A stretch of 64,000 nt of DNA, taken from assembly GCA_022843405.1 (NCBI GenBank), contig JALHNQ010000006.1, forward strand, positions 34,442 through 98,441. Reading direction: 5' to 3'. Below, in pieces: positions 1 to 64,000 of the stretch. The notes under the pieces were generated by a model that saw nothing but the letters and a program-made list of their open reading frames with translations, was not told where the DNA came from and did not search any database. The position numbers and the translations under genes were made by a program. Numbering within the stretch: position 1 is the stretch's first letter; each line of letters starts with the position of its first letter. The DNA is from Methylocystis sp. (GTDB taxonomy: Bacteria > Pseudomonadota > Alphaproteobacteria > Rhizobiales > Beijerinckiaceae).

Positions 1-182
1 TGCGTCATTTCGACGCGGTCGGAGCTTAGCATAAGAGGGGTTGCTGTCTAGCGGCGAGCCGGGCTTTTCGGCTCCGGGCCACCCGCCGGTTTTCTCGAAG
101 CAGATGCCTCCCGCCACCGTCTGGCTGCGTGCGGCGAGGTGCCTAGTTGACGTTCGATCCCCTTGCGCCCACAGACTCCCGC

Positions 183-278
183 ATGATCCGCGCTCCGATC
201 GCAAATGCCGTGATCGCATCCATCATCGTCGCAGTGATTTTGGGCGGCATGATGCTTTTGCTTCAGCTTGAGCAGTGA
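183..278 (+). CDS. small single-TM membrane peptide ORF (31 aa: MIRAPIANAVIASIIVAVILGGMMLLLQLEQ)
   Basis: ATG..TGA ORF with one hydrophobic helix, immediately upstream of the ParB-like fragment; too short to be in the ORF track. Confidence 0.3.
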   Translation: MIRAPIANAVIASIIVAVILGGMMLLLQLEQ

Positions 279-929
279 CGGTTCATCGAGGCGCGCGGGG
301 CTGAGCATCCGATCGTTCTCGACAAGGAAGGCCGAGTCCTCGACGGCCGCAACCGGCTGGCCGCGTGCAAGCTCGCCGGGGTCGAGCCAAGCTTCACCAC
401 GTTCGATGGCGATGATCCTGACGGCTATGCGCTCGACACGAATATCCATCGTCGGCACATGAAGCCGGGCGCGCGCCATCTGGTAACGGAGATGGCAAGG
501 CGGAAGCGCAACGAAAATAGCAAAATTGCTACTTCCAAGAAGGAAATCGCCAAACAGGCTGGTGTCGACCAGATGCGCCTGTCAGAAGCCGGGCTCGTTA
601 TCGACCTTTCCATGGACGGCGACCTCGTCCGCGACGTTGTGTCCGGCGACAAGAATCTGCAGGCTGCCGCTGACATCGCCCGCGCCCGCAAGAAAGCGAA
701 AGAGGATCGCGAGGCGAAGATCGCTCGTCTGAAAAAGGACGGTCCCGATCTCGCGAAGCTTGTCGGCGACGACGCGATGGACGTTGACGAAGCAATCGCG
801 GCGCTCGAACTGCGAGAGCAGAAAGCCCGCGAGGAAGCCGCGCGGGCAAAGAGCGACGCCGAGCAGAAAGAGGCCGAAGAGCGGGAGCGGCGGAGCCGCC
901 GAAGACGAATACCAATAGTTTTCAAGTAA
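279..929 (+). pseudogene. ParB/sulfiredoxin-like nuclease domain protein, 5'-truncated
   Basis: Open frame reads RFIEARGAEHPIVLDKEGRVLDGRNRLAACKLAGVEPSFTTFDGDDPDGYALDTNIHRRHMKPGARHLV (ParB-like 'DGRNRLAA' and 'NIHRRHM' motifs), but the only ATG (459) lies after the motif and a stop is in frame at 276-278. Confidence 0.5.
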
Positions 930-1118
930 TTCCTCCTACAATCCAAGTAGGAATGATCATACTATTTGGCGCGCAAAGTAGGATGGATTGATCCTACTTT
1001 ATTTTTTATTGACAATTCTTGGACCGGGAGCATCATTTCGTGGCTCGGAAGAGCGGGCAGCCCCGGCGGTTGGAACGCCATGGCCGCCCTTCCCGCAACG
1101 CGAAGGAGATTTCGCATC

Positions 1119-1493
1119 ATGGGCAACGTCATTTCTATCACAACACCCCCATGTCCATCCCGCTATGACGAAGTCAAAACGGCGATGCGGTCGTATTTGT
1201 CTTTCCCCAAGGGGACGCCTGAATTTCTTGAAGCAGCAGAGCAACTTGTTCTCTACATCGAAGCCGCCTTTGAGCCTGCACAGTCGCGCGCCGAGGAACG
1301 TGCTCGGCTTTTGCTGATCCGTTTCACTTCGGATAATCCCATCGTGAATGAACGCCTAATTGCGGCGATGCTTTTTTTCGATCGTCGACGGCCCGGCGCG
1401 GCTGACCGCATGCGCGTAGCCGAAAAACGATTCAACCAGGCCACGCGCCTCTGGGCGATACCTCGCCACGGCTCGGGCGTCGGAGAAGGCTAG
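1119..1493 (+). CDS. hypothetical protein
   Basis: ORF MGNVISITTPPCPSRYDEVKTAMRSYLSF... with AAGGAGAT ribosome-binding site just upstream. Confidence 0.4.
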   Translation: MGNVISITTPPCPSRYDEVKTAMRSYLSFPKGTPEFLEAAEQLVLYIEAAFEPAQSRAEERARLLLIRFTSDNPIVNERLIAAMLFFDRRRPGAADRMRVAEKRFNQATRLWAIPRHGSGVGEG

Positions 1494-1825
1494 AGAGTCA
1501 ATTGCCGAGGCAGCGGCGGCCCGTGGTGAGCTTTTCGACTGATGGAGCGGTCTCAGAAAACGCGCTCAGCGGGCTTCCCTGCTCGCCGTTGCCGTTCCGG
1601 CTGCGATGATGTAGAAAAACGAAAGCGATCTTCCCAAGAGATCAAGCGCCCCGACGCCGGATGTACGCGCGGGGCGTTTCCTTTTTGATGAGATTGGCTT
1701 GGCTCTTCAACGATTGCGCGCGATTGCGCCGCGCGGCAAGATTGGCCGGTCCCTTGCGAACCCGGCCATCCCCGTGCAGCGGGAAGAAATCGAGCCGGCC
1801 GGGCAAATTAAAGCAGTAGTCAACA

Positions 1826-2791
1826 ATGGATGATATTGCGGAGCACAAGAAATGGCTAAAAGAGACGACGCATAATCATCTGAAGCGTTCTTCTCAGTGG
1901 CGCCGCCGAATTAAGATTGGACTAGTTCTTGTCGGCGCATTTGTCGCTGCCGGTGCCGGAGCGGCCGCAAATTTGATTGATGTATCAATCAAGTGGCCGT
2001 TTTACGCGTGCCAGATCCTCGGGGGATTGATGGTTCTCGCCGGCGGCGCTGTTATGGAATTCATAGACGAAGGTGCGGCGGACGCCATTCAAAGGGCAAA
2101 TCTCCTTTCTGATGCTGTCGGAGAGCGCGATCGACAAATTTCTTCGCTCGAAGTGGACTTCGTGTGGTTTACGCGACTTTATGCGACGGCTCGCGCATTG
2201 CGCGACATCGTCGAGGACGTAATTTCTGCCAATTCTAATGCGATCGACGTCAAGCAACATTTCGCTGCCATGTTGGACGTAGTCGTTGCCGATAAATCCA
2301 CGTTGTTTGGAATTGATTCAGACCGCTGGAATTTCGCCGTTTATATCTTTAATCCCGAAACGGGAAAACTCGAATGTTTGGCTTGTCGACGTCCTATCCG
2401 GGCCGAAGAGGATGCGTCGCATCGGTCGTGGAGTCCTGGAGAAGGGCACGTCGGAGTCGCGTTCCAAACCCAGCGCGAGATCGTAGCGGGAGATACTTCG
2501 GCACCGGAGGCGCGAGCGCTTTTTGATTCTCCCGACATCGCGCGCCGTGACGAGGATCGGAAGCGTTACAGGTCAATAGCCTCGCTTCCGATCCGCCTTA
2601 CAGGCGACCCCATAAGGGGCATATTAGTCGCAACTAGCGATATTCCTTGCAGATTCCGATTTCGCCAGAAGGGCGAAGAAACCGCAATAGACCCTATCGA
2701 GCCCCTGAGAATTTTGGCAAGCGCTCTTGCTTTCGCCATGAAAGCGGCCGATCTTCAAAAAGCGGTCGAAGGACCCGCGAATCATGAATGA
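1826..2791 (+). CDS. membrane protein with two N-terminal TM helices and a C-terminal GAF-like domain
   Basis: 321-aa ORF; two hydrophobic segments (IGLVLVGAFVAAGAGAAANLI, PFYACQILGGLMVLAGGAVMEFI) then a GAF-like region (FAVYIFNPETGKLECLACRR...GEGHVGVAFQTQREIV...SIASLPIRL). Confidence 0.6.
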   Translation: MDDIAEHKKWLKETTHNHLKRSSQWRRRIKIGLVLVGAFVAAGAGAAANLIDVSIKWPFYACQILGGLMVLAGGAVMEFIDEGAADAIQRANLLSDAVGERDRQISSLEVDFVWFTRLYATARALRDIVEDVISANSNAIDVKQHFAAMLDVVVADKSTLFGIDSDRWNFAVYIFNPETGKLECLACRRPIRAEEDASHRSWSPGEGHVGVAFQTQREIVAGDTSAPEARALFDSPDIARRDEDRKRYRSIASLPIRLTGDPIRGILVATSDIPCRFRFRQKGEETAIDPIEPLRILASALAFAMKAADLQKAVEGPANHE

Positions 2792-2996
2792 GACCAAAGT
2801 CAAGGAATGGCCGAAATCAGATATTGAGACGCTGGACCGAGAAATCGGGACCAGGCTCCATCGCTTGGCTAAAGGAAACGCCTCGTCGCAAGACGTCAGC
2901 GAGGCCAGCGCACTTATTCGCGAGCGTGCCGATTTCATGATGCCAGGCATTTTTGAGCGCTTGCATATTCGCGCGGCTAAGAAGCCAGTTAACTAG
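2784..2996 (+). CDS. small hypothetical protein (70 aa), overlapping the GAF gene
   Basis: ORF start overlaps the end of the 1826-2791 gene by 8 nt, consistent with translational coupling. Confidence 0.45.
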   Translation: MNETKVKEWPKSDIETLDREIGTRLHRLAKGNASSQDVSEASALIRERADFMMPGIFERLHIRAAKKPVN

Positions 2997-3127
2997 GCTC
3001 CGCCGCGGTCCACCTAACGCGCATGCGCCGTCACCAGCGCGCTATCCTTGTTGTCCAACCACGTCCAGCCTGACCGGCGACGACCGGGCTTTGTCACGCC
3101 GACGTCCACGTCGCCAGTTCCGCGCCT

Positions 3128-3335
3128 TCAGCGCTTCGCTTCCGCCGTCAGCGCCCTTGCAATCGTCTGCGCTACGATCTTGGCGTCGGCGCCGGATAGG
3201 CGGGACGAGTCTCCGCCGGCTGGGATCTTCCTCGAAATAGACGTAGGCCAAGGCGACGCCGCCGGCATCTTCTACGACGAAGGCCTCGGCGGCCTTGCGG
3301 ATCCGCAGGGGCAGGGCGTAGGGCGTGCGCGTCAT
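3128..3335 (-). pseudogene. small conserved hypothetical protein, frameshifted
   Basis: Frame 1: MTRTPYALPLRIRKAAEAFVVEDAGGVALAYVYFEEDPSRR; continuation in another frame: DSSRLSGADAKIVAQTIARALTAEAKR*. Together these resemble the common alphaproteobacterial 'F.V.D.NGQALAYVYFEEEPGRR...LT.DEAR.IA.NIA.LP' family. Confidence 0.5.
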
Positions 3336-3373
3336 CTCTTCCAGCGCTCGAGGAACTCGTTTAGCCTGCGCTC

Positions 3374-3523
3374 ATGGGATGGCGTGGGCAAGACAACCGG
3401 GACCGTGACGCCGAGCGCGAGTGGCGCAAGATGCCACTTCGCGAGCGCTACGACTGGCCGAGCATGGCGCTGTTCGTGATCTTTCTTGCCGCATTCACTT
3501 ATGCGCTTTGGCGTGGCGGATAG
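3374..3523 (+). CDS. small membrane protein (49 aa)
   Basis: MGWRGQDNRDRDAEREWRKMPLRERYDWPSMALFVIFLAAFTYALWRGG*; the TAG stop is directly followed by the ATG of the next ORF. Confidence 0.35.
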   Translation: MGWRGQDNRDRDAEREWRKMPLRERYDWPSMALFVIFLAAFTYALWRGG

Positions 3524-3799
3524 ATGCGCGCGGCGCTTTTCTTCGCTTCCGTTCTCTTATCCTGCGTTGGCGCCATCCCGCAGACGGAGGCCTGCAGCGG
3601 CTGCGGCTGTCGGGGTGGCCCCGGTTATCGGGCGCCCGACGGCCGCTGTGTTGGTTGGGCGGATATCGGCCGCAAGTGCGGAAGTCCGCCGGAAACACGA
3701 TGCACGCCCGAGGGTCCAAATGCAGGCGCCGCAGCAGCCGCCAAATTCGGACTGAAGGCGATCGAATCGAAGCAACCAAAGGAGGTCGCGCCAAAGTGA
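3524..3799 (+). CDS. secreted Cys-rich hypothetical protein
   Basis: N-terminal signal-like segment then ACSGCGCRGG and paired Cys; directly upstream of the thermonuclease gene. Confidence 0.45.
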   Translation: MRAALFFASVLLSCVGAIPQTEACSGCGCRGGPGYRAPDGRCVGWADIGRKCGSPPETRCTPEGPNAGAAAAAKFGLKAIESKQPKEVAPK

Positions 3800-3807
3800 T
3801 TGCTCCG

Positions 3808-4284
3808 ATGAAACGGATCATCATCCCCATCTTAGCGGCGACCATTTCAAGCGCCGCGCTCGCCGACATCGTGGGCCGCGCCTCGGTCATCGACGGCGAC
3901 ACGATCGAAATTCATGGACAGCGCATTAGGCTTCACGGCATCGACGCGCCCGAGAAAGGACAGCCCTGCTTTGACTCCTTTGGCAAGTCCTATCGCTGCG
4001 GCCAGATTGCCGCGATGGCTCTAGACGAGTTCATCGGCGCGTCGCCTGTCACTTGCCGCGAGCGAGACATAGACCGCTACGGCCGCATCGTCGCCGCATG
4101 CGCCGTGCGCGGCGTCGACATCGAGGCTTGGCTTGTTCGAAACGGGCATGCCTTCGCATATCGTCGCTATTCGAGCGACCACATCGGCGCCGAACAGGAA
4201 GCGAAGAACGCAAAGAGAGGAGTGTGGGCCGGCTCGGCTCAACCGCCTTGGGAATGGAGAAAAGATCGTCGCGGAGGCTTGTAG
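3808..4284 (+). CDS. thermonuclease (SNase-like) family protein, secreted
   Basis: Signal peptide plus IDGDTIEIHGQRIRLHGIDAPEKGQPC, RDIDRYGRIVAAC, RNGHAFAYRRYS and AKRGVWAG SNase motifs. Confidence 0.9.
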   Translation: MKRIIIPILAATISSAALADIVGRASVIDGDTIEIHGQRIRLHGIDAPEKGQPCFDSFGKSYRCGQIAAMALDEFIGASPVTCRERDIDRYGRIVAACAVRGVDIEAWLVRNGHAFAYRRYSSDHIGAEQEAKNAKRGVWAGSAQPPWEWRKDRRGGL

Positions 4285-4350
4285 CTCCCATCGCAGCCCG
4301 GCCGGCGATGACCGGGCTTTTTCGTGCTGACAGGGGCCGAAGCTCTCTGT

Positions 4351-4635
4351 TCAGGGGCGAGCATCCACGTCGGCACTTGTCACAAGAACGGAACCGTCTC
4401 GCTGGATCTTCTTTGCGTCGTACTTTTCACTCGCGATACTTTCGATGATCGATCGCTGTCGTTCAAAGATCGCCATGTGCCCGTCAGTCGCCCGCGGCTC
4501 CCAGTCCTCGAGTGCCTCGTGAGAGACCCACACGGTCACGGGATCTGTTCCGTCCTTCATACCGAACCCGATTCGAAATAGGTCAGGGAAGCCGTTTTCG
4601 TCACCACTAACGAGGGGCATTTTCTCAATCCTCAA
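4351..4635 (-). CDS. DUF1488-like small protein
   Basis: Pattern MPLVSG...VWVSHEALEDWEP...FERQRSIIESIASEKYDAKKIQRDGSVLVTSADV resembles DUF1488. Confidence 0.45.
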   Translation of the reverse strand: MRIEKMPLVSGDENGFPDLFRIGFGMKDGTDPVTVWVSHEALEDWEPRATDGHMAIFERQRSIIESIASEKYDAKKIQRDGSVLVTSADVDARP

Positions 4636-4724
4636 AGCTCGGCCAATTGATACCCAGATCGATACCCCAAAGTGAGATCACCACCAAAATCCTACGCGTT
4701 TTTCACTTATCATATTGATTTCAC

Positions 4725-4800
4725 TGGTGCCGGTTGCAGGATTCGAACCCGCGACCTACTGATTACAAATCAGTTGCTCTACCAGCTGAGCTAAACCGGC
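4725..4800 (-). tRNA. tRNA-Thr (anticodon TGT), CCA encoded
   Basis: Reverse complement GCCGGTTTAGCTCAGCTGGTAGAGCAACTGATTTGTAATCAGTAGGTCGCGGGTTCGAATCCTGCAACCGGCACCA folds as a cloverleaf. Confidence 0.95.
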
Positions 4801-4880
4801 CAGTGGCGTCCTTGGGGCGCGTCGCGCGATCTCTCTATGCGTCGAAGCCGGCGGAGAGGTCAATCCCGCGCCCGGCGCTC

Positions 4881-5693
4881 CTATCCAAGCCGCATCGTCG
4901 CGACGCTCAGAGCGGCGGCGCAGGCGTTTGACACGTTGAGACTCTTGATCGGCCCCGGAAGATCGAGCCGCGCGACGGCGTCGCAGCGCTCGCGGGTGAG
5001 ACGGCGCAGGCCTTTGCCTTCGGCGCCGAGCGCCAGCACGAGCGGCTTCGACAGCGCGACGGTCGAGAGCGATTCGGCGCCTTCTGAATCCAGACCGATG
5101 CGGGCGTAGCCGCGCTCGGCGAACGCGTCGAGCGCGCGCGCGAGATTGACCACGGAAACGACCGTCACCAATTCCAGAGCGCCCGACGCCGCCTTGGCGA
5201 GCGCACCGGAAAATTCCGGGCTGTGACGCTCGGTGACGATCACCGCGTCGACATTGAAGGCGCAGGCCGTGCGCAGAATGGCGCCGACATTGTGCGGGTC
5301 GGTGATCTGATCGAGCGCCAGAACGATTCCGCTGACGCTGACGATGTCGGAAATATCCGCTTCCGGCAGCGGACGCGCTTCGAGCATCAGGCCTTGATGC
5401 ACAGCCTCGGCGCCGAGGCGGCGCTCGAGATCGCAAGATTCGACGAGGCGCGGCTCGAGACCCGCCGCGGCGGCGAGATCCCTGATGCGCGGCAGCGCCG
5501 TTTCGGTCGCGTAAAGCGTCAGCAGCTTGCGCCTGCGCGCGGTCAGCGCGGCGCGCACCGGATGCGCGCCGTAAAGCGCGACGAGATCGGGCGAGGCGGG
5601 GCGGAACACACCGCGCGCCTCGGCCGGCGGGGCGGGGGCGCGGCGGCCCCTTTCAGGCGCGCTGCGATCTTTCGGCGGCGGCCGGCGGGTCAT
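4881..5693 (-). CDS. rlmB: 23S rRNA 2'-O-methyltransferase RlmB / TrmH family
   Basis: SpoU motifs: [56 protein letters not shown]. Confidence 0.92.
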
Positions 5694-6556
5694 CTCAGCA
5701 GCGCCGTCTTGACCCACCATCCGGGATGTTGGGCGCGAATGACTCGGGCCGCGCGGACGGCGTCGCGCCGCGTCGCAAACAGCGCGAAACATGTCGCGCC
5801 GGAGCCCGACATGCGCGCGAGCCTGCAGCCGCGCGCGGCGCGCAGAATAGCGAGCGCGTCGACGATCACCGGCGCTTGCAGGCAGGCGGCGTCTTCAAGG
5901 TCGTTGCGGCACTTTGCAAGCGCGGCGAGGAGTTCCGCTGCGCTCGGCTCTACGCCGATCTCCACATGCGCGGCGCCGCCGCGTGACGCGCCCGGCTGCA
6001 GTCCGAGCGCGGCGAAGACCGGCGCCGTCGCGACGGGAACGCCAGGATTGATCAGCGCCACCGGCAGCGGCGGAAGTTCGATCGGCGCGCCGAGACTTTC
6101 GCCGGCGCCGCGCATCATGCGCGCCCGCGCTTCAAGGCAGACCGGCACATCCGAGCCGACGGAGGACGCGACCGCGCGAATGCGCGGATCGTCGAGCGCA
6201 AGATCATTGGCTTTCGCCAAAAGGCGCAGCGCTGCGGCCGCATCCGACGAGCCGCCGCCGACGCCGGCCGCCACGGGCAGCCTCTTCTCAAGTCGGAACC
6301 GTCCCAGCCGCAGGCCCTTGATTTCTTCGGCGAGCGTCCGCGCGGCGCGCAGCACGAGATTGTCGTCGCCGGCGCCGGCGGCCGAGGACGTCGGTCCCCA
6401 TATGTCGAGCGACAGCGCCTCGCCCGGCGTGAGGGACAATTTGTCGCCCGCCCCGGAAAAGGCGACGAGGCTTTCGAGGTCGTGATAGCCATCCTGCCGG
6501 CGGCCGCGCACATGAAGCGTGAGATTGATTTTCGCGGGGGCGCGCGTCGTCAGCAT
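5690..6556 (-). CDS. ispE: 4-diphosphocytidyl-2-C-methyl-D-erythritol kinase
   Basis: [60 protein letters not shown] (GHMP kinase); 4-nt overlap with rlmB start. Confidence 0.95.
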
Positions 6557-6603
6557 CGAACCCCGGGCCTCCGCATATGGGGAAATCGCGGAGCCTCTCA
6601 AAT

Positions 6604-6678
6604 TGGAGCGGGCGAAGGGATTCGAACCCTCGACCCCAACCTTGGCAAGGTTGTGCTCTACCCCTGAGCTACACCCGC
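6604..6678 (-). tRNA. tRNA-Gly (anticodon GCC), CCA encoded
   Basis: Reverse complement GCGGGTGTAGCTCAGGGGTAGAGCACAACCTTGGCAAGGTTGGGGTCGAGGGTTCGAATCCCTTCGCCCGCTCCA folds as a cloverleaf. Confidence 0.95.
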
Positions 6679-7024
6679 ATCCGTCGCGCCGGGTCAGCGT
6701 TTGGCCGAACCGTCGCGGGCGCCGTTATGCCGGAAACGAATTTGCTTTGCAACTGGACGATACGGCGCGTCGGGTGTCGCCATTCGCGCTTGGCGCCCTG
6801 ACGAAGACTTTGGTCCTAGAGAAGGCTCCCCGGACCCCAGTCCTGTCGTCGGTTCCATCCCATGTCCGCCCGATTTGTGTAGACCGCCGATCATTCAACG
6901 ATCGACGAGTTGCGTCATGCCACGCGTACCGTGGGGAGATGCTGCGCATATACGAAAAAATGGGCGACAACAAAAGTCGAGTTTCACAACTTACAACCGA
7001 TCTTGAAAGTTTGGATTCATGAAT

Positions 7025-7072
7025 AAGACGTTGCGCGCATCATGCCTAAGCGCCTGATGCGCGCAACGTCTT
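7025..7072. repeat. perfect 18-bp inverted repeat with 12-nt loop (terminator-like or mobile-element relic)
   Basis: AAGACGTTGCGCGCATCA-tgcctaagcgcc-TGATGCGCGCAACGTCTT followed by TATTATG. Confidence 0.85.
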
Positions 7073-7245
7073 TATTATGTTCCCAAATCTTTTAGATTGT
7101 CTCTGCAATCCGCTTTTTGACGAGCGGCTGCAAATCGTACGCAGCGCTCTCCAGTTTCGTACCCGGCGAATGCGCCTGCTCCTTGACGAAGAACAGATTC
7201 CAATTTAGTGTTAGGCACAGTCGTGAGTAATATGGATCTGTCGTT

Positions 7246-9159
7246 GTGCACTATATGGATCCATCTTACGCTCCGATTCTCCCCGCAGCGATCTCCGGGA
7301 CCCAGCCAAAGAAGAGTTCGGGCTTGGGTTCTGAATCTTTGTCGCTTCAAGGCGCAGCGCTAGGGCTGTCTGGCGACCAGCTGTTGCTTGATCAACGGTC
7401 AGACATTTGGTCCCACGCCCGAGTTCGCCACTTGCTCAGCGGCGAAACGCTTGTCGTACAGAACACGCCGGCCGACGCAGTCTTCCTTGTCGCCTCCGGA
7501 CGTTTCGAAATTCGTATCGAGGGACGGACCACTCCGGTAACTGAGGTTGGCGTCGGTCACCCAATCGGTGAAATCGCATTTTTTGCCGGTGGACTGCGCA
7601 CCGCGTCGGCTGTCGCAGTGCGCGATTCGATCGTGCTTGAGCTCGATCGCGCCGCGTTTTTCAAAGTCGTGAGCGGTGATCCGGCGGTTTATTATCGGTT
7701 ACTGACAAGCCTTGCTGGAAGGCTTGCTGAGACCACCGCCCGCATAGAAAGCAGCGTGGACGCCGTGACGCCGCGGACGTTAGCGCTAGTTCAAGCAGGG
7801 CAACGCCGTATCCCGGACCTTTTCATTTTGCGCTTGCAGAGGGCCTTTGCTGCTCGGGGCAAGTGTCTTTTTCTCAGTAGCGCGGACCTCAAGCAGCGCT
7901 TTCCGGATTTAGGGATTGACGACCCTTCGGTTGTTAGCTGGCTGAACGCCATCGAAAGCGAGTACGAGTTAATCCTCTATCTGACCGACGCGGAGCCCAC
8001 TAACTGGACGCGCAAGGCAATTCGACAGGCTGATCAGCTTGTTCTGCTGGGGTATGGTCCAGCTCCTCCAGACCTCAACAGCGTTGAGGAAATTGGGCTC
8101 GCATTTCACCCCCCTAGCCATCGAAGTCTGATACGAATTCATGACCAGCGCATATCGTTCACCGCTGGCACCAGCAAGTGGCTACGCAAGCGCGATGTGG
8201 CCATGCATCACCATGTCTCGATCGAAGACGACCGCGATTTTAAGCGTCTGCATCGTTTTTTCACAGGGCGGGCGGTTGGGTTCGTAGCGGGCGGCGGCGG
8301 CGGATTCGGTCCGGCGCATGCAGGTATCTTCAAGGCTTTTCAAGAGCGGGGCGTGGAGTTTGACATTTTAGGCGGATCGAGCGTCGGGGCGGCGGTTCTG
8401 GGAGGGTTCGCCCAACTCTTTACGCCCGCGGAACTTGACTTGGCTTTGGAGGATGTCTTTGTCGCCAGCCGGGGATTCAAACGTCGTACCCTTCCTAGGT
8501 ATTCGCTTCTAGACCATATCGCTTTGGATAAAGCGCTCCGACGCCTATGCCGGGGGGCGCATATCGAGGACTTGTGGATTCCTTATTTCGCCGTCGCGAC
8601 AGACGTGGATTGCGCCGCTCAAAGTTTACATCTCTTCCGCCGCGGACCTCTCTGGAAGGCGGTGCGCGCCTCTTGTTCTATCCCAGCAATTCTACCACCC
8701 ATGTTTACGGATGACGGTCGAATGTTGGTAGATGGAGCAGTAGTCGAAAACATACCTCTCTCTTCCATGAAACGTCTAAAGAGCGGTCCAAACCTTGTTG
8801 TGTACTTCGATGCCCCTCCCGCAGGGCCGCACGCGGTGAACTATGAAAGCATTCCCGGTCGTTGGGAATTGTTGGGCCGCCTTTTGAATCCCTTTGCACG
8901 GAAAAAGCTGCCAAACGTGCCTGGACCCGCTGACATGCTTCGCCGCTGCTTTAACGTCCGCCAAGGTCCAGCTCTGCTCCCAACAGGACCACATGATCTT
9001 CTCCTCGCTCCGCCACCATTTCCGGGCTCAAGCTTTATCGATTTCGATCGCCATTCAGATGTTCTCGAAGCGGCATACCAATGGTGCACAATTCAACTCG
9101 ATCGGCTCGAGGCAATACACGATCCAGCCCTTGAAGCAATTCTTGCAGCCAAAGGTTAG
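7246..9159 (+). CDS. cyclic nucleotide-binding domain + patatin-like phospholipase (NTE-like)
   Basis: cNMP-binding-type N-terminus (SGRFEIRIEGRTTPVTEVGVGHPIGEIAFFAGGLRTASAVAVRDS) and patatin motifs (GGGGFGPAHAGIFKAF, GGSSVGAA, DGAVVENIP); possible GTG 7246 or ATG 7255 start. Confidence 0.9.
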   Translation: MHYMDPSYAPILPAAISGTQPKKSSGLGSESLSLQGAALGLSGDQLLLDQRSDIWSHARVRHLLSGETLVVQNTPADAVFLVASGRFEIRIEGRTTPVTEVGVGHPIGEIAFFAGGLRTASAVAVRDSIVLELDRAAFFKVVSGDPAVYYRLLTSLAGRLAETTARIESSVDAVTPRTLALVQAGQRRIPDLFILRLQRAFAARGKCLFLSSADLKQRFPDLGIDDPSVVSWLNAIESEYELILYLTDAEPTNWTRKAIRQADQLVLLGYGPAPPDLNSVEEIGLAFHPPSHRSLIRIHDQRISFTAGTSKWLRKRDVAMHHHVSIEDDRDFKRLHRFFTGRAVGFVAGGGGGFGPAHAGIFKAFQERGVEFDILGGSSVGAAVLGGFAQLFTPAELDLALEDVFVASRGFKRRTLPRYSLLDHIALDKALRRLCRGAHIEDLWIPYFAVATDVDCAAQSLHLFRRGPLWKAVRASCSIPAILPPMFTDDGRMLVDGAVVENIPLSSMKRLKSGPNLVVYFDAPPAGPHAVNYESIPGRWELLGRLLNPFARKKLPNVPGPADMLRRCFNVRQGPALLPTGPHDLLLAPPPFPGSSFIDFDRHSDVLEAAYQWCTIQLDRLEAIHDPALEAILAAKG

Positions 9160-9215
9160 TCACCTGTTTCTAAGGGCCGATCCTGAAAGAATTTGAGTCG
9201 AAAGAGTCGGTTGTG

Positions 9216-9405
9216 ATTCCCTTGCGAAGAGGATGATTCGCAAGGGAATTGTGGATGTGGAAGCCGGAGCTTCGCGTCGTGGCCGATCGTCGCGGCTTTC
9301 GTTACCCTTCTGATCTGACCGACGCGGAGCGGGCTCTTGTTGCGCCTTTAATCCCGTCGACCAAGCGCGGCGGCCGTAAAAGAGCGGTCGACGTGCGCGA
9401 GGCAC
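9216..9405 (+). mobile_element. IS5-type insertion sequence remnant (left end plus truncated transposase N-terminus)
   Basis: 13-bp inverted repeat ATTCCCTTGCGAA/TTCGCAAGGGAAT (9216-9249), then the frame RGFRYPSDLTDAERALVAPLIPSTKRGGRKRAVDVRE typical of IS5-family transposases, cut off at about 9402. Confidence 0.75.
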
Positions 9406-9427
9406 AATCCAGACCGGCCCGCGATGA

Positions 9428-10090
9428 CTATTTGCATTCCTGCACGGCGCGGGCGATCGCGTCCGACAATCCTTTAAGCGAATAGCTGTCGGTCGTGCTT
9501 GTGCCTTTTGACGAAGAGGCCTTCACAATGAGCTTGGAGCCGCCGCGCAGCGCGCCGACGAATTCTTTCTCCCGCGCCTGATCCTTCACCCAGGCGTTCG
9601 TTCCCTTGGTGATCAGCTCGTAGCTGTCGCCATCGATGTCGGCCACTGCGGGTGAGCCGTCCTTGGTCGGATAGCCGAGATTGATCGCGACTTCGTTGTG
9701 GATATTTTCCGCCGGCCGCGTCGAGATAAAGACATAGGCGGCGGACTCTTTGAGCTTCGTCTTCGGCGTCCGTTCTTTCGGCTGTCCGAGCGCATAGCAG
9801 GTCCTGTTGCGTCCGCTCTGGGCGGCATAGGCGCCCCATTCTCCGTAGCTGCCGAGCTGCTCCGGCTTTTCCGAGCCTTTGTCGGAAGAGGGCTTATCGA
9901 CCTTTTCGCTTTTCGGGTCGTTCTTTGCCGGCTTGCGCTTGTTGGCGGCTTTCGCGCCGGCGTCTTCAGCCGGCGCTTCTTCTGCGGGCTTGGGCTTTCC
10001 TTCCGCCTGGTCAAAGGCGAAGGCGGCGGCCAGTCCGGCGGCGGCGAGAGCGACGAGAAGTCGGGAGCGTGCGCGAGATGTTCTATGCAT
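9428..10090 (-). CDS. invasion-associated locus B (IalB)-like secreted protein
   Basis: Signal-like N-terminus, Lys/Pro/Glu-rich linker, then GEWGAYAAQSGRNRTCYALGQPKERTP...AYVFISTRPAENIHNEVAINLGYP typical of IalB. Confidence 0.85.
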   Translation of the reverse strand: MHRTSRARSRLLVALAAAGLAAAFAFDQAEGKPKPAEEAPAEDAGAKAANKRKPAKNDPKSEKVDKPSSDKGSEKPEQLGSYGEWGAYAAQSGRNRTCYALGQPKERTPKTKLKESAAYVFISTRPAENIHNEVAINLGYPTKDGSPAVADIDGDSYELITKGTNAWVKDQAREKEFVGALRGGSKLIVKASSSKGTSTTDSYSLKGLSDAIARAVQECK

Positions 10091-10167
10091 AGGCCGAGAG
10101 TCTACCGGCGGCGGCAGGCGCGAACAAGAGCTTCAGCGCCATTCTCGCCTCTTCGCCATGATCAAGC

Positions 10168-10938
10168 TTAGCCCTCTTTCCGGGCCGCCATCAAATAATT
10201 AACGTCTGTGTCATGGCTCTTGCGCCACCGTCTGGTCAACGGCTGGAAGCTCATTCCGGCGCGGTCGATTTCCCGCATGCCGCCCTGGCGCAGCCAAGAC
10301 GAAAGCTCGTCAGGGCGGATGAATTTGTCGTGATTGTGCGTGCCTTTCGGCACCCAGCCGATCACATATTCGGCGGCGACGATCGCCAGCAGATAGCTCT
10401 TCATCGTCCGGTCGATCGTCGCCAGGAAGAGCAGGCCGCCGGGCTTCAGCAGCCGCCCGAGCGTAGCGACGAACTCCCGTGGCCCTTCGACATGCTCGAT
10501 GACTTCGAGCGCCGCCACCGCGTCGAACTGCTCGCCGGCGGCGGCGAGGTCTTCGGCGGTGACATTGCGGTAGTCGATGTCCAGTCCGGATTTCTCGGCA
10601 TGCCGCTTCGCGATGGCGATGTTGTTGGGCGCCGGATCGACGCCGGTCACATCGGCGCCGAGCTGCGCCAGAGATTCGCTCAATATTCCGCCGCCGCAGC
10701 CGATGTCGGCGATGCGCACGCCGTTGAGCGGCCGGTCGCCCGGCGCATTCAGGGCGCCGGCGTCATGACGGATGAAGCGGCGCACGTGATCGCGGATATA
10801 GGCGACCCGAATGGGGTTGATCTCGTGGAGAATCCCCATTTTGCCGCTTCTGTCCCACCAAAGCTCGGCCAAGCGGTTGAAGCGCGCGACGTCTTCGGGG
10901 TCGACGCTGGCGGAGTGGGGCGATGACTGTTGGGGCAA
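10168..10938 (-). CDS. ubiG: bifunctional 2-polyprenyl-6-hydroxyphenol methylase / 3-demethylubiquinol 3-O-methyltransferase
   Basis: FNRLAELWWDRSGKMGILHEINPIRVAYI, DIGCGGGILSESLAQLGADVTGVDPAPNNI, KGTHNHDKFIRPDEL. Confidence 0.95.
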   Translation of the reverse strand: MPQQSSPHSASVDPEDVARFNRLAELWWDRSGKMGILHEINPIRVAYIRDHVRRFIRHDAGALNAPGDRPLNGVRIADIGCGGGILSESLAQLGADVTGVDPAPNNIAIAKRHAEKSGLDIDYRNVTAEDLAAAGEQFDAVAALEVIEHVEGPREFVATLGRLLKPGGLLFLATIDRTMKSYLLAIVAAEYVIGWVPKGTHNHDKFIRPDELSSWLRQGGMREIDRAGMSFQPLTRRWRKSHDTDVNYLMAARKEG

Positions 10939-11083
10939 GTGGACCCTCGTGAAAATGCGGAGAAATTAGGTAATTCCCGCGGCTGTGTCCTTCGGGACGC
11001 CGCCGTTGACAGGCCCGCCGGCGCGGACACATATAGCGCCGCTTCCTGTAGGACGCGAGCGTCCCACCCATTTCCCGGTCTTC

Positions 11084-12316
11084 ATGTCACGCCTGGTCAT
11101 GAAATTCGGCGGCACATCGGTCGCCACTGTCGAACGCATCCACAATGTTGCGCGCCACGTCAAACGCGAGGTCGACGCCGGGCATGAGGTCGCGGTCGTC
11201 GTCTCTGCGATGGCCGGCAAGACCAACGAGCTTGTCGCCTGGTGCAAGGAGGCGGCGCCGCTTTGCGACCAGCGCGAATATGACGCCGTCGTCGCCTCAG
11301 GAGAACAGGTGACCGCCGGGCTTCTCGCGATGGCGTTGCAGACGGCGGGCGTGCCGGCGCGCTCCTGGCTCGGCTGGCAGGCGCCGATCTGCACCAACGC
11401 AACGCATGGCGCGGCGCGCATCGAGTCGATCGACGGCTCGGGCATCGTCAATGGTTTCACCCGTGGAGAAGTCGCCGTCGTCGCCGGCTTTCAAGGCGTG
11501 CACCGCGACAGCGGGCGGATCACGACGCTCGGGCGCGGCGGCTCGGATACAAGCGCAGTCGCGCTCGCCGCGGCGATCAGAGCGGATCGCTGCGATATCT
11601 ACACGGACGTCGACGGCGTCTACACGACCGATCCGCGCGTTGTGCCGAAGGCGCAGCGTATGGACAAGGTCGCTTTTGAAGAAATGCTGGAGATGGCGTC
11701 GCTCGGCGCGAAGGTGCTGCAAGTGCGCTCGGTCGAAGTCGCCATGGTGCATGGCGTGCCGACCTATGTGCGCTCATCCTTCGACGATCCGGAGAATCCG
11801 GGGCAGGGCACGCTGATCTGCAACGAGGAGGACATCGTGGAAGCGCAGGTCGTCACAGGCATCGCCTTCTCGCGCGACGAGGCGCAGATCACGCTTCGAC
11901 GCGTCGCCGACAAGCCGGGGGTCGCCGCCGCGGTGTTCATGCCGCTGGCCGAGGCCGGGATCAACGTCGACATGATCGTGCAGGTCGTCTCTGAAGAAGG
12001 CATGACCGACATGACCTTTACTGTGGGAACGGCCGATTATGAGCGCGCCTTCGCCATCATCGAACAGGTCAAGGACGCGGTCGGTTTCGCGCATATCACC
12101 GGCGAGAAGGACGTCGCCAAGATTTCGGCGATCGGCATCGGCATGCGCAGCCACGCCGGCGTCGCCGCGCAGGCGTTTCACGCCCTTTCCGAAAAGGGCG
12201 TCAATATCCGCGCAATCACCACGTCGGAGATCAAATTCTCCGTGCTGATCGACGAGGCATACACCGAACTTGCCGTCCGCACGCTTCATTCGCTTTATGG
12301 GCTGGACGCTTCATAG
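11084..12316 (+). CDS. lysC: aspartate kinase
   Basis: MSRLVMKFGGTSVATVERI, GRGGSDTSAVALAAAI, ACT region DKPGVAAAVFMPLAEAGINVDMIVQ. Confidence 0.97.
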   Translation: MSRLVMKFGGTSVATVERIHNVARHVKREVDAGHEVAVVVSAMAGKTNELVAWCKEAAPLCDQREYDAVVASGEQVTAGLLAMALQTAGVPARSWLGWQAPICTNATHGAARIESIDGSGIVNGFTRGEVAVVAGFQGVHRDSGRITTLGRGGSDTSAVALAAAIRADRCDIYTDVDGVYTTDPRVVPKAQRMDKVAFEEMLEMASLGAKVLQVRSVEVAMVHGVPTYVRSSFDDPENPGQGTLICNEEDIVEAQVVTGIAFSRDEAQITLRRVADKPGVAAAVFMPLAEAGINVDMIVQVVSEEGMTDMTFTVGTADYERAFAIIEQVKDAVGFAHITGEKDVAKISAIGIGMRSHAGVAAQAFHALSEKGVNIRAITTSEIKFSVLIDEAYTELAVRTLHSLYGLDAS

Positions 12317-12400
12317 CCTCGCGCACATAGCCACGCTTGAAGCCGCGCGTCGCCGCGACATCTTTCCCCGCAACCGCAATGCTTGCGGGGAGGACGTCCA

Positions 12401-12832
12401 ATGGAAGAACTCACCACAAATGTCGTCGCCGATACGAAGCTCGATCCGACGATCGCCAAGGCGGCGCTCGGCCTCGTGCTTGGTTTCCTGCGGGACAAGG
12501 ATACGACCGGCAATATGGAGATTATGATCGCCAAGATGCCGCGCGCCCAGGAAGTGATCGAGGCGTCGCAACATGTCGGCGACGGCGGCGTCACTCAGGT
12601 CATTGAAGGCATGGCAAGCTTCATCGGCCACGGCCGCGCTGACGTAAACATTCTTGCCGGACAGCTCGAAAAGCTCGGGATCAGCGAAGTTCAAACCGAC
12701 GCGCTGGTGCGCCAAGTTCTGAAGCGCGCGGAGAATGTCATCGGCGCGGAGGGTGCCGAGAAGATCAAGAGCATCCTGCCCGCCCTGCGCGAGCGCACCG
12801 ATTCGCCGACGGATTTGCGCCGATCGGCGTAA
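12401..12832 (+). CDS. DUF2780-like protein, paralogue 1
   Basis: MEELTTNVVADTKLDPTIAKAALGLVLGFLRDKD...; related to the next ORF. Confidence 0.5.
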   Translation: MEELTTNVVADTKLDPTIAKAALGLVLGFLRDKDTTGNMEIMIAKMPRAQEVIEASQHVGDGGVTQVIEGMASFIGHGRADVNILAGQLEKLGISEVQTDALVRQVLKRAENVIGAEGAEKIKSILPALRERTDSPTDLRRSA

Positions 12833-12975
12833 GCATTGAGCTGGCGCGCGCGATCAGTGCGCCAGCTTTTCGCTGTCCAGCTGGCGCGCGAAGCGCAAGC
12901 GGAGCGGCGCTTGATTTTCCTCCCCGTCGCGGCGACAGTCCTCGCGTTTTGAGATTGCGAAGTAGGAGCCCAACT

Positions 12976-13356
12976 ATGGATGAACTGGCAGCGCGCGTTT
13001 CCGCGGCCCTCGGGGTTGATGCGCAGGTTGCGCGGACCGCGATCGGCCTCGTTCTGGGCTTCTTGGAAAAAGAGTCGCCGGACGGCGCGGTCGCCGAATT
13101 TCTCGACAAGCTTCCCGGCGCGCGCGAGGCGATCGAGTCTGCGCAATCCGCCGGCGGCGGGGGTGGTCTTGCAGGATTGATGGGCGGCATGGGCGGGCTG
13201 ATGGGACTTGGCGCCAAGCTCAATGGCGCTGGCATTGAAATGAGCCAGATCCCAACGCTCGGTCATGAGATTTTCGGCTATGCCGAAGCCAAGCTCGGCC
13301 CCGAAAAGCTCCGCGAGATCATCGATTCCGTCCCTGGCCTCGCCCAGTTCGTTTAA
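12976..13356 (+). CDS. DUF2780-like protein, paralogue 2 (Gly-rich centre)
   Basis: MDELAARVSAALGVDAQVARTAIGLVLGFLEKESPDG...GGGGGLAGLMGGMGGLMGLG. Confidence 0.55.
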   Translation: MDELAARVSAALGVDAQVARTAIGLVLGFLEKESPDGAVAEFLDKLPGAREAIESAQSAGGGGGLAGLMGGMGGLMGLGAKLNGAGIEMSQIPTLGHEIFGYAEAKLGPEKLREIIDSVPGLAQFV

Positions 13357-14882
13357 CGTCTGAGGTTTCCGATCGTCACGCCGCTTGCGTGAAGCGCGAC
13401 GATAAGCGCGCCGGCGTAAATCAGCGCGCCGGCGACGCCGAGCGCGGCAAGCGCGACGAGATTGGCGAGCGCGCCGAAATGCCCGCCGAGCGCCAACGCA
13501 GGTGAACGACCGAAAATCGCGACTGCGGTCAAAAAAGCGCAGGCGACGAATGTCGCGCCGAGCGTTTTGACGAAAATCGCGTCGAAACGCATCGTCTCCT
13601 GGGCGAGAGCGATTCCGACGAGCGCGGCGAGGTTGATCCACAATCCGACCGACGTCGCCGTCGCGAGTCCGACGGCGCCGAGCGGCTGGAACAGCGCGAC
13701 TTTCAAAGCGACATTGGCGGCCAGCGCCGCAAGGGCGATGAGCATCGGCGTCCTGGTGTCGCCGCGCGCCTGGAAGCTCGCCCGGGCCGAGGCGATCAGC
13801 ACAAGCGCCATCAGACCGGCGCCATAGGCGGCGAGCACGTCGCCAGCGGCGTAGGCGTCGGCGGCTGAAAATTTTCCACGCTGGAAGAGCCCGGCGACGA
13901 TCAGTTCCGGGATGGTGTCGAAGGCGATGAAGAACGGCGCCGTGAGCGCGACGGTGAGCGCCATGGTTCGGCTCTGGGCGTGAAGCGCGCCCGCCTCGTC
14001 GCCCGCGGCGAGGCGTCGGCTCATTTCCGGCAGGAGCACCGTCCCGGCGGCGATGCCGATCACGCCGACCGGAAGCTGATAGAGCCGCTCCGCATAGGAG
14101 ATCGACGAAACGCCGCCGTCGGGAAGCATCGACGAGAGAATCGTATCGGCGAGGACGGCGATCTGAGGACTTGCCGAGCCGATGATCGCCGGCCCGAGAC
14201 GAATGAAAAAATCGCGCACGCGCGGCCAATGCGGCTTGCGCAAGCGCTTCAGGACGCCGATTTGCCGCGCTTGCCACATCAACAAGCCAAGCTCCAGCGC
14301 GCCGGAGACGGTGACTCCCCAACTTGCCGCATAGCCGGCGTTTGGAAAAAGAAAGGCGACGGCGAGCGCCGCCATCACCGAGAAATTCATCAGATTGGGG
14401 GCGAAGGCCGGAAGCGCGAAACGCCCATGCGCGTTCAGCGCGCCTTGGTGCAAGACGAAAAGGGTGATGAACAGCAGATAGGGAAAGGTGATGCGGGTCA
14501 GATTGACGGCCAGCGCGAATTTTTCCGGACGGTCGTCGAGGCCGGGCGCGATCAGCGAGACGAATTGCGGCGTGAGCGTCCAGACGATCGCGAGCAATAT
14601 GATCTGCGAGGCGAGCAGCAGCGTGTAGACTTCGCCGGCGAATTCCTCGGCCGCCGCGTCGCCTTCTCGTTCGATCGCCATCGAATAGGACGGAACGAAC
14701 GCCGCATTGAACGCGCCTTCGCCGAAAATTGCGCGAAAGCTGTTGGGCAATCGCTGCGCAATAAAAAACGCGTCGGAGACGGCGCCGGCGCCCATGATCG
14801 CCGACTGCATGGCGAGCGATAGGAACCCCGTCACGCGCGAGAGCAGAGTAAAGCCGCCGACCGAAAGCAGATTGCGAATCAT
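13353..14882 (-). CDS. murJ: lipid II flippase MurJ
   Basis: MIRNLLSVGGFTLLSRVTGFLSLAMQSAIMGAGAVSDAFFIAQRLPNSFRAIFGEGAFNAAFVP; polytopic. Confidence 0.96.
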   Translation of the reverse strand: MIRNLLSVGGFTLLSRVTGFLSLAMQSAIMGAGAVSDAFFIAQRLPNSFRAIFGEGAFNAAFVPSYSMAIEREGDAAAEEFAGEVYTLLLASQIILLAIVWTLTPQFVSLIAPGLDDRPEKFALAVNLTRITFPYLLFITLFVLHQGALNAHGRFALPAFAPNLMNFSVMAALAVAFLFPNAGYAASWGVTVSGALELGLLMWQARQIGVLKRLRKPHWPRVRDFFIRLGPAIIGSASPQIAVLADTILSSMLPDGGVSSISYAERLYQLPVGVIGIAAGTVLLPEMSRRLAAGDEAGALHAQSRTMALTVALTAPFFIAFDTIPELIVAGLFQRGKFSAADAYAAGDVLAAYGAGLMALVLIASARASFQARGDTRTPMLIALAALAANVALKVALFQPLGAVGLATATSVGLWINLAALVGIALAQETMRFDAIFVKTLGATFVACAFLTAVAIFGRSPALALGGHFGALANLVALAALGVAGALIYAGALIVALHASGVTIGNLRR

Positions 14883-14923
14883 CGCAATCGTCCTAGCAGA
14901 ATTCCGTTAAGCCTGCGCTCTTC

Positions 14924-15340
14924 TCAGCGTTCGGGACAGTGCAGGGAATAGCCGCCGGTGATCGTGGCGAGTTCGTCGCCTTCGCCGCGCGACCATCGAA
15001 TATTGGCGCTTCGGCGGCACTTGTCGGAAATGCCTGCGCCACGTTCATAGGTCGCGATGTCGTTGTCGGCGTCGACCGTAAATCCGTCATCGCGCAATTC
15101 GTCGATGAGATCATCGACCTCGGTCGATCCCACGTGAAAGTGTTTCGCGAGCCGCGACTGGAAGAGCTGCTGGTCGGCTTCAGTCCGTGACGGGGGTAGG
15201 TCCTCAAGCAGGCTCGGCACACCGCTGGCCGCGAAGAAGCGCCACATGCGCACGCCGAACGCCGCGAACAGCGCGATCAGCGCCGCCGCGATGATGAGGT
15301 TAAATCCGCGCAACGGCGAACGGGTGGCGTTGGAGCTCAT
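14924..15340 (-). CDS. hypothetical protein with one N-terminal TM helix
   Basis: MSSNATRSPLRGFNLIIAAALIALFAAFGVRMW... ORF. Confidence 0.45.
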   Translation of the reverse strand: MSSNATRSPLRGFNLIIAAALIALFAAFGVRMWRFFAASGVPSLLEDLPPSRTEADQQLFQSRLAKHFHVGSTEVDDLIDELRDDGFTVDADNDIATYERGAGISDKCRRSANIRWSRGEGDELATITGGYSLHCPER

Positions 15341-15416
15341 GTATTTGCGCCTCGTCTCAGATGTGCGGCTGGATCGCGCGGCGATCGCCAAAGAAGCTTG
15401 TACTTCTTCGCTTTCG

Positions 15417-16382
15417 CTACGGCCGATCATCCGCTTTTGCGTTCGCTTCCCTTGCGCCCAGCCTCTCGGCGACGAGATAGAGCGGCCTCCCCTTTACCTC
15501 ATTAAAGATGCGCGCGACATATTCTCCGAGCACGCCGAGCGAAATCAGCTGAATGCCGGAAAAGAACGCGATCGAGACCACGAGCGTGGGAAAGCCCGGC
15601 GTATCAACGCCAAACAGCATCGTTCGGACCCAATAGTAGCCTGCCAGGGCGAGGGCGAAGGCCGAAATCAAGAGTCCGACATAGGTCCACACCTTGAGCG
15701 GAATTGACGAGAAGGACATCATCCCGTCGAGCGCGAAACGCACCAGCCGAGCGAGGTTGAATTTCGACCTTCCGCCCGCGCGTTCATCGACGTCGAAAGG
15801 CACGCCGATCGACTTGAAGCCGATCCAGGCGAAAAGACCCTTATTAAAGCGAGCGCGCTCGCGCATGGTCAGAAGCGCGTCGACCGCTTGCCGGTCAAGG
15901 AGGCGAAAGTCGCCGGCGCCGGGCGGCAGGCGCACGTCGCCAAACTTCTCCAGCAAATGATAGAAGACGCCGGTAAGCGCCACGCGCAGCTTCGAATCGG
16001 TCGCGCGATCGATGCGCTGACCATAGACGTTCTTGTAGCCTTCTCGCCATTTTTCGATGAATTGCGCGATGACTTCCGGCGGGTGCTGCAGATCGGCGTC
16101 CATGACCACGACCGCGCCTCCTCTGGCGTGGTCAAGCCCGGCGGCGATCGCGACCTCCTTGCCGAAATTGCGCGAAAGCGACAGGGCGTAAAACCGCGGC
16201 TCCTCGGCGCAAAGCTCCCGCAAAATGTCCAGGCTCTCGTCGGTCGACCCGTCGTCGACATAAATGGCCTCGTAGGTCACGTCGCAGGCGTCGAGAGCGG
16301 CTTCGATTCGAGCCGCCAGCGGCCGAAGGTTTTGCGCTTCGTTAAAAAGAGGGATGACAAGTGAGAGGTCTGGGCTGTTCAT
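15417..16382 (-). CDS. family 2 glycosyltransferase (DPMS/GtrB-like, 2 C-terminal TM)
   Basis: LSLVIPLFNEAQNLRPLAARIEAAL, VDDGSTDES, VVMDADLQHPPEVI, two C-terminal TM helices. Confidence 0.92.
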   Translation of the reverse strand: MNSPDLSLVIPLFNEAQNLRPLAARIEAALDACDVTYEAIYVDDGSTDESLDILRELCAEEPRFYALSLSRNFGKEVAIAAGLDHARGGAVVVMDADLQHPPEVIAQFIEKWREGYKNVYGQRIDRATDSKLRVALTGVFYHLLEKFGDVRLPPGAGDFRLLDRQAVDALLTMRERARFNKGLFAWIGFKSIGVPFDVDERAGGRSKFNLARLVRFALDGMMSFSSIPLKVWTYVGLLISAFALALAGYYWVRTMLFGVDTPGFPTLVVSIAFFSGIQLISLGVLGEYVARIFNEVKGRPLYLVAERLGAREANAKADDRP

Positions 16383-16449
16383 GGATGGGTTAAACCAATA
16401 TTTAATGGAGCGGCAAAGGGATCATCGCCGGATTCGGAGAAGCAGGCTG

Positions 16450-17337
16450 ATGGCTAAGGAGCAGATTGTTGCGCTGTGTGCGGACGATTATGGCCTGTCT
16501 TATGGGGTGAGCGCCGGCATTTTGGAGGCGCTCGACGCGGGAAGGATTACCGCAGTTTCGGCGCTGGTGAACGGTCCACGCTGGCCTGCGATGGGGTTAG
16601 AGCTGGTTCGCCGCGGACGCGACGCCGACATCGGCCTTCATTTCAATCTCACCTTGGGGCGGCCGCTGTCGTCGATGCCCAAATTCGCGCCCAATGGCGA
16701 ATTCCCTCCGCTCGCCCAAGTTGTCCGGATGGCCTATGGCAAACGGTTGCCGATGGATGAAATCCGGGGGGAGATCGATCGGCAGTTCGACAGGTTCGAA
16801 GCTATAGCGGATCGCCCGCCGGACCATGTCGACGGCCACCAGCATATCCATGTTCTTCCGGGCATTCGGACGGCGCTGCTTGACGCCATGGCGGCGCGAA
16901 GGCTTGGCGGCCGGGTCTGGCTTCGCGATGCGGGAGACGGCGTGCATCGCATTCTGGCGCGTCGCGCCAACGCTCGCAAAGCGCTCTCCGCTCTTTCCCT
17001 GGCCAGCGGCTTTCGCCGCGAGGCGCGCCGGCGGGGCTTCAGCGTCAACGACGGATTTGCGGGATTCTCGGATTTCCACCCGAGCTTCGACTACGCGAGA
17101 ATCTTTCAAAGCTATCTGCGCGCGCCCGGCCGCAGACATCTCATCATGTGCCATCCTGGGCATGTGGACGAAGATCTGCGCCAGCTCGATCCGGTGACGA
17201 TCACCCGCGAGCAGGAACTTGCCTTTCTCCTGTCGCCCAGACTGCCGGAGATGCTGGAGCGGCGCGGCCTGCGTCTGGCCCGCCTCTCGCAAGCGGACAG
17301 AAGGCCGCCGGAGCCGCAAACGGCTGCGGCTCAGTAG
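16450..17337 (+). CDS. ChbG/HpnK family deacetylase
   Basis: CADDYGLSYGVSAGILEAL, DIGLHFNLTLGRPL, HVDGHQHIHVLPGIRTAL, MCHPGHVDEDL. Confidence 0.9.
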   Translation: MAKEQIVALCADDYGLSYGVSAGILEALDAGRITAVSALVNGPRWPAMGLELVRRGRDADIGLHFNLTLGRPLSSMPKFAPNGEFPPLAQVVRMAYGKRLPMDEIRGEIDRQFDRFEAIADRPPDHVDGHQHIHVLPGIRTALLDAMAARRLGGRVWLRDAGDGVHRILARRANARKALSALSLASGFRREARRRGFSVNDGFAGFSDFHPSFDYARIFQSYLRAPGRRHLIMCHPGHVDEDLRQLDPVTITREQELAFLLSPRLPEMLERRGLRLARLSQADRRPPEPQTAAAQ

Positions 17338-18110
17338 ATTCCCTCAAAGGAAATCGGCGCTCGTTTCTTACCGTCTTTTAGATAAATGTCCTTCAGGAAC
17401 GACGCCCGCCTGCGGTTGAAGTCCTGAAGCCACCAGCCATCGCCCAGCGGATCGAAGACCGGCGCGTCGGTACGTCGAAATATGCCGGTCGAGCCGACGA
17501 ATTCCAGCTTCTCGAACATGCGGTCTTCGCTGAGGAAGTCCGCGAGCCGGCTGATCGTCGGGATATGGATGTCGTCGACGACCAGCAGCCCGTCGGTCTT
17601 CAGGTGCGGATAGAAGTAGTAGTATTCGAGATCGGGGAACGGAAAGCCGTGCGGCCCGTCGATCAGGACGAGGTCGTAGGGAACATGATCCTCGTAGTTC
17701 GGCAGCGTGACCTGAGTCGGACCAAAGACAAGGTCAAGGCGATCCTGCCGCGTCGCCGGACAAGTCAGGAAGTAGTCGACGCTGGAGTTTTTCTGCCCGC
17801 GATCGTCATAGCAGAAGACCTTGTGGCGATCGGCGATGCGCGACAGGAATATGGTCGACTTGCCGCAGCCGGTTTCGGCGGAAGCGATCGACGATCCGGT
17901 CAGCAGCCGCTCGATGCGCAGCAAGGTGCGCAGCGGCATCGATCCCGCGCTGTGGGCGAAGCCGAAGTCGCGCTCATAGTCGCCGATTTCGGCGGCAATC
18001 GTTTTGTCGCGCGTCGCCTCGGCCCGGAGCGGGCCCGGCATTGACGAGATCGGGGAGCTCCAAAGCCTTCGCCGTGCTCGGCTGATCAGCTTGCGAACGA
18101 AGGAAGGCAT
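17331..18110 (-). CDS. class I SAM-dependent methyltransferase-like protein
   Basis: AETGCGKSTIFLSRIADRHKVFCYD, YDLVLIDGPHGFPFPDLEYYYFYPHLKTDGLLVVDD. Confidence 0.6.
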   Translation of the reverse strand: MPSFVRKLISRARRRLWSSPISSMPGPLRAEATRDKTIAAEIGDYERDFGFAHSAGSMPLRTLLRIERLLTGSSIASAETGCGKSTIFLSRIADRHKVFCYDDRGQKNSSVDYFLTCPATRQDRLDLVFGPTQVTLPNYEDHVPYDLVLIDGPHGFPFPDLEYYYFYPHLKTDGLLVVDDIHIPTISRLADFLSEDRMFEKLEFVGSTGIFRRTDAPVFDPLGDGWWLQDFNRRRASFLKDIYLKDGKKRAPISFEGIY

Positions 18111-18216
18111 GGCTCCTGAGGGTTTTCGAATTCGGGGAGGCGGTTATAGCAGCGCGCGCGTCGCCATGAAAGCGCGCGTCGGCTGTGCGCTGAGAAAGCC
18201 GGGATACGCCAAAAAA

Positions 18217-19068
18217 TCAATTGATTTCCATGTCTAAGCCCACATCAAACGCCGGGGCGGAGTGGGTCAGCGCGCCGACGGAGATCAAATTGACCCCGGT
18301 TTTCGCGATTTCGGCGACGTTCGAGAGCGTGACGCCGCCCGAGGCTTCGCAGATCATCCGACCGCCGACCAGCGCGACGGCCCTGCGAAGATCGTCGAGC
18401 GTCATATTGTCGAGCAGCACGGCGTCCGCCCCTTCGTCGAGAACTTCCCGAAGCTGGTCGAGCGTATCGACCTCGATTTCCACCTTCACCAGATGGCCGA
18501 TATTCGCCTTCGCCGCCCGTAGCGCCGGAATGACGCCGCCGGCGACGGCGATGTGATTGTCCTTGATGAGCACGGCGTCGTCGAGGCCGAAGCGATGATT
18601 GACCCCGCCGCCGCAACGCACGGCGTATTTCTCTAGGGCGCGCAGCAAGGGCGTGGTTTTGCGCGTATCGCAAATCCGCGCGGACGTGCCGGCGACCGCG
18701 CTGACATAGCGGGCGGTGAGGGTGGCGATGCCCGAAAGACGGCCAAGAAAGTTGAGCGCGACGCGCTCGGCGGACAGGATCGCGCGAGCGGGACCGGAAA
18801 CATGGGCGATCAGCGATCCCGGCTCGACGCGGGCGCCGTCGTTCGTCTGCGCCTCAAACAGGATTTCCGGGTCGGACAGGGCGAAGGCGGCGCGCGCCGC
18901 CGCAAGTCCGGCGACGACGCCGCTGTCGCGGGCGACGATGGCCGCGCACGCCCGGGCGTTCGCGGGGATGGTCGCCTGGGTCGTGACGTCGCCGGCGCGC
19001 CCCAGATCTTCGGCGAGCGCGGCGCGGACCGCCTCCTCGACCAGCAGCGGCGGCAATTCGCAATTCAT
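18217..19068 (-). CDS. nadC: nicotinate-nucleotide pyrophosphorylase (carboxylating)
   Basis: [61 protein letters not shown]. Confidence 0.96.
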
Positions 19069-20609
19069 GCGTCGGCCTCGTCGGCGATGCGCAGGACGGC
19101 CTCGAGCGTCATAAGCGAGCGTCGCGCGAACGCGGCGTCGGGTTGCGGATAGTCCGCGCGGTAATGCGCGCCGCGGCTCTCGCGCCGCGCGAGCGCCGCC
19201 GCCGCGACGATGAGGCTCGTCGTCAGCATGTTATGCGCCTCGATGTCGCGCGTGTGCGACATCATCCGGCGGATCGACCGCACTGCGGCGGCCAGTCCCG
19301 CACCATTGCGGATGACGCCGACATGCGCGGACATCAGATCGCGCAACTCCTCGATCACGGCAAATTCGCGATCGCGCGGCGCCGGCTCGATTCGATCCGC
19401 CTGCGGCCGCCATTCGACGGGCGACAGCGGCGTCGCGCGCAGATCCGCCGCCACGCGCGCGCCGAACACGATCGCTTCGAGCAGAGAGTTCGACGCGAGC
19501 CGGTTCGCGCCGTGAACGCCGGTCGATGCGACTTCGCCGACGGCCCAAAGGCCGTCAACGCTCGTGCGTCCGTGCGCGTCGGTCCAGACGCCGCCCATGT
19601 GGTAATGCGCGGCGGGCGCGATCGGAATCAGTTCGCGCGAGGGATCGATCCCAGCGCGCATGCAGCTTCCGTAAACCGTGGGAAAGCGCGTGGCGAATTC
19701 GACTCCGACCGCCGAACGGGCGTCAAGGAAAGCGCCATTTCCTGCCACTATGCTGGCGAAGACTCCCCGCGCGACGATGTCGCGGGGCGCGAGTTCGCCG
19801 CTTGGATCGATGTCGAGCAAAAAGCGTCGGCCGTTGCGGTCGACGATCGCCGCGCCTTCGCCTCTCAGCGCTTCGGTCGCGAGCGGCGCGGGATCGGCGT
19901 CGATATCGATCGCGGTCGGGTGAAACTGAACGAATTCGGCGTCGGCGATCAGCGCGCCGGCCCGCGCCGCCATCGCGAGGCCGATTCCACGCGCCTCCAA
20001 GGGATTGGTCGTGACCCTGTACAGATGGCCGATTCCGCCCGTCGCGAGAATGAGCGCCGCGCAGGGCGTGTCGCGGGTCACGCCGGCGTTGTCGCGGGCG
20101 CGGACGCCGACGACGCGGCCGGCGCGCATCACGATTTCCTGCGCCGAATAGCCTTCGACGATGTGAATCGACGGGGTTCTGGCGACTTCCCTTGCGAGAA
20201 TCTCCATGATCGCCCGCCCGGCGACGTCGCCTTTGACGCGAACGATGCGCCGGGCCGAATGCGCCGCCTCCTTCGACGGCAGGAAGCCGCCGACGGCCGA
20301 CCGATCGAAGGGCGTTCCCATCGCCGCCAGGTCTTCGACGCGGGCGCGCGCTTCTCGCGCCATGCCGAGCGCGATGTCGCGCTCGACGATGCCGCCGCCC
20401 GCCGCCACCGTGTCGTTGGCGTGGCGTTCGGGCGTGTCGCCCTGTTCGACGGCGGCGGCGATGCCGCCCTGCGCCCAAAAGGAAGCGCCGCTGTAGCCGA
20501 TCGGCGTCGGCGCGAAGATCGCCACCGGCGTCGGCGCCAGTTTGAGCGCGCAAAACACGCCAGCGAGCCCACCGCCGACGATAATTATGGAAGGCAGATC
20601 CTCGCGCAT
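19065..20609 (-). CDS. nadB: L-aspartate oxidase
   Basis: [90 protein letters not shown]. Confidence 0.96.
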
Positions 20610-20615
20610 CGACAG

Positions 20616-21236
20616 TCAGTCGACGGCGACGGCGGCGAGCCGCGCGAGAGCGGCGGATTCGCGGGCGATCGCGGCTTCGACGAGCTTGCGCGCGCGCGAA
20701 GGCAAGGGCAGGGCGAGCGCCGCCGCATGGCCCTTAGGCGACATTTTGCACAAGGTCTTTCTGAGAATGTCGACGAGCTTGTCGTCGGCGTAATCTCGAT
20801 GCTTTTCGAGAAAATCGTCGAAGTAATGCTCGAGAAAGACGATCACGGCGATGTTCTCGAGCGCCTGAGACTCTGGGTCTTTCTTGAGCTGTTCCTTGCG
20901 GATCAGCGCGCCGACATGGGCGATCGCCGGCGCGTCATAGTCATGCGCGCGCATGATGTCCCCGGCGAGACTGGCGTGATGGATTCGGCAGGCGCGTCGC
21001 CAGTCGTTATAACCGCGACGCCCTTCCTCATAGTTTGCGCGCTCCATCTCCCAGCGGCGCAAATGCTGCGCGCGCGTCGCGATCTTGAGGAGATCGGAGG
21101 CGTCGGGATAGAGCGCGGCGAGCCGCGCGCTCATGCGCTCGGCGTAGACCAGTTCGAAAGCGCGGCCCTCGATCCGGCGGGGATCGTCGGCATTGGCGGC
21201 GTCGATGGCCGCAATCGTCGCATCGAGCGCCGGCAT
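20616..21236 (-). CDS. DUF4202 family protein
   Basis: MPALDATIAAIDAANADDPRR...AQHLRRWEMERANYEEGRRGYNDWRRACRIHHASLAGDIM...RKEQLKKDPESQALENIAVIVFLEHYFDDF. Confidence 0.75.
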   Translation of the reverse strand: MPALDATIAAIDAANADDPRRIEGRAFELVYAERMSARLAALYPDASDLLKIATRAQHLRRWEMERANYEEGRRGYNDWRRACRIHHASLAGDIMRAHDYDAPAIAHVGALIRKEQLKKDPESQALENIAVIVFLEHYFDDFLEKHRDYADDKLVDILRKTLCKMSPKGHAAALALPLPSRARKLVEAAIARESAALARLAAVAVD

Positions 21237-21275
21237 GGTCCGCCCTGTTCAAGTGAGGCCGAAGCGGCCGGCAGT

Positions 21276-22376
21276 TTAGCCCAGATCGATCATACGCTGC
21301 ACGCTGCGGCGCGCGCGCTCGGCGACTGCGGGATCGACGGTTACTTCTTCCCGCAGGTAAAGCAGGCTGTCGAGGATTTTCGGCAGGGTGATCCGCTTCA
21401 TATGCGGGCAGAAGTTGCAGGGCCGCACGAATTCGACGTCCGGCGTTTCGGCGGCGACATTGTCGGCCATCGAGCATTCGGTGACGAGCAGCACGCGGGC
21501 CGGCTTTTTGCTGCGCACAAAATCGATCATCGCGGCGGTCGAACCGGCGAAGTCGGCGACCTCGACGACTTCGCGCGGACATTCCGGATGCGCCAGCACC
21601 TGCACGCCGGGATGATCGGCGCGATAATTTTCGATTTCTTCGGCGGTGAAGCGCTCATGCACCTCGCAGGCGCCATGCCAGGCGATGATTTTCACCTTGG
21701 TCTGCGCGGCAACGTTCTGCGCCAGATAGCGGTCCGGGACCATGATCACGCGATCGGCGCCGAGGCTCTCGACGACTTTGACCGCGTTCGACGAGGTGCA
21801 GCAGATGTCCACTTCCGCCTTCACGTCGGCCGAGGTGTTCACATAGGCGACGACGGGAACACCGGGATATTGCTTGCGCAAGGCGCGCACGTCGGCGCCG
21901 GTGATCGACTCCGCAAGCGAGCAGCCGGCTTTAAGGTCGGGCATGAGCACGAGCTTATCGGGATTAAGCAGCTTCGACGTTTCAGCCATGAAATGCACGC
22001 CGCCCTGGACGATGATCTCGGCGTCGGATTTCGCCGCGAGCTTGGCGAGCTGCAGGCTGTCGCCGATGTGATCGGCGACGCAATGGTAGATTTCCGGGGT
22101 CATGTAATTATGCGCGAGAATGGTGGCGTTGCGCACATGCTTGAGATCGTTGATCGCCTTCACATAAGGGGCGTGAAAAGGCCATTCGACGGGCGGAATG
22201 ACTCTCGCCACGCGTTCGTAAAGATGCGCGGTCGCGGCCTGCACCTCCGGAGTCCATTTCAGAACGGGGCGGGGCAGGGGCGGAAACTGGCCGCTCGGGC
22301 TAACGCCGAGGCCGCTTGCGGGAGGCTCGCGCGCGGGGCTCGACCCGCTGCGCACATCGCCGATCAGTTGAGTCAT
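21276..22376 (-). CDS. nadA: quinolinate synthase
   Basis: [78 protein letters not shown]. Confidence 0.97.
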
Positions 22377-22388
22377 CGTTTACGCCTC

Positions 22389-22417
22389 CTACTTATACTC
22401 AAAGTGAGTATAAGTAG
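22389..22417. promoter_or_regulatory. perfect 13-3-13 palindrome upstream of nadA, candidate repressor operator
   Basis: CTACTTATACTCA-aag-TGAGTATAAGTAG, 12 nt upstream of the nadA start codon. Confidence 0.75.
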
Positions 22418-22617
22418 ACCCCATAAAATCTCCGAGGCGGGTTCCCGCTCGGAGCGCTCAAGCGTTACAGACTAAGCCGCAGGATGCGAACTCGCAACCG
22501 TCGTTTACGCTGACATGTGCTCGGCGCGAGCATATGTCAAGGAAGCGATCCGCGATCGACGACTTCAGCGCGGCGACGGGCGCTTCCGGCGCTGGGCAAA
22601 GCTGCTATAGACGGCGC

Positions 22618-23568
22618 ATGCAAACTGGGACGACGCAGGCTTCTTTCCCGCACCGGCACCTTCTCGGCATTGAAGGACTGTCTCGTCCCGACATTGAGAC
22701 TCTCCTCGACATGGCCGAGGAGGCGGTCGAAGTGTCCCGGCGCGTCGACAAGAAGCGCTCGAATTTGCGCGGGCGAACGCTCATCAATCTGTTTTACGAG
22801 CCCTCGACCCGCACGCAGGCGTCCTTCGAGATCGCCGGCAAGCGCCTGGGCGCTGATGTGATGAACATGTCGGTCGCGCGTTCCTCGGAAACGAAAGGCG
22901 AGACGCTGATCGACACGGCGGTGACGCTCAACGCGATGCGGCCGGACATCATTGTGGTCCGCCATGCGCACGCCGGGGCGGCACTCCTTCTGGCGCGGAA
23001 GGTCGACTGTTCCGTGGTCAACGCCGGCGACGGCGCGCATGAACACCCGACCCAGGCGCTGCTCGACGCGCTGACGATCAGGCGCAACAAGGGGCGCATC
23101 GAAGGGCTGACGGTGGCGATCTGCGGCGACATTCTTCATTCCCGCGTCGCGCGGTCGAATATTCTGCTGCTCGGCGCGCTCGGCGCCGTCGTGCGCGTCG
23201 TCGGCCCCTCTACGCTGGCGCCCGACAGTCTTTCGCGGCTGGGCGTCGAGGTGTTTCACGACATGCGGCGTGGGCTCGTGGACGCCGACATTGTCATGAT
23301 GCTGCGGCTTCAACGCGAACGCATGGCGGGCTCGCTGACTCCGAGCGCCCGCGAATATTTCCATTTCTTCGGGCTGGATGAGGAGAAGCTCGCCTGCGCC
23401 GCGCCCGATGCGCTGGTGATGCATCCGGGGCCGATGAACCGCGGCGTCGAGATCGACTCGGCCGTCGCCGACAGCGCCCGCTCGCTCATTCGGGAGCAGG
23501 TCGAGATGGGCGTTGCGGTGCGTATGGCGGTGCTCGAAGCGCTCGCGCAACATCTGCCGAATGTGTAA
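22618..23568 (+). CDS. pyrB: aspartate carbamoyltransferase catalytic subunit
   Basis: [60 protein letters not shown]. Confidence 0.97.
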
Positions 23569-23603
23569 GCTTTGCCAAAAATCAATGACGCCAGGGGAGT
23601 AAG

Positions 23604-24017
23604 ATGGTTAAGCTCGTCCGCTTCGTAGGACTCGTCATACAGTCAATCCTCATCCAGTTCTTGCACTTTTTCGGGCTTGTCGCGTTTCTCCTCGCGGCGG
23701 CGCTCGGCTATTTCCGCTTGCCGTCCTGGCTCGTGCCGATTGTCGGCATTATCTGCGGCGTCATCGCCGATAAATTCATCGATCAAAGCGAAGTGGTCAG
23801 CATTCTCGAGAAGGCGGCGTCGGCGAATATGCGTGGCGGCTTCTTGGTGATCGTCTACATCGTGATCGTCGCGGTCGGCTATGTCGCCGGCGGCTATTCG
23901 CGACAGTGGCTGCTTCAACGTAAGCTCGCTCAGGCGGCGCCGGCCCCGGCGCCAAAGCCCAGCCCCGAGCCGAAGCCGCAGCAAAAGCGCAACAGACGCG
24001 GATCGTCGAAAGCCTGA
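23604..24017 (+). CDS. hypothetical membrane protein with Ala/Pro/Lys-rich cytoplasmic tail
   Basis: TM-rich ORF ending APAPAPKPSPEPKPQQKRNRRGSSKA. Confidence 0.5.
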   Translation: MVKLVRFVGLVIQSILIQFLHFFGLVAFLLAAALGYFRLPSWLVPIVGIICGVIADKFIDQSEVVSILEKAASANMRGGFLVIVYIVIVAVGYVAGGYSRQWLLQRKLAQAAPAPAPKPSPEPKPQQKRNRRGSSKA

Positions 24018-24051
24018 AAGAATGCGCAGGCGCTGGCGCGGCGCCGGCGCC

Positions 24052-25035
24052 TCACAGCCCCTCGAAGAGCGCCGTCGAGAGATAGCGCTCGGCGAAGGAG
24101 GGGATGATGATGACGATATTCTTGCCGGCGGCCTCGGGGCGGCTCGCGATTTCCAGCGCGGCGGCGACCGCGGCGCCGGATGAGATGCCGACCGGAATGC
24201 CCTCAATCCGCGCAAGCAGGCGCGCCGTTTCGAAGGCCGTCTGATTGCCGATGGTGACGATCTCGTCGATGATTCCGCGATCGAGAATCGGCGGCACGAA
24301 GCCGGCGCCGATGCCCTGTATCTTGTGCGGACCGGGCGGCCGTCCCGAGAGCACCGCCGAATCTTCCGGCTCCACGGCGACGATGCGCACGCTGGGCCGG
24401 CGCGCCTTCAGCGCCTGGCCGACGCCGGTGATCGTGCCGCCGGTGCCGACGCCGGAAACGAAATAGTCGACTTCGCCATTGGTGTCGTTCCAGATTTCCT
24501 CCGCCGTCGTGGCGCGGTGAATTTCAGGATTGGCGGGATTCTCGAACTGCTGGGGGATGACCGCGTCGGGATTTTCGGCGGCAAGTTCGCTGGCCTTGGC
24601 CAGCGCGCCCTTCATGCCCTGCGAGGCTGGGGTGAGCACCAGTTCGGCGCCGAGCAGCGCGAGCATCTTGCGCCGCTCAAGCGACATCGACTCGGGCATG
24701 ACGAGAATGAGTCGATAGCCGCGCGCCGCCGCGACGAAGGCGAGGGCGATTCCGGTGTTGCCCGACGTCGGTTCGATCAATACCGATTTGCCCGGCGTGA
24801 TCCGGCCGCTGTTCTCGAGCGACTCGATCATGCTGACGCCGATACGATCCTTCACGCTCGCGATCGGATTGAAGAATTCGAGCTTGGCGAGGAGATTCGC
24901 CTCCAAGCCGCGCTCTCGCGCCAGCCGGTCGAGCCGAACCAGCGGCGTATCGCCGATCGTCTGGGTGATCGAATCATAGATTCGGCCTCGGCCGGGTTTC
25001 GTCGGCGGGGTGAACTTTGGCGCAGTCTGCAACAT
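24052..25035 (-). CDS. cysK: cysteine synthase A
   Basis: [68 protein letters not shown]. Confidence 0.96.
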
Positions 25036-25060
25036 GAGGCGCTCCTGAGCGAATTCGTGA

Positions 25061-25864
25061 CTAGATGGAGAGTTTGATTCCGACGAGCGCCATGACGCTG
25101 GCCAGCGCCGGGCGCAAAAAGCGATCCGGAACGCGCGCGGCGAAATGCGCGCCAATGGCGATGCCCGGGATCGAGCCCACCAGCAGCGAGAGCAGCAGCA
25201 GCCAGTCGACGCCGCCCATCAGCCAATGCCCGAAGCCGGCGATCAGCGTCAGCGGCACGGCATGGGCGATGTCCGAGCCGACGAGACGCGCGGTCGGCGT
25301 ATGCGAATAGAGCGCCAGCAGCACGGTCATGCCGATCGCGCCGGCGCCGACCGAGGAAATCGAAACCAGAACCCCGAGAAAGGCGCCGAGAGTCGCCGTC
25401 AGCCAGAGCAGGCGCCTGTCGCTCATCGCGCCGGTGTGTCTGGCGATATGATCGAGCAGCCAGCGCCGAAAGAGGATGGAGCAGGCGGTGAGAATGAGGG
25501 CGAATCCCAGCGCCGAGGTGATCAGTCCATTGGCCGCGTGACCGCTCGACTTGCCAAGCCAGGAGAGGAGAAAAAGGCTCGCGACGGTCGCGGGCACGCT
25601 GCCATAGGCCAGCCGGCGGGTGATGCGCCAATCGACAGTGCCATGCAGGGCGTGAACGACCGTGCCGTTGGTCTTGGTGATGGCGGCGTAGAGCAGGTCG
25701 GTGCCGACGGCTGTCGACGGCGCGACGCCAAACATGAGCACCAGAATCGGCGTCATCAGCGAGCCGCCGCCGACGCCGGTGAACCCCACAAGCGCGCCAA
25801 CCGCGAAACCGGAAATGGAATAGAGCGGATTGATTGCGCCTAAAGCGTCGAAAATTGCCGGCAT
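25061..25864 (-). CDS. TauE/SafE family sulfite/sulfur-compound exporter-like permease
   Basis: [49 protein letters not shown]. Confidence 0.88.
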
Positions 25865-26033
25865 TTGCCCTTTTCCTGCCGAAGCCCCATTTATACTCTA
25901 TAAAGTGGGTCGACTTTGTCAATTCGAGCTGTTTGCCTGTTCCTCACAATTATAGAAAATCTGCAGACTTGCCATAGAATGCCGGCGAAGCAGCGAGTCC
26001 ACGCGATTGGCGCCGACCCTAAGGTTTAGAGGA

Positions 26034-26492
26034 ATGCTGACGAAAAAAGCCAAATATGGCCTCAAGGCGATGGTGCACCTCGCCGGCGTGCGGCCGGGAG
26101 AGACCGCTCTGGTCGCGGATATCGCCGCCTCGAACCAAATTCCAAAAAAGTTTCTCGACGCAATTTTGGGCGAGCTGCGGAACGCGGGCTTCGTGCATTC
26201 CAAAAAGGGCAAGGGCGGCGGCTATATGCTGGCGCGCCCGCCCGAGGATATCGGCGTCGGCAATATTGTGCGCGCGCTCGATGGGCCGCTGGCGCCCATC
26301 CAATGCGCGAGCAAGACTGTTTATCGTCGTTGCGACGACTGCGTCGATGAGACGCGGTGCGCGGTGCGTCTCGTGATGCTGCGCGCGCGCGATGCCATCG
26401 CCGAGGTTCTCGACAAGACGTCGCTCGAACAAATGCGCCGAATGGCGGCTGGCGACGACAGTGTCCGTCTGCTCGTCGGCGCGGCGTTGTGA
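26034..26492 (+). CDS. Rrf2 family transcriptional regulator
   Basis: MLTKKAKYGLKAMVHLA, IPKKFLDAILGELRNAGFVHSKKGKGGGYMLARPPEDIGVGNIVRALDGPLAPIQCAS; three Cys in CDDCVDETRC. Confidence 0.92.
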   Translation: MLTKKAKYGLKAMVHLAGVRPGETALVADIAASNQIPKKFLDAILGELRNAGFVHSKKGKGGGYMLARPPEDIGVGNIVRALDGPLAPIQCASKTVYRRCDDCVDETRCAVRLVMLRARDAIAEVLDKTSLEQMRRMAAGDDSVRLLVGAAL

Positions 26493-26597
26493 GCCGCTAG
26501 CCATGGACATGTCGCGAGACGGCGCCTATAAAGCGCCGGCGGCGTTTCCTGCGCTGCAGCATCTCCCTTGAGGGGCCGGCCCGTGGCCGGAATTCGA

Positions 26598-27302
26598 ATG
26601 TTGGACGTGGTGGCGCGAGTGGCGAAGACTGGCGAGACGACGGCGACGCTTCGGCACACCATGGTTGAGCGTCAGCTCCGTCCTTTCGACGTCACGGATG
26701 TCCCCTTGCTTGAGCGCTTTTTGAGCGTTCCGCGCGAAATGTTCCTTCCAGATTCGCTCGCGCCGCTCGCCTATTCGGATCTCGCGGTCACCGTGAGGCC
26801 GGCCGGCGGACGCAGCCGCGGTCTACTGCCGCCGCTCGTTCTGGCGCGAATGCTTCAGGCTGCGGAGGTCAAAACGACCGACAAGGTGCTCGATATCGGC
26901 GGCGCCGGCTATGCCGCGGCGCTGCTCGCCGGACTTGCCGAGAATATCGTCGCGCTCGAATGCGATCCCGGACTTTTTGAGCGCGCCCGGGCGGGGCTCG
27001 ACGCGCTGGGCTGCAAGAACGTGCAGTTGGAGCTGGGGCCGCTGGAAGAGGGCTGCCGCGGCGCTGCGCCTTATGACGTCATTATCGTCGAGGGCCATGC
27101 CCGGGCGGGCCTTGACGCCTTGTTCGAGCAGCTGACGCCCAATGGACGCTTGCTGGCGATCGTCACCCCGGACCCGCGCGGCGGCCAGCAAGCCGTACGT
27201 TTCGAGCGTCACGCCGGTCGCGCCGCGGGAGATCGGCCGCTGTTCTCGGCCAGCGCTCCAATTCTCGAAGGATTCGCTCAGGCTCCCGGATTCAGTCTGT
27301 AG
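26598..27302 (+). CDS. protein-L-isoaspartate O-methyltransferase family protein
   Basis: TMVERQLRPFDVTDVPLLERFLSVPREMFLPDSLAPLAYSD; VLDIGGAGYAAALLAGLA. Confidence 0.85.
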   Translation: MLDVVARVAKTGETTATLRHTMVERQLRPFDVTDVPLLERFLSVPREMFLPDSLAPLAYSDLAVTVRPAGGRSRGLLPPLVLARMLQAAEVKTTDKVLDIGGAGYAAALLAGLAENIVALECDPGLFERARAGLDALGCKNVQLELGPLEEGCRGAAPYDVIIVEGHARAGLDALFEQLTPNGRLLAIVTPDPRGGQQAVRFERHAGRAAGDRPLFSASAPILEGFAQAPGFSL

Positions 27303-27402
27303 CGCCGCCAATTCGCCCAAATCATAATTAGCGTTGCGTTCGGCGTTCATCGTTGCGACTCACCAGCCGCAGAGCGGCCGGCGCGAGGTTAGGTTGGAAA
27401 AA

Positions 27403-28872
27403 ATGACGACTGACGGGCATGGCTTCGGAGGGCGGCGATCAGCCAACTTCTTGACCTGCGCGTCCGCCCTGTTGGTGCTTGCGTTTATCTGCGTTTCGCC
27501 CGACCGCGCTTCGGCCGAAAGCCTGATGTCGGCTCTGGCGCGCGCCTATTACGGCAATCCCGACCTCAACCAGAGCCGCGCCAATGTTCGAGTGCGGGAC
27601 GAAGACGCGCCGAAAGCCAAGGCGGGCCTCCGGCCGAAGGCGAGCATCACGGCTCAGTATGGCACGCAATATGCCGCCATCAAGATTCCGTTCGGCGGAA
27701 GCGCCAGCCAGCAGGCCGGCGCCGCATCGGGCGCCAGCGGCGATTTCGAAGATACGTATGTGGGCTATCCACGCGGTGCGACGCTCAACCTGTCGCAGAC
27801 GCTGTTCGACGGCTTTCGGACCGAAAATTCCGTGCGTCAGGCGGAATCCGGCGTGTTCGCGGCGCGATCGACAATGCGGCTGACCGAGCAGGCGACCCTG
27901 CAGAACGGCGCAACCGCCTATATGAATGTGCTGCGCGATACGGCGGTCGTGTCCCTGCGCAGGAACAACATTACGGTGCTCGAAGAGCAGCTCAAGCAGA
28001 CGCGCGACCGTTTCCAGGTCGGCGAGGTGACCCGAACCGACGTCGCCCAGGCGGAAGCCTCGGTCGCTTTGGCCCGTTCGGAATTTTACGCCGCGCAGGC
28101 GCAGCTCAAGAACAGCATGGCGAATTATCGCCAGATCATCGGCGTCGAGCCGAAGCGTCTGGAGCCTGGGCGCAGCCTCGAGCCTTTGCTCCCGAAGTCG
28201 CTGGAAGCGGCGATTTCGATCGCTCTGGTGGAGCATCCCGGCGTGACGGCGGCGCTGCATCAGGTCGACGCCGCCTCACTTGCGGTCAAGGTCGCGGAAG
28301 CGGCATTAATGCCCAATCTCTCGGTCAATACCCAGGTTTCGAATCAATATGATTCCTTCCTGGGCCTGCCGGGCTCCAGGCAGTTCACCGCTTCGGCAAT
28401 CGGACAGTTGAACGTGCCGCTCTATCAGGGCGGCGCGGAATACGCCTCGATCCGGCAGGCGAAAGAGCAGCTTGGGCAGGCGAGGCTCAACGCGGACGTT
28501 CAACGCGACAGCGTGCGCGCCAGCGTCGTTTCGAGCTACGGACTCCTCGAGACCGCGAAAGCGTCGATCATCTCCGGCCAGGCGGCGGTCAAAGCCGCTG
28601 AGACGGCGCTCGCCGGCGTGCGTGAAGAGGCCAAGGTCGGGCAGCGCACGACCCTCGACGTATTGAATGCGCAGCAGGCGCTTCTGAACGCGAGAGTCAA
28701 TCTCATCGTCTCTCAGCGCGATCGCGTCGTCGCCTCATATGCCGCATTGGGCTCGATCGGTCGCTTGTCGGCGCGCGAACTCGACCTCGCCGTCGCGCTC
28801 TATGATCCGGGCGTCCATCTCGATCAGGTGCAGGAGAAGTGGATCGGTATCGACACGCCCGACGGCCGATAA
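27403..28872 (+). CDS. TolC family outer membrane channel protein
   Basis: SLMSALARAYYGNPDLNQSRANVRVRDEDAPKAKAGLRP; repeat structure; GQRTTLDVLNAQQALLNARVNL. Confidence 0.93.
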   Translation: MTTDGHGFGGRRSANFLTCASALLVLAFICVSPDRASAESLMSALARAYYGNPDLNQSRANVRVRDEDAPKAKAGLRPKASITAQYGTQYAAIKIPFGGSASQQAGAASGASGDFEDTYVGYPRGATLNLSQTLFDGFRTENSVRQAESGVFAARSTMRLTEQATLQNGATAYMNVLRDTAVVSLRRNNITVLEEQLKQTRDRFQVGEVTRTDVAQAEASVALARSEFYAAQAQLKNSMANYRQIIGVEPKRLEPGRSLEPLLPKSLEAAISIALVEHPGVTAALHQVDAASLAVKVAEAALMPNLSVNTQVSNQYDSFLGLPGSRQFTASAIGQLNVPLYQGGAEYASIRQAKEQLGQARLNADVQRDSVRASVVSSYGLLETAKASIISGQAAVKAAETALAGVREEAKVGQRTTLDVLNAQQALLNARVNLIVSQRDRVVASYAALGSIGRLSARELDLAVALYDPGVHLDQVQEKWIGIDTPDGR

Positions 28873-29010
28873 GAATTTCGCGAATGCGGGTGACATCATA
28901 ACGCGAAAAGTGTCGAATTCATTCGGGCCGAGTTGATTCGTCGTTTTGGCGCAATCGGAGATCCGGTCACCCTCATGCGCGGAGCTTTCCGCGCACAGCG
29001 GCAGAATTCC

Positions 29011-29688
29011 ATGAGCGCAGCGAACGCCTCCGCATCTTCGCACTCGTTTCAGGACGAAGCGCGTGCGAACGAGCCGTCAATGGAGGAAATTCTTACTTCG
29101 ATCCGTCGCATTATCGCCGACGACGAGGGCATGCCGGGCGTGCGTCGTGACGTCCGCCGCCCACGCGCCGACATTGACGTAACGCCGGCGGCGCGCAGCG
29201 CCTATCCGGCACCCGTGCTTGAGCGCTTTCAGGACGAGCCGCCGCTGTCGCCCGCCGATGTTTCTCGCGGCGAGCGCGAAGCGGCAGCAGCGCTTCGGCT
29301 GTCAAATGACGCGGTCGGCGCGAGACCGGAGCGCGAGGAGGATTCGCCGCAAGCTAGGGAGCTGTCGGAAGGTGAAAGCGTGACCGAACAAGAAAATCTC
29401 GGCGTAAGCATCGCCGACTCGGCGTCCGGCCAGGACAGGCCGCTGCTGTCGCCCGAATCAGCCGCGACGGTCGCCTCTGGGTTTCAGGCCCTCGCCGCAG
29501 GCGTGGCGTTCAGCGAAAGCGACATTCTCGACCGATGTGCGCAAGACATGCTGCGGCCGATGGTCGAGAACTGGCTCAACGAGAATCTGCCGTCGCTCGT
29601 GGAGCGGCTCGTGCGCGGCGAAATTGAACGCATCACGCGGGCGGGAAGCCGCATCTCGGCCTCAGCCGCGAAATCGACTCAGCCTTAA
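29011..29688 (+). CDS. DUF2497 / PopZ-like polar organizing protein
   Basis: EPSMEEILTSIRRIIADDE N-terminus and MLRPMVENWLNENLPSLVERLVRGEIERI C-terminus, downstream of tolC as usual in Rhizobiales. Confidence 0.88.
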   Translation: MSAANASASSHSFQDEARANEPSMEEILTSIRRIIADDEGMPGVRRDVRRPRADIDVTPAARSAYPAPVLERFQDEPPLSPADVSRGEREAAAALRLSNDAVGARPEREEDSPQARELSEGESVTEQENLGVSIADSASGQDRPLLSPESAATVASGFQALAAGVAFSESDILDRCAQDMLRPMVENWLNENLPSLVERLVRGEIERITRAGSRISASAAKSTQP

Positions 29689-29723
29689 CGGCGCATAAAC
29701 GCGTGACAGATAGGGTGGCGGTC

Positions 29724-30053
29724 ATGCATCGCCTTAGAGTTCTCGTTCGCGCGCTTGTGCTTCCGCTCAGCCTCTACACAGTGGCGGGCGTCACGGCGGC
29801 CTATTTCGTCTGGCATGGCGTCAACGGCCAGCGCGGGCTGAAGACCGGCGAAGAATATGAGCAGAAGCTCGAGCAGTTGCGTCTGGAGCGCAATATTCTC
29901 AAGCTTCAACGCATGCTTTGGGAAAGCCGTCTCGCGCTCATCAAAGGCCAGTCGGTCGACGCCGACATTCTGGATGAAGAGACCCGCAAGCGGCTTGGAC
30001 GCGCCCACAAGAACGACGTCGTAATATTTTTGCCGGCTTCGAGCGCGCTCTAG
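29724..30053 (+). CDS. FtsB/DivIC-like septum formation initiator
   Basis: single TM plus coiled coil: GEEYEQKLEQLRLERNILKLQRMLWESRLALIKGQSVDADILDEETRKRLG; stop TAG lies in the repeat terminus. Confidence 0.8.
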   Translation: MHRLRVLVRALVLPLSLYTVAGVTAAYFVWHGVNGQRGLKTGEEYEQKLEQLRLERNILKLQRMLWESRLALIKGQSVDADILDEETRKRLGRAHKNDVVIFLPASSAL

Positions 30054-30167
30054 ATCACGCTGCATTTGGGCGGAATCGCCCAAATGCAGATAACGTGATC
30101 GATTCCAAAAGTTTAGAGCGCGCTCTACGCGAAAAACCGGTTCCCACTTTTTCGCAGCGCGCTCTAA
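30041..30167. repeat. extragenic palindromic repeat, copy 1 (compound)
   Basis: GAGCGCGCTCTAGATCACGCTGCATTTGGGCGGAATCGCCCAAATGCAGATAACGTGATCGATTCCAAAAGTTTAGAGCGCGCTCTACGCGAAAAACCGGTTCCCACTTTTTCGCAGCGCGCTCTAA; shares GATCGATTCCAAAAGTTTAGAGCGCGC...CGAAAAACCGG.TTCC..CTTTTTCGC..CGCGC.CTA with copy 2. Confidence 0.9.
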
Positions 30168-31084
30168 CCCTCGCGGCGCCAGAAGCGCGCCTGTAGGAGG
30201 GGCCGCCCCGCGCAATCGACAAGACCCCGCGCGATCAGATCTTCAAGATGCGCAAGCGCGGTCATCGCCGCGGCCGGATGGAGGCATTTGTCAACGCCCT
30301 CGTAGATATGTGCGACGATTTCGGCGATCGTCTCGTCTCCCGCTTCGAGACGCCGGAGAATCGCGGCTTCGCGCGCGCGCCGATGGTGAATTAGGGCGCG
30401 CAGAAAGCGAGGGGGATCGCACACCGGCCCGCCATGCGCCGGCCAATAGATGCGGTCATCTCGCCGAAGCAACCGCTCGACCGAGGACAAATAGTCGCGC
30501 ATCGAGCCGTCGGGCGGCGCGATAACGGTCGTCGCCCAAGCCATGACATGGTCGCCGGTGAAGAGCGCCTGCTCCTCGGCAAGCGCGAAGCACAGATGGT
30601 TCGCGGTGTGACCCGGGGTCGCCGCGGCGATGAGCGAAACGCCGCCGACCGCAAGCGCGTCGCCGTCTCTCAGCACAATGTCCGGCGCGTAGCCCAGATC
30701 GTGGGCTGCGTCGAGATTGGGGCCGCCGGCGCTTGACGTCTCGCGAGGCGCGTAGGGAGCGCATCCGGCGATCGTCGCGCCCGTGGCCTGCTGCAAGGCC
30801 CGCGCAGCCGGCGAGTGGTCGCGATGCGTATGGGTGACGAGCACATAGCGCAGTCTTTCGCCGGCAATCGCGGTAAGTAGCACTTCGATATGACGCGGAT
30901 CGTCAGGCCCTGGATCGATGATCGCCACATCGCCCGATCCGACGATATAGCTGCAGGTTCCCGTATAGGTGAAGGGACCGGGATTAGGCGCGAGCACGCG
31001 CCGCGTCAGCGGCGAAACGCGCTCGGTAGCGGCCCGGGAAGTTTCGGCTCGGATGACGGCACCCTCAATGCGGCCGAGCGGCAT
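30164..31084 (-). CDS. MBL-fold metallo-hydrolase (LACTB2-like)
   Basis: VLVTHTHRDHSPAARALQQATGA, TPGHTANHLCFAL, ALFTGDHVMAWATTVIAPPDGSMRDYL, YWPAHGG. Confidence 0.92.
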   Translation of the reverse strand: MPLGRIEGAVIRAETSRAATERVSPLTRRVLAPNPGPFTYTGTCSYIVGSGDVAIIDPGPDDPRHIEVLLTAIAGERLRYVLVTHTHRDHSPAARALQQATGATIAGCAPYAPRETSSAGGPNLDAAHDLGYAPDIVLRDGDALAVGGVSLIAAATPGHTANHLCFALAEEQALFTGDHVMAWATTVIAPPDGSMRDYLSSVERLLRRDDRIYWPAHGGPVCDPPRFLRALIHHRRAREAAILRRLEAGDETIAEIVAHIYEGVDKCLHPAAAMTALAHLEDLIARGLVDCAGRPLLQARFWRREG

Positions 31085-31154
31085 TATAGGGCGTCCAACG
31101 AGGCTCCGAAAGAGCGGCGCGGCGATGGCGACGTCCCACCGCCGCGTCGTGCGG

Positions 31155-31637
31155 TCACATCGGGAAAAGCGAATTCTGGCGCTGCAGCTCGGACTGGATG
31201 GAATAGCCGGATTTGCGGCCGTAAGTGACCTTGCACCAGGTGACGCCGCCGTTGCCGGCGACGCATGCGCCCATATTGACCGTCTGATTTTCCGGGATGC
31301 TGCCGATGATCTTGAAGTTGACGCCCGGGCCCTTGTAGATCGCAACGTCATTATTGGTGACGACCGGCGCGATGAGCACATTATTTCCCTGCGTGCCGAG
31401 CACGCCCGCGGCGACGAAGCCGTGCACCGGGCCCGCCTGAACCTCGCACCAGTCGCGCTTCCAGCCGGCGCCGCAGTCGATCACCGTCACGTCGGTGCCT
31501 TCCGGCAGGCTCGCGATGACCGGCCATTTCGGGCTCGGGCCGGACCGGACATTGGCCGGGCTGGTCACCGGATCGGCGAAGGCGGCGCCCCCTAACAGAA
31601 CGGCGGCGGCGGCGGCGAGTCCAAGGATTTTATTCAT
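31155..31637 (-). CDS. secreted protein with two bacterial SH3-like domains
   Basis: Signal peptide; ANVRSGPSPKWPVIASLPEGTDVTVIDCGAGWKRDWCEVQ and VAIYKGPGVNFKIIGSIPENQTVNMGACVAG...WCKVTYGRKSGYS. Confidence 0.85.
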   Translation of the reverse strand: MNKILGLAAAAAVLLGGAAFADPVTSPANVRSGPSPKWPVIASLPEGTDVTVIDCGAGWKRDWCEVQAGPVHGFVAAGVLGTQGNNVLIAPVVTNNDVAIYKGPGVNFKIIGSIPENQTVNMGACVAGNGGVTWCKVTYGRKSGYSIQSELQRQNSLFPM

Positions 31638-31984
31638 TTTTTTCCTCCCAGTTGCAAACTTGGCCTGATCAGCGCGAGGCTCTGGCTTTGGGGAGTAACG
31701 AAAACGGAACGAAACGGTTCCGCCCAAGACCACAATCCTCGTAAACGATTCTCATATTCCCGCGCTTCGATTTAGCCAAGCCATGGCCGGGAGCGCCAGA
31801 ACCAGTTTGATTTAAGGTTAGCCGCTCGGCAGTAGAATGGACGTCCCGGCCTTTCCACCAATAAAAAGGCGGCTTCGCCTTCAAGGAAGACGCAAGCCGC
31901 CAAGTTTTTCACGCGCGAAACTCAAAAACGCACGCTCCGGGCCGGACCCCTTTGTAAACGCAGGCGCCCGGCGCGAACTCCTGC

Positions 31985-32203
31985 TCAGTCGAACACCGAG
32001 CCCAGCGCGACGCCGAGCAGACCGACGACGACCGCCGCCGGCAGAATGGCGTAGCCGCCCATCAGCAGCGCGCCGATGACGCCGCCGATCGCCGCCGCAA
32101 TGACGCCGCCGACGATCTTACCGGTGTTGCTCTCAGCCTTTTCCGTCGCCGAACCGCCGGCGTCCTGCATCGCCTCTTTCGACATGGAATCCTCCCGCGA
32201 CAT
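31985..32203 (-). CDS. small glycine-zipper-type membrane protein
   Basis: GKIVGGVIAAAIGGVIGALLMGGYAILPAAVVVGLLGVALGSVFD. Confidence 0.45.
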   Translation of the reverse strand: MSREDSMSKEAMQDAGGSATEKAESNTGKIVGGVIAAAIGGVIGALLMGGYAILPAAVVVGLLGVALGSVFD

Positions 32204-32377
32204 CGAGTGGCCGCCGCATCGAAGGACCGGTAGCAAAGTCATGTGAGGGCGTGATGAGAGTTTCGTGAAGGCGTCGTCATCGCGGCGCCATTTTAGGTTC
32301 ATTGTGGCGCAAGCGACGCGCCGCCGTTTCCACAAGCGGTTCTTGATCCAATTTCTCCAGTCGCAAAAGCTGGAGCG

Positions 32378-32812
32378 CTACGGCGCGGCGCCGCGCACCA
32401 CCAGCACCGAACATTGTGCGTGATTGACGATCGTCGTGGCGTTGGAGCCGATGAGAAACCGATCCATGCCGGGTCGATGCGAGCACAGAACGATGAGATC
32501 GGCGCGCCATTCCTCGGCCTCGGCCAGGACCCTTTGGTAGACAGGTCCAAACAGCACGACGGTGGAAACGCGTTCCGGCGCGCAGTCGATCTTGGCGGCG
32601 ACCGCCGCTATTTCCTTCTCGAGGCCGCGGCGCACCTGAAGGTCGAAATTCTCAGGCACATAGTCGAGAAAGGCGAACGGTAGGAGCGACTGCACATTGA
32701 CGAGCCGCATCTCGCTGTCGAAAGGCTTCGCCAATCGCTGCGCGACGGCGATCGCGCGGTCGGTCATCGCGGATTCAGTGATGTCGATCGGCAGAAGAAT
32801 TTTGCGATACAT
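32378..32812 (-). CDS. universal stress protein (UspA family)
   Basis: MYRKILLPIDITESAMTDRAI...ADLIVLCSHRPGMDRFLIGSNATTIVNHAQCSVLVVRG. Confidence 0.93.
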   Translation of the reverse strand: MYRKILLPIDITESAMTDRAIAVAQRLAKPFDSEMRLVNVQSLLPFAFLDYVPENFDLQVRRGLEKEIAAVAAKIDCAPERVSTVVLFGPVYQRVLAEAEEWRADLIVLCSHRPGMDRFLIGSNATTIVNHAQCSVLVVRGAAP

Positions 32813-32996
32813 CGGCGCGCTCCGGGGCGACTCTTTCACCGGATATGGCGCAGACCTCAGGCAAAACAATCGACAAGAATTGACGTTAATGGAGCCATCC
32901 AGGTTTCAAAAACGTCTTGACGGCAAGGAGTCGCCCAAACAAGATTTCGCCCTTCAGCTCGGGCGAAGAAACTCCCAGGGAAACCTCACGTAAGCC

Positions 32997-34199
32997 ATGT
33001 CGCGTGATCTTCAGGCTAAATGCCAAGTCTTACGCTTGTTGATCGGCGCCATAGTTTTGCTGGCATATAGCGCGGCGAAAGCCGAGGCTCCCTGTTTCGA
33101 GACCAGCGGGATTTTCGTTTGTTACGACAACGACGAATCAGTTTTCTACGCCACGCCCGAGAACCAGGTCGCCTACAACGTTCAGACTATTCACGATGGC
33201 GATAATTTTTATACGATCTATCATTCCGAACCCAGAACGCATTACAAGACGGGCGACGGCGTCAAGGCGGGCGCCCGTTCGGGTCCATATTCTTTCAAAA
33301 TGCCGCCGCACGACTTTCGCCTGTGGGGACCCGAAGACGATCCTGTGTCGCTGATGGCGTCTACGGGCACCGGGGGCGCGGCGAATCCAATCGCGATTTC
33401 GGGCCTTCCCGGCGACCCTTATTTTTATGTGTTTTTTTTGGGCGTCAACGACGACGAACAAATGCGCGATCTCGCACGTAGCCATTGGCGCCACTATCTG
33501 CTTGAGGCGCGCACGCGAGACTTTGTTTCCTTCGACTTGATGACCGATGCGGGATGGGCGCCGTTCTCGCCCGATATACGGCCCGCGCCGGTGCGGGATA
33601 CGGCGGGCGCCATCATACGCAGCAACTCGGCGCGCGTCCTCGGCCACACCCAGGGTCTCATCGGCTCGATCTCATTCGTGAACGGTCTCTATTACTTTTT
33701 CTATTTCGATTACGGACCCGACGGAAACGAGTTCAATCTCTACCTTCGCACCAGCACGGATGTCCGGCGTGGCGGATGGTCGCCCGCGAAGCTCGTACTT
33801 TCTTCGATTGGCCTTCGTATGGTTCGCGTGGCGAAAGCCTGGAATCTCGACAGATGGGCAGTAATGTATGGCTGCTATGTCGGAAACCTTCAGGACATCT
33901 GCGTTCAGTACACGCGAAGTCTGGATGTCTTCGGTCCTGGCGGCCTTAGCGATCTTCAGCTGACCTCGGACTTCGCGCTTGGTCTCGCGCGCGATGGACG
34001 AGCACGATCATTCGCGCAACCATATTGGCTCACCGACCGCTGGGGCAATCTCGACGCTCCGGACTCCAATGGAAGCATGGAGTTCTATTGGACGGACATG
34101 ACGCACTCGCAGTGTCTCGCCCATCCTTACCCGTTCTGTCCTGTTTATGGAGGGGCGGTACGCCGTGGAAGCTGGAGCGTCCATTCCGGGAGTCGATAG
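32997..34199 (+). CDS. secreted hypothetical protein, aromatic-rich, beta-propeller-like
   Basis: 400 aa with signal peptide (LLIGAIVLLAYSAAKAEA); repeating blocks such as YYFFYFDYGPDGNEFNLYLRTSTDV... and RDFVSFDLMTDAGWAPF. Confidence 0.6.
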   Translation: MSRDLQAKCQVLRLLIGAIVLLAYSAAKAEAPCFETSGIFVCYDNDESVFYATPENQVAYNVQTIHDGDNFYTIYHSEPRTHYKTGDGVKAGARSGPYSFKMPPHDFRLWGPEDDPVSLMASTGTGGAANPIAISGLPGDPYFYVFFLGVNDDEQMRDLARSHWRHYLLEARTRDFVSFDLMTDAGWAPFSPDIRPAPVRDTAGAIIRSNSARVLGHTQGLIGSISFVNGLYYFFYFDYGPDGNEFNLYLRTSTDVRRGGWSPAKLVLSSIGLRMVRVAKAWNLDRWAVMYGCYVGNLQDICVQYTRSLDVFGPGGLSDLQLTSDFALGLARDGRARSFAQPYWLTDRWGNLDAPDSNGSMEFYWTDMTHSQCLAHPYPFCPVYGGAVRRGSWSVHSGSR

Positions 34200-34512
34200 A
34201 TTGCGCCGCAAGCAGGACATACGGGTTCCCTTGGCGCGAGTTTTCTGACTCATTTGACGCAATGAGCCCCAGCCGAGTTTGTCAGCGGCGAAGCTAGCGG
34301 AATTCGCCAAGATTGTCGAAGCGGGGCCGGATCGTCATGCATTGGGCGCTACTTGCGCGCGCGGCGACTCAAGCGAAACGCTTGCACGGCGCCATGAGCG
34401 AATCTAAGAAAGCAATCGCCAAGTGAAGGCGACCTGAATTTCTTAGGCAATTCTTCGGCCGGACCGCGGCTAATCCTGCCGAGGCGTACCGTCCGAATGC
34501 AGGAGAAGAACC

Positions 34513-34950
34513 ATGCGTTTCGTAAACGTCGCCTTTGTCTTGTTGCTGACTACAGGTCTTACGGCCACCGCCGCCGCACAATCCTCAAACAAAATCTCGG
34601 TCAATGTCACCGGCTTGCGCGACGATGACGGCGTCGTGCGCTGCGGGCTCTACAATTCGGCGAGCACGTTTCGCCAGCCGGGCGCGCAATTCAAAGGCGT
34701 CATCGCCAAGATCAGCGGCGGGCAGGCGAACTGCGCGTTCAGCAACATTCCACCTGGCAATTACGCCGTCGCCTTATTCCATGCCGAGCACAACGAAACG
34801 GAGATCACGACCGGCGCGTTCGGCAAACCGCAGGAGGGCTTCGGCGTCTCCAATAATCCGTCAATGACCTTCGGCCCGCCGTCCTTCTCTGACGCCGCCT
34901 TCGATTACGCCGGCGGCCAGAAGTCGCTGACCGTTCGGGTCAACTATTGA
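34513..34950 (+). CDS. DUF2141 domain secreted protein
   Basis: ISVNVTGLRDDDGVVRCGLYNSASTF...CAFSNIPPGNYAVALFHAEHN...EGFGVSNNPS...DAAFDYAGG. Confidence 0.9.
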   Translation: MRFVNVAFVLLLTTGLTATAAAQSSNKISVNVTGLRDDDGVVRCGLYNSASTFRQPGAQFKGVIAKISGGQANCAFSNIPPGNYAVALFHAEHNETEITTGAFGKPQEGFGVSNNPSMTFGPPSFSDAAFDYAGGQKSLTVRVNY

Positions 34951-34952
34951 CG

Positions 34953-36371
34953 ATGCGGCCCGCGCCTGGCGAACAGCCCTGGAGCGCGGGCTTCCGCAGC
35001 CTTCCCGACGAGCGCGACTACCGCATCGAGGACATCGACGGCAGCGTGCCGCCCAGCCTGCGCGGGACCCTGTTTCGCAACGGCTCCGGCCGTAACGACC
35101 TCGCCGGCCAGTGGTTTCCCCACTGGTTCGACGGCGATGGCATGATCTCGGCGATCCGCTTTGACGAGACCGGCGTCCGCTACCAAAACCGCTATGTCCG
35201 CACCAAAAATTATGTCGACGAAACGCGCGCGGAACGCATCCTTTATCGCGGCTTCGGCAAGATGCGGCCGGGCGGCGCCCTCGCCAATATTTTTCGTTGG
35301 CCTGGAAATGTCTCCAATACTTCCGTGACGTTGCTCGGCGAGCGGCTGCTGACGCTCTGGGAGGGCGGACCGCCTTTCGCGCTCGAACCGAAGACGCTGT
35401 CGACGTTGGGTTTGGAGGATTTCGGCGGTCAGGTTCGCGCCTTCTCCGCGCATCCGAAAGTCGACCCCGTTACTGGAGAATTGTTCAACTTCGGAATCGA
35501 CTTTGGACTCAAGACGACGCTCACGCCTTATCGCATCGATTCTCGCGGCTTGACGCGGTTGGCGCCCGTCGCGCTGCCTTATCCCCTGATGAACCATGAT
35601 TTCGCGCTGACCGAGCGTTTCCTCGTTTTCTGCCTCGGTCCGATTCTCATGAGCCCGTTGAAGTTCATGCTGGGCTTCTCAAGTTTCGATGGCGCGCTTT
35701 CATGGGACGGTGGGCGTCCGACCCTAATCCTGCTCGTTTCGCGCGACGGTTCGGGGCCGCCCCGTTTCATCGAGGCGGAGCCATTCTTCCAGTTTCACTT
35801 CGCCAATGGCTTCGAGGAGGAGGGCGCGGTCGTTCTCGACTTCGCGCGCTATCCGGACTACGGCGCGATCGGCGACGCCCTGCGAAACTACTGGCGGTCG
35901 GACTTCAACGCGGACGGCATGGCGGAGTTCATGCGCTTGCGCGTCGATCTTGCGACCGGCGCCGTCGAGAGGCGCGTCTTCGAGACGGGTCCAGCCGTTG
36001 AATTTCCCAGGGTCAATCCGCGCGTCGTCTCCAAGCCCTATCGTTACGCCTATGTCGCCGACAACCGGCCAGGCCAGACCCTCGGGCTGCAGCAGCGCAT
36101 CACCCGCGTCGACCTCGATAGCGGCGCGACCATCTCACATGATTTCGGCCCCGACGGCTATGTGGGAGAACCCGTCTTCGCTCCCACCAGAGCCGACAGC
36201 GAGGAGGATGACGGCGTCGTGCTGACTCTCGTCTATAACGCCGCTCAGCGGCGCACGGCGATCGTCGGCCTTGACGCACGCGACCTGTCGGATCGGCCTT
36301 TATTCGTCGCGCGACTCAAACATCACGTGCCCTTCGCGCTGCATGGTCAGTTCACGGACCGGCTTTTCTAG
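34953..36371 (+). CDS. carotenoid oxygenase (apocarotenoid dioxygenase) family protein
   Basis: VPPSLRGTLFRNGSGRNDLAGQWFPHWFDGDGMISAIRF, SAHPKVDPVTGELFNFG, MNHDFALTERFLVF, QFHFANGFEEEGAVVLDFARY, HVPFALHGQF. Confidence 0.93.
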   Translation: MRPAPGEQPWSAGFRSLPDERDYRIEDIDGSVPPSLRGTLFRNGSGRNDLAGQWFPHWFDGDGMISAIRFDETGVRYQNRYVRTKNYVDETRAERILYRGFGKMRPGGALANIFRWPGNVSNTSVTLLGERLLTLWEGGPPFALEPKTLSTLGLEDFGGQVRAFSAHPKVDPVTGELFNFGIDFGLKTTLTPYRIDSRGLTRLAPVALPYPLMNHDFALTERFLVFCLGPILMSPLKFMLGFSSFDGALSWDGGRPTLILLVSRDGSGPPRFIEAEPFFQFHFANGFEEEGAVVLDFARYPDYGAIGDALRNYWRSDFNADGMAEFMRLRVDLATGAVERRVFETGPAVEFPRVNPRVVSKPYRYAYVADNRPGQTLGLQQRITRVDLDSGATISHDFGPDGYVGEPVFAPTRADSEEDDGVVLTLVYNAAQRRTAIVGLDARDLSDRPLFVARLKHHVPFALHGQFTDRLF

Positions 36372-36481
36372 CTAAAAGCGGTTTTGAGGGGCGCCGCGCG
36401 CTTGCTCGGCAACGGCGGCTTTCCCGCTTTCGAATCTGCGTCCAATGGGAGAGATAGAGGTTCGTCAGACGCGACGCCGAC

Positions 36482-36557
36482 TGGTGGAGCTGGGGGGATT
36501 CGAACCCCCGACCTCTGCAGTGCGATTGCAGCGCTCTCCCATCTGAGCTACAGCCCC
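36482..36557 (-). tRNA. tRNA-Ala (anticodon CGC), CCA encoded
   Basis: Reverse complement GGGGCTGTAGCTCAGATGGGAGAGCGCTGCAATCGCACTGCAGAGGTCGGGGGTTCGAATCCCCCCAGCTCCACCA folds as a cloverleaf. Confidence 0.94.
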
Positions 36558-36909
36558 GCTCCGGCGCGTGGGGTACACGGGGGGCGAAATCCTGTCAATT
36601 GGATTTGGCCGCAACGCGTAGCCAAGGCGGAGACGCGCTTGTCTTTCTCAATTTATGGCACATAATGAATTGATTACTCGGGGTTGAGGGACCGGGGCCA
36701 CGCCGTCGCGCGCGTTTGCGCTTGAGGGCGCCCTGCAAGCCATCAGCGGGGTCAGACATAGCAAAGCATATTGGTTGAGCGCTTCTCTTCCGCGATTTTG
36801 CGAAGGCTTTAGAGGCAAAACGGACGTTTTTTCCGGCGCGCATTAGCGCGCGAACGATTCGATAAAATTTTGTGCCGCCGTGCGGCGAAGTATTTGCGGA
36901 GTAGGCGTT

Positions 36910-39900
36910 ATGCTTGAGGACGGCAAGAAGAATTCGCCCGGAATCGGCGCCAATAGCGCCATCGTCGTCGCCTTGATCGCGACCGGGGCTTATTTTTACA
37001 CACAGCAGGCCCCGCTGACGGTGTTGCGTCCGCCGCCTTTGGAGTCGCGCATCGAGGAGAAATTCCGCACGCAGGACGTTGCGGCGCGGCAGTGGCAAGA
37101 CCCTTTCGACACGGTCGCTCGAGAAATCAAGAAGCGGGACAGCGACGCAGGTAAAAAGGAATGCGACGAGGGCGCTGCGCCTAGAAAGAAGAGCGCTTCG
37201 AAAACCCGACCTGCGCTCGCCCTCCATTGCCGTTCTCCCTTGTTTGAGGAAAGCGGAAAATTCAAGCCGGAGTCCGAGGATATTCGCGTGGTCGGCGTCA
37301 CCGCTCCTGGCGCGCCCTATTTCGAAGACGCTGAAACGCGTCGACGGTTGCGATATGCGATTCTCAGCGGGCTGCATCTGGAGGGCTATTTGCCCCAGAA
37401 CGAGCAGCAAATCGGCTATTTCCGCCCAAAGAGTCACGAAGAGAAAGGGTTGCCCGCGGCCATTCCCTTTGAATGGTTCGATCACGAGCCTGCGCAGCAC
37501 AAGATTGTGCTGCTGTGGATCGACGAGGACGTGCTGGGCGACACGCATCAGCCGCTTGAAAGACTGTCACGGCTGCAAAATGAATTGTGCGCGGAGAAAA
37601 AAAATTCAGGGCGTTGCCCGCCCTTGCAGATATTGGGGCCGTATTCGTCTGGCGTTCTTCGCGACCTGGTAAAAGAAATGAAAGATTCGAAATCTGCGGC
37701 TTCGCCCGAGAATATTCGTTTTTACTCATTCGCCGCGACGATCAGCGACAAGGACTTGGGAGCGGCGCCAACGCCCGAGCGCATATTTCGGATAAGTTCT
37801 GGAGACAATGTGCTGGCACAGGCGATCGGAGCGGAACTGTGCCTGAGAAGCAAAAGTTCCGTCGCTGCCGTAAGCCAGAATGGCGGCAAGGAAGGCGCCC
37901 CGGCCTGTTTAGGCAAGCAGCATGTCGCTCTGATTTCCGATCGAGATACGCTTTATGGACGCGCCATCGTCGATGCATTCATGCGCGACCTGCGTTGTCT
38001 GCATACGAAAAGCGACGATCAATACAATCAATGTGTTTCAATGTCGCCCAATGAGATGGCGCCGCCGGCGTGGATTCTCAAACGCACCTATCTGCGCGGG
38101 ATCGACGGGCTGCTGCCTCCCGCCAACCTCAATAAGTCTTCGAAGAAAGAGGGCGACGCTAAGGAATCGGGCGAAGGACCAAGGCCGCAGGACATTTCAA
38201 AATCATTTGAGCGCGCCTTCGGCCAGGACCAATTCGACTATCTACGAAGGCTTGCGGCGAGTCTGAAAGAGAAAGACGCCGATCTTAGGCGCAATGGCAA
38301 AGACGGCATAAAGGCGATCGGCGTTCTGGGCTTCGACGTTTTCGATAAGTTGCTCGTGCTGCGCGCGCTAAAGCCGTTGTTTCCCGAAGCGGTGTTTTTC
38401 ACCACCGACTATGACGCCGCCCTCGCCGGGCGCGACGAGATCGAATGGAGCCGCAATTTGATTGTCGCTTCGAGCTACGGGCCGACCTTAGCTGACGACA
38501 TTCAGGGCGAGGCCCCGCCATTCCGGTCAACCTACCAAAGCGCGGCCTTTTTGGCGGCGCGCATGGCGGCGCAGGAAAGGGAACCGAATGTTCGGAGCCC
38601 GCTGCGCAGCAGGATCAATAATAGCATTGGCGCGGCGCGGCTCTTTGAGATCGATCGCCATGGCGAATTTCTCGCTCTGCCGACGATGAGTGAGTCGCGA
38701 AAGAGCAACAAGCTGACAAGCGACAACAAAGACATTCCGACAATTCGAACGCAATACGCCGCGCTGGATGGGGCTGCAATATCGCCGCCGCCGGAAGAGA
38801 AGCCGGGTCAGATACGCGAGAATGGAGTCCATCCGCCCATTCCGCCGCTATACTCGGAATTGGCGCCTGGGAGCGTCAGGCACATTGCGATCGTCCTGGC
38901 GCTGATCGGCGTTATCGTGCCGTTTCTATTCTGGCGGCTCTTTCCGTTCCTCAAAGCCACATCGGCGTGCATGGCTCTAATTTTCCTGTCTGGAACGGCG
39001 CTCGTCCTTCGGTGGGATCAATTTGCCGAATATGCCACGGAGGGTGGGCTCGGCGAACCAATCGCCTGGACGCAAGGCGTCAGCATGTGGCCGTCGCTCG
39101 GCTTGAGAGTCATCGCAGCCCTTTTGGCTGTCTGTCTTATCCTCGACGCTTTGCGGGAACTCAGGGATAATCAGAAGAGAGTGGAGGAGCGGTTTTTTCT
39201 TCCAAAGGCTGGGTCATGGTCTGCCGAAGAACATGATAAGGGAGCGATTCGGAAGCTATGGTCGGCAGTCTGTCGCTATGTTAATATGCTTTGCTATAGT
39301 TTGCCACATGATAAAGATAGTGGCGCAAAGATTGATGTAGATCAGATATGGAAATACTATACGCTAAAAAGCAAATTTGTTCCGAGCTTCTTACGAATTA
39401 TTTTAATAACTGGAATAATGTTTCTTCTATATAAGCTTTTAATTGTCTTGTTTGGCGATCCTAACGTGCCTTGGCGCGGCGAGCTGCATAAAATATATAA
39501 AGATGTGACTTGGCCTCTTGTCCTGCTGTTGCTGTTCCTGACGTTCCTGGTGTTCGACGCGACATTGCTTTGTCTGCGGTTTGTCGACGTTCTTCGCAAG
39601 AATAGAACCATTTGGCCGCCGGATACACATAGAGGTTTTGGGGATATATTCAATTTCCAGGATCTCTTGCTTGACGAATGGATAGATCTCGATTTCCTGG
39701 CCGTGCGCACGCGCTGCATCAGTCGTCTTATCTATTTCCCCTTCGCGATTTTTGCGCTGATGATTGCTTCGCGCAGCACGGCATTTGCTGAATTCGCGCT
39801 TAGCTGGCCGATCATCATTACGCAAGTCGTCGGCTGCGTGATTATTTTCGGTTGCGCCATGCTCCTTTGCTTCAGCGCCGAAAAGGCCCGCGAGACGACG

Positions 39901-40119
39901 AAACATAAGCTGATGAAGGGGATGGTCGCCGCCAAAGCGGCCGACCCCTCCGGTCGGAAGGCCGCGCAGCTCGAAACGCTGCTCAAACTCGTCGATGAAC
40001 TGCGCGAAGGCTCCTTCGTGCCGCTTTCGCAACAGCCGCCTATTCGCGCATTGCTGCTGCCGCTTGGCGGCCTCGGCTGGACGGCGCTGCTCGATTCCCG
40101 GATTTTTCCCGGCCTCTAG
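36910..40119 (+). CDS. large membrane protein: N-terminal TM anchor, type I periplasmic-binding-protein-like ectodomain, about 7 C-terminal TM helices, cytosolic tail
   Basis: 1069 aa from ATG 36910 (GGAGTAGG upstream); PBP-I-like elements (LQILGPYSSGVLRDLVKEM, RISSGDNVLAQAIGAEL, HVALISDRDTLYGRAIVDAFMRDL, AIGVLGFDVFDKLLVLRALKPLFPEAVFFTTDYDAALAG); hydrophobic helices from 38881 onward. Confidence 0.75.
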   Translation: MLEDGKKNSPGIGANSAIVVALIATGAYFYTQQAPLTVLRPPPLESRIEEKFRTQDVAARQWQDPFDTVAREIKKRDSDAGKKECDEGAAPRKKSASKTRPALALHCRSPLFEESGKFKPESEDIRVVGVTAPGAPYFEDAETRRRLRYAILSGLHLEGYLPQNEQQIGYFRPKSHEEKGLPAAIPFEWFDHEPAQHKIVLLWIDEDVLGDTHQPLERLSRLQNELCAEKKNSGRCPPLQILGPYSSGVLRDLVKEMKDSKSAASPENIRFYSFAATISDKDLGAAPTPERIFRISSGDNVLAQAIGAELCLRSKSSVAAVSQNGGKEGAPACLGKQHVALISDRDTLYGRAIVDAFMRDLRCLHTKSDDQYNQCVSMSPNEMAPPAWILKRTYLRGIDGLLPPANLNKSSKKEGDAKESGEGPRPQDISKSFERAFGQDQFDYLRRLAASLKEKDADLRRNGKDGIKAIGVLGFDVFDKLLVLRALKPLFPEAVFFTTDYDAALAGRDEIEWSRNLIVASSYGPTLADDIQGEAPPFRSTYQSAAFLAARMAAQEREPNVRSPLRSRINNSIGAARLFEIDRHGEFLALPTMSESRKSNKLTSDNKDIPTIRTQYAALDGAAISPPPEEKPGQIRENGVHPPIPPLYSELAPGSVRHIAIVLALIGVIVPFLFWRLFPFLKATSACMALIFLSGTALVLRWDQFAEYATEGGLGEPIAWTQGVSMWPSLGLRVIAALLAVCLILDALRELRDNQKRVEERFFLPKAGSWSAEEHDKGAIRKLWSAVCRYVNMLCYSLPHDKDSGAKIDVDQIWKYYTLKSKFVPSFLRIILITGIMFLLYKLLIVLFGDPNVPWRGELHKIYKDVTWPLVLLLLFLTFLVFDATLLCLRFVDVLRKNRTIWPPDTHRGFGDIFNFQDLLLDEWIDLDFLAVRTRCISRLIYFPFAIFALMIASRSTAFAEFALSWPIIITQVVGCVIIFGCAMLLCFSAEKARETTKHKLMKGMVAAKAADPSGRKAAQLETLLKLVDELREGSFVPLSQQPPIRALLLPLGGLGWTALLDSRIFPGL

Positions 40120-40206
40120 TCGCCGCGGGCGTGGCTGTGAGGAGGATTGCCGCAGGCGGGCGGGGAGGCTAGACAGTCGGCAGCCTCATCCGTTGGAAAT
40201 CGCCTC

Positions 40207-40500
40207 ATGTCCTACGCCATGGTCAAACTGCTTCTCACGGTCATCGACATTTACTGGTGGATCCTGCTCGCCACGGTGGTCGTGTCCTGGCTCATCGCCT
40301 TCGATGTCATCAACATGCGCTCGAACGCCGCCTATTCGATCTGGAAATGGCTGAACGCCGTCACCGAGCCAGTGCTCGGGCCAATCCGCTCGGTGCTGCC
40401 GAGCGTCGGCGGGCTGGACATTTCGCCGCTCATTTTGCTGCTGCTCATGCAATTCCTGCGCGATCTCATCGCCACCAGCGCCGGCGCCGCATTTGGGTGA
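40207..40500 (+). CDS. YggT family membrane protein
   Basis: IDIYWWILLATVVVSWLIAFDVIN...LNAVTEPVLGPIRSVLPSVGGLDISPLILLLLMQFLRDL. Confidence 0.92.
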   Translation: MSYAMVKLLLTVIDIYWWILLATVVVSWLIAFDVINMRSNAAYSIWKWLNAVTEPVLGPIRSVLPSVGGLDISPLILLLLMQFLRDLIATSAGAAFG

Positions 40501-40835
40501 GGGAGGCGCGGCAGGCCTCTTCCCCTTGGGCGGCGGAGTCTGGAGGCGTCGCGCTCTACGTGCGGCTGACGCCAAAGGGCGGACGTGACGCGCTCGACGG
40601 CGTGGAGACTCTCGCCGACGGCCGCAGCGTGCTGAAGGCGCGTGTGCGCGCCGCGCCGGAAAACGGCCGGGCGAATGAGGCGCTGATTGCGCTGATCGCC
40701 TCTGCGTTACGCGTCCCCAAGAGCGCGGTAGCGATCCGCGCCGGCGCGACAAGCCGGGTCAAGACAGTTTTCGTTGCGGGCGCGCCCGCGCTTTTTCTCG
40801 ACGCGCTGGCGAAGCTGGCGCCAACACATGGTTAG
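40497..40835 (+). CDS. DUF167 (YggU) family protein
   Basis: VRLTPKGGRDALDGVETLADGRSVLKARVRAAPENGRANEALIALIASALRVPKSAVAIRAGATSRVKTV; GTG start overlapping the yggT stop. Confidence 0.9.
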   Translation: MREARQASSPWAAESGGVALYVRLTPKGGRDALDGVETLADGRSVLKARVRAAPENGRANEALIALIASALRVPKSAVAIRAGATSRVKTVFVAGAPALFLDALAKLAPTHG

Positions 40836-40838
40836 GAC

Positions 40839-41897
40839 ATGAGCAAGTCGAAGATCAACGTCGGCAATTTCTTCGAGGACTTCAAAATCGGCCAGATCAT
40901 TCGCCACGCCGCGCCGCGCACGGTGACGGTCGGCGAGGTTGCGCTCTATACGGCGCTTTATCTGCCGCGCTTCGCTGTTCAGTCGTCGACGGCCTTTGCG
41001 CAGGCGATCGGCTATGAGCACGCGCCGATCGACGACCTGCTCGTCTTTCATCTCGTGCTCGGCAAGACGGTGCCGGACGTATCTCTCAACGCCATCGCCA
41101 ATCTCGGCTATGCCGATTTCAAGTTTCTTCTGCCCGTCTATCCTGGCGACACGCTGTCGGCGACGTCCGAGGTCATCGGCCTAAAGGAAAATTCCAACAA
41201 GGAAACCGGCGTTGTCTATGTGCGCACCACGGGCGCCAATCAGCGCGGCGAGACCGTGCTGAGCTATGCGCGATGGGTCATGGTTAAGAAGCGCGACAGG
41301 GACGCCCCCGTTGGGCCGGATGTCGTTCCCGATCTGCCGAAGTCCGTCGATCCGTCAGAGCTCGGCCGGGCGGCGCCGCCGATCAATGTCGCCGCTTACG
41401 ACAAAGCGCTTGCCGGTTCGCCCTATGTCTGGGGTGATTACGACAAGGGCGAGAAGATCGACCATATTGACGGCATGACGGTCGAGGAGGCGGAGCACCA
41501 ACTCGCCACCCGGCTCTATCAGAACAACTCGAAAGTCCATTTCAATCAGTATTATGAAGCGCAAGGCCGGTTCGGCAAACGCATCATCTACGGCGGCCAT
41601 GTCATCTCGCTCGCCCGGGCTCTGTCCTTCAACGGCCTGGAGAATGTCTTCCATATCTCGGCCGTGAACGGCGGGCGCCATGTCAATCCGCTGTTCGCCG
41701 GCGGGACTGTCTTCGCCTGGTCGGAAGTGCTGGATAAGGCGGAGATTCCCGGGCGCAAGGATATTGGCGCGCTGCGCCTGCGACTCGTCGCGACGAAGGA
41801 CAAGCCCTGCGCCGACTTTCCGCTCCAGGGCGCCGACGGCAAGCCCGACCCGGTGGTATTGCTTGATCTTGATTATTGGGGCGTGCTGCCGCGGTGA
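40839..41897 (+). CDS. MaoC family dehydratase, mesaconyl-CoA hydratase type
   Basis: GNFFEDFKIGQIIRHAAPRTVTVGEVALYTALYLPRFAVQSS; IYGGHVISLARALSFNGLEN; resembles ethylmalonyl-CoA pathway mesaconyl-CoA hydratase. Confidence 0.85.
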   Translation: MSKSKINVGNFFEDFKIGQIIRHAAPRTVTVGEVALYTALYLPRFAVQSSTAFAQAIGYEHAPIDDLLVFHLVLGKTVPDVSLNAIANLGYADFKFLLPVYPGDTLSATSEVIGLKENSNKETGVVYVRTTGANQRGETVLSYARWVMVKKRDRDAPVGPDVVPDLPKSVDPSELGRAAPPINVAAYDKALAGSPYVWGDYDKGEKIDHIDGMTVEEAEHQLATRLYQNNSKVHFNQYYEAQGRFGKRIIYGGHVISLARALSFNGLENVFHISAVNGGRHVNPLFAGGTVFAWSEVLDKAEIPGRKDIGALRLRLVATKDKPCADFPLQGADGKPDPVVLLDLDYWGVLPR

Positions 41898-41945
41898 ATC
41901 AGCTATGATGCGCGGTCCTAACAGCAATCTGGGGGGATTGGTCGA

Positions 41946-42362
41946 ATGAACAAAACTTTGCTCGTTGCGCTTTCCTTGGGCGTGGCCATGGCGGTCGCGC
42001 AGCCTGTCTTCGCCGAGCCGGCTGCGCCGGACAGCAAGATCGTCGTGCCGATGGAAGCGTTGCCGCGCTATGGCTCGCTCGTTTCCGCTTGGTACAAGAA
42101 GCCTGTCTACGACACCAATGAGAAGAAAGTCGGCGTGATTACCGACATGCTGTTTTCCGGCGGCGAGATCAACGCTGTCATGCTCGATGTTGGCGGTTTT
42201 CTTGGCATCGGCGCCAAGCATGTCGCCATTCCTGCGGAAGCCATCACCGTCACCGAGAAGAACAACAAGAGCTGGTTGACCATCAATACGACGAAGGACG
42301 TCGTGAAGAAGGCGACCGGCTATAAATATGACGCGAAGGAACACGCCTGGAAGAAGATGTAG
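41946..42362 (+). CDS. exported PRC-barrel domain protein, paralogue 1
   Basis: Signal peptide; LVSAWYKKPVYDTNEKKVGVITDMLFSGGEINAVMLDVGGFLGIGAKHVAIPAEAI. Confidence 0.88.
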   Translation: MNKTLLVALSLGVAMAVAQPVFAEPAAPDSKIVVPMEALPRYGSLVSAWYKKPVYDTNEKKVGVITDMLFSGGEINAVMLDVGGFLGIGAKHVAIPAEAITVTEKNNKSWLTINTTKDVVKKATGYKYDAKEHAWKKM

Positions 42363-42433
42363 CAAACGCCGGAGCGACGGCGTCGCTCCGCCCGCGCCGC
42401 GCCGCGTCATACTTTTTCCCTAGGGAGTTTTTC

Positions 42434-42853
42434 ATGCTGAAACAAGTCGTCTTCGCAGCCTCGCTCGCCCTTGTCGCCTTCGCGCCATTGCCGGTCGGCG
42501 CGCAACAGGCCCAAACCGAAACCATGGTCATTGTGCCGCTCGAACGGTTGCCGGTCTATGGTTCGGTGGTTTCCGCGTGGTACAAACAGCCGGTCTATGA
42601 CCCCAATGAAAAGAAGCTCGGCACGATCGCCGACATGCTGTTTTCCGCCGACGGCTCGATAAATGCGGTGATGCTGAACGTCGGCGGTTTTCTGGGCATC
42701 GGCGTGAAGCACATTGCCATTCCGGTTTCCGCGATCACCATCATACAGAAGAACAGCAAGACTTGGCTGACGATGAACACGACTAAAGAACTGCTCAAGA
42801 AGGCCGTCGCATATAAGTTCGACAAGGCCACCGGCCTTTGGGATCCGATCTGA
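42434..42853 (+). CDS. exported PRC-barrel domain protein, paralogue 2
   Basis: Signal peptide; VVSAWYKQPVYDPNEKKLGTIADMLFSADGSINAVMLNVGGFLGIGVKHIAIP. Confidence 0.88.
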   Translation: MLKQVVFAASLALVAFAPLPVGAQQAQTETMVIVPLERLPVYGSVVSAWYKQPVYDPNEKKLGTIADMLFSADGSINAVMLNVGGFLGIGVKHIAIPVSAITIIQKNSKTWLTMNTTKELLKKAVAYKFDKATGLWDPI

Positions 42854-42999
42854 ACGGCGAAGCTTTTTTCAACGCGCGGCAGACTTCAACCAAATCGGAT
42901 ATCTGCCGCGAAGCTTGGAACATCGGTCTCCGATGCTTGTTCTAGGCTCATGCGAACAGTCGTTCGTTGTGACGCCAACAAACATGCACGGAGTTAGCC

Positions 43000-43434
43000 A
43001 TGCTCAAGTCCTATGCCCTCGCCGGCGCGCTCGTCGCGACGCTGTCAGCCGCGGCTTTGGCCGAACAGACGATGAATCGCACGACAGGCGCGACGACTGG
43101 CGGGCCGGAATTCCTGACGACGCTTCCGCAAAACGCCTTGCTGGTCTCGAACATTCACGAGCAGAATGTTTACGATCCGCGCGAGAGCAAGATCGGCGAA
43201 GTCAAGGATCTGGTGCTGGATCGCAGCGGCAAGATCACCGTCGCGATCATTTCGGTCGGCGGATTTCTCGGCATCGGCGAAAAAGACGTCGCGGTCGCCT
43301 TCAGCGACATCATGGCGACCGAGCGCGACAGCAAATGGTGGCTCACCGTGAACGCCACCAAGGATGAGCTAAAGAAGGCCACGGGCTTCCGCTTCGACAA
43401 GAACAAGGGATCGTGGACGCTCGGCGCCAAGTAA
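43000..43434 (+). CDS. exported PRC-barrel domain protein, paralogue 3
   Basis: Signal peptide; EQNVYDPRESKIGEVKDLVLDRSGKITVAIISVGGFLGIGEKDVAVAF. Confidence 0.88.
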   Translation: MLKSYALAGALVATLSAAALAEQTMNRTTGATTGGPEFLTTLPQNALLVSNIHEQNVYDPRESKIGEVKDLVLDRSGKITVAIISVGGFLGIGEKDVAVAFSDIMATERDSKWWLTVNATKDELKKATGFRFDKNKGSWTLGAK

Positions 43435-43495
43435 TCCCACGCCTTCAATATTGCGTTCAACGCCAAGCCTCGCCGCATGTCGGCGAGGCGTTTCC

Positions 43496-45001
43496 TCACA
43501 GGCGCGCCGGCAATTTGTCTTCGTCGGCGAGATTGGAGAAGCGCGTCACTTCCGCCTCGAAGGCGAGTTGCACCGTTCCGGTCGGCCCATGACGCTGCTT
43601 GCCGATGATCGCTTCGGCGCGGCCATGCGCGTTCTCCATGTCGCTCATCCATTTGACGTGTTCTTCCGTGCCTTCGCGCGGCTCGCGGTTGCGCAGATAA
43701 TATTCCTCGCGAAATACGAAAATCACAACGTCGGCGTCCTGCTCGATCGAGCCTGACTCGCGCAGATCGGACAGTTGCGGGCGCTTGTCGTCGCGGTTCT
43801 CGACCTGGCGCGAGAGTTGCGACAGCGCGATGATGGGCACGTTCAATTCCTTGGCGAGCGCCTTGAGGCCGGTGGTGATTTCGGTGAGCTCTTGTACGCG
43901 ATTGTCATTGCGTGAGCGCGAGCCGGAAAGCAGTTGAATGTAGTCGATGACCAAGAGATCGAGTCCCTTCTGACGTTTCAGGCGCCGCGCCCGCGCCGTG
44001 AGCTGTGCGATCGAAATGCCGCCGCTCTGGTCGATGTAGAAGGGAATGCTCTGCATATGCCGGGCCGCGTCGGCGATGCGGCGAAAATCGTCTTCGTTGA
44101 TGTCGCCGCGCCGGATTTTATAGCTCGCAACGCCAGACTGTTCGGCGATAACGCGGGTCGCCAATTGTTCGGCCGACATTTCCAAGGAGAAGAAGCCGAC
44201 AATCCCGCCGTTGATCGTCTTGTGCGTTCCGTCGGGTTCGGTTTCGAATTGATAGGCGCTTGCGACGTTGAAGGCGATGTTGGTGGCGAGCGCCGTTTTG
44301 CCCATGCCGGGACGCCCTGCGACGATGATGAGGTCGGATTTCTGTAGGCCGCCCATCTTGTCGTCGAGATCGAGCAGCCCGGTGGCGACGCCTGACAGAT
44401 GGCCGTCGCGCATATAGGCGCTGCTCGCCATGTCGAGCGCGGTGGTGAGCGCGTCGGCGAAGCGCTGAAAACCGCCGTCGTAGCGGCCGGTCTCGGCGAT
44501 TGAATAAAGCTGGCGCTCGGCCTCCTCGATCTGTGCGCGCGGCGGCGAATCGATCGGCGAATCATAGGCCGTGTTGACGATGTCCTGGCCGATGACGATG
44601 AGCTCGCGGCGAACCGCGAGATCATGCACCGCGCGGCCATAGTCTTCGGCGTTGATGATCGTCGTCGCCTCGGCGGCGAGCCGCGCCAGATAGGCCTGGA
44701 TCGTCACGCCCGCCGGCAGTTCAATCTCGGCGAGGAACGTCTTCAGCGTCACGACGGTCGCGAGCTTGCCAGCGCGAATGAGCTGCGCCACGACTTCATA
44801 GATGCGGCGGTGCAGTTCCTCCGAGAAATGTTCGGGCTTTAAAAAGTCCGACACTCTGTCGAAAGCGTCATTGTTGACCAGAATGGCGCCGAGCAGCGCC
44901 TGTTCGGCTTCGATATTGTGCGGCGGCGCGCGATAGGCGGGCGCATCCGGCGGCGCGATCTGAATCGCGCGCCGGCCCGCCAATTGTTCGATTGGTGGCA
45001 T
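43496..45001 (-). CDS. dnaB: replicative DNA helicase
   Basis: PHNIEAEQALLGAILVNNDAFDRV, IVAGRPGMGKTALATNIAFNVA, LDLLVIDYIQLLSGS, LSQLSRQVENRDDKRPQLSDLRESGSIEQDADVV. Confidence 0.98.
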   Translation of the reverse strand: MPPIEQLAGRRAIQIAPPDAPAYRAPPHNIEAEQALLGAILVNNDAFDRVSDFLKPEHFSEELHRRIYEVVAQLIRAGKLATVVTLKTFLAEIELPAGVTIQAYLARLAAEATTIINAEDYGRAVHDLAVRRELIVIGQDIVNTAYDSPIDSPPRAQIEEAERQLYSIAETGRYDGGFQRFADALTTALDMASSAYMRDGHLSGVATGLLDLDDKMGGLQKSDLIIVAGRPGMGKTALATNIAFNVASAYQFETEPDGTHKTINGGIVGFFSLEMSAEQLATRVIAEQSGVASYKIRRGDINEDDFRRIADAARHMQSIPFYIDQSGGISIAQLTARARRLKRQKGLDLLVIDYIQLLSGSRSRNDNRVQELTEITTGLKALAKELNVPIIALSQLSRQVENRDDKRPQLSDLRESGSIEQDADVVIFVFREEYYLRNREPREGTEEHVKWMSDMENAHGRAEAIIGKQRHGPTGTVQLAFEAEVTRFSNLADEDKLPARL

Positions 45002-45278
45002 CGATCTTTGTGACTTTGCGAGACAGCCCTTGGCCGCGAACGCGACGCGCGACTCGTCGGGGGGAAGTTAACAATACATTAACGTGCTAGCGTCGCCACA
45101 TCCTTTTGCGCGCGTCTCTCCAAAGCGCGGCGTTACGAGTCATATCCACACGAGAAAAATAATCTTCGACTGTGCGAAGCATCGCGCTTGCACTGATGTG
45201 AGAATCGGGAGTGAGTCTGGCCGAAAGAAAAACGGCGGCCGAAGGGGCCGCCGATTGACAGTTGCAATTTGCGAAAGC

Positions 45279-45842
45279 TTACATCTCGACGTCGCCGGCT
45301 TCGGCCAGAGCCGCGCCAACTTCGAGCCCGAGATCGTCCATCGACGTCTCTTCCTTGAGCGTGACGCTCTCGCCTCGCGCCTGCCGCTCGGCCTCTTCTT
45401 CCGAGCGGGCGACGTTGATGGTGACGCTCACATCGACTTCCGGATGCAGATGCACGGGCGTCGGATGAAGACCCAAGGTCTTGATCGGATGCACCAGAAC
45501 GATCTGGTTGCGATTGACCGAGAACCCGCCGGCGGTGGCGGCTTCGGCGATATCGCGCGCCGACACCGAGCCGTAAAGCTGGCCGCTCTCGCCCGCCTGG
45601 CGAATGATCGTGAAGCTTTGGCCGTTCAGCTTCTCGGCGACGGCCTCGGCTTCCTTCTTCGCTTCGAGGTTGCGCGCTTCGATCTGCGCCCGCTGCGTCT
45701 CGAAATGCTTCTTATTGTTCTCTGTCGCCCGCAGCGCCTTGCCCCGCGCCAGCAGGAAATTGCGGGCGTAGCCGTCGCGCACCCGCACGGTGTCGCCCAT
45801 CTGGCCGAGCTTGGCCACGCGTTCAAGCAAAATGACGTCCAT
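45279..45842 (-). CDS. rplI: 50S ribosomal protein L9
   Basis: [40 protein letters not shown]. Confidence 0.98.
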
Positions 45843-45894
45843 CTGTCCTATTTCTCCAGGATTGCGGGCTATGTCGGGAAAAACCGGGCGAAAG

Positions 45895-46881
45895 TCAATC
45901 CGGTTTTTGCATCGCGGCGGGCCCGGCGTCGGGCTTTCGGGCCCGATAGTTGAAGATGAGATCGGCCAATCCGAGCGCGGCGAAAATCAGGATCGGCCAG
46001 CCGAGGAATCCGAGCGTGAAATAGATGATCGCAAGGACAAGGGCGCTTGAGCGCGAACCGCGCAGGAAAATATGCGCGACGGCCAGTCCCTGGAACGCGA
46101 GAAGCAGTCCCGTAGTCGTCGCAAGCACCATCCCGATCGGTCCGGCGGGCCCGTCGAAGAAGGACAGTGCGATCCCGCCCAGGAAGAGACCGCCAACCGC
46201 CTTAGGAACGCGGAATTCCTTGGCGATGTCCGGCCAGGGGCGGCTCAGCAGCTTGGAGGCTTGGGCGATCCGTGCGGCGAGCCACAAATTGACGACATGG
46301 ATCAAGAGGCCGTAGCCGGCGAGAAAGGCCGGAACGGCGCGCGCCACCGAAGCGGAAAGCGTCGTCGGGTCGATCTTGTCGCCAAGGTCGCGCTCTTTGA
46401 CCATGAGGTCGAGCAGGATGAAGGCGCGCGCCCGGATCGGGTTGAGCGCCTCGTCAAGCGAGCCGAAGATGACGCTGGCGACAATCAGCCAGAAAATGAT
46501 CGCCGTCGCCAGAAAAACCGCCGGCGCGAGCGCCGCCCAGCCCGGCAGATTGCTCGTCAGCAGGTCGCGGCCGCCGCGCGGCGCGCCTGACGCCGCATAG
46601 ACGGCGGTCCAGGCCGGCGCCGCGATCAGCAGCGCATAGGCCATTCCGATCACCGGATTGAGCCACAGGGACAGGATCACCGAGGCGAGGATCGCCGACG
46701 TCGCGCCATGGATGAGACCGAAAGCGAGGCCGACGATCATGATCGTCAAGGGCGCAAGATGCGCCAGGAGGATTCCGCCGAGGCCGCCCCGCACGACGAC
46801 GGCGAAGATCACGGCCGCCGCGACGCCGCCGAGAACCGACACGGCGAAATTCGGCCAGGAAAGGACGCTCTTGTCGGACAC
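45895..46881 (-). CDS. DUF2232 integral membrane protein
   Basis: Polytopic; location upstream of rplI is typical; likely GTG start at 46881. Confidence 0.85.
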
Positions 46882-47063
46882 GGGCGATCGGGCTTTCGGG
46901 TTTCTATGGCGCAGCGAGGAAAGGGCAGCGAGCCAGAAGCCCGGAAGGCTGAGCCGTCGGGGCGCGCTTGCTTTTAGGCCGCCAGGGCCGGGAGGGCAAG
47001 CCTTAGGGCCGTAGCGTTCTCCGCCAGAGGCCGACATGATATCATCGCATAGAGGAGCCGACC

Positions 47064-47629
47064 ATGCCGTCCGCCTTGACCAAAGCCGCCGAAGGCTACC
47101 CCCGCCGCGCCTTTACGGTCGATGAGATCATCGCCATGCAGGACGCCGGGATCATTTCCGAAGAAGAAAATTTCGAATTGATCGAGGGAGAAATTGTCCC
47201 GATGGGGCCAAAATATTCCGCCCATGAGCGCATTAAGTCGAAGATGGTAATGGCTCTTTCGCGGGCATGCCCCCTTCGCTGATCGTAGGGATTGAAACAT
47301 CGATATTCCTTTCTTCGAACACCTTCGTCGAACCCGACATTTCGCTCTATCCCGAGCGTCTTCGCTCGCAAGAAGTGCGTGGGCCTGACGTTCTGCTCGC
47401 GATCGAGGTGGCGGCGTCGAGCCTCGCCTATGATCTCGATCTCAAGGCGAAGCTTTATGCGCGTCATGGCGTGCAAGAATATTGGGTGGTCGACGCCAAT
47501 GAACGCGTGACATTTGTCCATCAGGGACCCAGCGAAGCCGGCTGGGCCAGCGTGACGCGTAAAGGGCCGGAGGAAACATTGAGCTGCGCAGCGGTTCCCG
47601 AATTTAAATTCCGTGTCGCAGACGCCTGA
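47064..47629 (+). pseudogene. Uma2 family endonuclease (DUF820), split by a frameshift
   Basis: ORF 47064-47282 (AFTVDEIIAMQDAGIISEEENFELIEGEIVPMGPKYSAHERIKSKM) ends at a C5 tract; ORF 47267-47629 continues (FVEPDISLYPERL...PDVLLAIEVAASSLAYDLDLKAKLYARHGVQEYWVVDANERVTFVHQGP). Confidence 0.85.
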
Positions 47630-47662
47630 CTGACGCAGTTGGAATGTCGCTCCTGACTCTGG

Positions 47663-50218
47663 TCAGAACTCCCGCAATTCCGGCCCCGGCCTTCGCGACA
47701 GCACCCGCCAAGTTCCGGCGAGGCCGAGGCCGATCGTGACGGCGAGCGTCGCCAGCGTCGTCGCCGCTATGATACCGGGGGGGAAGGCGAAATCGATCTT
47801 CATCACGATCGTGGTCATGGCGTAGGCGGCGCCGGCGCCGGCGGCGAGCGCGATCAGCGACGCGGCGAGACCGACGAGCGCAAATTCCAGCGCATAGGCT
47901 GTGGCGAGCCAGAGCCTCGTCGCGCCGAGGGTTTTCAGCACGACCGCGTCATGCAGCCGCGCGCGCTGGCCGCTGGCGAGCGCGCTCGCCAGCGCCAGGA
48001 CCGCCGTGACGATGGCCAGTCCCGCCGCGGCGCGCGCGGCCAGCGCCAACTGCCCGGCGATCTTGTCGATCGCCGCCAGCGCATCCTTCACGCGCACCGA
48101 GACGACGCTCGGAAAGCGCTTGGCGGCCTCGCGCATGAGGCGCGAATCCTTGGCGTCGCGCGCCGCGACCGTCGGCGCGCCATATGCGACGGTGAAGAGT
48201 TCGGCGTAAGGCGCGCCGTCGAAGACATTGGGCGAAAACACCATGACGAAATTGATCGCATAGCTCCGCCAGTCCACTTTGCGCAGACTGGCGATCTTCG
48301 CGGTAATCTCCCGGCCGAGCACATTGACCCTGATCGCGTCGCCGATGGTCAGTCCCAGACCCTCGGCGATCTTCTGCTCCAGGGAGACCAGCGGCGGACC
48401 GGCGTAATCGGCCGGCCACCATACGCCTTCCGCCAGCGTGGAGTTCGACGGAACAGTCGCGGAAAACGTCACGCCGCGGTCGCCTTCGAGCGCCCATTTG
48501 GCGTCATCGGCGACGGCGATCCTGTCGACGGACATGTCCTTCACGGCGACGATGCGCCCGCGCATCATCGGCACATGTTCGACGCGCGCGCCGGGCGCTT
48601 CGGCGTAAACGAAATCGGCGAAGGCCTGGGTCTGCGCCTTCGGAATGTCGATGAAGAAGAAGTTGGGAATTTCTCCCGCGTCGGCGCGCGCCAGCTCATT
48701 GTGAATGGCGCCTTCGACGAGCGCCAGCGCAATGAGCAGCGTTTGCGTCAGGCCGATGGAGATCATCAGCGCCGGCGTCAGGCTTTTTGGCCTCCAGATG
48801 TTGGCCAGCGCGAACCGCAGCCGCGCGTCGCGCAGGCGGGGAAGGGCGCGCGCCAGCCGCATCGCGACCCATGCGGCGCCGCGCAGCAAGGCGAAGGCCG
48901 CAACGGCGGCGCCGACATAGGCCGCGCCGAGCTTCATGTCGAAGGATGTGGCCATGACCAATGCGGCAAGCGCGATCGCCGCCGCCGTCGCGCCGGCGCG
49001 ATAGCGCGTAAGAGTCGCGCCCCTGGAATCGTCGCGCAGCAGCGCCGCGACAGGCGTTGCATGCGCCCGGCCCAGCGGGACCAGCGCGAAGATCAACACG
49101 ACGAGCACTCCGTAAAGCGCGCCAAAGAACGCCCCCTGCGCGTCGAGCGCGGCGGACACGGGCAAATCGGCGAGTTCGCGCAGCGCCTGCGCTCCGGCCC
49201 AGGGAATGAGCGCGCCGATGGCGAGACCGATCAAAATGGCGAATGACGCCGCCGCCAGAACCTGGGCGAGGGCGATCTTAAAGACGCGCGACCCCTCCGC
49301 GCCCAGCGCCTTCAGAATCGCGAATTGCGCCCGCTTGCGCTCGACGAAACCCTGCACCGCGTTCGCCACGCCCGCGCCGCCGGCGACAAGGGCGGTGAGC
49401 GCGACGAGCGTCAGCAATTGCGAGAAACGCTCGAGATTGTGCGAGAATTGCGGAGAGACCGCATCGCGGGAGCGCGCTTCCCATCCGGCATGCGGAAAGG
49501 CCGCCGCGGCGTCGGCGGCCAAAGCCCTCGCGTCCGCGTCGCCTGCGCCGTTGAGAGAGATTCGGACGACATTTCTGAATATCGAGCCCGGCGAGGCCAG
49601 TTGCGCGGCCGCGAGCGCGGCGCGTGTCATCATCACGCGCGGACCGAAGCCAATCCCGCCGGCAAGCTTGTCGGGTTCGCTGCGCAGCATCGCGCGCAGC
49701 AAAAAGCGCGAAACGCCGATCGTCACCGCGTCGCCGAGCCTGGCGTCGAGGCGCGCGAGCAGCATCGGGTCGACGGCGAGGCCCGGGAGGCCGTTCCGCT
49801 CCGCCAGCGCCTCGGCTAAAGGCATGTCCGGTTCGAGCGCGACCGCGCCGAAGGCGGGATAGGTTTCCGGATCGACGGCCTTGATTTCCACCAGCGCCGC
49901 TTCGCCGTCGTCGCGGCGGGCCATCGCCCGCATCAGCGTGATCTCGGAAAGCCGGCCGCGCGCCTCGAAGAAGGCGCGTTGTTCTGGCGAAAACTGCCGT
50001 GAAACCAGGCTGAAGGAGGCGTCGCCGCCCAAGATCGTTCGGCCCTCCCGCGCGAGCCCCTGCGCCAGCGATCGCGACAGTCCCGAGACGCCAGAGATGG
50101 CGGCGACGCCGATGGCGATGCAGGCGATGAAGACGCCAAAGCCGCGCGGATCGCCGAGCAGGTCGCGCAGGGCGAAGCGCAGCGCGAAGGGCACGGCGGC
50201 GAAGCGTAACGCCCTCAT
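47663..50218 (-). CDS. ABC transporter permease, FtsX-like (YbbP type)
   Basis: 851 aa; FALRDLLGDPRGFGVFIACIAIGVAAISGVSGLSRSLAQGLAREGRTILGGDASF; FtsX-like TM bundles. Confidence 0.92.
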   Translation of the reverse strand: MRALRFAAVPFALRFALRDLLGDPRGFGVFIACIAIGVAAISGVSGLSRSLAQGLAREGRTILGGDASFSLVSRQFSPEQRAFFEARGRLSEITLMRAMARRDDGEAALVEIKAVDPETYPAFGAVALEPDMPLAEALAERNGLPGLAVDPMLLARLDARLGDAVTIGVSRFLLRAMLRSEPDKLAGGIGFGPRVMMTRAALAAAQLASPGSIFRNVVRISLNGAGDADARALAADAAAAFPHAGWEARSRDAVSPQFSHNLERFSQLLTLVALTALVAGGAGVANAVQGFVERKRAQFAILKALGAEGSRVFKIALAQVLAAASFAILIGLAIGALIPWAGAQALRELADLPVSAALDAQGAFFGALYGVLVVLIFALVPLGRAHATPVAALLRDDSRGATLTRYRAGATAAAIALAALVMATSFDMKLGAAYVGAAVAAFALLRGAAWVAMRLARALPRLRDARLRFALANIWRPKSLTPALMISIGLTQTLLIALALVEGAIHNELARADAGEIPNFFFIDIPKAQTQAFADFVYAEAPGARVEHVPMMRGRIVAVKDMSVDRIAVADDAKWALEGDRGVTFSATVPSNSTLAEGVWWPADYAGPPLVSLEQKIAEGLGLTIGDAIRVNVLGREITAKIASLRKVDWRSYAINFVMVFSPNVFDGAPYAELFTVAYGAPTVAARDAKDSRLMREAAKRFPSVVSVRVKDALAAIDKIAGQLALAARAAAGLAIVTAVLALASALASGQRARLHDAVVLKTLGATRLWLATAYALEFALVGLAASLIALAAGAGAAYAMTTIVMKIDFAFPPGIIAATTLATLAVTIGLGLAGTWRVLSRRPGPELREF

Positions 50219-50904
50219 GATGCAGCCCGCTCGCTAGCCTCGACGCGGCCCGAGCGCAGCAGCACGCGACGGTCGCAACGGGCGGCGAGCGCGGGATCAT
50301 GGGTGACGAGCGCCAGCGTCGCCCCGCGGCGCCGTTGCTGCGCAAAAATCAGGTCGATCACCGCGGCGCCGGTTTCGGAATCGAGATTGCCGGTAGGTTC
50401 GTCAGCCGCAAGGATGAGCGGGTCGGGCGCGAGCGCCCTTGCGAGCGCGACCCTCTGCTGCTCGCCGCCCGAAAGCTGCGCCGGGTAGTGGGACAGGCGC
50501 TCCGCGAGCCCCACCGCCGCCAGCTCGGCCTCGGCACGCTGGAAAGCGTCGGATTTGCCGGCCAATTCCAGCGGAACGGCGACATTCTCCAGCGCCGTCA
50601 TGGTCGGGATCAACTGGAAAGACTGGAAGACGATTCCTATGTTTGCTCCGCGGAAACGCGCCAGCGCGTCTTCCGAAAGCGCGCCCAGATCGCGCCCGTC
50701 GATCCTGACGCTTCCGGCGTCGGGCCGTTCCAGTCCGGCGAGGGTCATGAGCAACGTCGACTTGCCCGAGCCGGAGGGTCCCAGAAGAGCGACCGTCTCG
50801 CCTTGCGCCACGCTCAAGCTGACATTCTTGAGCACATGCACGCGGGCCGCGCCTTCGCCTAAAGTGAGATCGACGCCCTCAACCTCGATAATTTGTCGCC
50901 GCAC
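50215..50904 (-). CDS. ABC transporter ATP-binding protein (YbbA/LolD-like)
   Basis: ALLGPSGSGKSTLLMTLAGLERPDAG, LSGGEQQRVALARALAPDPLILAADEPTGNLD; GTG start at 50904; 4-nt overlap with permease. Confidence 0.94.
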   Translation of the reverse strand: MRRQIIEVEGVDLTLGEGAARVHVLKNVSLSVAQGETVALLGPSGSGKSTLLMTLAGLERPDAGSVRIDGRDLGALSEDALARFRGANIGIVFQSFQLIPTMTALENVAVPLELAGKSDAFQRAEAELAAVGLAERLSHYPAQLSGGEQQRVALARALAPDPLILAADEPTGNLDSETGAAVIDLIFAQQRRRGATLALVTHDPALAARCDRRVLLRSGRVEASERAAS

Positions 50905-50915
50905 GGAGGAAAACC

Positions 50916-51626
50916 TTGATTGACACGCCGCATTCGACGCCCTTGGTCCAATCGCCTTATGGCGCTTTCCGCCGCTCTCTCCAAGCCGCTGCTCTCGCCG
51001 TCCTGGCGCTGTTCGTGTTCGCGCTCGCGCCGGCGCAGGCTGGTCCGGTCCGGATTCTGGCGTTCGGCGACAGTCTGACGGCGGGCGCCGGCATCGCCGC
51101 ACAAGATTCGCTGCCGGCGCAACTCAAACGGCGCCTGAGCGAGGATGGGTTCGACGTCGAAGTCGTGCAAGGCGGCGTTTCCGGAGACACCACGACGACG
51201 GGACTCGCCCGCCTCGAATATACGCTCGGCGCCGGCCCGTTCGATATCGCCATCGTCGAGCTTGGCGCAAACGACATGCTGAATGGGCGCGACCCCAAGA
51301 CGGCGCGAGCCAATCTCGATCAAATTCTTACCGTATTGCAGCAAAAAGGCGTTCGTCCGATCCTGACGGCGATGGTGTCGAGCGCGAATCACGGGCAATC
51401 TTACAAACGGGATTTCGATTCGATTTATCCGGATCTGGCCGCCAAACATCAGGCTCCGCTCGTGCCTTTTATCCTGGAAGGCGTCTGGGGTTCCCCTGCG
51501 CTGCTCATCGCAGACGGCATTCATCCGAACGCCTACGGCGTGGCGAAAATGGTGAAAAAGCTTGCGCCCTATGTCGAAAAGACGCTCGTTTCGATGGGGG
51601 CGAGCAAGAGTTCACGCGCACAATGA
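50916..51626 (+). CDS. SGNH-type arylesterase/lysophospholipase (TesA-like)
   Basis: RILAFGDSLTAGAGI, VELGANDMLNGRDP, DGIHPNAYGVAKMV; divergent from the YbbA-type ABC gene as commonly seen. Confidence 0.93.
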   Translation: MIDTPHSTPLVQSPYGAFRRSLQAAALAVLALFVFALAPAQAGPVRILAFGDSLTAGAGIAAQDSLPAQLKRRLSEDGFDVEVVQGGVSGDTTTTGLARLEYTLGAGPFDIAIVELGANDMLNGRDPKTARANLDQILTVLQQKGVRPILTAMVSSANHGQSYKRDFDSIYPDLAAKHQAPLVPFILEGVWGSPALLIADGIHPNAYGVAKMVKKLAPYVEKTLVSMGASKSSRAQ

Positions 51627-51656
51627 GACGACGCGATTCCGTTTGGGGAGGATGTC

Positions 51657-52226
51657 ATGCCCAGACTGTTCACGGCCTTGGAGATTCCCCGACCGATCGC
51701 GGAAAGCATTGCGCGCCTGCGCGGCGGAATCCCCGGCGCCCGCTGGATCGACGTTGAGAATTATCACGTCACCTTGCGCTTCATCGGCGACGTCGATGAC
51801 GCTTTCGCCCGGGATGTCGCAAACGCCCTGTCATTCATTCGTCGCCCCGAAGTCACGGTAACCTTCGACCAACTGGCCTCCTTCGGCGGCGACAAGCCGC
51901 GCGCCATCGTCGCGCGCGCAAGACAGGAGCCGGCGCTCACTGAGATGCAGGCGGAACAGGAGCGGCTGTTGCGCCGGATCGGCGCGCCGCCGGAGCCGCG
52001 CAAATTCATCCCGCATGTCACGCTGGCGCGGCTGCGCGGCGTCAGCGCCGGGGCGGTCGCCGCCTATCTCGGGACGCGCGGCTATTTCCCGCCGCTGCGC
52101 TTCACCGCCGAACGCTTCGTGCTTTATTCGTCGCGCGATTCAGTCGGCGGCGGCCCCTATATCGTCGAGGCGGAATATCCGCTGAGCGCGGCGCCGCAAG
52201 CGCTGACAGGAACAGCGGCGGGTTAA
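51657..52226 (+). CDS. thpR: RNA 2',3'-cyclic phosphodiesterase
   Basis: MPRLFTALEIPRPIAESIARLRGGIPGARWIDVENYHVTLRFIGDV and FIPHVTLARLRG (two HxT motifs). Confidence 0.94.
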   Translation: MPRLFTALEIPRPIAESIARLRGGIPGARWIDVENYHVTLRFIGDVDDAFARDVANALSFIRRPEVTVTFDQLASFGGDKPRAIVARARQEPALTEMQAEQERLLRRIGAPPEPRKFIPHVTLARLRGVSAGAVAAYLGTRGYFPPLRFTAERFVLYSSRDSVGGGPYIVEAEYPLSAAPQALTGTAAG

Positions 52227-52260
52227 GCGGCGTAGGGAGGCCCTATTCGTCGGCGGCGGG

Positions 52261-53505
52261 CTATCGCAGCGCCAGCTTGCGGCCTTCCTTGCGACCGAAC
52301 AGCTCATAATGGGCGAGAGGATTCATCCCTCTCTGCGCCACGTCGGGATTTTGTCGCAGATATCCGTTCGTCGAGAAAAAGGGTCCCGGATCGAGGCCCT
52401 CATCGGCCCCATGCAGGAGATAATGCATGGCGGCGTCGCCCGCGAACCAGACGCGTTCGGCATAGAAAACAGGATCGAAGAGGACGGACGTCCTTAGGGC
52501 GAGATAAGGTTTGACGAGCTTCACGTCGCGTCTGCGCAGCAATAATTCGAAGGCTCTCGCCATCGCAAGGGCGCGGCCGAAACGGGCGCGTCCGTAACGC
52601 TGCGACATGCTCTCGAAAATCTGACAGATACGCTCATTCTCGATAACGCCCGCCTCGTCGTCGATGACCTGTTGCAGAATTTGCTGGCGATGGACGTAAT
52701 GCGTGGCGGTCTCCTGCGGCGAGAAGGTCTTGTAAGAGTCGAGACGCAAATGCGCGTAAAATCCTCCTTGCACCTTATCGTCGGTCACTTCTTCGACGAT
52801 GAAGGGCGACAGGCCGAGAAAATAGGCGTCGGTCAGCAGCAGTCTGAAGCTGTTTGGCGTGAAGGCGGAACAATGAACGTCGAAATAGGTTTCGTCATTT
52901 TCCACGCGCTTTTTCGTCCAATCGTCGAACGCCTCGCGCAAATTCCGTTCGGCGACAAAGCTGAAGGAGGCGGCGGACGCCTCCTCGCCGGCGCCTCTCG
53001 CGATCGTGCTGACCTGCTCGAATATCTGAGCGTGGGTCGGACGCTTTCTGTCCTCGAAAAACGCTTCGATCCAGGCGGTCAGACTCGTTCGCGGTCGATA
53101 GAAGTCGAGGCAGCCGCTTTTGTCGGGAACCACGATCGAGAGAAAGCCGCCCGTCTTGAGGACGCGCCCGCAGGCCTGCAGAAATCTTATCGGATTGGGA
53201 AGATGCTCGAAATTATTCGCGGAAATGATGTAGTCGAAAGGCTCGGTCTCCCCGGCGTCGCGGCATAATTCGTCGATGCGCATGGCGTCGCCGACGAGAT
53301 CAATCGGTTCGACCTGAGCGGCCTGCTCGGCCGAAAGAAATGGATCGGCGGCGGCGCGTCGCTTGATGGTCTCCGTGTCGAACACATCGAGATAGAGGCA
53401 ATTATAGCCGTCGCGCTTGGCGGCGAGGGGCGAGAAATAGGGGCCGAGTTCAATCCCTCTCGCGTCTTTGGCGGCATGTTTGAGAATTTCATCTCGGCGG
53501 CTCAT
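52261..53505 (-). CDS. SAM-dependent methyltransferase domain protein with long C-terminal extension
   Basis: ARGIELGPYFSPLAAKRDGYNCLYLDVF, FDYIISANNFEHLPNPIRFLQACGRVLKTGGFLSIVVPD. Confidence 0.75.
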   Translation of the reverse strand: MSRRDEILKHAAKDARGIELGPYFSPLAAKRDGYNCLYLDVFDTETIKRRAAADPFLSAEQAAQVEPIDLVGDAMRIDELCRDAGETEPFDYIISANNFEHLPNPIRFLQACGRVLKTGGFLSIVVPDKSGCLDFYRPRTSLTAWIEAFFEDRKRPTHAQIFEQVSTIARGAGEEASAASFSFVAERNLREAFDDWTKKRVENDETYFDVHCSAFTPNSFRLLLTDAYFLGLSPFIVEEVTDDKVQGGFYAHLRLDSYKTFSPQETATHYVHRQQILQQVIDDEAGVIENERICQIFESMSQRYGRARFGRALAMARAFELLLRRRDVKLVKPYLALRTSVLFDPVFYAERVWFAGDAAMHYLLHGADEGLDPGPFFSTNGYLRQNPDVAQRGMNPLAHYELFGRKEGRKLALR

Positions 53506-53578
53506 GTTTTGCTCAATCGCTTTCGCGGCGAAAATCATCGGCGCCCGAAACGCTAGCCTTGCGATGAGAACGCGCCGA

Positions 53579-54379
53579 TCAGCTTTCCGGCGCTTCCCGC
53601 ACCTTCGGCGCGGCCGCCGCCATTGCTCGGCCCTTTTCGACGATCGCCGCGAGCGACGGGTCTTTGGCCACCGCCTCATCGATCAGCCGATTGGACGTTC
53701 CCTCGATCTCACTCGTTAGCCGATCGAAAAAATCGCGCGCCCCCATGCCCGGCGCGATCAGCGGCAGGAATTCGATCACCGCCGTTCCCGGCCGAACGAT
53801 GAAAGACCGGCGCGGCCAAAAGAGCCCCGAATTCACCGCGACCGGCAGAACCGGCGTCTCGGTTGCGGCGTAAAGTTGGGCGACGCCGAACCTGTATTGC
53901 GGCGGCGCCCCGGCCGGACGGCGGGTGCCTTCAGGGAAAATGAAGAGCTGACGTCCCTGCCTGAAGATTTTCTTCGATTTGGCGATCAGCTGAGGTAGGA
54001 GCTTGCCGCCTTTGGCGCGATCGATGGCGATCTGCTCGGCGGCCAGCAGATACCAACCGAAAAAAGGCAGCCAGATTAGCTCGTGCTTCAAGATGTAGCT
54101 GAAGTCGGGAAATTTGATGGGAAGGACGAAGGTCTCCCAGATCGACTGATGCTTGCAGGCGACGATCACCGCGCCTTTCGGGATGTTCTCCAAGCCGCGC
54201 CAGTCGATCTTCGTGCCGCAGATTTTGTCGAGCAGCCAGAGAGTCGTGCGCCCCCAGGTGCGACCGAGCTCCTGATTGATCTGGCGGCGCATCGGCATCG
54301 CCGGCAGCCAGATCAACATCAGGCCGATCGTGTTCAGGAAGAACAGAATCTGAAAAACAAGCGAGCGCAGGATGAGCAT
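53579..54379 (-). CDS. plsC: 1-acyl-sn-glycerol-3-phosphate acyltransferase (PlsC family)
   Basis: IVACKHQSIWETFVLP (HX4-type motif variant), QLFIFPEGTRRPAG, VLPVAVNSGLFW. Confidence 0.88.
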   Translation of the reverse strand: MLILRSLVFQILFFLNTIGLMLIWLPAMPMRRQINQELGRTWGRTTLWLLDKICGTKIDWRGLENIPKGAVIVACKHQSIWETFVLPIKFPDFSYILKHELIWLPFFGWYLLAAEQIAIDRAKGGKLLPQLIAKSKKIFRQGRQLFIFPEGTRRPAGAPPQYRFGVAQLYAATETPVLPVAVNSGLFWPRRSFIVRPGTAVIEFLPLIAPGMGARDFFDRLTSEIEGTSNRLIDEAVAKDPSLAAIVEKGRAMAAAAPKVREAPES

Positions 54380-54624
54380 TGGCGAGGTCGAGGCGCGAGG
54401 AGACGTGGTGCGCTTTTTAGGACGCCCTGGCGCGCATAAACAAGGCTTATCAGAAATGCGCCGACGTTGATCCGCCCAAGACGGTCCAACTCGACCGTAG
54501 CGCCTGTCATTTGCCTTCCGCCTGAATGATGCTATGAGCACCCGCCAACCCCTGACGGCGCAGGCCGTCACATGTCCGTTCACGGCTGACGCGTTCGCGT
54601 CGCCGCGCAAAGGAGTTGGCGCTC

Positions 54625-56112
54625 ATGGCCATATCGCCCGTCACGTTGACCGAAGCGCTGACCTTCGATGACGTGCTGCTGCGGCCAGGCCATTCACGGG
54701 TGATGCCGTCCGGCGTCGATGTCACGACCCGCCTGACCCGCGAAATCTCGCTCAATCTGCCGATCGTCTCCGCCGCCATGGACACTGTCACCGAGGCGCG
54801 TCTCGCCATCGCCATGGCGCAGGCGGGCGGCATCGGCGTCATCCACCAGAACATGTCGCCGGCGGCGCAGGCCGCAGAAGTGCGCAAGGTCAAGCGCTAC
54901 GAAAGCGGGATGGTGATCGATCCCATCACGATTTTCCCCGACGAGACTCTCGCCGATGCGCTCGCCCTGATGGCGGGCCACGGCATTTCGGGAATTCCGG
55001 TCGTCGAGCGCGCCGTCGACGGCGACAGGGGCAGGCTCGTCGGCATTCTCACCAATCGCGACGTGCGTTTCGCGCAGGACCGCAGCCAGCCGGTGGCCGA
55101 GTTGATGACGAAAAAGCTCGTCACGGTGCAGGAAGGCGTCGGGCAGGCGGAGGCCCAACGTCTGCTGCACGAACATCGCATCGAGAAACTGCTAGTCGTC
55201 GACGAAGATTACCGCTGCGTCGGACTCGTCACTGTCAAGGACATCGAGAAGGCGACGCTCCATCCGTACGCCTGCAAGGATCATGAAGGGCGATTGCGCG
55301 TCGCCGCCGCCTCGACCGTCGGCGACCACGGCTTCGAGCGGGCGCTTCAGCTGATCGACGCCGGCGTCGACTGCGTGGTGATCGATACGGCGCATGGGCA
55401 TTCGCAGGCGGTGATCGATCAGGTGGCGCGGGTGAAGAAAGCGTCGAACAAGGTGTCGATCATCGCCGGCAACATCGCCACCGCCGAAGCGGCCAAGGCG
55501 CTGATCGGCGCCGGCGCCGACGCCATCAAGGTCGGCATTGGACCCGGTTCGATCTGCACGACAAGAATTGTCGCCGGCGTCGGCGTGCCGCAGCTCACCG
55601 CAATCATGGAGGCGGCTGAAGAGGCGCGCAAAGCCGACGTGCCGGTGATCGGCGACGGCGGCGTTAAATATTCAGGCGACCTTGCCAAGGCGATTGCGGC
55701 GGGTGCGGACGTCGTCATGATCGGCTCGCTTTTCGCCGGCGCCGAGGAATCGCCCGGCGAGGTGTTTTTGTACCAGGGCCGCTCGTTCAAAGCCTATCGC
55801 GGCATGGGATCGGTGGGCGCGATGACCGCCGGGTCGGCGACGCGCTATTTTCAGGGCGACGTGAAGGAGCAGCTCAAACTCGTGCCCGAGGGCATCGAGG
55901 GGCAGGTGCCTTATCGCGGCCCGATCGCGCCGATCCTTTACCAATTGGCGGGGGGCCTGCGCGCCGCGATGGGCTACGTCGGCGCACCGACGATCAAGGA
56001 GTTTCAGGAGCGCGCGCAATTCGTTCGCATCACCAACGCCGGATTGCGCGAAAGCCATGTGCATGACGTAGCGATCACCCGCGAGAGCCCGAACTATCCG
56101 ACAGGCGTATGA
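54625..56112 (+). CDS. guaB: inosine-5'-monophosphate dehydrogenase
   Basis: [33 protein letters not shown] pair; [35 protein letters not shown]. Confidence 0.98.
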
Positions 56113-56119
56113 GACAGGC

Positions 56120-56144
56120 AAAAAAAAGGGCCGCGCAACGGCCC
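56120..56144 (-). terminator. intrinsic terminator oriented leftward
   Basis: GGGCCG-cgcaa-CGGCCC stem preceded on + strand by A8 (U8 tail on the - strand transcript). Confidence 0.65.
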
Positions 56145-56683
56145 CTTAAGACTTGGGAGAAAAGTGAAGGACGAAAGATCTAGTAGCAACAAGACTTGAA
56201 AACTGAGCGTCAATTTTAGCGAACGATGAGAGTATTTGCGCCCGACTAATTCCTTGCGCCTCTCACTGTTCATCAAAAAGCTATGACGAAAATCCTCTCC
56301 ACGCATCATTCGAATTGGTGATGACCGGTGTTTTTTCTAAAAGCGCCGCGCAGGCGGCGGGATCGCGATGATTTGGACGGATTCGCCCGAAGGGCAGACG
56401 CGACGGCTCTCTTAAGTCTTGCGTTGCGCGCTATTCACAAAGCGGCGTCTGCGCCGTCGCAGCGCGCTCTATGATCGCCGCCTGGCGGCGCGCCGGAGTT
56501 GTCGCCGGGAAAGTAGAGGGCCTCGCGACGACCCCAATTGATAAAAAATTGATCGTCGTAAATTTGCGTGAATGGCGAGCTGAAAATTGAGCGCGTAGTA
56601 CCGAACCCCGAGTTACTGAAGCGTCCGCGGTAATTTCGTCCACCCCCCCGACGTTCGCAAGAAACGTTAAGACAAAAGAAATG

Positions 56684-56715
56684 GGCCGGCATCATCCAAA
56701 TGGATGAGGCCGGCC
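56684..56715 (-). terminator. hairpin downstream of the LuxR-type regulator gene, leftward
   Basis: GGCCGGCaTCATCC-aaat-GGATGAgGCCGGCC stem with one mismatch; U-rich on - strand (ATTTCTTTTG). Confidence 0.5.
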
Positions 56716-56744
56716 AAAAATAATCTTAAATCAATTGTATACGC

Positions 56745-57866
56745 TTATTCGTCCATTGGCCTGCCGAGCGCGGCCAGTCCGCCAAGAAGCGCGACCACTT
56801 CCGCCTGCCGTTTGCATCCGGTCTTTTCCATGACGCCGCGCAAATGGGTGCGAACGGTGTTGCGCGACACGGACTGCTCGGCGGCGATTTCTTCGAGCGT
56901 CTTGCCGGCGACAAGGCCGCGGGCGATGCGCGCCTCGGCTGGCGTGAGGTCGTAGAGCGACTGAACCAGCTCGGTCGCCGGCGCCTGGGACGATCCCACC
57001 GGGGTCATCACCAGAACCGCCGCGCAACGCACGAAAATGTCGCGCGCCGCACCGCGAATCGGCACAAGATTGGCGATCATCGGACCTGCGTCGTCGCCTG
57101 AGCGGGCCGCGAAGGATCGCGGCGCGCCAACGCGGTCGTGATCGAGCGCCTCCATCGCCTGACGCAGGAGACCGTCGGCGGCGGCGTCGACGAGCGACAC
57201 GCGGTCATGCGCGCGCCAGCGAACGTAGGCGCTCAACGCGCTGCTCGGGTCGTTGGCCGAAATGACGCGCCCGTCGTCGTCCAGCACCAGCGCCGGAAGG
57301 CCGATGAGCGCGAAGGTTTCGCCGGCGACGCGCGCACGCTCGAGCTGCAGCCGCGTGGCGAGGAACGCCGCGCGCGCCAGATGCGGGCGCAGTTCGTCAA
57401 GCTGGCGGATGATCGACGGTTCGACCGGCCCGCGATGATGCGCGCGCTCGAGGCAGATAATGCCGGTGTCGCCGGTCGGCAGCGCAATCGCCGTCGCGGC
57501 GCTGAACCCGAGCCCGCGCGGCCGCAGAAATTCAGAGTAGTTGGGATCGCGTTCGAGCTCCTCCGCCGTATAGACGTCGTCGTCGGTGAGAAAGCCCGGA
57601 TGGCGCCGGCTGAACAGCTTGCCGCCGCGCGTGCAGTTGCTGAGCCAGTCGCCGCGCATGAAGTTCTCGACATGTTCGCAAATCGCCGGGGACGCGGTCC
57701 ACCGCGAGACTCTTTCGCGTGCGGCGAACAGCACGCCGCCCTGTGCTTCGGCCAGATGCGAAAGCTCGTCGAGGACATCCGGCCACATGTCCGGCGCAAA
57801 TGAGCATTCGTAAATGCGGTCGATGAGTTCCTGAACCATCCTCAATATCTCTTGTTGGACGGCCAC
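56745..57866 (-). CDS. LuxR-type HTH transcriptional regulator with N-terminal sensor region
   Basis: C-terminus LTPAEARIARGLVAGKTLEEIAAEQSVSRNTVRTHLRGVMEKTGCKRQAEVVALL. Confidence 0.92.
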   Translation of the reverse strand: MAVQQEILRMVQELIDRIYECSFAPDMWPDVLDELSHLAEAQGGVLFAARERVSRWTASPAICEHVENFMRGDWLSNCTRGGKLFSRRHPGFLTDDDVYTAEELERDPNYSEFLRPRGLGFSAATAIALPTGDTGIICLERAHHRGPVEPSIIRQLDELRPHLARAAFLATRLQLERARVAGETFALIGLPALVLDDDGRVISANDPSSALSAYVRWRAHDRVSLVDAAADGLLRQAMEALDHDRVGAPRSFAARSGDDAGPMIANLVPIRGAARDIFVRCAAVLVMTPVGSSQAPATELVQSLYDLTPAEARIARGLVAGKTLEEIAAEQSVSRNTVRTHLRGVMEKTGCKRQAEVVALLGGLAALGRPMDE

Positions 57867-57956
57867 GCTAAAGGCGCGAGCGCTCGAAATAAATCCTATG
57901 CAAACGTGCGGCCGACAAGATGGTTCCAGCCGGCCGCCCTATTGGCGAGCTATCAA

Positions 57957-58030
57957 GATCGATTCCAAAAGTTTAGAGCGCGCCTTTTTTTCACGAAAAA
58001 CCGGATTCCGCTTTTTCGCGGCGCGCGCTA
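57957..58030. repeat. extragenic palindromic repeat, copy 2
   Basis: GATCGATTCCAAAAGTTTAGAGCGCGCCTTTTTTTCACGAAAAACCGGATTCCGCTTTTTCGCGGCGCGCGCTA; matches core of copy 1 at 30097-30166. Confidence 0.9.
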
Positions 58031-58426
58031 GTGCCTGCCGGCGTCGATCGCGACCCCTTTGCGCTCCTTGTGGATATAGGCGATGAACGCCGTCATCTTC
58101 GGATCGTCAGCCGGCAGCGCCGTTCCCTGCAGCGGATTCTTGATGCACCAGTTCACCATTTCAAAGAGTTGCGCGACCTTGCCAAGCTGTTTTTGGAATT
58201 TCGGATAGGTTTCCGGATGGGTGTTGGCGGCGTTCGGGTGGCACTGGGCGCAGGCGACGCCATTCGTGCCGACCGCGCCGCTCGTCCAAAGTTCGCGGCC
58301 TTTCTTGGCGACGGAATCAAATTCGCCCTGCCAGCGGTCGACGTCGGTCGTCGTGAATTCGTCGGCGCGCGTTGCCGGCGAAAGCAGCGCGGCGCCCAAA
58401 ACAAGCGCAATCAAATAGCGGCGCAT
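58028..58426 (-). CDS. small exported c-type cytochrome
   Basis: Signal peptide; CAQCH heme motif; KTAFIAYIHKERKG-like C-terminus; stop codon lies in repeat copy 2. Confidence 0.85.
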   Translation of the reverse strand: MRRYLIALVLGAALLSPATRADEFTTTDVDRWQGEFDSVAKKGRELWTSGAVGTNGVACAQCHPNAANTHPETYPKFQKQLGKVAQLFEMVNWCIKNPLQGTALPADDPKMTAFIAYIHKERKGVAIDAGRH

Positions 58427-58442
58427 ATTCCTTCTCCTCGAC

Positions 58443-59516
58443 TTAGTAGTGCTGTTGCGGCGCCTTGCGAATGATCGCCTCTTGATATTTCTTGTCGACC
58501 GGCTTCCCGAGCTTCGGATCGTAGCCGACGACGCGCTCCTGATTGTCCCACAGCTGATAACGCGCCGTGACGCGGCCGGAGTTCACGTCGATCATCTGCC
58601 AGCCTGTGGCGTCGCGTTCGAAGAACGGATCGGCGCGGTTCATCGGCACCGTCAGAACAGGCACATGCGCGCCGGCCTGCGAATAGGTGTCGGGATAGGG
58701 CCAGGGCCAGGCCGTCGCCATCACCGCATTGAAGGAGATGTTGCCGATCTGATTATATTGGATCTGGTGCACATGACCGTAGATGACGCTGACGTTCTTG
58801 AACGGCTGCAACAGCGCCTGGACCTGTTCGGCATCGTCAGTCCAGAAATTCCAGCCCTTGTAGATTTTCTGCAAGGGCGAATGCGAGAAGACGATGAGCG
58901 GCGTGTCCTTGGACACTTTGTCGAGATCGTCCTTGAGCCAGGCGCGCTGCTTGTCGCCGACCATGAATGGCGAGCCGTTGGGATTGTCGAGCCCGGCCAT
59001 CTCAAGCATGCGCTGCTCGGCCGTTGGCCAGCGATGAAACGTCCATTCGTCCGTCGTGAGAATCGAATTCAACACGACGAAATGCACGCCCTTATGGTCG
59101 AAGCTGTACCACTGCGGACCATAGAGCTTCGACCAATAGTCGCCGAGGTCGAAATAATAGTCGTGCTCGCCCATGACGCAGTGAAATTTGCTCTTGAGAT
59201 GCGACAGCATCTCGCCGCCGTGGTCGAGTTCCTCCTTCTTGCCGAGCTGGGCAAGATCGCCGCCGAACATGACGAAATCCGCTTCAGGCGTGATGAGATT
59301 GGCTTCGGCGACGGCGCGCTTCAAGCCCATGTCCCAATTGCGTACGAAGCTCGCGCCTTTGATCTGCTGAATATGCGCGTCGGAAATATAGGTGAAGCTG
59401 AAATCCTCGCGGGTTCCTCCGAAAGCGAGGCGCACCATGGAGATCGGCAGGGTCGTCAGCGTTCCGGCCGCGGCGCCGGCGGCGATCACGCTGCGCCGGG
59501 TGATCAGTCTGGTCAT
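58443..59516 (-). CDS. Tat-exported metallophosphoesterase
   Basis: TRRSVIAAGAAAG twin-arginine signal; YISDAHI, FVMFGGDLAQLG, VMGEHDYY, VFSHSPL, VIYGHVHQ. Confidence 0.92.
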   Translation of the reverse strand: MTRLITRRSVIAAGAAAGTLTTLPISMVRLAFGGTREDFSFTYISDAHIQQIKGASFVRNWDMGLKRAVAEANLITPEADFVMFGGDLAQLGKKEELDHGGEMLSHLKSKFHCVMGEHDYYFDLGDYWSKLYGPQWYSFDHKGVHFVVLNSILTTDEWTFHRWPTAEQRMLEMAGLDNPNGSPFMVGDKQRAWLKDDLDKVSKDTPLIVFSHSPLQKIYKGWNFWTDDAEQVQALLQPFKNVSVIYGHVHQIQYNQIGNISFNAVMATAWPWPYPDTYSQAGAHVPVLTVPMNRADPFFERDATGWQMIDVNSGRVTARYQLWDNQERVVGYDPKLGKPVDKKYQEAIIRKAPQQHY

Positions 59517-59575
59517 GTCCTATCCTCCCTCGCGGCTTCGCGCTTGCGCGGGCGACGCCGCTTGTTTTTTGCGTC

Positions 59576-60724
59576 TTATTTCGACTGCGCCGTCACATAA
59601 GCGGGACTGGTCAGCGTCTCCAGGAAGGCGACGAGATCGTCGATCTGCTGATCCTTCAGATCCAACGGCCGAATGCCGCCGGAAAGATAAGGGTTGACCG
59701 GCCATGGATCGCTCGGACTCTTGCCGCCCTCATTGTAGTGCTTGACCACGTCTTTGAGCGTCTTGAGCGATCCGTCGTGCATGTAAGGCGCGGTCATCGC
59801 GATATTGCGCAGCGTTGTGGTCTTGAAGGCGCCGATTTCGTCGAAGGAATTTGTGACGGCGAAGCGGCCGAGTTCGGAGACCTTCGGATCGGCGAGCACG
59901 GTCTTGTCGACCGAGGCGCCAGCCGCTTTGGCCTTGAGGAATTCGGCGGCAAGACGCGGCACGTCGTCTTGGATGCGGTTGATGCCGACGCCGATGTTGT
60001 GGAATCTGTTGTCGGTGAAGAGCGCCTGCGTCTGTTCGATGACATGGCAGGAGACGCAGCGTCCCTGACCGACATAAAGGTCGAAGCCGCGCTTCGCCTG
60101 ATCGCTGATGGCGTTGCGGTCGCCACCGAAATACCATCTGTCGAAGGGCGAATCGCCCGAGACGATGGTGCGCTCGAAACTCGCGATCGCCTTCTGCACG
60201 TCATTCATCGTCACGTCGCGGCCGGTCTTGTCGAACGCCTTCTTGAAGCCATCGACATAGGCCGGGTCTTCGCGAATGATCTTGAGCACCGGGTCGTGAT
60301 TGGGCATCCCCATTTCCACGGGATTGACCATCGGGTGCTGCGACTGGTCCTCTAGCGAGGGCGAGCGTCCGTCCCAGAACTGCGACGTGTAGTAGGCGGC
60401 GTTGATCACCGTCGGGGCGTTGCGGGTGCCGGTCAGCTTGTGATGGCCTTCTGAAACGCGCAGAGGGCTGTCGGTGAAAGCCTTCTTGTCGTTATGACAG
60501 GTCGCGCAGCTCACCGTGCCGTCGATCGAGAAGCGCGTGTCATGGAAGAGCTTGTCGCCGAGCGCCACCTTCTCCGGCGACTGCGGATTGTCGGCCGGAA
60601 TCGGGACTTTTGGCAGGCCGAGCAGCGGCTCGGCCATCGCCGATCCGCCGGCCAGCAAGGCCGCAAGCGGAAGCGCGGCAAGCGTCGTCTTGACGGATTT
60701 CCGGACATTAGGAATGCGCGCCAT
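59576..60724 (-). CDS. di-heme cytochrome c peroxidase (CcpA/MauG family)
   Basis: Two CxxCH motifs (CATCH, CVSCH); LGDKLFHDTRFSIDGTVSCATCH, YMHDGSLKTLKDVVKHYNEGG. Confidence 0.94.
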   Translation of the reverse strand: MARIPNVRKSVKTTLAALPLAALLAGGSAMAEPLLGLPKVPIPADNPQSPEKVALGDKLFHDTRFSIDGTVSCATCHNDKKAFTDSPLRVSEGHHKLTGTRNAPTVINAAYYTSQFWDGRSPSLEDQSQHPMVNPVEMGMPNHDPVLKIIREDPAYVDGFKKAFDKTGRDVTMNDVQKAIASFERTIVSGDSPFDRWYFGGDRNAISDQAKRGFDLYVGQGRCVSCHVIEQTQALFTDNRFHNIGVGINRIQDDVPRLAAEFLKAKAAGASVDKTVLADPKVSELGRFAVTNSFDEIGAFKTTTLRNIAMTAPYMHDGSLKTLKDVVKHYNEGGKSPSDPWPVNPYLSGGIRPLDLKDQQIDDLVAFLETLTSPAYVTAQSK

Positions 60725-61103
60725 GTGCTCCCTCCGCTGACGCTCGGCTTATCGCCGGCTCTTGTTTTCTCATTAAGTTTGCGCTGCTTTTAGCGGCAGG
60801 GCAAGTCGTCGTTGTGACGCTCCGAAGGGAAATCGAAGAATTCGGAGGGCGAATATTCCGCTTTCGCGAGTAATAATTGTGCGCTGCACTGCCGGGGCGC
60901 AATAATTTGCGCTTCTCTTCATGTGATTTGCAATCGGTCGTTTTCGGCTTACCTGTCACGTTCATGCTACATAGGATTGATTTTAAAGAATGTCGCTTCG
61001 GCGCGCCCTTCCGCCGCGAACGCGGCTGTGATAGCTGACGGCCGAGAGAGACGATGTTTTGCGGTGCGAAAGCGCCTCGGCAAAATCACTAAGGGAGGAA
61101 GTG

Positions 61104-62141
61104 ATGCATCTGACACGGTTCGCCGCGCTCGCGGCGACTCTATTGGCGCCCGCCCTGGCCGCCGCAGGCGATCTGCGCGCCGACGCCAACGCCGTCTTCA
61201 AGCCGATTGACGCAGCCAGCGTCGCGGCGGTCGTCAAGAATAATGAGATCACCCCCGCCAAGATCGAACTAGGCGGAAAGCTCTTTTTCGATCCGCGGCT
61301 TTCGAAAAGTCAGATCATCAGCTGCAACTCATGTCACAATCTCGGAACGGGCGGCGCCGACGCAGGTCCGACGTCGATCGGCCATGGTTGGGCGAAGGGG
61401 CCGCGGCGCGCGCCGACGGTGCTCAACGCCGTATTCAATGTCGCGCAGTTCTGGGACGGGCGCGCCGTCGACCTTAAGGCGCAGGCGAAAGGTCCGGTGC
61501 AGGCGGATGTCGAAATGAACAATACGCCGGGACAGGTCGAAAAGACGCTCAACAGCATTCCTGCCTATGTCGCGGAGTTCAAGGCGGCCTTTCCCTCGGA
61601 TCCCAATCCCGTAAGCTTCGATAATATGGCCAAAGCGATCGAAGCATTTGAGGCGACGCTGACGACGCCCAATTCGCGTTTCGACAAATTCCTCAAGGGC
61701 GATGTCAACGCGCTCAATGACATGGAGAAGAACGGCCTGCGTCTTTTCCTCGACAAGGGATGCGCCGGTTGTCATGGCGGCGTCAATATCGGCGGCAACG
61801 GCTATTTCCCCTTTGGAGTCGCGCAAAGGCCGAGCCTCGAAATTCTTCCTGTCGCGGACAAAGGCCGGGCCAAGGTGACGAATGACGCAGCGGACGAATT
61901 TGTCTTCCGCTCGGCGCCGCTGCGCAATGTCGCCCTGCGCGCGCCTTATTTCCACACCGGCTCCGTCTGGACTCTTGAACAGGCGGTTGACGTGATGGCG
62001 AAAGATCAGCTCGGCGAATCTCTCTCCGATCAGGACGTCAAGGCGATCGTGGCCTTCCTTGGGACGCTGAACGGCGAACCGCCGAAAGTTGCCTATCCTA
62101 TGCTGCCGCCGCGCTCATCCAGCACGCCGATGCCGCAGTAA
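61104..62141 (+). CDS. di-heme cytochrome c peroxidase (CcpA/MauG family), second paralogue
   Basis: CNSCH and CAGCH; LGGKLFFDPRLSKSQIISCNSCHNLGTGGAD, APYFHTGSVWTLEQAVDVMA. Confidence 0.94.
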   Translation: MHLTRFAALAATLLAPALAAAGDLRADANAVFKPIDAASVAAVVKNNEITPAKIELGGKLFFDPRLSKSQIISCNSCHNLGTGGADAGPTSIGHGWAKGPRRAPTVLNAVFNVAQFWDGRAVDLKAQAKGPVQADVEMNNTPGQVEKTLNSIPAYVAEFKAAFPSDPNPVSFDNMAKAIEAFEATLTTPNSRFDKFLKGDVNALNDMEKNGLRLFLDKGCAGCHGGVNIGGNGYFPFGVAQRPSLEILPVADKGRAKVTNDAADEFVFRSAPLRNVALRAPYFHTGSVWTLEQAVDVMAKDQLGESLSDQDVKAIVAFLGTLNGEPPKVAYPMLPPRSSSTPMPQ

Positions 62142-62279
62142 GCCGCAAAGCGAAGTCCGACAAAGTCTCGAAGCGAGCGCCGGTCGGTCGGCGCTCGCCG
62201 CTCTGGCTGTCACAATATTGGGTTGGCGGTTTACTAATTTCCTGCGCCGCACAAAGGGTGCGGAAGGGACGCCGTCAAA

Positions 62280-63716
62280 ATGAAAGTCGTACATCATTTT
62301 GGAATGTTGCTTGCGGCTGTCGCGACGGCGGCGTGCGCGCCGGTGCTTGCGCAGGATCAGGCGAATCCGTTCGTGCGCATCGGCCACATCGTGGTCATCT
62401 TCACCGAGAATCGCAGCTTCGATCATGTGTTCGGGCTGTTTCCCGGCGCCGAGGGCGTAAATTCGGCCGAGCACCCGCCACAAGTTGATTTTGATGGACG
62501 GCCGCTCGCCGCGCTGCCGCGTCCCCGATGGGATGATCGCTTTCCACGGCGTTTGCCGAATGCGCCGTTTCGCCTCGAATCTTTCGTCGACGTCGATGGT
62601 CACACCATGGACCCGGTGCATGATTTTTATCTTGAGAAGGAGCAGATCGACGGCGGAAAAATGGATCGCTTTGTCGAAGCGTCGAACGCCGGCGCGCTCG
62701 TCATGGGCTATTACGACGGCTCACAGCTCAAACAATGGGCCTTGGCGAAGGAATTCACGCTCGCCGACCATTTCTTTCACGCCGCCTTCGGCGGTTCGAT
62801 GCTCAATCACTTTTTCCTCATCTGCGGTTGCGGGCCGGTCTTCGACAATCCGGTCGAGTCGGTTCGAAAGAAATTTCTGCCAAAGCTCGCGACGATCAAA
62901 GACTCTCAAGGCGCGGAGCTGACAATTCGCGAGCGGGAAGAGGATTCTCCACAAAGCGTGCTCGACGGTCCGCCGCGGCACAAGCGCTTCGGCCGACTGA
63001 CCGTGGATTTGGAGGCGATCGGCACGCTGCAGCCCGGAAATCCGATCTCGAAACATGACAAGACGGAAGCGCAGGAACGGCTGCCGCCGTTGCATCTGCC
63101 GACGATCGGCGATCGGTTGACCGAAAAGAACGTGAGCTGGGCATGGTATGCCGGCGGCTGGCGCGACGTCGTCGACGGCCGTCTCAAGCCCTACGAAGAC
63201 AGGCCGGACGGCTTTCAGACTCACCATCAGCCGTTTGTCTATTTCGCCAATTACGCCGAAGGCCGGGAAGGACGCGCGCATCTGAAGGACGCCGACGAAT
63301 TTTTCCGGGCCGCCGACAAAGGCGAGCTGCCGCAGGTCAGCTTTTACAAGCCGCTCGGCGTGTTCAACGGACATCCGGACTACTCCGATCTCGCCGCCGG
63401 CGACGCTCATGTCGCGGACGTCGTCGCGCGACTGCGCAAGAGCCCGAATTGGGCGGATATGCTGATCATCGTCACGGCGGATGAGAACGGCGGTTTTTGG
63501 GACCATGTCGCGCCGCCGAAAAGAGACCGGTTCGGGCCGGGAACTCGCGTTCCCACGCTGATCATCTCGCCTTTCGCCAAGAAGGGCTTCGTCGACAAGA
63601 CCGTCTATGACACCCTATCAATTCTGCGCACGATCGAGCTGCGCTTCGGCGTCGCGCCGCTTGCCGAGCGCGACGCTAAGGCGACGGACTTGCGCAATGC
63701 GCTTATCGAGCCGTAA
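62280..63716 (+). CDS. exported alkaline-phosphatase-superfamily phosphoesterase (phospholipase C/AcpA-like)
   Basis: IGHIVVIFTENRSFDHVFGLFPGAEGVN, MGYYDGSQLKQWALAKEFTLADHFFHAAFGGSMLNHFFLICG, VTADENGGFWDHVAPPK. Confidence 0.92.
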   Translation: MKVVHHFGMLLAAVATAACAPVLAQDQANPFVRIGHIVVIFTENRSFDHVFGLFPGAEGVNSAEHPPQVDFDGRPLAALPRPRWDDRFPRRLPNAPFRLESFVDVDGHTMDPVHDFYLEKEQIDGGKMDRFVEASNAGALVMGYYDGSQLKQWALAKEFTLADHFFHAAFGGSMLNHFFLICGCGPVFDNPVESVRKKFLPKLATIKDSQGAELTIREREEDSPQSVLDGPPRHKRFGRLTVDLEAIGTLQPGNPISKHDKTEAQERLPPLHLPTIGDRLTEKNVSWAWYAGGWRDVVDGRLKPYEDRPDGFQTHHQPFVYFANYAEGREGRAHLKDADEFFRAADKGELPQVSFYKPLGVFNGHPDYSDLAAGDAHVADVVARLRKSPNWADMLIIVTADENGGFWDHVAPPKRDRFGPGTRVPTLIISPFAKKGFVDKTVYDTLSILRTIELRFGVAPLAERDAKATDLRNALIEP

Positions 63717-64000
63717 TCCCTTGAGCCCGGAAAGGCCGTTCCGTCCGTCTGGCGGGGATCGCGCCGAAACGGCCACATTTGCGCCAAATGATTGCCTGCG
63801 CTAGCGCCGATACGTTGTAAGCGATTGTTTTAATACTTTATATATCCGTCATGCCGGGGTTGCATCTGCGTCATGTCCACTCCACTCGGGTAGGTCTATA
63901 CCTATCTATAATGATTGTATTGGCTATTCGATAGATTGTGATGCTCTATACCAAGGGGTATTGTGTGGCGTTGGGGATATTGGAATTGTTGCGGCACGCT

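Follow-up and report, generated by a model that had tools for sequence, protein, structure and literature searches.

The gene and its genomic context

The window analysed here is a stretch of 64,000 nucleotides from Methylocystis sp. (contig JALHNQ010000006.1). On its forward strand, at 36910..40119, lies an ORF with the boundaries given in the first-pass annotation, coding for a protein of 1069 aa that is predicted to comprise an N-terminal anchor, a periplasmic ectodomain resembling the type I periplasmic binding proteins (PBP-I), a seven-helix membrane half and a C-terminal tail. A probable ribosome-binding site, GGAG, recognised from the sequence (36896..36909, forward strand), is placed about 10 nt before the ATG at 36910, which aligns with the start positions of the homologues. 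The frame is preserved among the homologues and dN/dS between the gene and its nearest homologue is 0.34, as against 0.035 for a neighbouring MaoC-type gene; hence, the ORF is genuine and the gene is under constraint, yet fast-evolving. Promoter and terminator scans around the gene returned nothing above chance.

The gene is flanked, as noted earlier, by tRNA-Ala and yggT: the divergent tRNA-Ala(CGC) gene upstream (36482..36557, reverse strand) occupies the same position across the genus, and yggT downstream (40207..40500, forward strand) belongs to the same genus-wide locus. Further upstream, between usp and the tRNA gene, positions 32997-36371 hold three genes, one for an RPE65-family carotenoid oxygenase (E 8e-124), one of the DUF2141 type and one uncharacterised; none of them was seen at the corresponding position in the genomes of relatives, L022 for example. 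On the other side, at 41946-43434, there are three related genes in tandem, the first coding for a PRC-barrel protein by its Pfam match, and this triplet is kept genus-wide. The window also has a patatin-like phospholipase gene at about 8287-8763 (forward strand), which is not adjacent but some 28 kb away from the 1069-aa gene.

An unnamed family of inner-membrane proteins

The protein has no match in Pfam, NCBIfam, PADLOC or PHROGs, consistent with the earlier failure to recognise a named family. Its description as an orphan holds within the window but not beyond it, as we were able to assemble 30 near-full-length members, a lower bound for the size of the family. Pfam searches with 13 members and five distant ones found no 7TMR-DISM, kinase, GGDEF, EAL or PAS domain; neither a catalytic domain nor an enzyme family was detected in the family-library searches, PDB sequence searches gave matches at chance level only, and among open-access papers we found no description of this architecture. 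A Pfam hit to DO-GTPase1 (E 0.32) was rejected as chance, and the PADLOC models gave no meaningful anti-phage defence match. We also discarded a phage or viral origin, since neither phage records nor viral contigs gave a match, and the membership of a weakly matching ORF (G1124/L146) that lacks the remainder of the protein. Taken together, these proteins form a real, conserved and unnamed bacterial inner-membrane family with a PBP-I-like ectodomain.

The topology was predicted for the 30 members from hydropathy averaged over 19 residues and positive-inside counts. Eight hydrophobic helices are predicted, namely an N-terminal anchor and seven helices beyond residue 655, and this pattern recurs in nearly all of the 30 homologues. 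The anchor, TM1 (36940..36996, forward strand), is a hydropathy peak at residues 11-29, while the membrane half (38884..39867, forward strand) has its helices at residues 659-677, 681-699, 730-748, 830-848, 870-888, 936-954 and 968-986, with basic, predicted cytosolic loops at residues 749-829 and 889-935. The density of K+R per 100 residues is 25, 16 and 16 in the predicted cytosolic loops and 13 in the tail, as opposed to 3, 10 and 8 in the periplasmic loops. This charge distribution places both ends of the protein inside and a domain of about 620 aa in the periplasm; thus, the ectodomain (residues 33-655) is predicted to be periplasmic and the N- and C-termini cytosolic. The anchor, the seven helices and the alternation of basic loops proposed on first inspection are all borne out by these results.

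The end of the protein required correction. The segment EKARETTKHKLMKGM had been taken as the terminus, but about 65 further residues come after it. These include a hydrophobic motif, GSFVPLSQQPPIRALLLPLGGLGWTAL (residues 1034-1060; 40009..40089, forward strand), which is conserved in the alignments, with the consensus G(S/A)FxPxSQQPxxRALLLPxGG within the last 36 residues, and might form an extra or re-entrant helix. As it passes the helix threshold in about 10 of the 30 members, we count seven helices in the membrane half, possibly eight.

The ectodomain and its probable relationship to type I periplasmic binding proteins

The ectodomain (37006..38874, forward strand) is delimited by the positive-inside balance of the 30 members and by alternating beta and alpha propensity, the latter extending along residues 120-560. 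To compare it with known folds, its profile was aligned using hhalign to one made from about 30 Peripla_BP_6 proteins of related genomes. This gave a score of 41.1 (E 1.8e-4, probability 49%) over residues ~237-363, i.e., a stretch at 37618..37998 (forward strand) that contains GPYSS, FYSFAAT, R-(x)n-LAxAIxxEL and VALISDRDTLYGRA. The two profiles pair in an order-preserving manner through GPYSS, FYSFAAT, the R...LA..I..EL helix and VALISDRDTLYG, with DTLYG also aligned. The controls scored much lower, with 60 column shuffles reaching at most 20.2, reversed profiles 14-17, SDR proteins 12.9 and response regulators 15.5. With the broader alignment of 30 members the score was 34.6 (E 1.6e-3, 163 columns), against at most 20.7 in 150 shuffles. 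The match spans about 126 of the 620 ectodomain residues, and the C-terminal core corresponding to the second lobe did not by itself match the PBP profile significantly (E 0.2).

AlphaFold models of the ectodomain, either alone or with one homologue and with no usable alignment, had a pLDDT of 37-38, and Foldseek run on such a model retrieved only low-TM noise matches. Of the type-I-PBP-like ectodomain proposed in the first-pass annotation, a distant profile relationship stands, limited to residues ~237-363; we consider it likely that the ectodomain is distantly related to the type I PBPs, and it may adopt the complete bilobed PBP-I fold. With Peripla_BP_6 proteins of the LivJ/LivK type it shares the ordered motifs, the profile similarity and the alternating alpha/beta pattern. 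It differs from them in escaping the Pfam model, in being fused to a membrane bundle, in having a long lysine-rich insert at ~400-430 and a strictly conserved core of its own, and in that no ABC transporter genes were recognised near the gene.

That core, the most conserved part of the family, lies at residues 430-550 (38197..38559, forward strand) and reads GQDQFDYLRRL ... GVLGxDVFDKLLVLRAL...FPEAVFFTTDYD ... RNLIVASSYG ... PPFRSTYQ. Mean identity between the members from the window's taxonomic family and all others is 47% in this region and 22% in the membrane half, the least conserved part, where few polar residues within the helices are invariant across the 30 members. Just outside TM1 there is an R-x-W-Q-D-P motif (residues 60-65; 37087..37104, forward strand), of which R60, W62, D64 and P65 are nearly invariant in the 30 members. 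The same is true of E142, R144, R146 and R148, G243 and P244, Y349, and D443, Y444, R446 and R447, as well as of D476, D479 and K480, D500 and D502, R515 and N516, and R539. Given the contrast between core and membrane half, together with these residues, the simplest reading is that the ectodomain carries a ligand or interface common to the family.

Phyletic distribution and repeated loss

The family occurs in the methanotroph-rich taxonomic family of the window and patchily elsewhere in Pseudomonadota. Matches were found in 13 of 37 genomes of the window's genus, comprising nine whole or contig-split genes and four 3' remnants. Eight of the nine genes lie at the tRNA-Ala/yggT site; only that of G012 is located elsewhere. 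The remnants (L027, L028, L029 and L030, from G017, G005, G024 and G016) are likewise found between tRNA-Ala and yggT, and retain only the residues from approximately 968, 973, 1016 and 1027 onward. As these 3' remnants of different length lie between the same flanks, the gene was evidently once present and has been lost several times. The remnants form a nested deletion series.

Beyond the genus, three further genera of the same taxonomic family have the protein. A survey of 398 genomes of the order and 290 of the class, with no more than two candidates scored in each genome such that distant copies may be missed, recovered the window's own copy only. A phylum-wide search reached distant members in the taxonomic families f216 and f237. 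Carriers number 13 among 300 genomes from the order to which f237 belongs and five among 78 from the class to which f216 belongs, one of the five having a remnant. In the phylogenetic tree, all 13 copies from the window's family fall on one side of a branch (100/100). Among the distant members, one locus (L178:783-5601) has two family members in tandem, and another (L143:6263-10318) codes for a version of 1351 aa, in which TM1 is separated from the ectodomain by a coiled-coil insert of about 280 residues; PADLOC matches to LmuB, Druantia and Jet at the latter locus fall on this insert only and were set aside. Plasmid carriage was rejected as a general feature, as it is confined to one truncated copy on pMSC49b (NZ_AP022334.1) of Methylosinus sp. 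C49 (L034:8001-8459). This copy stops at about residue 141, beside an apparent inserted gene on the opposite strand.

The window's genome has genes of the pmoA/amoA family, as do most tested carriers of its taxonomic family. They are also matched in three identical-scoring copies in f237, whose bearer looks from the sequence like a betaproteobacterial ammonia oxidiser. A strictly methanotroph-specific gene is excluded, since G001 and G626 carry it with no pmoA-family match, as do the f216 carriers.

Gene neighborhoods and a possible association with lipases

At the loci examined in the window's family, we found no conserved partner gene beyond the shared locus, and none had a recognised lipase neighbour. 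Outside this family, several members are the last gene in same-strand clusters of hydrolases and phospholipases. For instance, in L179 (7947-13605) a class-3 lipase and a patatin precede the family gene with gaps of <40 bp; in L181 (5044-11117) the order is papain-like protease, patatin and family gene; and in L184 (1521-10978) a patatin, one further gene and a Tle1-like lipase lead up to it. In L143 (2701-12332), a Tle1-like lipase, an uncharacterised protein and a PG-binding protein are followed by the family gene and then a PhoD-like gene, all on the same strand. Thus, the Tle1-like lipase is three genes upstream of the family gene in L143 and immediately upstream in L184. In L187, an alpha/beta hydrolase (DUF900) is convergent with the family gene. 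Of the three patatin genes in G1335, two each adjoin one of its two family members, themselves only 36% identical to each other. A different context is seen in L175, where genes for a response regulator and for what appears to be a histidine kinase come after the family gene on the same strand.

A patatin gene within three genes of a family member was observed three times against an expectation of 0.10, giving a Poisson P of 1.7e-4; for patatin adjacency overall the post-hoc P is about 2-6e-4, the test having been framed after the neighbours had been inspected. Among the 19 loci from outside the window's family, four have a lipase neighbour (five with the convergent DUF900 hydrolase), while about 14 lack a recognised one. 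The lipase-containing clusters of L143, L179, L181 and L184 possibly represent an undescribed lipase-linked system; no lipase system is known to include a protein with a PBP domain plus a helix bundle. The present family resembles the patatin and Tle1-like phospholipase clusters to the extent that some of its members end such clusters, unlike the window's copy, which has no lipase neighbour.

Comparison with known receptor architectures

The first-pass annotation had drawn a parallel with the class C receptors, in which a flytrap ectodomain is followed by about seven helices and a cytosolic tail (PMC2670285). The order of parts predicted here is the same. However, the present protein has an additional N-terminal helix, for a total of eight, as well as no cysteine-rich domain and no sequence similarity in its helices. 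There is no cysteine in residues 595-655, where a cysteine-rich linker would be placed; such a linker is likewise absent from the GABA-B receptors. No GPCR family model appears among the Pfam matches of the 13 members, and in a PDB profile search the best natural GPCR was GPR21, which is not of class C and scored at chance level (E 1.6). As for the flytrap itself, the likeness consists solely in the distant PBP-I profile similarity. Bacteria are not known to have G proteins or a G-protein system. Accordingly, the parallel survives as one of layout: the resemblance is an analogy only, and the protein is not a member of class C.

A bacterial counterpart might be sought in the 7TMR-DISM receptors, which combine a seven-helix receptor-like membrane unit with a periplasmic sensor, their ectodomains being DISMED1/2 and their cytosolic parts kinases, GGDEF/EAL or PAS domains (PMC6107284). 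The likeness extends to the seven-helix unit and the predicted periplasmic sensor, but the ectodomain here is PBP-like rather than DISMED1/2 and no output domain is recognised. On its sequence features, then, it does not classify as a 7TMR-DISM receptor.

Functional interpretation

We tentatively favour, with a confidence somewhat short of even, the view that these proteins are periplasmic sensors of the flytrap type, which signal via the helix bundle to separate cytosolic partners. We infer ligand binding, signalling and partners along the following lines. A type-I-PBP-like flytrap domain, tethered in the periplasm by TM1 and a bundle of about seven helices, would bind a small ligand or protein that varies little or not at all across the family. 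Its closure would be transmitted by the bundle to the basic loops in the cytosol and to the C-terminal tail. As these contain no recognisable enzyme, they would need a separate partner to act upon, which in some lineages would be a lipase-type hydrolase and in others perhaps a two-component pair. Against this stand the low pLDDT of the ectodomain models, the short span of the PBP match and its weaker E-value with the broader alignment, and the lack of a conserved partner gene in the window and its relatives.

Type I PBPs mostly serve importers, a highly conserved ectodomain core would fit a single substrate, and the family-library searches found no signalling domain. The family could therefore be a transporter, in which a binding protein is joined to a permease or channel of its own, with the ectodomain passing a solute to the helix bundle for crossing the inner membrane. 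We regard this as unlikely: the Pfam and NCBIfam searches found neither an ABC ATPase nor a permease domain assigned to any known family of transporters, no transporter partner was recognised in the neighborhoods examined, and it is precisely the membrane half that is least conserved and poor in invariant polar residues. The same-strand clusters and the excess of nearby patatins would instead suit a protein that regulates or anchors the adjacent phospholipases or confers immunity against them, lone copies being leftovers or guards against foreign lipases; the patchy loss and fast evolution of the gene relative to its MaoC-type neighbour are in keeping with this. It too is unlikely, given that most outside loci and all those examined in the window's family have no recognised lipase neighbour, that the adjacency test was chosen after the neighbours were seen, that no lipase was recognised upstream of the 81%-identical copy in G1441 within the reach of its short contig, and that the protein greatly exceeds the known lipase immunity proteins in size.

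The invariant charged residues (R144, R146, R148, D443, R446, R447, D476, D479, K480, D500, D502, R515, N516 and R539) exceed what a binding cleft usually needs, and L143 has PG-binding and PhoD-like neighbours. These features could point to a membrane enzyme or envelope-maintenance protein, acting for example on lipids or the cell wall, whose ectodomain is a Rossmann-type alpha/beta domain that is merely PBP-like. Such a function appears distinctly improbable in view of the absence of any detected enzyme family and the failure of the SDR and response-regulator profiles to match where the PBP profiles do. Returning to the favoured flytrap-type sensor, its boldest form, in which bacterial receptors of an undescribed class would have reached the class C layout independently and would in some lineages gate a lipase system by ligand, is rather improbable.

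The family numbers at least 30 near-full-length members, spread over several lineages of Pseudomonadota, and was missed by the family libraries used. If its ectodomain binds a small ligand, these proteins would be bacterial receptors built like those of class C but without their descent. They would then offer, in a simple and genetically tractable setting, a direct test of how a flytrap drives a helix bundle and of a possible role in lipase control in some lineages.
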